Below, in pieces: positions 1 through 20,792 of a DNA stretch of 20,792 nucleotides. The notes beneath the pieces are model-generated. The model saw nothing but the letters and a program-made list of their open reading frames with translations, searched no databases and was not told the DNA's origin. The stretch is from a virus. Location: positions 1-20,792 of the IMG/VR virus record IMGVR_UViG_3300018080_000675, one strand, 5' to 3'. A program made the translations under genes and the position numbers. Each line of letters starts with the position of its first letter. The stretch's first letter is position 1.

Positions 1-1188
1 GAGTGCGAGCACTGCGGGGATGAATGGGACGACAGCCGAAGAGATAAGGCGGTGCGCGGCGGGGAGTGGCGATCCAGGTATCAAGCGTCAGGTGTCAGTG
101 ACAAGGAAACAGAAGGGGAGAGTAACGAGGGGCGAGGGACGACGGACGAAGGTGTCAGGTGTCAGGTGTCAGGTGTTAAACTTATGGAATATTTGGAGCA
201 ATACCGGCCGCTCAAGATCGGGTTTCACCTGCCGTCGTGGCTGAGCTATTTTGTGAGCCTGTCCGAGCCGGCAACCGCGTTTTTGAAAGGGCAGAATGAT
301 AAAACCAAGCTCAAGGATTTCATGAACGGCCACCGGGCCGTGCCCTGGGTCACGTATATTGTTGAGCGCAAAGAAGACGCTATTCTGGCCCTGTGCGACG
401 ACCGGCCACGGGGCCGGGTGCCGGGCCGGGGCATGGTGGCCGGAGTGGTCGCCGGCGTGGACACCCAGGATTACGGGTTCTGGTACCGGATCCGGGCGTT
501 CGGGTATGGCGGTTCTGAGCTGATCAAGGAGTCCTGGGGTTTGCGTGAGGGATATGTGACTACCTGGGGCGCCCTGGAGCAGGTTTTATTTAAGGACCGT
601 TACCTGGATGAGGACGGAAACGAATATATTATCTCGATGATTCTTCAGGACGCCCTGGGTCACCGAACGTCCGAAGTGTATAAATTCTGCCTCCAGCATC
701 GGAACCGGGTGTACCCCACATTCGGCCGGCAGAAGATGGCCCAGGCCAACACATGGACCAACCTCCAGTATTTTCCGGGCAAAAAAAAGCCCATCCCGGG
801 CGGGCTCAAGGGCGTGAACGTAAACACAAATTATTACAAGGATGAGTTATCCGGCCTGCTGGAAATATCCCCGGCCGACCCCGGGGCCTGGCACGAAAAC
901 GCGGAATTTTCCGAAGCCTACGCCCGGCACATGACCTCGGAATTCATCAATGAAAAAGGCGTATGGGAATGCCCGTCCGGAAAGGACAACCATTTATGGG
1001 ACTGCGCGGTGCTATGCCTGTGCGCCCATGACATTCTGGGCATAATGTTCTGGCCCAAGAGCGACAAAGGCCATAGATCGGATGCCGGAGCACAGCAAAA
1101 GCGCACGGTGCGGAGCCGGGGGATATCCGGCGGGGATCGGGGGGGGTTGAGAAATTATGAGCGGCCGGGGTGGCTTAGAGACAGATGA
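1..1188 (+). CDS. Phage terminase large subunit, GpA type (C-terminal part; 5' end outside window)
   Basis: This is the DNA-packaging motor and nuclease that cuts concatemers and translocates DNA into the procapsid. The frame is open from base 1, so the ATPase domain lies upstream. The first residues seen are CEHCG, the CxxC knuckle typical of GpA terminases at the ATPase-nuclease join, followed by a W-rich stretch ending GGEWRS. The conserved block resumes at RPLKIGFHLPSW. The nuclease domain shows AGVDTQ (Asp codon at 460-462, a likely metal ligand) and, near the C-terminus, NHLWDC (988-1005), as is usual in the family. The segment between GEWRS and RPLK is an in-frame heptamer-repeat insertion (separate entry) encoding roughly 30 low-complexity residues absent from typical members. 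The GTG at 52 is not a real start, because homologous sequence continues upstream of it. Whether the enzyme with the insertion is functional cannot be told from the sequence. Confidence 0.9.
   Translation, partial: ECEHCGDEWDDSRRDKAVRGGEWRSRYQASGVSDKETEGESNEGRGTTDEGVRCQVSGVKLMEYLEQYRPLKIGFHLPSWLSYFVSLSEPATAFLKGQNDKTKLKDFMNGHRAVPWVTYIVERKEDAILALCDDRPRGRVPGRGMVAGVVAGVDTQDYGFWYRIRAFGYGGSELIKESWGLREGYVTTWGALEQVLFKDRYLDEDGNEYIISMILQDALGHRTSEVYKFCLQHRNRVYPTFGRQKMAQANTWTNLQYFPGKKKPIPGGLKGVNVNTNYYKDELSGLLEISPADPGAWHENAEFSEAYARHMTSEFINEKGVWECPSGKDNHLWDCAVLCLCAHDILGIMFWPKSDKGHRSDAGAQQKRTVRSRGISGGDRGGLRNYERPGWLRDR
83..176. repeat. Degenerate 7-bp-period tandem array inside the terminase gene
   Basis: Reading in sevens from 83 gives a continuous, decaying heptamer series: AAGCGTC, AGGTGTC, then A/G-rich units such as ACGAGGG, GCGAGGG and ACGACGG, then three perfect GTGTCAG units at 152-172 and part of a fourth. 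The array keeps the terminase frame open. Short degenerate heptamers of this GTGTCAG/ACGAGGG kind usually lie between genes in some bacterial chromosomes, so a coding location is unusual. Confidence 0.85.
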
Positions 1189-1210
1189 ATATCGAATGGA
1201 GAATGTTGAT

Positions 1211-1798
1211 ATGGCAAAAATAGTAATCGATTGCGCCGATCCTAACGATTTTGCAAAAGTGGTCGAGTCAGCCGAAAAAGCCGCCGGGAGTTGCACCATT
1301 ACTTATGCGAAACAACATCTTGAAATGGTCGAAAAAGGAACATCGAAAAGCGTTAGAGAATCGGCAAGAATTATCTCGGAAGATTCGGACGAAACGCCCA
1401 AAGCGGTAGAGCATAAAATTAGTAGAGGTTTAAAAGAAATGCCCCATAGTGGGGCACAAAAACAAAGCGAGCAGCAATTGGTTGATATTAAAGAAAAAGA
1501 AAAAGAAAAAACACATACTTCTGAAAACTTGAAAAAACTTGAAAAACCCAAAACTCATGGCGGCAAACGTGAAGGCGCCGGGAGGCCTCCAAAAGAAAAG
1601 CCCACATCGCTACAGAAAAAAATTGCGAAAAATGCCCATTCCACACAATCATACGTTAGAAATTTTTCTAAAGCAGAAATGTATGCCCGTATGGCTATTC
1701 AAGACCTTGAATCTATTGAGACCAAAGATCCTGAAAGAGAAAAAGTATTAATAAGCGTCAAAGACTATATTGAAAATCGATTAAAAAAAGGAGTTTGA
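1211..1798 (+). CDS. Charged putative DNA-binding protein with GGKREGAGRPP motif
   Basis: I do not recognise a named family. The start at ATG 1211 is chosen because GGAG (1198-1201) lies nine bases upstream. Upstream in-frame starts at 1157 and 1196 would overlap the terminase or lack a good site. The 195-residue protein has a compact N-terminal part. Residues about 45-72 (SKSVRESARII...VEHKISRG) look like a helix-turn-helix of the kind seen in some ParB-associated proteins. A Lys/Glu linker follows at 92-113, then the basic turn GGKREGAGRPP at 117-127, and a helical C-terminus. GGKRxGAGRP motifs are common near the N-termini of phage terminase small subunits and other DNA-binding phage proteins. 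A perfect palindrome in the gene encodes MPHSGA (77-82). It is AT-rich, unlike the flanking phage genes. The next start follows one base after its stop and uses an AAAGGAG site inside this gene, so the two are co-translated. A role in DNA recognition is inference. Confidence 0.75.
   Translation: MAKIVIDCADPNDFAKVVESAEKAAGSCTITYAKQHLEMVEKGTSKSVRESARIISEDSDETPKAVEHKISRGLKEMPHSGAQKQSEQQLVDIKEKEKEKTHTSENLKKLEKPKTHGGKREGAGRPPKEKPTSLQKKIAKNAHSTQSYVRNFSKAEMYARMAIQDLESIETKDPEREKVLISVKDYIENRLKKGV
1440..1456. promoter_or_regulatory. Perfect 7-bp palindrome (TGCCCCA-TAG-TGGGGCA) within a coding region
   Basis: The arms TGCCCCA (1440-1446) and TGGGGCA (1450-1456) are exact reverse complements around a 3-base loop. 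It is the only GC-rich stretch in its AT-rich neighbourhood. Read on the minus strand it is followed by TTTCTTTTAAA, so it could act as an intrinsic terminator for antisense transcripts. On the plus strand there is no T-tract. It could also be an operator or a centromere-like site for the ParB-like protein encoded just downstream. Function is unproven. Confidence 0.55.
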
Positions 1799-1799
1799 T

Positions 1800-2600
1800 A
1801 TGGCTAGAAAAACATCAAATTATAATTTATTTCAATTTAACTCTATAAATCGATGTATCGCAAAGAAAACAAAAACACAAAAAAAACAATCGCAAAAATT
1901 AGAAAAATCAATGAGAAAATTCGGATTTCTTAAATCCAAGCCAATAATGGCAATTAGAAATAGGAATGGAAATTTGGTTATAAAAAGTGGGCATAATCGT
2001 TTTGAAATGGCACGAAAACTCAATATTCCTTTTTGGTATGAAGTTGAAGAACAGGATGTCCCGCTTTCTTTGTTGGAGGGCTCTTTTGATGTTTGGGATA
2101 ATGAAGACTGGCTGGTTTCTTATATAAATGATGGACGCCATCCATATATAGTTGTAAAAGAATATCGAGAAAGAACCGGAATAGGCTTACATGCATGTAT
2201 TTCAATGCTTGCGGGAGAAGGTGCCGGTTCTGGGAACTATTTAGAAGATTTTAAAGATGGAGTTTATGAGCTCGGTTGTCCAGAACATGCTAATTTGGTG
2301 GCAGATATAATTTTGCATTGTAAAAAATGCGGAATTAATTTTGCAACAATTACAGGATTTGTAAAAGGGGTTTCAAAAATTGCCAGAGTTGATGAGTTTG
2401 ATTCTGTTAGATTTAAGAAAAAAATAACATCTTATTCACATCTTATTAAAAAGCAGGCTGGCCTAAACGAATATGTTGATATGTTTGAAATGGTTTATAA
2501 CCATTGTAGCAGAGTAAAGATTCCAATTGGATTTCTTGCTAATGAAATGGCGCGAAAATTAAAAACGAGAACCTATGGAAAAATGCCTAAAAATAAATGA
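1800..2600 (+). CDS. ParB/sulfiredoxin-fold-like protein
   Basis: This 266-residue protein has an N-terminal ParB-like region. The helix KLEKSMRKFGF (33-43) leads into a strand (IMAIRNRNGNLVI), then GHNRFEMA at 64-71. That fits the G-x-x-R-x-x-x-A nucleotide-binding box II of ParB proteins (GERRxxAA in chromosomal ParB), followed by a strand ending FWYEV. ParB-family domains bind CTP and load on DNA, or in some phage proteins act as nucleases or modifiers. The remaining residues (about 95-260) are helical, with several Cys (CKKC at 174-177) and no domain I can name. No ParA is present nearby. The start at 1800 has AAAGGAG at 1787-1793. The gene overlaps the next by ATGA. Base composition is far lower in GC than the phage structural genes (for example 13 G/C in bases 1861-1920 against 44 in 3481-3540), which suggests recent acquisition. 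Partition, packaging and regulatory roles are all possible. Confidence 0.7.
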   Translation: MARKTSNYNLFQFNSINRCIAKKTKTQKKQSQKLEKSMRKFGFLKSKPIMAIRNRNGNLVIKSGHNRFEMARKLNIPFWYEVEEQDVPLSLLEGSFDVWDNEDWLVSYINDGRHPYIVVKEYRERTGIGLHACISMLAGEGAGSGNYLEDFKDGVYELGCPEHANLVADIILHCKKCGINFATITGFVKGVSKIARVDEFDSVRFKKKITSYSHLIKKQAGLNEYVDMFEMVYNHCSRVKIPIGFLANEMARKLKTRTYGKMPKNK

Positions 2601-2836
2601 AAAATATCCCCACAAAGATTGAATGTCTGAAAGGTTCGAAGGAAATTTGCAATTATGTGAAGGAAGACCCCCGTCAGATCGCCAATTTGATCGAATTTGA
2701 AGGTTTGCCCGCATGGAAACGCAATGGAGAGCGTACCTGGCGGGCACTCAATATTGACCTGTGGAACTGGATGCAGTTTCAGCGAAACAAATATCTGAAA
2801 AACACACCCAAATATATCAAGGAAAATGATCTCTAA
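2597..2836 (+). CDS. Small winged-helix/HTH DNA-binding protein
   Basis: This 79-residue protein has a pattern like that of small winged-helix proteins (excisionase, MerR-like or terminase small-subunit type). GSKEICNYV (13-21) is the first helix, DPRQIANLIEFEGLPAW (24-40) the turn and recognition helix, and a short basic wing RNGERTWRA (42-50) precedes NIDLWNWMQFQR. The GxxEIxxYL...R.I...EGLPAxKxxxxWxA layout is typical of DNA-site selection domains. It begins within the last codons of the ParB-like gene (ATGA overlap), so translation is coupled. Lying next to the terminase, it may be the small terminase subunit (normally upstream of the large subunit in lambda-like phages) or the regulator of the repeat operator just downstream. 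The sequence does not decide between these. Confidence 0.72.
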   Translation: MKNIPTKIECLKGSKEICNYVKEDPRQIANLIEFEGLPAWKRNGERTWRALNIDLWNWMQFQRNKYLKNTPKYIKENDL

Positions 2837-2850
2837 AAAATGTTGTCAAT

Positions 2851-2887
2851 ATCTTTTTAGGGTACATTTACATCTTTTTAGCATACA
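2851..2887. promoter_or_regulatory. Two 16-bp direct repeats spaced 21 bp (candidate operator)
   Basis: ATCTTTTTAGGGTACA (2851-2866) and ATCTTTTTAGCATACA (2872-2887) match at 14 of 16 positions. Their spacing is 21 bp, two helical turns, so bound proteins would sit on the same face. The second copy contains TACAAT, close to a -10 hexamer, but I see no convincing -35 at the right distance. This is the only non-coding gap in the island and lies directly upstream of the capsid operon. Confidence 0.5.
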
Positions 2888-2911
2888 ATAAGCTCGGATA
2901 AGCGTTTTTTT

Positions 2912-2970
2912 AAAAACCCCATGATATAGTCGTTGTCGAACAAGCAACCACTATGCATAGGGGTTTTTTT
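2912..2970 (+). terminator. Long hairpin with T-tract overlapping the gpW ribosome binding site (terminator or attenuator)
   Basis: AAAAACCCC (2912-2920) pairs with GGGGTTTTT (2960-2968). Further in, ATAGT (2926-2930) pairs with ACTAT (2950-2954), and GTTG (2932-2935) with CAAC (2945-2948), leaving a 9-base loop. The right arm runs into seven T residues, as in an intrinsic terminator. It also contains AGGGG (2959-2963), the only Shine-Dalgarno-like sequence for the ATG at 2971. The structure could therefore stop transcription leaving the island, hide the gpW start, or do both. Confidence 0.55.
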
Positions 2971-3186
2971 ATGGCAATAAAAACCACTTTGGAGCAATTG
3001 GAAGAAGTCCAGGCCGCAATTTCTGAGGTTATGACCAGTCAATCCTTGACTCAGCAGGGCGGCACCGTGGTCCGTGCCCAGCTTGCGGCGCTTGAGGCCC
3101 GGGAGGAAAAACTGCTGGCACGATTACGCATCGAACAGGGCACGGGCGGCCCGGCCGTGAACATCGGCACCATGAGGCGGGAATAA
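2971..3186 (+). CDS. gpW-like head-tail joining protein
   Basis: This 71-residue protein is close in length to lambda gpW (68), which closes the filled head and prepares the connector for tail attachment. The layout matches: an N-terminal helix (TTLEQLEEVQAAISEVMT), a short hairpin (QSLTQQGGTVVR), then a long helix (AQLAALEAREEKLLARLRIE) and a Gly/Pro-rich tail. Its position immediately before a lambda-type portal is the family's usual context. An in-frame ATG at 2953 lies inside a hairpin arm and lacks a ribosome binding site. ATG 2971, with AGGGG seven bases upstream, is preferred. The stop overlaps the portal start as TAATG, giving translational coupling. Confidence 0.8.
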   Translation: MAIKTTLEQLEEVQAAISEVMTSQSLTQQGGTVVRAQLAALEAREEKLLARLRIEQGTGGPAVNIGTMRRE

Positions 3187-4835
3187 TGCAGGCCGCCACC
3201 CATACCCACAAAACCCACCTGTTTTCCACGGCCGTGAATGCGATCGCGGCATCCCTGGGGCGGCCGCTTTTGTACGGTCCGGACGACAAGCCCCTCCGAC
3301 CCTCCAGCGCATACACCTATAAACGGGACGCGGCCAAACGCACCGGGAGTATGAAAAACTGGATCCCCAGACGGCTGGCCGGCCGCCAGGCCGCCGCCTT
3401 GCAGCGCGAACAGATCGTGGAGCGATCCGTGGATCTGACCAATAACGACCCGCACGCCTCGGGAATCGTGGACACCTTCGCGGCCACGGTCATGGGATCC
3501 GGCCTGGTACCCCACCCGGCCCTGGATCCGGACGTGCTGGACATGGATAAGCAGGCGGTCCGGGAGCTGCAGAAAAAACAGAGCGTGGTTTATCAAAACT
3601 GGTTTCCCTGGGCGGATGCGGGCGCGCGCATGACTTTCGGCGGTATTCAATACCTGGTCATGCGAAACCTCATGCAGTTCGGAGAATACCTGGTATTGCT
3701 GCATATGATCAAGGATCCGGTGAGGCCCTATTCCCTGGCCTGCCGGGTGATCAATCCCATGCGGCTTAAAACCCCGGTGGATAAAATCAACGATCCGAAC
3801 ATTATCGACGGTGTTGAGATCGGCAAATTCGGTGCGCCTTTGGCTTATTGGATCAAAAAATCCGGATCCGGCATTCTGGATTCTGCCCTGCCCGACATAT
3901 CTAAAAACTTTTTACGGATCGCCCCGCGTGCCGGACATCGATGGAAAGTCCTGCACGGATATATATGCCAGGACCCCGAGCAGGTGCGCGGCATGCCGTT
4001 TTTCGCGCCGGCCATGAAGTATTTGCGGGATCTAAACGATTTTCTGGACGCGGAGCTGGTGTCCAACATCGTGACCGCGGCATTTTCCCTGTTTGTGGAA
4101 ACCGGCGCCGGAGACCCCACGGACATGGCGGCCTGGCTGGCCTCACGCACGGAAACCCGGACTAACCCGGACAACGAACAAGAAGACACCCGGTACCAGG
4201 AGCTTATCCCCGGCGCCATCTTTTACGGCCGGACCGGAGAAAAGCCTCACCCCATATCCGCCCAGCGGCCGGGAACTACGTTTGAGCCCTTTACCAAGGT
4301 CATTAAAAAGGCCATTTCTTTGAGCCTGAACATCCCCTACCCCGTGTTGTTCAAGGACGTGGAAGGCGTGAATTTCGCGGGATTCCGGTCCGCCATGCTC
4401 GATGCCTGGCGGGTGTTCATGATGCACAGGACCCGTATGGGCCAGGGGTTTTGCCAGCCCGTCAACATCATGCTCCAGGAAGAAGCGTATTTGCGCGGCC
4501 ATCTGCCCAAAGACATTGCATTTTATGAAAACATGTACCAGCTTTGCCGGTGCGACTGGCGCGGATCCCCCAAGGGCGACATCGAGCCGGTCAAGGCCGT
4601 GACCGCGGATCTCAAAGCCATCGATGGCCGGATCATGACCCGGGCCCAGGCCATCACCGAGCGGGGCGGGGATTACCGGGCTACCATGGACCAGATCGAG
4701 GAAGAAGAAGAAGATTTAAAATCAAAAGGGCTTTTGCCGGAACCGGATCCCAAGAAAGCGGATAAAGAAGCAACCGCCCAGGCCGTTGTGGATAAAATGG
4801 AAGAACAAAAAATGTTGGAATCAAGGGAAGAATAA
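3186..4835 (+). CDS. Portal protein, lambda family
   Basis: This 549-residue protein is close to lambda gpB (533). It forms the dodecameric ring at the capsid vertex through which DNA enters and leaves, and it anchors the terminase and connector. Recognisable family features are the N-terminal RRLAGRQAAALQREQIVERSVDLTNNDPHASGIVDT segment in pieces, GSGLVPHP, the central W/Y-rich wing, EGVNFAGFRSAMLDAW, and an acidic, charged C-terminus (EEEEEDLKSKG, then Lys/Glu-rich residues). The C-terminal tail is disordered-looking, as in other portals. It starts in the stop codon of the gpW-like gene and ends directly against the protease start, with a single base between stop and neighbouring codons at most. 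Confidence 0.93.
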   Translation: MQAATHTHKTHLFSTAVNAIAASLGRPLLYGPDDKPLRPSSAYTYKRDAAKRTGSMKNWIPRRLAGRQAAALQREQIVERSVDLTNNDPHASGIVDTFAATVMGSGLVPHPALDPDVLDMDKQAVRELQKKQSVVYQNWFPWADAGARMTFGGIQYLVMRNLMQFGEYLVLLHMIKDPVRPYSLACRVINPMRLKTPVDKINDPNIIDGVEIGKFGAPLAYWIKKSGSGILDSALPDISKNFLRIAPRAGHRWKVLHGYICQDPEQVRGMPFFAPAMKYLRDLNDFLDAELVSNIVTAAFSLFVETGAGDPTDMAAWLASRTETRTNPDNEQEDTRYQELIPGAIFYGRTGEKPHPISAQRPGTTFEPFTKVIKKAISLSLNIPYPVLFKDVEGVNFAGFRSAMLDAWRVFMMHRTRMGQGFCQPVNIMLQEEAYLRGHLPKDIAFYENMYQLCRCDWRGSPKGDIEPVKAVTADLKAIDGRIMTRAQAITERGGDYRATMDQIEEEEEDLKSKGLLPEPDPKKADKEATAQAVVDKMEEQKMLESREE

Positions 4836-5747
4836 ATGAAGATCATCGACATACTCACCAGCCCATGGGCCATCGTGCCGGAAAAACTCTACGAGATCCA
4901 GGAGATTTATTCCACGCATCTGAGGGGAGAGAAGATCGATATCGCGGGCATAGAGGCCAAGATCGGCAAAACCGAAAAAAATCCGCCGCCCAAACCCTAC
5001 GCCATAGAAAACCGGGTGGCGGTGATTCCCATGCATGGCGTCATGGCCAAGCGCATGAACCTGTTCACCCGCATATCCGGCGGCGTGTCCACGGAGCTGG
5101 TCACCAAGGCATTGGACCAGGCTTTAGGCGATCCGGACGTGTCCGGCATTTTGCTGGACATCGACTCCCCGGGCGGGGTGATCGACGGCGTCCAGGAATT
5201 AGGGGACCGGGTATTTGAGGGCAGAAACCAAAAACCCATCGTGGCCTATGCGGACGGCATGATGGCATCCGCCGCCTATTGGGTGGGATCGGCCGCGGAC
5301 CGGATATATATCTCTGGCGGCACGGTCATGACCGGGTCCATCGGCGTGGTGGCCACGCACGTGGATTATTCACAGTACGAAAAAAAACTGGGTATCAAAA
5401 CCACGGAGGTTTACGCGGGAAAATATAAACGCATCACTTCGCAATACAAACCCCTGTCAAAAGAAGGCCGTCAAAATCTCCAGGACATGGTGGATTATCT
5501 ATATACGGTTTTTGTGGACGAAATTGCAAAACACCGGGGCGTATCTTCTAACACGGTCCTGGAAGATATGGCGGACGGCAAAATATTTATCGGAAAACAA
5601 GGCATTGACGCCGGCCTGGTGGACGGTGTTTCCACCCGGGACCGGATCATCAATAAAATCCTGCCGGTGATGCAGGAAGAAAAGGCAGCAAAAACTAAAT
5701 TATCAATTTTAAATCGGAGGATCAAACATGAAACTGGAAGATTTTAA
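4836..5747 (+). CDS. Head maturation protease, S49 (SppA/gpC-like)
   Basis: This 303-residue ClpP-fold serine protease matures the procapsid, degrading scaffold and processing head proteins. The S49 signatures are in order: an NRVAVIPMHGVMA strand (59-71), DIDSPGG (108-114, oxyanion region), ADGMMASAAYWVGSAADRI with the predicted nucleophile Ser145, TGSIGVV (166-172), and AGKYKR with predicted catalytic Lys198. The Ser-Lys spacing of 53 agrees with SppA enzymes. A FVDEIAKHRG helix and ADGKIFIGKQGIDAGLVDGV close the domain. The 20 bases at the 3' end overlap the scaffold start, a relic of the lambda C/Nu3 arrangement in which the scaffold shares the protease reading region; here the scaffold uses another frame. 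Confidence 0.93.
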   Translation: MKIIDILTSPWAIVPEKLYEIQEIYSTHLRGEKIDIAGIEAKIGKTEKNPPPKPYAIENRVAVIPMHGVMAKRMNLFTRISGGVSTELVTKALDQALGDPDVSGILLDIDSPGGVIDGVQELGDRVFEGRNQKPIVAYADGMMASAAYWVGSAADRIYISGGTVMTGSIGVVATHVDYSQYEKKLGIKTTEVYAGKYKRITSQYKPLSKEGRQNLQDMVDYLYTVFVDEIAKHRGVSSNTVLEDMADGKIFIGKQGIDAGLVDGVSTRDRIINKILPVMQEEKAAKTKLSILNRRIKHETGRF

Positions 5748-6246
5748 AAAAGATTATCCTGATATTACAAAGGCGCTCATAAAGGAAGGCGATGCAACCG
5801 GATATGAACGGGGATTCAAGGAAGGCGAAACCGCCGGCCACGAAAAGGCGTCCAAAGAAAATCAGGACGCGGCAAAACAAGAGGCAAAAACCGAGGAAAA
5901 AAAACGCATTCTGGGACTGGCGGTGATCCAGTTCGGAGTACAGGCGGGCGAGGCATTCAAGGCTGTTGTGGAAACCGGGGTGACCGAGGAACAATTCGCG
6001 GCCATCCGGAAAACCCAGCCCGAACAGGCCTCCACGGACAAACAAGAAGAGATGCTTGAGGCCATCCACAACGCCGGGGCCGAGGACGTGGGCCAGGGTA
6101 AGGCATCGACCGGCACGGGCAAGGACTTTATGACCCAGGTGGAAGAACATGTGGCCTTGCATAAATGTTCAAAGACGGTTGCCATGCAGGCGGTAATAAA
6201 AAAAGATCCGGCCGCCCACCAGGCATATTTGGATAGCGTGAATTAA
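5728..6246 (+). CDS. Putative capsid scaffolding protein
   Basis: This 172-residue, highly charged protein has a helical, coiled-coil-like N-terminal half (about 10-65, Lys/Glu/Ala-rich). Its C-terminal region, containing FMTQVEEHV, CSKTVAMQAVI and DPAAHQAYL, is of a type common at the end of phage protease-scaffold products. Position after an S49 protease and before decoration and capsid genes is diagnostic for the scaffold, which templates procapsid assembly and is then degraded. The start at 5728 is supported by GGAGG at 5716-5720. The sequence is too divergent to name a family, so the assignment rests mainly on context and composition. Confidence 0.72.
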   Translation: MKLEDFKKDYPDITKALIKEGDATGYERGFKEGETAGHEKASKENQDAAKQEAKTEEKKRILGLAVIQFGVQAGEAFKAVVETGVTEEQFAAIRKTQPEQASTDKQEEMLEAIHNAGAEDVGQGKASTGTGKDFMTQVEEHVALHKCSKTVAMQAVIKKDPAAHQAYLDSVN

Positions 6247-6250
6247 AATG

Positions 6251-6321
6251 CCCACAAAGGCACAAAGACACCAAAGTTTTTTTTAAATTAAAATTTCTTC
6301 GTATCTTGATGTCTTGGTGGC
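6251..6321. repeat. Imperfect inverted repeat, CACAAAG type (REP/MITE-like)
   Basis: The left arm (6251-6276, units resembling CACAAAGG and CACAAAGA) and right arm (6297-6321, CTTCGTATCTTGATGTCTTG then GTGGC) are complementary at about 18 of 25 positions, around an AT-only centre (TTTTTTTTAAATTAAAATTT). It fills the gap between the scaffold and decoration genes. Such elements with eight-base CACAAAGA-like units are dispersed repeats in several bacterial chromosomes. It could fold into a hairpin in the late mRNA. Confidence 0.65.
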
Positions 6322-6346
6322 GAACAAAAAAACGGAGGACAATATT

Positions 6347-7342
6347 ATGTCATGGAATAACGGAATAGCAACATTTAAAGCCGGCGAGGCCCTGGAGGCC
6401 AAACGCAGAGTAAAGATCGAAACCGGCACTACCAATGATCCGCCCGAGGTCGTGTATGCGGACGCCGGCGAAGATTTTATCGGGGTCACCGAATACCAGG
6501 TGGCGGACGGCGACATGGTGGCCGTGAAAATGAATAACGCTCCCGGCATATTTGAGATTGAATGCATCGTGGATTCGGCCATTGCACGCGGAACCGTATT
6601 ATACGGCGCGGCCGACGGCAAGGTGTCGGATGCGTCCAGCGGAACCGCCCAGGGCATTTCCATTGAAGTGGGCGCGGACGGCAAGCATATCCGGGTAGCG
6701 GTATGGAATGTTAAATCTACGACTGCGGCTACGGTTTCTATTGCCGACTCGGGCGGGTTTACCTCCCAGAGCACGGTGGAAGCGGCCCTGCAGGAAATCT
6801 ATCAGCACCTGCTTTCCGCCCAGGCGTTTTTGAATTTGCCCATGGGCGCCTGGACCGAGCAGGACGGCACGGCCCTGGCCGATTTTGCAGACGGGGATTC
6901 CACCACGCCCGGATGGAGCGCCGGTGACGAGGGCTTCGGCATTCGCTGGAACAATCACGCCAACCCGGACCCCATTGCCGCATCCGTACCCATACCGCCG
7001 GATTTGGATGCGTCCGCGGACGTGATTGTGCATATAGCGGCCGCAAAGATCGGCGCAACCGTGGGAGATGCGGTGAAATTTACCATTGAGGCATTCAATA
7101 ACGATGTTGGCGCGGCTTACGATGCGGATGCGGATTTCGGCGGGGATTCATCGGCCATGACCGGAGACGCAACAACCAAGACCGTGCAGGAAGTGACGTT
7201 GACCCTGGCCGCGGCTAACGTGGAAGGGGCGCCATGTGTTCTTAATCTGACCCTGCAGCCCAAGGACGGAACCCTGGGCACTGATGACGTAATCGTGCTG
7301 GGCGTATGGTTGGAATATACGAGAAAATGCCTGACATCTTAA
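6347..7342 (+). CDS. Head decoration protein with extra C-terminal beta-rich domain
   Basis: The start at ATG 6347 has GGAGG at 6334-6338; an in-frame GTG-type start further upstream has no such site. Residues 1-122 resemble small capsid stabilising proteins (DUF2190/gpD-like): a beta-rich barrel with GEALEAKRRVKIE, FIGVTEYQVADGDMVAVKM and a final RVAVWNVK strand. These trimeric or monomeric cement proteins bind the capsid lattice after expansion. The protein is 331 residues, about three times the usual length. A linker (about 130-165) contains the fibre-like phrase STVEAALQEIYQHL. A second domain (about 166-325) is rich in Thr, Asp and Ala and strand-forming segments, and probably projects from the capsid. 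The position between scaffold and capsid is that of lambda D. Confidence 0.8.
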   Translation: MSWNNGIATFKAGEALEAKRRVKIETGTTNDPPEVVYADAGEDFIGVTEYQVADGDMVAVKMNNAPGIFEIECIVDSAIARGTVLYGAADGKVSDASSGTAQGISIEVGADGKHIRVAVWNVKSTTAATVSIADSGGFTSQSTVEAALQEIYQHLLSAQAFLNLPMGAWTEQDGTALADFADGDSTTPGWSAGDEGFGIRWNNHANPDPIAASVPIPPDLDASADVIVHIAAAKIGATVGDAVKFTIEAFNNDVGAAYDADADFGGDSSAMTGDATTKTVQEVTLTLAAANVEGAPCVLNLTLQPKDGTLGTDDVIVLGVWLEYTRKCLTS

Positions 7343-7345
7343 AAC

Positions 7346-7359
7346 GGTTCATATGAACC
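7346..7359. repeat. Perfect 14-bp palindrome upstream of the major capsid gene
   Basis: GGTTCATATGAACC reads identically on both strands and lies between the decoration stop and the capsid ribosome binding site (AGGAG, 7371-7375). It could be a short mRNA hairpin, for instance protecting the abundant capsid message, or a dimeric protein site. It lacks the T-tract of a terminator. Confidence 0.45.
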
Positions 7360-7383
7360 CTTGAAATAAAAGGAGAAATAACC

Positions 7384-8382
7384 ATGAGAGCAAAAACCGA
7401 TTCCACCATATATCGCCCGGACCTGGGCGTACAGGTGATGGAATATGTCGAGGGCGTGACCATGCCCTTTATCGGCCTGGAGGTTATGCCGATTTTTAAA
7501 ACCTCCAAACAGGCGGCTTCATACCCGGTGATCCCCAAAGAGGCCCTGTTGAAGATACCGGACACGGCACGGGCACCCCGCGGAAATTACAACCGGGGAG
7601 ACTGGAACTATGAGCGGGGCAAGTTCGGAACATCCGAGCAGGGCTGGGAAGAGCCCGTGGATGATACCGAAAGGGCACTATTCGACCAGGAAGCACCGGG
7701 CATGGCCGATTTTGTGGCCACCCAGCGGGGCATGAACCATATTATGCGGGCCCAGGAAAAACGAATTGCAGACAAAACCTTCGATGACTCCACATTTACG
7801 GCCCACACCATTGCCGAGGAATGGGATGACGCCTCCAGCGCCGTGCCCGTTGATGACGTAAACGACGGGATCATTTCGTTTCGATCCGCATGCGGCATGC
7901 TGCCGGACGCCTTGATCATCGCATATTCCACATTTTTGAACCTGAAAAATTGCGACCAGATCGTGGACCGTATCAAATATACGTTTCCGGGAATTGATAT
8001 CAATCGCATGACTTCACAGCAGCTCGCGGCGGTATTCAACTTGCCGCGGGTTCTGATCGGCGGTGCGGTGTACGATTCTTCCGGAGAGGGTGTGGATACG
8101 GTCGTGGCAGATCTGTGGAGCAATGAGTATGCGGCGCTGGTCAAGATAAGCTCCGGGCCGGACTTAACACAGCCGGGCATCGGAAGGACTTTTCTCTGGA
8201 CTGAGGATAGTCCGCAGAATCCTATCGTTGAACAATATCGGGAGGATCAGACCCGATCCGATATTTTCCGGGTGCGCCACAACACGGACGAGGCCCTGAT
8301 GCAGTCCTTCGATACCAGCAACGCGGTCAAGAGCAATATCGCGGCCGCCTGCATTTATCTAATGGACAATATCACCACCTAA
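7384..8382 (+). CDS. Major capsid protein
   Basis: This 332-residue protein is close to lambda gpE (341) and sits after protease, scaffold and decoration genes, where the major head protein belongs. A capsid-like N-terminal arm is visible (SKQAASYPVIPKEAL, then NYNRGDWNYERGKFGTSEQG). A long helical region follows (QRGMNHIMRAQEKRIADKTF) and then an A-domain-like segment with INRMTSQQLAAVFNLPRVLIG. The C-terminal stretch ends in an acidic and amphipathic segment. An HK97 fold is expected for any such capsid protein but cannot be shown here. It has a strong Shine-Dalgarno (AGGAG, eight bases from the ATG), consistent with high expression. Confidence 0.88.
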   Translation: MRAKTDSTIYRPDLGVQVMEYVEGVTMPFIGLEVMPIFKTSKQAASYPVIPKEALLKIPDTARAPRGNYNRGDWNYERGKFGTSEQGWEEPVDDTERALFDQEAPGMADFVATQRGMNHIMRAQEKRIADKTFDDSTFTAHTIAEEWDDASSAVPVDDVNDGIISFRSACGMLPDALIIAYSTFLNLKNCDQIVDRIKYTFPGIDINRMTSQQLAAVFNLPRVLIGGAVYDSSGEGVDTVVADLWSNEYAALVKISSGPDLTQPGIGRTFLWTEDSPQNPIVEQYREDQTRSDIFRVRHNTDEALMQSFDTSNAVKSNIAAACIYLMDNITT

Positions 8383-8406
8383 ACCGAGGCCCGAAAGGAA
8401 ATTCAT

Positions 8407-8784
8407 ATGATAGATCTGGAATTGATTTTTACCCAGGAAGAAAAACAGGCCATGTCTGTTTTAACGGCCCGCGGATTCAAGCCATTTATCGAGGCCAAGC
8501 TGGAAGATGTGCGGGAACTGGACGGGCGGCGCCATCGAACCTTCCGGAACCAGGGCCGGTATGATCTGATACTGGCCCTGAAAAAAGCGGAAATGCCGGA
8601 CATGAATCCGGAGCATGAACCGGAGCCGGTGAAAACTCCGGAAGAAATGTCCGCGGCCGAACTTCGGGCCGAGGCAAAAACAATTCCCGGCATAAAAAGC
8701 GTGTCCGGAAAAAACAAGGGCGATCTTTTAAAGATGGTTAAAGGCCATCGAGAAAAAAAAGAGCTGTTATTTAGAAAATTTTAA
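8407..8784 (+). CDS. Small head-associated protein (FI-like position) with SAP/Rho-N-like C-terminus
   Basis: This 125-residue protein is located where lambda has FI. The N-terminal half is predicted helical (FTQEEKQAMSVLTARGF). A Pro/Glu linker (about 65-77, EPEPVKTPEE) leads to AAELRAEAKTIPGIKSVSGKNKGDLLKMV, in shorter pieces, which resembles the helix-extended-helix of SAP or Rho N-terminal DNA/RNA-binding domains often found in phage head genes. It may help the packaging complex find the procapsid or contact DNA. A ribosome binding site AAAGGA lies at 8394-8399. The stop overlaps the next start (TAATG). The functional name is uncertain. Confidence 0.65.
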   Translation: MIDLELIFTQEEKQAMSVLTARGFKPFIEAKLEDVRELDGRRHRTFRNQGRYDLILALKKAEMPDMNPEHEPEPVKTPEEMSAAELRAEAKTIPGIKSVSGKNKGDLLKMVKGHREKKELLFRKF

Positions 8785-9113
8785 TGACGCTAAAAACACC
8801 CAAAGAGCAGGCTGTCACCGATCTGGATATTATTTTTTCAACGGACATGGTCGGTGTGGAAACGATCACCTATAACGGATCCGACATCCCGGCCATCGTG
8901 GATTACGGTGCGGGCAACCTGGGAGAAAGCGCCCGCACCGCCCGGATCGTGATCAAGCAATCGGACGTGGAAGATCCGGCCTACCGGGACACCGTGGTGA
9001 TCGGGTCCACTTCCTGGCGGGTATTCCGGGACCCTTCAAACGAGGTCACGATCAAGGGCGACGGCAACGTGTGGGAGCTGAACCTGATCCGGGATGAGCG
9101 GCCCGTATGGTGA
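8784..9113 (+). CDS. Head-tail connector protein (gpFII-like)
   Basis: This 109-residue protein is similar in size to lambda FII (117). It shows the same kind of beta-barrel pattern: VETITYNGSDIPAIVDYG, ARTARIVIKQSDV, a YRDTVVIGSTSWRVFRD hairpin and a final WELNLIRD strand. FII caps the connector and provides the surface for tail binding. It lies between the FI-like protein and a tail terminator candidate, as expected. There is no good Shine-Dalgarno. Translation probably depends on coupling to the upstream stop codon. Confidence 0.72.
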   Translation: MTLKTPKEQAVTDLDIIFSTDMVGVETITYNGSDIPAIVDYGAGNLGESARTARIVIKQSDVEDPAYRDTVVIGSTSWRVFRDPSNEVTIKGDGNVWELNLIRDERPVW

Positions 9114-9117
9114 GACA

Positions 9118-9594
9118 ATGAATATCAACACGCTTTTAAACGATTTTTCCGAGGCCGTGGCCCAGTCTTCCACCATCAAAGCCTGGACCCAGGCCAATTA
9201 TACCGCTGACCATAAGGTATATGTGGGGATGGACACGCGCAAGCCGCCCAATAAGGATGACTGCCCGTATGTGGCCATATATCCGGAAAGAAAGCAAATA
9301 GGCCAGCACCAGCGGGAAAAGCATCATGAGATCGAGGTGGTCTGCTGCATCCATGACGACACCAGCCGGACCCATCCGGGAATCAGCAATCTGATCGAAT
9401 ACACCGGGGTCCAGAATATCGAGAGTTTTCGCAAGCTGGTGGAAACATGCATAGCCGGCGTGGATATCGGCAATGCGACTCTGTCCCTGGTCAGCGTGGA
9501 TTATGAAATGATCGAATCTTTTCCGTTTATCATGTGCGGCATGATCGTGGACGTTTGGGAATCCGTAACCATCGGATCGGACCCATTATTGTAG
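9118..9594 (+). CDS. Putative tail terminator/completion protein (gpU-like position)
   Basis: The start at ATG 9118 lies five bases after the previous stop; an in-frame start at 9094 would overlap the connector gene. The 158-residue protein has an alternating helix and strand pattern: SEAVAQSSTIKAWTQANY, VYVGMDTRKPP, PYVAIYPERK, then HEIEVVCCIHDD and IMCGMIVDVWESV strands. It is comparable in size to tail terminators of the gpU type (131 in lambda), which cap the tube and join it to the head. The assignment comes from position and this pattern, not a recognised motif. Confidence 0.62.
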   Translation: MNINTLLNDFSEAVAQSSTIKAWTQANYTADHKVYVGMDTRKPPNKDDCPYVAIYPERKQIGQHQREKHHEIEVVCCIHDDTSRTHPGISNLIEYTGVQNIESFRKLVETCIAGVDIGNATLSLVSVDYEMIESFPFIMCGMIVDVWESVTIGSDPLL

Positions 9595-9621
9595 AAAACT
9601 GAAACCTGAAACCTGAAAAAC
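9594..9621. repeat. Four heptamers of the GAAACCT type
   Basis: GAAAACT, GAAACCT, GAAACCT and GAAAAAC occur back to back in the 40-base gap before the tail tube gene and abut its GGAGG ribosome binding site (9622-9626). The array shares the 7-bp period, but not the sequence, of the array in the terminase gene, and belongs to the same style of short degenerate dispersed repeat. Confidence 0.75.
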
Positions 9622-9634
9622 GGAGGTTTTTAAA

Positions 9635-10594
9635 ATGACACAACAACGCGGCGTAAACGCAACCCTGATGATCGGGTTTGAAAATAGCGCGTTCGGCACC
9701 GTGGCCACGGCCGGATTTGTATTGCCATTTAATACGTGCGGCCTGGTGGGATCCAAGGCCCGCAACTCTCCGGCCACTATTACCGGGTCCCGCAATACGG
9801 TTCAGCCGTTCGCCGGCAACCAGGATGTGAACGGGCCCATCGTGGTGCCTTTGGATTCGGATGCCATGATTTACTGGCTGGTCGCCATGTTCGGGGATCC
9901 GTCCAGTTCCGGAGAGGACCCCTACACTCACGAATTCAAGGTGGGATCGTCCATGCCCAGCATTTCCATCGAGCAGGCATTTGAAGACCTGGCCAGCAAT
10001 GTTTATCAGCGATTTGTGGGATGCAAGATTGCCAGCTTCGAGGCAACATTCGGCGGGGATGGCGAGCTGGTGGCCAATCTCAATGTCATTGGCGCACAGA
10101 TGAGTCACGAAACATCGGCCTTTGACGCGGATCCGGACACCGTTTCCCTGGACCGGGTGAATAATTTTTCCGCGGCCATATTAGAGGGCGGCGGCTCCCT
10201 GGGCAATGCAACGGAGCTGTCCATCAATATCGATTTCGGGCTGGATCCGGATCAATTCGTGATCGGCGGGTCCGGGATCCGCGGGGATATCCCCGAAGGA
10301 TTTGTTACGGTCACGGGCAATCTTAAAGTATTGTTTGAAGATGACACCCTGCTGGACAAGGCCACGGGTGACACCGAAACATCCTTAAAAATCACAATCA
10401 CCGAATCCGCCAACTCCATTTTTGAGCTGGAGATCCAGGAACTCTTGTATTCGGTCAACGGCGTACCCATCGAGGGCCCGCAGGGGCTGATCGTGTCACT
10501 GGATTTCGTGGGATATTACGACGATGGATCCGAGGCGAGCAATATCGTCCCCCGGGTGACCAACAACGTGGCCAGTTATGATTTGATTACCTAA
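9635..10594 (+). CDS. Major tail tube protein
   Basis: This 319-residue protein resembles the Phage_tube_2/Phage_tail_3 type. It is beta-rich, with an N-terminal arm (GVNATLMIGFENSAFG), an aromatic helix (DAMIYWLVAMFGD), and repeated strand patterns such as FEATFGGDGELVANLNVIG, plus a second, similar half (about 190-290, VTVTGNLKVLFED). This doubled layout suggests two tube-like beta-sandwiches. The protein polymerises as stacked hexamers around the tape measure. Its position just before the G/GT chaperones is that of lambda V. A good GGAGG lies eight bases before the ATG. Confidence 0.83.
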   Translation: MTQQRGVNATLMIGFENSAFGTVATAGFVLPFNTCGLVGSKARNSPATITGSRNTVQPFAGNQDVNGPIVVPLDSDAMIYWLVAMFGDPSSSGEDPYTHEFKVGSSMPSISIEQAFEDLASNVYQRFVGCKIASFEATFGGDGELVANLNVIGAQMSHETSAFDADPDTVSLDRVNNFSAAILEGGGSLGNATELSINIDFGLDPDQFVIGGSGIRGDIPEGFVTVTGNLKVLFEDDTLLDKATGDTETSLKITITESANSIFELEIQELLYSVNGVPIEGPQGLIVSLDFVGYYDDGSEASNIVPRVTNNVASYDLIT

Positions 10595-10609
10595 AATCGG
10601 AGATTTTAT

Positions 10610-10921
10610 ATGAGCAGAACAATTCATGGCGTAAAAATCCGGGGCCTGACCCGCCGGGAAGTCAAGGATCTCAAACCATTCGGATTTTATCTGAGTTTTT
10701 ATTCTCCGCCCCTGGACGATCCGGCCAAGGTGGACGAGGGCGTGGAAAAGGTTCTGGAAATGTGCGTGCAGGATCCCGAGGCCTTTGCCAAACTGGAAGA
10801 TCAGGAGCACAATAAATCCACGCAGGTATTTTCCGCCATCTGCAAAGAAACATACGGGGCAAGGGATGAGGAAAAAAACTCGTCGACGTCTGGGACTGGA
10901 TCTCAGACGGAAACCGAATAG
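10610..10921 (+). CDS. Tail assembly chaperone, G-type product
   Basis: This 103-residue protein, ending at TAG 10919-10921, is the unshifted product of the tail assembly chaperone gene. It starts MSRTIHGVKIRGLTRREV and is acidic towards the C-terminus (DEEKNSS). G proteins coat the tape measure during assembly, and a minority of ribosomes make the longer GT form by -1 frameshifting (see the site at 10873). The start is supported by CGGAG at 10598-10602. Confidence 0.8.
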   Translation: MSRTIHGVKIRGLTRREVKDLKPFGFYLSFYSPPLDDPAKVDEGVEKVLEMCVQDPEAFAKLEDQEHNKSTQVFSAICKETYGARDEEKNSSTSGTGSQTETE

Positions 10922-11226
10922 AATATTGCAAACAATGCCGGAAATCAAAGGCAGCGACAGGTAAAAAGCTGCCGTGCGAATCTTGCGCTTATGGGCCTCA
11001 AAACATGCCGGACCTGATGCCGGAAAATGTGGAGGCCTTTGAACTATGGGAGGAAACCAATACACAATGGCGGGCCGGCGGCATGGGCATCATCGGTCTG
11101 GATTACGGCGAGGTCCGGATATGGGCCCGGGAACTGGATATTGATTTGAGCCAATGCATGTGGCGAAAAATCAAGACCCTGGAAGCCAAAGCCCTGGACA
11201 AGCAGTATAAAACCGAAGGCGAATAA
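10610..11226 (+). CDS. Tail assembly chaperone GT (frameshift fusion product)
   Basis: Slipping back one base at 10873-10879 after codon 90 (AAC) gives CTC GTC GAC and an open frame to 11226: 90 + 115 = 205 residues. The T part has no sensible independent start until 11005, and its upstream in-frame sequence is coding-like, which supports fusion. It contains CKQC (107-110) and CESC (123-126), a likely zinc knuckle. The tail TQWR...GMGIIGLDYGEV resembles DUF1799-like T regions that follow the tail tube in many siphophages. GT bridges the tape measure and tube subunits. The ratio to G is set by frameshifting. Confidence 0.8.
10873..10909 (+). promoter_or_regulatory. -1 programmed ribosomal frameshift site (slippery heptamer plus hairpin)
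   Basis: A AAA AAC at 10873-10879 is in the reading register of G and is a canonical X XXY YYZ heptamer. Seven bases later CGTCTGGGA (10887-10895) pairs with TCTCAGACG (10901-10909), nine pairs with one G-U, around a 5-base loop. Heptamer, 7-base spacer and stem-loop all fit known -1 sites, and the overlap frame joins G to T. Confidence 0.88.
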
Positions 11227-11229
11227 AAA

Positions 11230-11820
11230 ATGTTAAAGGTTGTCACCAAAGGATTCACGCGGCTTGAGCGCACTTTAAAGACTGAAAACATTCGCCAGGA
11301 AAAGGCGCTGAACGTGGCGGTCAAGGTGGAAGGTTTCCGGCTGATGCGCCTTTTAAAAAAGCAGATCCGGGACGGGGATCCGGGCGGGCAAAAATTCGAT
11401 CCCTTGACATTTTTGGCCCGGCGATGGGCCGGTAAGGGCAAGCGCCTGGCTCCGAACAAGCCCCTGCGGCGGCTGGCCATTGCGGTCCGATATTTCGTAA
11501 AAGATTACCGTCCGTTTGATATGCGGATCGGATGGGTGGGACCGCGAACCTCCAAGTCATGGAAGCGGATCGCAAAACTCCAGCAGGAAGGCTTCACACA
11601 ACCATTAACGGAAAAACGCAGGAAGTCTTTTGCGCGTCTGGGCGCGCTCATGTCAAAAAAGGCCACGGCACGCCCCTATATGTTTTTGGAAAAGTCCACC
11701 AAAATACTCACGACGCCGCCTCGGCCCATCCTGGACCCGTTCTGGCAGGCGGAAAGACATCGGGCCTGGCGAAATATTCAGCGCAATTACCGGCTGAAAA
11801 TGAAAGGCCAAAGAATATAA
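11230..11820 (+). CDS. Basic tail/virion morphogenesis protein (gpZ/gpG-like)
   Basis: This 196-residue, strongly basic protein is full of Arg and Lys, with an N-terminal amphipathic helix (RLERTLKTENIRQEKALNVAVK). A central region shows RRWAGKGKRLAPNKPLRRLAI and IGWVGPRTSKSWKR. The segment KKATARPYMFLEKS looks like the ARPF-type end of virion morphogenesis or tail completion proteins. In lambda-like phages such a protein usually precedes the tail terminator; here it lies between chaperone and tape measure. There is only a weak ribosome binding site, and translation probably runs on from GT, three bases away. The exact family is not certain. Confidence 0.62.
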   Translation: MLKVVTKGFTRLERTLKTENIRQEKALNVAVKVEGFRLMRLLKKQIRDGDPGGQKFDPLTFLARRWAGKGKRLAPNKPLRRLAIAVRYFVKDYRPFDMRIGWVGPRTSKSWKRIAKLQQEGFTQPLTEKRRKSFARLGALMSKKATARPYMFLEKSTKILTTPPRPILDPFWQAERHRAWRNIQRNYRLKMKGQRI

Positions 11821-11823
11821 AAT

Positions 11824-13809
11824 ATGGACGATCATAAACTGCAAATCATACTGGCAGCCCGGGATGTGACAAAGAGCGCGTTCCTTTCCGCCACAAGCCG
11901 CGTCAAGTCGTTTACCAAGAATATCTTTTCCATGCGCGGGGCCATGGTCGGGATTGCCGGCGCCACGGGCATGGGCGTATTCATCAAGAAGTCTTTGGAA
12001 AGCGCCGATGCTGTCGGCAAGGCCGCGGACGTGATCGGCATTTCCACGGATGCGCTCCAGGAATACCGGCACGCGGCCCGCCTGGCCGGGGTCAGCACCG
12101 AATTGATGGACAATTCCTTCAAGGCGTTTTCCAAACGCGTGGGCGAGGCCAGGAACGAAACCGGCGCCCTGGTCACATTCTTAAAAAAATTCGACGAGCA
12201 GCTCTTAAAGGACATCCAAACATCCAGGTCAACGGAAGAAGCCCTGGATCTGGTCATGGACCGAATGGGACGAACCGCCAGTCAAACGGATCGGGCAGCC
12301 CTGGCCGCGGCCGCGTTTTCCAGATCCGGCCTGGTGCTGTCTAACATTGTTAAGGACGGCGCCGCCGGCCTGGTCAGGATGCGGCAGGAAGCCCGGGATC
12401 TGGGCATCGTCATGGACGAAAAACTCATCCGGGAAAGCGAGCGCGCCAACGACGAGCTGGAAAAACTCACCCGCGTCTTAAAAGTCCAATTTACGAGCGC
12501 GGCCGCGGGCCTGGCTCCGGATATTGCCAAAATTGCTCAATATACAACGGACTGGTGGAAAGCTAATCAAAACCTGGTGAAAACCGATATCGCTGGATAC
12601 GTTCAAAAAACAAAGGATTCTCTAATATCGATTAAAAATTTTTATGACAGCTTTCCTGATGAGGTTATCGGCGCAGCGGGCTATGGGATTGCCGGCCGTG
12701 TGATGTTTGGAAGCTGGGGACCCGCGAAAGTTGCAAGCGGTATCTATTTAATTAATGAAGGCCTCAAACAATTTAACTCAGATATCGGGAGCGCAATTGC
12801 AAATTGGAGCGAATGGGAAACTGCAGTTAATAATATTATGGATGTTATCACCGGCAAACGTGACTGGCATACGGGAGCTCTAAAGGAGAAAAGATTTCCC
12901 ATACCCAAGACACCCGGCACGTATTTTGGTACAATTGGTCCCGGTACCAAAGGCTATGAAATTTATAAGCCTTCTCAGACACTAAAACCGACCCCTTCGC
13001 CCACACCAAGCGCCACGGAGGTTGTCACCCCCGGCTTTAATTTCGATCTGATCAATCGTGAAATGGCCGAGCATTCGGATCTCATGAAAGAAGTCAAAGC
13101 GGCCCAGGAAGAATTTCAAAAGGCCATGGTCACATCCGGCGGCACCGGGGAAATCATGGCCCAGCAGCTCCGCAGAGGCGTGGGCGATTCGGTCAAGGCC
13201 TTTCAAGACGGATACAACGTGCTGGAAAACTTGTCCCAGCGCACGGCCGAGGCCATGGAACAAAACTTTTCGGATTTTTATTTTGACGTAATGAAGCGTG
13301 AATTTCATGACCTGGGCGATTATGCGGACGCCATTCTGGACAGCATCCGCCGGGCCACGTCGGACGTTCTCGGCCAGGCGACCAAGGATTTTCTTTTCGG
13401 CACCGGCTCCGGATCCGGCGGCGGTTTTATATCAACGGCATTCGGTTCGATTGCAAGATCATTTGGATTCGAACATGGGGGCGTTGTGAAGCCTTTTGCG
13501 CGGGGAACGGTCATTAGCAGGCCCACAATTTTTCCCATGGCCAACGGCATGGGACTTATGGGCGAGGCCGGTCCCGAAGGGGTTTTGCCATTGAGCCGGA
13601 CGAGATCCGGAGATCTGGGAGTTAAAAGCACCGGCGGCAATGGCACCGGCGGCAATGGGCATACCTATAACGTTTCCATTTACGCCATGGACGCGGCCAG
13701 CTTCAAAGATGTGATGTATCGAAACGCCCAGGTTGTTCTGGGTGCTACCAATCGGGCATTGAAAAAGAATCCGCCGGCACGGCACTTACTCAAACGAATG
13801 GTGTCATAA
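11824..13809 (+). CDS. Tail tape measure protein
   Basis: This 661-residue protein sets tail length (at about 1.5 Angstrom per residue, near 100 nm) and is ejected with DNA. The N-terminus has a short helix and hydrophobic segment (GAMVGIAGATGMGVF, about 39-53). A long charged helical region follows, and a hydrophobic patch around 278-316. Residues from about 477 (AMEQNFSDFYFDVMK) match the lambda gpH C-terminal type. The Gly-rich end has EHGGVVKPFARG and MGEAGPEGVLPLSR (from about 579), a signature tape measure ending. Bases about 12535-12990 are visibly AT-richer than the flanks, a mosaic patch spanning the hydrophobic segment. Confidence 0.92.
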   Translation: MDDHKLQIILAARDVTKSAFLSATSRVKSFTKNIFSMRGAMVGIAGATGMGVFIKKSLESADAVGKAADVIGISTDALQEYRHAARLAGVSTELMDNSFKAFSKRVGEARNETGALVTFLKKFDEQLLKDIQTSRSTEEALDLVMDRMGRTASQTDRAALAAAAFSRSGLVLSNIVKDGAAGLVRMRQEARDLGIVMDEKLIRESERANDELEKLTRVLKVQFTSAAAGLAPDIAKIAQYTTDWWKANQNLVKTDIAGYVQKTKDSLISIKNFYDSFPDEVIGAAGYGIAGRVMFGSWGPAKVASGIYLINEGLKQFNSDIGSAIANWSEWETAVNNIMDVITGKRDWHTGALKEKRFPIPKTPGTYFGTIGPGTKGYEIYKPSQTLKPTPSPTPSATEVVTPGFNFDLINREMAEHSDLMKEVKAAQEEFQKAMVTSGGTGEIMAQQLRRGVGDSVKAFQDGYNVLENLSQRTAEAMEQNFSDFYFDVMKREFHDLGDYADAILDSIRRATSDVLGQATKDFLFGTGSGSGGGFISTAFGSIARSFGFEHGGVVKPFARGTVISRPTIFPMANGMGLMGEAGPEGVLPLSRTRSGDLGVKSTGGNGTGGNGHTYNVSIYAMDAASFKDVMYRNAQVVLGATNRALKKNPPARHLLKRMVS

Positions 13810-14400
13810 ATGGCCACCTTTCCCGAAGACCCAAAACCCATTTATCCGCTGATCGTAACGCCCAAATGGCGCACACTGATTTCCACGGCGGGTACGGGCA
13901 AGGAACAGCGCCGGGGAAAAGCCCTTTTTGCCGTTTATGACGTGACGGTCCAATACAAGGCCCTGTCCGCGACCGGCTGTAAAACCCTCTGGGAATTTTA
14001 CATGGCCCGAAAAGGGGCATATGAGGCGTTTTACATTTACGACCTGGCCCTGCTGGCGGAGGTGGCCTTCAATCACGATACGCTCTATTGCGGTACCGGC
14101 GACGGCACAACGGATATTTTCGATATCCCGGGTCGCAGCACGTCCAGTCAAACCATTTACGTGGATGGTGTGGAGCAGTCCACACCGGCGGATTACAGTA
14201 TTTTGACCGGCGGCGGGGAAAGCAACAGTGACCGCGTGGATTTTGTTAGCGCCCCGGCCTCCGGTTCTATCATCACCTGTGATTTTACCGGCTATCTTCG
14301 GATACGGGCCCGGTTTCTGTATGACGAACTTTCCCGGGAGTTGTTTCTAAGAAACCTGTTTCAATACGGCATCGAGCTGAAAGGACTCAAACCCGCATGA
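13810..14400 (+). CDS. Distal tail protein (DUF2460-like)
   Basis: This 196-residue protein begins right after the tape measure stop and overlaps the hub gene by ATGA. The N-terminal part (KWRTLISTAGTGKEQRRG, YDVTVQYKALS) and the C-terminal beta strand region (ending YLRIRARFLYDELSREL) resemble DUF2460 proteins, which sit at the tail end under the tape measure (the gene transfer agent gp12/lambda gpM position). Between them (about 95-165) a module with GTGDGTTDIFDIP, YVDGVEQ and DFTG matches the small beta-hairpin inserts common in these proteins. It links the tube to the hub. Confidence 0.82.
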   Translation: MATFPEDPKPIYPLIVTPKWRTLISTAGTGKEQRRGKALFAVYDVTVQYKALSATGCKTLWEFYMARKGAYEAFYIYDLALLAEVAFNHDTLYCGTGDGTTDIFDIPGRSTSSQTIYVDGVEQSTPADYSILTGGGESNSDRVDFVSAPASGSIITCDFTGYLRIRARFLYDELSRELFLRNLFQYGIELKGLKPA

Positions 14401-15116
14401 AGTCTTTTGATCCCGGCATTGTGATCGAACTGGCCAAGGAAGGATTCCGGTTTTTCCTTCTTACGGAAATGGAGCTGGCGTCCGGTACCTACCGTCAGAC
14501 CGATGCGGATGTGGACCTGTGGTGCGAAGGTGATAAATACGATTCGCGGGATTTTACATTCGGTGAAGTTGAAACTTCCGGCACCATGGGCGTGGACAGC
14601 ATGTCTGCAACATTCAACAACGCGGATCTGGCCATGAGTGCCATGGTCCTGTCCGAGGACATCATGGGCCGGCCCTTTACCCTATCGTTTATCTGCGTGG
14701 CCGAAGGGGAGTTTGTATTATCCGAAACCGCCCAGGGCATATTGCTGGAAGGCGGTTTGCTGGACGGTCAAAAACTGCTCAAGGAAACCGAACAAACCTA
14801 TGGCCCCTATTCCATTATTGCCAAACAAAGCCTGTTTTATGGCCTGATTTCGGACTGGGAAATCAGAGAGGATGCGGTATGGATGGAATTTACCAATGAG
14901 CTGGCATTTTGGTCCAAAAAAACACTGAGAAAAGCGGACAGCTCCTGTCCCTGGGAGTTTGGGGCTACGGAATGCGGATATTCCGGTGACCAGGATTGGT
15001 GTGATCAGAGTTATGAGCGATGCAAGGAATTGGGCAATACCGATAATTTTGGCGGATTCCGGTTTTTACCGGCCATCGCCGAAAAAGACATCTGGTGGGG
15101 AAGGAGCCCCAAATAA
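14397..15116 (+). CDS. Tail hub protein, DUF2163/gpL-like with four-Cys motif
   Basis: This 239-residue protein has an N-terminal beta domain (LWCEGDKYDSRDFTFGEVET) and a C-terminal motif that is very characteristic. Cys184, Cys193, Cys202 and Cys209 lie in SSCPWEFGATECGYSG, WCDQSYERC, then LGNTDNFGGFRFLPAI. Lambda gpL carries the same four cysteines and binds an iron-sulfur cluster, and all four are conserved here, so cluster binding is likely. It overlaps the previous gene by ATGA and the next start by TAATG, so the tip genes are translationally coupled. Confidence 0.9.
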   Translation: MKSFDPGIVIELAKEGFRFFLLTEMELASGTYRQTDADVDLWCEGDKYDSRDFTFGEVETSGTMGVDSMSATFNNADLAMSAMVLSEDIMGRPFTLSFICVAEGEFVLSETAQGILLEGGLLDGQKLLKETEQTYGPYSIIAKQSLFYGLISDWEIREDAVWMEFTNELAFWSKKTLRKADSSCPWEFGATECGYSGDQDWCDQSYERCKELGNTDNFGGFRFLPAIAEKDIWWGRSPK

Positions 15117-17800
15117 TGGCATTTTTTTCTTTTTCAGCGGCGTTTGTGGTGGCCCTTTTGGTGGCGGCCACTACCACTATTGCGTCTGCCGAGCAAGAAC
15201 TTGAATCGGAAAAAAGCGAGTCTTCGAGCATCCTGGCCAATGTCAAAACCACGGAATGGTACCTGCCCCTTATATACGGCAAATGTCGCGTGGGCATAAA
15301 TGTTGTTTATGCGGGCACATCCGGAGCGGATAATAAATATCTCCATTATGTGGGTATAATTGGCGAAGGCCCTATAAACGGAATCGCCCAGGAAGACGGG
15401 GTGGATCAGCTGTTTTTGGATGGGAAATTATGGACTGAGTGGGGTTCGGATTATGTTTATTATGAAATTTTTACCGGATCTTCAACACAAAACGTATGTT
15501 CAACCCTGCATTCGGCTATTCCAGAATGGGACGATCCCTTGCGCTATACGGCTTATATTTATGTGCGGCTTAAATATGATCAAGACAAATGGATTAAAAA
15601 GCCGGACATTACATTGACCGTGGAAGGGCTCAAATTGTACGACCCCACTGACGAAATTACGGCCTATTCCAATAATCCGGCACTTGCCACGTATGACAAA
15701 ATAACCAGATCCAGCAAACGCGGGGGCATTGGCATTGCTTCATCCCGCATGGATGCGCCTTCATTCGATACGTCAAAAGACTATTGTACATCCAAGGGCT
15801 GGACCGCCAACATGGTTATTAAAGAATATCAGGCCGTATCCGACAACGTCCAGCTTATTCTCAATTGTTATCGGGCCGGGATTATTTATTCGGAGAATCT
15901 GTTTAAATGTCGTTTTCGAGACTTGAACGAGGAGGGCGGACCGGTGATGAGCTTTACCGAAGACGACATTCTGGATTCGGGAGACATCAGCTCTTTAAAG
16001 ATTCGGCCCAATTCGGATTTATTCAGTCGACCAAATTGTGTAAACGCCATCTTTTATAATGCGGCAAAAAAATACATAGAAGACAGCCTTCCATTTCCGG
16101 ACTCAACGGCCATCGATGCGGATGGCGATTACAGGGAGCGCGAGATAAAACTCCTGGGCCTGTCATCTCTGGAGACGGTGCAGGCCATGGCCTATTACTA
16201 CCTGGAGCGATGGCGATGGGGAAATGTTGCGGAATTTTCAGCCATGAGCAAGGCCATGTCTCTGGAGCCGTATGACCTGATCGACGTTAGCCACGACCTG
16301 GCAGGGTGGGACGAGCATTTATTGCGGGTCCTGGCGCCGTCCATCAACGCGGCCGCCGAGGTTCAGCTTTCCTGCATCGAGGAAAAGGAAGAACTTTACG
16401 ACGACACATACAACCCGGCGCCGTCCAGTGAATGGCACGACACCACGCTTCCCGATCCCCTGGGCACGGTGTATCCGGTAATCAATGTGTCCCATGCCGA
16501 GGAAGTCTATTACTACCGCAACCGGTCTTTTACCCGCTGGAAAATCGACTTTGATCCGCCCGCGGCCGAGGATTATCCGTTCTGGGATTATGCGGAAATC
16601 TGGGTCAAGATCGGATCCGGAGACTATCGCTACATGACCAAGTCCACCAGCGATTATGCGCTGGATCCCGTGGAAGAAGGGGAAACCTATTACGTGAAAC
16701 TGCGGTCCGTGTCCATCCACGGGGTCAAGGAAGATTTTGACACGGCCTATGTGGTGTCCAAAACCATCGTGGGAAAAACCACGCTTCCAACGGATCTAAC
16801 GGCCATGACCGCCGTGGCCAACGGCGATACCGTGTCCATTTTCGCGGATCCCATCGACGACCCGGACATCCAGGGATATGAAGTGCGCCTGGGGGATGCC
16901 TGGGATGGGGCGGTATTCGTATCCTTTAATATGAATTGCAGCCTCCGCCTGGTGGGCGTGCGGCCGGGTACCCATAAATTCTGGATGAGCCCCAAGGACA
17001 ATGCCGGCAACTATTCGGACAACCCCGTGTATGCGTCCGTGGAAGTGTTTATCCCGCCCGGATTCACACAGCTTCCCACATACGGATCCTGGGCATGGGA
17101 TTTCACCACGGGAACCTTTGACAACGCTGAACACACTACGCATAACACACAGGACGCCCTAAAATGCAGCCACACGGACGAGGAATTGACTGGCATCTGG
17201 GAAAGTCCCACCTATGACCTGGGAGCCGTTGAAAAGGTACGGATCTTTGGAGACTTTTTGCATGACTTTTCTTCCACGGACACCACCTGGGATGGTGTGG
17301 CGCCCCTGGACGTGGAGGAAACCATCGACAATGCGGCGGCCGTGGACAAAGGCGGCGGCCAGGTGGGAATCCCCATTACCGGCCACGGTTTTTCCGCCGA
17401 CGATGTGATCGGGATTTCCGGGAGCAAAAATTATAACGGCGGATATACCATCATTTCGGAAACCACTGACGAGATCGTGATAACGGCCACCTATGTGGCG
17501 GAAACCTTTGCCGGCACCGAAAAGGTGGCATCCGGTACGACCTGGAACGGTCTGGGGGCGTCCGGAACCTGGGACGAAATCTTCGACCCAACGGCCGCCG
17601 GCGTTATCCGGGCAAAGCTCAAATATTCGGACAGCGATTCCGGGTGGGACACCGCCGATTATTTTGATTTCTTCGAGATCCTTTGCGCGGAAGTGGAATG
17701 CCGATATGTGCGCGTGGAAGTTGAAATTACCGATCCCACGCTGGACGCGAACCTGTATTTATACGAACTCAATATGAAAGCATACGAAGGGCCTCAATAA
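15116..17800 (+). CDS. Tail tip/central fibre protein with fibronectin-like domains
   Basis: The start at ATG 15116 has AAGGAG at 15101-15106; a GTG at 15095 lies inside the hub gene. The 894-residue protein begins with a hydrophobic stretch (about 7-25, AAFVVALLVAATTTIASA), which tip proteins often have in some form. The central part (about 45-430) is the hub-like body. Two fibronectin type III-like domains follow, about 451-555 (GETYYVKLRSVS) and 555-645 (DIQGYEVRLGDAWDG, then GTHKFWMSPKDNAGNYS). The C-terminal beta-sandwich (about 650-894) is split by an inserted module, GHGFSADDVIGISGSKNYNG, seen in other phage tail proteins. This is the likely lambda J-position receptor-binding protein. 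Confidence 0.85.
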   Translation: MAFFSFSAAFVVALLVAATTTIASAEQELESEKSESSSILANVKTTEWYLPLIYGKCRVGINVVYAGTSGADNKYLHYVGIIGEGPINGIAQEDGVDQLFLDGKLWTEWGSDYVYYEIFTGSSTQNVCSTLHSAIPEWDDPLRYTAYIYVRLKYDQDKWIKKPDITLTVEGLKLYDPTDEITAYSNNPALATYDKITRSSKRGGIGIASSRMDAPSFDTSKDYCTSKGWTANMVIKEYQAVSDNVQLILNCYRAGIIYSENLFKCRFRDLNEEGGPVMSFTEDDILDSGDISSLKIRPNSDLFSRPNCVNAIFYNAAKKYIEDSLPFPDSTAIDADGDYREREIKLLGLSSLETVQAMAYYYLERWRWGNVAEFSAMSKAMSLEPYDLIDVSHDLAGWDEHLLRVLAPSINAAAEVQLSCIEEKEELYDDTYNPAPSSEWHDTTLPDPLGTVYPVINVSHAEEVYYYRNRSFTRWKIDFDPPAAEDYPFWDYAEIWVKIGSGDYRYMTKSTSDYALDPVEEGETYYVKLRSVSIHGVKEDFDTAYVVSKTIVGKTTLPTDLTAMTAVANGDTVSIFADPIDDPDIQGYEVRLGDAWDGAVFVSFNMNCSLRLVGVRPGTHKFWMSPKDNAGNYSDNPVYASVEVFIPPGFTQLPTYGSWAWDFTTGTFDNAEHTTHNTQDALKCSHTDEELTGIWESPTYDLGAVEKVRIFGDFLHDFSSTDTTWDGVAPLDVEETIDNAAAVDKGGGQVGIPITGHGFSADDVIGISGSKNYNGGYTIISETTDEIVITATYVAETFAGTEKVASGTTWNGLGASGTWDEIFDPTAAGVIRAKLKYSDSDSGWDTADYFDFFEILCAEVECRYVRVEVEITDPTLDANLYLYELNMKAYEGPQ

Positions 17801-18055
17801 ATGAGCGTTGAAATGCAATTGCAGCAGGTGGTCAAGGATGAAAGCGGGATGATTACCATGTACGTGAATTTTGTTGATTCAGTTACCGGCAAACGGCTCA
17901 AACAAAAATGCGTCCAGGGCCGGGACAAGGACGAGATCAAGGCCGCGATTGCGCCGGTATTTGAAAAAATCAAAAAACAAAACGAACAGGACCAGGCCCT
18001 TAAAGATATGGCAACGGCCGCCTTGTCCGAGTTGGCGGCGGAGGTAGAAAAATGA
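17801..18055 (+). CDS. Small conserved-type tail-module protein, function unknown
   Basis: This 84-residue acidic and basic mixed protein starts directly after the tip stop and overlaps the fibre gene by ATGA. It has an N-terminal beta strand part (GMITMYVNFVDSVTGKRL) followed by a long helix (KIKKQNEQDQALKDMATAALSELAAEVEK). I recognise no family. Small proteins in this position often assist fibre assembly or attachment, but that is inference from context. Confidence 0.65.
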   Translation: MSVEMQLQQVVKDESGMITMYVNFVDSVTGKRLKQKCVQGRDKDEIKAAIAPVFEKIKKQNEQDQALKDMATAALSELAAEVEK

Positions 18056-19122
18056 GTCAAACCTGGACAGACGATTGTTTTTCCGGCGGGCATGTGGCCC
18101 AGACCGACATGCAGAACGTGGAGAATAATTTCGCCGCTTTAAAATCCTGCTTTTCCGGGCCCACGGCACCGCCAAATCCCGCTGGCAATATGTGGTGGGC
18201 TGATACTACGAACAACATATTAAAATTGCGGAATGAAGCAAACACGGCCTGGCTCAACGTTTACGATTTTGCGAACCAGCTATCATATGGCGCCAAGGGC
18301 GTAAGCATTATCGCGGGCACTGGTTTATCCGGCGGCGGCGAGCTGACCACGGACCGCACCCTGTCCCACGGATCCCACAGCGGGGACGTGACCGGCACCG
18401 AATCATTGATCCTGCAGGACTCAAAAGTAACCCAGGCCAAACTCAAAACATCTTATCAATCGCAGAGTTATGACATTCCGGCCGGAACTATCCATAAATT
18501 TTCATTAACTGGCGGGCAGTACTGCTTTAGGCCAACCATGAAGGGCGAAACTGTTACTGTAAGTTTATATGATAATGTTGGGCTTACCACTTCTTATGCC
18601 ACCATCGTGTGTTTGAAAAACACAGAAGATCCTTTTGGCTCCGGTATGCCGCGATACGGATATGTGAAGCACCGTTATATCACATCCTCCGGAGAGGTTT
18701 ATTGGATTTTTATCCTGAGAGACAAGATCACTAAAAAAACCGTGGCCACCAGTTGCGCCCCGGATCATCCCTGCTTTTCCAACGAGCATGTGGGGAATCC
18801 GGAACTGATCCAGCATCCTTTTGGCGAGGGATACGATCCAAACCTTCACGAAATTCTGGTGGTCAATCCTTCGGAAAAACAGGTCCGGGAAATCAAGGAG
18901 CGGGCATTTTTAACGCCGAATCGTTGTATGACACAGGTGATCGGCGAAGAATATAAGATTAACGAGGTCATTTTCTACCCGGCATGGACAAACAAGGAAG
19001 TCACCGTGGGACTGCCGCCCAGGTGGAAAAAAATGCGCATGGGCGATCTCATCGATCCCATACGGCGAAGCATCCCGAAACCCGAATGGGCCAAGGTGGC
19101 TACACTCAAAAGGAAAAAATGA
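18052..19122 (+). CDS. Tail fibre-like protein
   Basis: This 356-residue protein has several fibre signatures. The N-terminal attachment-type region (HVAQTDMQNVENNFAALKSC, then NPAGNMWWADTTNNILKLRN) is common in phage tail proteins. Next comes GTGLSGGGELTTDRTLSHGS (about 88-107), a typical fibre shaft phrase. A C-terminal globular part follows that is rich in Cys, Tyr and Pro (TSCAPDHPCFSNEHVG). Residues near HEILVVNPSEKQVREIKERA form a helical segment. AT-rich patches in the middle fit receptor-binding mosaicism. It probably contacts the host surface. Confidence 0.72.
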   Translation: MSQTWTDDCFSGGHVAQTDMQNVENNFAALKSCFSGPTAPPNPAGNMWWADTTNNILKLRNEANTAWLNVYDFANQLSYGAKGVSIIAGTGLSGGGELTTDRTLSHGSHSGDVTGTESLILQDSKVTQAKLKTSYQSQSYDIPAGTIHKFSLTGGQYCFRPTMKGETVTVSLYDNVGLTTSYATIVCLKNTEDPFGSGMPRYGYVKHRYITSSGEVYWIFILRDKITKKTVATSCAPDHPCFSNEHVGNPELIQHPFGEGYDPNLHEILVVNPSEKQVREIKERAFLTPNRCMTQVIGEEYKINEVIFYPAWTNKEVTVGLPPRWKKMRMGDLIDPIRRSIPKPEWAKVATLKRKK

Positions 19123-19123
19123 A

Positions 19124-19552
19124 ATGATACTTTCCAGCGATCAAATACTAAAAGAGCTTCAGGACATCTGGCCGGACTTTAAATGGGAATTTCCAAAGAA
19201 CCCGTTTTTTACCGCCATGCCCGATCATATGCTTTCGGATGTGATAAAAAATTGCAGCATAAAACACATGCACATTATTCCGCATATCTGGGAGTGTGAA
19301 AACTATTCCGGAAAATGGCAATCCAACGTGGAAACCTATCTCTATGAATTGTGGGAGTCCGGCAAATACAGACCGAAATGGCGCTGGTACATCCAAGACG
19401 CCGTGGGCTTTAAAAAGGATTTTCTCGGGAATTTGATTGAGCACAGTCAAAATATAATTCGTCTTGAGTCCGGATGGGTTCTTTTTGAGCCCCAAACCGA
19501 TGCCATATCCAAAGATTTTAAATCTTTTACTCCATTTTTGGGAGAGGCATAA
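19124..19552 (+). CDS. Possible papain-like Cys/His protein (lectin-MOA-related type)
   Basis: This 142-residue protein has no signal peptide. It shows Cys58 in HIWECENYSGKW, His107 in LIEHSQN and the phrase SGWVLFEPQTDAI (117-128). The order Cys (with an acidic residue), then His-x-x-N, then (I/F)EPQT is the layout of the MOA/agglutinin C-terminal type of papain-fold proteins found in many phages. Only these few residues match, so a catalytic role is a hypothesis. It follows a ribosome binding site within AAAAGGAAAAAATG and overlaps the next start (TAATG). A further Cys44 and several Trp residues suggest a folded domain. Confidence 0.6.
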   Translation: MILSSDQILKELQDIWPDFKWEFPKNPFFTAMPDHMLSDVIKNCSIKHMHIIPHIWECENYSGKWQSNVETYLYELWESGKYRPKWRWYIQDAVGFKKDFLGNLIEHSQNIIRLESGWVLFEPQTDAISKDFKSFTPFLGEA

Positions 19553-20792
19553 TGAAAAAATATCTAAGCATTTTGTTTGTTTTACTGCTGGCAGGTTGCG
19601 GCACCTTGCAAAAGAAAAAAGGCATGTCTTTGGAGGAGGTAAGAAGGCATTCCCGGGAGAGCCTCGATGCTGCGGTTTCGGCCATGGACGCCAACACGGA
19701 CCCACAGCTCACGGATGGTTTTTATTGGGTCGACGATATCGACGGCACGCCATTGTCGAATAAAATCCTGTGGGGCACCTTGCTTAACGATACCAAGGGG
19801 AATGGCGACATAGCCCACGTGTGGAGCGCGGATAAGATTTATGACGAGCTGGCCGGAAAACAGGACTACCACCTGAACCACGACTATTTCGCCGCCCTCA
19901 CGCCGGCAGAAAACAAGCTGCCCTATTTCGATTCGGGCAGCTCAATGGCCCTGGCCGATCTGACGCCTTTTGCCCGGTCCATTCTGGACGATTCGGACGA
20001 AGCCACATTCAAGGCCACTGTTAACCTTGAAATCGGAACGGATGTTTTAGCTCCTGACGGTGATGGGGCAAGTCTGACTAACGTCCTTCATAATTTATCG
20101 GAGGATTTAACGCCCCAGCTTGGCGGTGATCTCAACCTTGCTACTCACGGCATTGATTTTCCAACAACTCCAAACATTACCGATGTGCTTGATGAAGATA
20201 CTATGGCCTCAAACAGCGCAACGAAGCTGGCCACTCAGCAAAGCATCAAAGCATATGCCGACACCAAAGAAAATGACACACATGCCTCCGAACATGCCCC
20301 GAATGGCGCTGATCCTGTAAGTACATGGTATTGGGGTGGCGCTTTGACTGTCGGTGACGCTACTCCCCCTGTGACAGCCGGTTATCTTTATGATTGTACC
20401 GGAGGAACAACGATAACAATCACCGACTTTTACGACTCCGGAGACGATGATGATGGAGATTTCACCGATGGGGATCGCTTCGGTGTGCTCATGAACGATC
20501 CGGATGTTGAAATTGACTTTTCAGAGAACGCCAATATCGAAGGCAACGCTGATGTCGATTTCGCCGGAAATGCGAGCCAGGTTATATTGATAGTATTTCA
20601 GACAAGAAACGGGGTTTGGTATGCAAACTTAACGACAGGTTTTTCTGATGCGCTCACATATAACAGGGGCGCTTTACAACTTCCTTATTCAACATCGGGC
20701 GATGCGACATTAACCGAGGCTTATGTTCAGCAAAAATCGGATGAGGATGGAGTTGCTTATCATGGAGGATCGACCGGAAAGGTTCAAGGTGA
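19552..20792 (+). CDS. Fibre-like protein with N-terminal lipoprotein signal (3' end outside window)
   Basis: The frame from ATG 19552 stays open to the window end (413 codons). It begins MKKYLSILFVLLLAGCGTL: basic n-region, hydrophobic core and lipobox L-A-G-C with Cys16, a convincing type II signal peptide followed by KKK. The rest is phage-fibre-like: TPAENKLPYFDSGSSMALADLTPFARSILDD (about 123-153), MASNSATKLATQQSIKAYAD, and HASEHAPNGADPV, all phrases recurrent in tail fibre proteins, then Thr/Asp-rich beta segments (DSGDDDDGDFTDGDRFG). A tail fibre with a bacterial lipoprotein signal is unusual. An in-frame ATG at 19624, six codons past the KKK region, might be an alternative start without it, but no strong ribosome binding site precedes it. 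Confidence 0.78.
   Translation, partial: MKKYLSILFVLLLAGCGTLQKKKGMSLEEVRRHSRESLDAAVSAMDANTDPQLTDGFYWVDDIDGTPLSNKILWGTLLNDTKGNGDIAHVWSADKIYDELAGKQDYHLNHDYFAALTPAENKLPYFDSGSSMALADLTPFARSILDDSDEATFKATVNLEIGTDVLAPDGDGASLTNVLHNLSEDLTPQLGGDLNLATHGIDFPTTPNITDVLDEDTMASNSATKLATQQSIKAYADTKENDTHASEHAPNGADPVSTWYWGGALTVGDATPPVTAGYLYDCTGGTTITITDFYDSGDDDDGDFTDGDRFGVLMNDPDVEIDFSENANIEGNADVDFAGNASQVILIVFQTRNGVWYANLTTGFSDALTYNRGALQLPYSTSGDATLTEAYVQQKSDEDGVAYHGGSTGKVQG

Follow-up and report, generated by a model that had tools for sequence, protein, structure and literature searches.

A probable insertion hotspot between the terminase and a conserved small gene in a phage family, with an orphan ParB-fold gene in its cargo

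In phage lambda the packaging and head genes follow the order nu1-A-W-B, and the A and W genes overlap by 4 bp, with zero intervening sequence. The IMG/VR virus record considered here, analysed over its whole length of 20,792 bases (the window) and starting at its 5′ end inside a gpA-type large terminase gene, keeps a gpA-type terminase, a gpW-like adaptor and a portal in the same order, but three genes intervene between terminase and gpW. A first-pass annotation, which was right about this interrupted junction, took the three genes for a single acquired and self-contained DNA-binding module. The question raised by the locus is whether these genes do belong together or whether fixed parts of a phage family stand here beside passengers. 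From its start the record reads partial terminase, ORF1, ORF2, ORF3, a non-coding element, gpW, portal and more virion genes, with the following features:

1 to 1188, plus strand: 3′ part of the large terminase gene (gpA type), with nuclease domain (GpA_nuclease PF20454, E 1.8e-45; phrog_15, E 3.4e-57)
1211 to 1798, plus strand: ORF1, 195 aa, probable cargo gene 1, with GGKREGAGRPP (GC3 0.31; no close relatives found)
1440 to 1456, no strand: imperfect palindrome within ORF1, judged to be chance (inverted-repeat counts; single copy)
1800 to 2600, plus strand: ORF2, 266 aa, probable cargo gene 2, orphan ParB-fold protein (phrog_12305, E 1.6e-6; GC3 0.22)
2597 to 2836, plus strand: ORF3, 79 aa, core gene of the phage family, predicted small winged helix (8/8 lineages; model topology)
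2851 to 2901, plus strand: 21-bp-spaced direct repeats (repeat search; spacing kept in eight lineages)
2912 to 2968, plus strand: long hairpin with A-run and T-run ends, in the shape of a bidirectional terminator (folding; conservation)
2971 to 3186, plus strand: gpW-like head-tail adaptor (phrog_118 head-tail adaptor, E 7.3e-6)
3186 to 4835, plus strand: portal protein, lambda family (PF05136, E 3.3e-72)

The three open frames are tightly coupled, as annotated: ORF1 and ORF2 are separated by a gap of 1 nt and ORF2 and ORF3 overlap by 4 nt. Further in-frame ATGs lie upstream in the ORF1 frame, at 1196 and 1157. The sharply lower GC content of the three genes is also real (0.39 for ORF1, 0.33 for ORF2 and 0.42 for ORF3, against 0.52–0.58 in the neighbouring genes); GC3 is 0.31 in ORF1 and 0.22 in ORF2, compared with 0.60–0.71 in core genes, and 0.51 in ORF3. 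The motifs GGKREGAGRPP and GHNRFEMA are both present in the translations. Between ORF3 and gpW extend 134 bp of non-coding DNA, holding the phased repeats and the hairpin. The locus differs from that of lambda by an extra core gene, ORF3, and by the long non-coding element that lies between terminase and gpW; moreover, relatives of this phage carry upstream of the terminase a separate gene of small-terminase-like position and shape.

Comparison with related phages separates the parts of the locus. A first scan of viral contigs with the ORF3 protein returned a near-identical copy of the window phage and two other lineages (three contigs) at 78–79% identity. A scan with the hairpin sequence, independent of ORF3, found nine contigs, and 9/9 carry ORF3. 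A second ORF3 scan added the lineage L018, missed by the hairpin pattern, and this lineage, found by ORF3 alone, has the repeat/hairpin element in a slightly changed form. The total amounts to 11 contigs in eight lineages (window/L003, L004/L005, L006/L008, L007/L012, L009, L010, L011 and L018), so that the order terminase-ORF3-gpW is common to the window phage and seven other IMG/VR lineages. ORF3 is kept in all eight, with 61–85% identity to the window copy in the aligned set and a dN/dS between lineages of 0.05–0.22 where computable. A wider terminase survey for an outgroup phage with the same terminase and no ORF3 returned only already-known phages, and two scans of genome contigs gave no relatives of ORF2 or ORF3.

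The interval between terminase and ORF3 is, instead, variable. It contains ORF1 and ORF2 in the window phage, four other gene sets elsewhere and no gene in two lineages. In particular, L005 has a 175-aa protein with KEKKAEY repeats and a 128-aa protein, L006 one small open frame, and L012/L007 three proteins, of 74 aa, 103 aa (MerR-type) and 58 aa (zinc-ribbon-like); a gene pair is common to L009 and L018 (phrog_4652 and phrog_5926 in L009), and the gene-free L010 and L011 have terL-ORF3 gaps of 115 and 112 bp. GC3 is 0.18–0.49 in the cargo genes and 0.54–0.77 in terL, portal and the ORF3 of other lineages, and ORF1/ORF2 are carried by one phage type only (two contigs). Comparison of the eight lineages shows, at the level of sequence, a conserved ORF3 and element next to a slot that differs or is empty. 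Because the slot varies while ORF3 and the element stay, ORF1 and ORF2 can be regarded as moron-type cargo and ORF3 with the element as core; the terminase-ORF3 interval is very probably a variable accessory slot beside this fixed core. Acquisition from elsewhere, proposed earlier for the whole set, thus finds support for ORF1 and ORF2, which have a low GC3 and are missing from sister phages, two of them with an empty site. The three genes do not form one self-contained module, as seven other lineages have ORF3 and the repeats but no ORF1/ORF2: judged by co-occurrence, the check by which the annotation itself proposed to be refuted, ORF3 and the repeats are fixed in the phage family instead of moving along with ORF1/ORF2. 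This corrects a reading that was plausible but wrong, and the fixed parts are now told apart from the cargo.

The morons of lambdoid and other temperate phages are recognised by their insertion between two genes that lie side by side in relatives and by a differing base composition (PMC4378225, PMC2920897). The slot resembles them in its differing cargo at one site and in a base composition unlike that of its neighbours; moreover, homologues of ORF2, and none of ORF1, are found in other phage classes (Flavobacterium, Enterococcus, Streptococcus) and on a Lactobacillus plasmid. It differs from them in that two coupled genes are present whose own promoter is undetected above chance (6 promoter-like sites, 5.3 expected), and in that the terminator-like hairpin is common to the whole phage family, whatever the cargo.

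ORF2 is, by its sequence, a full-length, divergent member of PHROG 12305, that is, an orphan ParB-fold protein, and the ParB relationship already suspected from its motif is firmly supported. It matches phrog_12305 (‘ParB-like partition protein’) with E 1.6e-6 over residues 4–235, hence near full length, and scores 144.5 bits against a held-out profile of eleven PHROG 12305-type proteins from which it was left out, the best of 2000 shuffles reaching 10.7. Although only 16–28% identical to its relatives in the alignment, ORF2 keeps the P-motif GHNR at residues 64–67 (GxxR), with G64 and R67 invariant in 11 sequences, and retains the family residues F11, R18, G64, R67, W99, Y116, G154 and N234. 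The family alignment including ORF2 matches PDB structures of sulfiredoxin (6ky4), ParB (7bnk), Noc (7ng0) and SbnI, always confined to the nucleotide-binding domain. The relatives were reached stepwise from PHROG 12305 through successively found homologues and comprise a protein of a Lactobacillus plasmid (E 4e-5), one of a Bacteroidota-type phage (27%) and proteins of further viral contigs and of Flavobacterium, Enterococcus and Streptococcus phages. An AlphaFold model of ORF2 from the single sequence is unusable (pLDDT 37). Two candidates were set aside: DUF6551, a domain with CTP- or ATP-binding phage fusions, gives no more than marginal matches, to just two sequences in the family alignment, and the ParB protein of Lactococcus phage P087, considered as positional evidence, belongs mainly to other PHROGs and scores 21 bits against the ORF2 family profile. 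The orphan phage proteins with a ParB-CTPase fold (PMC12704722) are like ORF2 in joining a ParB-type NTP-binding domain to an unrelated C-terminal part, in lacking ParA and in being carried by mobile elements, with the difference that the C-terminal part of ORF2 has no Pfam match. Tested phage ParB-fold proteins bind CTP or ATP, and replacement of the GxxR arginine by alanine abolishes binding (PMC12704722).

ORF1 has no close relatives in the scans of viral contigs and phages, and the HTH-like character attributed to it is unsupported by every library searched. Its residues 161–191 match weakly, with 8.5 bits, a C-tail profile of the proteins encoded upstream of ORF2 relatives. This is the best non-member score among 2260 open frames, and 3 of 5000 shuffles do as well; the likeness was first spotted by eye and tested afterwards. 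A resemblance of the ORF1 tail to the upstream ParB-like/HTH proteins is, at the sequence level, suggestive only. The palindrome TGCCCCATAGTGGGGCA at 1440–1456, with 7-bp arms and a 3-nt centre, had been put forward as a possible signal, and is not clearly above chance. The window contains 17 inverted repeats with arms of 7 and loops of 0–8 nt against 15.2 expected (5 against 1.75 when only 3-nt loops are counted), and the palindrome exists in one copy in all the loci compared, being absent from the other phages.

Most of the ORF2 relatives reside in regions of early, regulatory or replication genes rather than beside a terminase, and their neighbours are cro-like genes, SSB, primase/helicase and Erf-like or exonuclease-like genes; ORF2 differs from them by its place in the packaging/head region. 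With relatives mainly in early regions, ORF1/ORF2 are less likely to serve in packaging or late expression. In four cases (L029–L032; only the 3′ part in L032) a second ParB-like gene lies 8–30 bp upstream of the ORF2 relative. The three complete upstream proteins (L029–L031) belong to phrog_21315, phrog_4715 and phrog_12047, and all four end in a common 40-residue tail. In streptococcal phages a DUF3102-like gene is found 1–2 bp upstream (Pfam match in Javan227; similar protein in Javan14). The window phage differs from these in that the gene upstream of ORF2 is ORF1, and not a ParB-like or DUF3102-like gene. A universal partner of the ORF1 type is ruled out by the differing neighbours in Enterococcus, Flavobacterium and the Bacteroidota-type phage (L025), where the upstream neighbour is of another type.

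The explanation that best accounts for these observations, and that we consider probable as a whole, is that the terminase-ORF3 interval is an insertion hotspot for moron-type genes, with ORF1 and ORF2 as the current cargo of this phage and with ORF3, repeats and hairpin as fixed parts of the family. ORF1/ORF2 would be expressed with the packaging genes via read-through from the terminase. ORF2, its GxxR intact, would act as a nucleotide-binding switch, with ORF1 as a partner, on DNA or on another protein; such a switch role is conceivable, with somewhat less than an even chance of being correct. Altered regulation and the countering of a host system are the two leading outlets, so that the pair would most likely be an accessory nucleotide-gated regulator or a counter-defence pair. 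The partnership of ORF1 with ORF2 is suggested by its position and by the weak tail match.

Other explanations have to be weighed against this one. A single acquired unit of DNA-binding proteins, serving to control late expression or to mark DNA for packaging, would agree with the translational coupling of the three genes, their position adjoining the terminase, their common GC content below that of the phage and the ParB-like genes near packaging genes in Lactococcus phage P087. It is very improbable, being already refuted as a unit by the seven lineages with ORF3 and element but no ORF1/ORF2; furthermore, packaging does not need the slot genes, because two lineages have none between terminase and ORF3. 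The maintenance of an extrachromosomal prophage by ORF2 and a centromere-like site, another early suggestion, draws on the ParB fold of ORF2 and on the fact that the phage-plasmid P1 uses a ParB. This proposal is scarcely credible: ORF2 adjoins no parA (within the 20.8 kb of the incomplete phage covered), its neighbours being terL, ORF1 and ORF3, no Pfam profile for a ParB-type HTH matches it, the ParA-binding motif [LFI]G[KR]G[LFI] (or LG[KR]GL) is absent from its translation, and no parS-like palindrome is repeated, the single imperfect one belonging to a class counted at chance level. By the available tests ORF2 thus has the ParB fold without being a partition ParB, since the profile and the P-motif are kept while the ParABS features are missing.

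A defence or counter-defence pair directed against restriction, by analogy with two-gene GmrSD-type ParB_n systems, is on balance unlikely. Genes of this sort in morons typically occupy a cargo position and have a low GC (PMC4378225, PMC2920897), paired ParB_n proteins occur in Type IV restriction (PMC12373910), three members of the family alignment, not including ORF2, weakly match GmrSD_N (best E 0.0047), and anti-defence has been suggested for phage ParB-fold fusions (PMC12704722). On the other hand, PADLOC gives no significant match, the best, at 0.012, being to the ParB part of a methyltransferase, and no library detects a nuclease domain in either protein. Finally, ORF1/ORF2 could be a piece of an early region that strayed into the late operon and serves no selected function there, as its relatives occupy early regions and the pair is known from one phage type only. 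This is quite improbable, given that both frames are intact and tightly coupled and that ORF2, very divergent as it is, retains GxxR and the residues conserved throughout the family.

Each part of the locus is of a known kind: the cargo is moron-type, ORF2 an orphan ParB-fold protein, ORF3 a small protein that probably binds DNA, and the hairpin resembles a terminator. Novelty may lie in the repeated occurrence of a PHROG 12305 gene paired with one of DNA-binding type, together with a conserved control point made of ORF3 and repeats. A bolder version holds that ORF1 and ORF2 are a ‘split ParB’, in which adjacent, translationally coupled genes encode a subunit for DNA binding and a nucleotide switch with the ParB fold; this is distinctly unlikely. 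We give a similarly low chance to the broader claim that the succession of a ParB-like/HTH or DUF3102-like gene and a PHROG 12305 gene is a recurrent arrangement as yet undescribed as a system. PHROG 12305 gains in any case a concrete frame, that of a stand-alone ParB-fold protein often encoded after a DNA-binding-type gene, and if ORF1/ORF2 were a two-subunit nucleotide switch, the known range of the ParB fold in phages would widen.

As for the core, ORF3 had been described as a winged-helix protein, an assignment that is unconfirmed: its basis is a model of medium confidence (helix-helix-strand-strand-helix, pLDDT 64), with no significant sequence or fold match among those searched and a weak one to an HTH model (E 0.019). 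Going by this model, ORF3 would most likely be a small regulator of the winged-helix type, placed where the packaging genes end and the head genes begin. A match to the Villin headpiece was rejected, being below the cut-off and 12 residues long, and so was a second Nu1 (gpNu1-type small terminase), for which hhalign gives a probability of 0.2% against the small-terminase-like protein of the same family.

The element downstream of ORF3 contains both features that had been noticed in it, and Rfam has no match for the element. The repeat unit ATCTTTTTA lies at 2851–2859 and 2872–2880, and a third, degenerate copy, CTCGGATAA, at 2893–2901; apart from the 2851/2872 pair, no two 16-mers at a lag of 21 in the window agree at 14/16 positions or more (0.0 such pairs expected). 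The element aligns nearly gap-free across the eight lineages, most of which have TTGTCAAYATCTTTTTA, then 21 bp on CATCTTTTTA, and another 21 bp on a degenerate CRTCGGATAA. A possibility is that ORF3 binds these phased repeats and sets transcription into the head operon, although the binding itself is doubtful. ORF3 and the element may have a role in packaging or late expression; the extension of the ‘split ParB’ reading in which ORF3, the 21-bp-phased repeats and the hairpin constitute a control point specific to the lineage, where packaging and head genes meet, is improbable to the same degree as its other parts. The strictly conserved repeats and hairpin by ORF3 offer a compact target for studies of how head-gene expression is set apart from packaging in these phages.

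The hairpin at 2912–2968 has a folding energy of −24.3 kcal/mol in the window (z −6.1) and folds in 8/8 lineages, with −16 to −29 kcal/mol and z −3.5 to −6.3. It could limit read-through or mask the ribosome-binding site of gpW, as AGGGG (2959–2963), in its 3′ arm, is the only Shine-Dalgarno-like sequence before gpW. In most lineages the 5′ arm reads AAAACCCC and the 3′ arm GGGGTTTT, which abuts the gpW ATG. The arms show paired changes, ATATAGT pairing with ACTAT in the window and L012, and ATATGGT with ACCAT in L010 and L011.

Repeats with a 7-bp period are found, in frame, within the large terminase gene of several lineages and at about the same place, in the region of the protein that separates its zinc-binding part from its nuclease domain. 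The repeat units themselves vary, being of the GTCAGGT, ATATCGAATG and ACATCGAA types. Interspersed repeats of the same kind also occur at the start of the variable interval, the stretch from terminase to ORF3 that is differently filled or empty depending on the lineage, or ahead of ORF3, the 79-aa core gene 5′ of gpW. The positions in the window and in contigs of other lineages sharing the terminase-ORF3-gpW order are as follows.

Window 87-180, repeat in terminase
L005 3989-4012, repeat in terminase
L009 3496-3538, repeat in terminase
L010 4608-4630, repeat in terminase
L012 about 3816, repeat in terminase
Window 1189-1198, repeat at interval start or ahead of ORF3
L005 5088-5111, repeat at interval start or ahead of ORF3
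L006 274-297, repeat at interval start or ahead of ORF3
L010 5667-5697, repeat at interval start or ahead of ORF3

The interspersed repeats could represent the site at which cargo is exchanged by recombination. Moreover, since a short zinc-ribbon-like gene lies 5′ of ORF3 in L012 (5402-5575) and a similar one 3′ of it in L010 (about 6059-6238), gene insertion also takes place 3′ of ORF3.

One cargo pair is common to two lineages (L009 4789-6045; L018 903-2148); in L009, its genes match phrog_4652 (E 1e-48) and phrog_5926, respectively, both families of unknown function. At its C-terminal end, the cargo protein of L005 (5116-5643) resembles, by eye, an endonuclease-like protein of the viral contig L025 (6538-6981), whose gene is located near the ORF2 relative of that contig. 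This sequence likeness hints that cargo may be drawn from early-region gene pools.

A tandem pair of ParB-like genes, for which no description as a system was found in the literature, recurs in the early regions of several phage contigs, with a longer gene, encoding a protein with a conserved C-terminal tail, followed by a gene of PHROG 12305, the family of ORF2.

L029 3197-4747, tandem ParB-like pair
L030 3204-4747, tandem ParB-like pair
L031 3164-4753, tandem ParB-like pair
L032 2-1240, tandem ParB-like pair

Finally, a conserved protein of about 223 aa, with no significant family match, is encoded immediately 5′ of the terminase (2207-2878 in both L005 and L017) and is small-terminase-like in its position and coiled-coil appearance.
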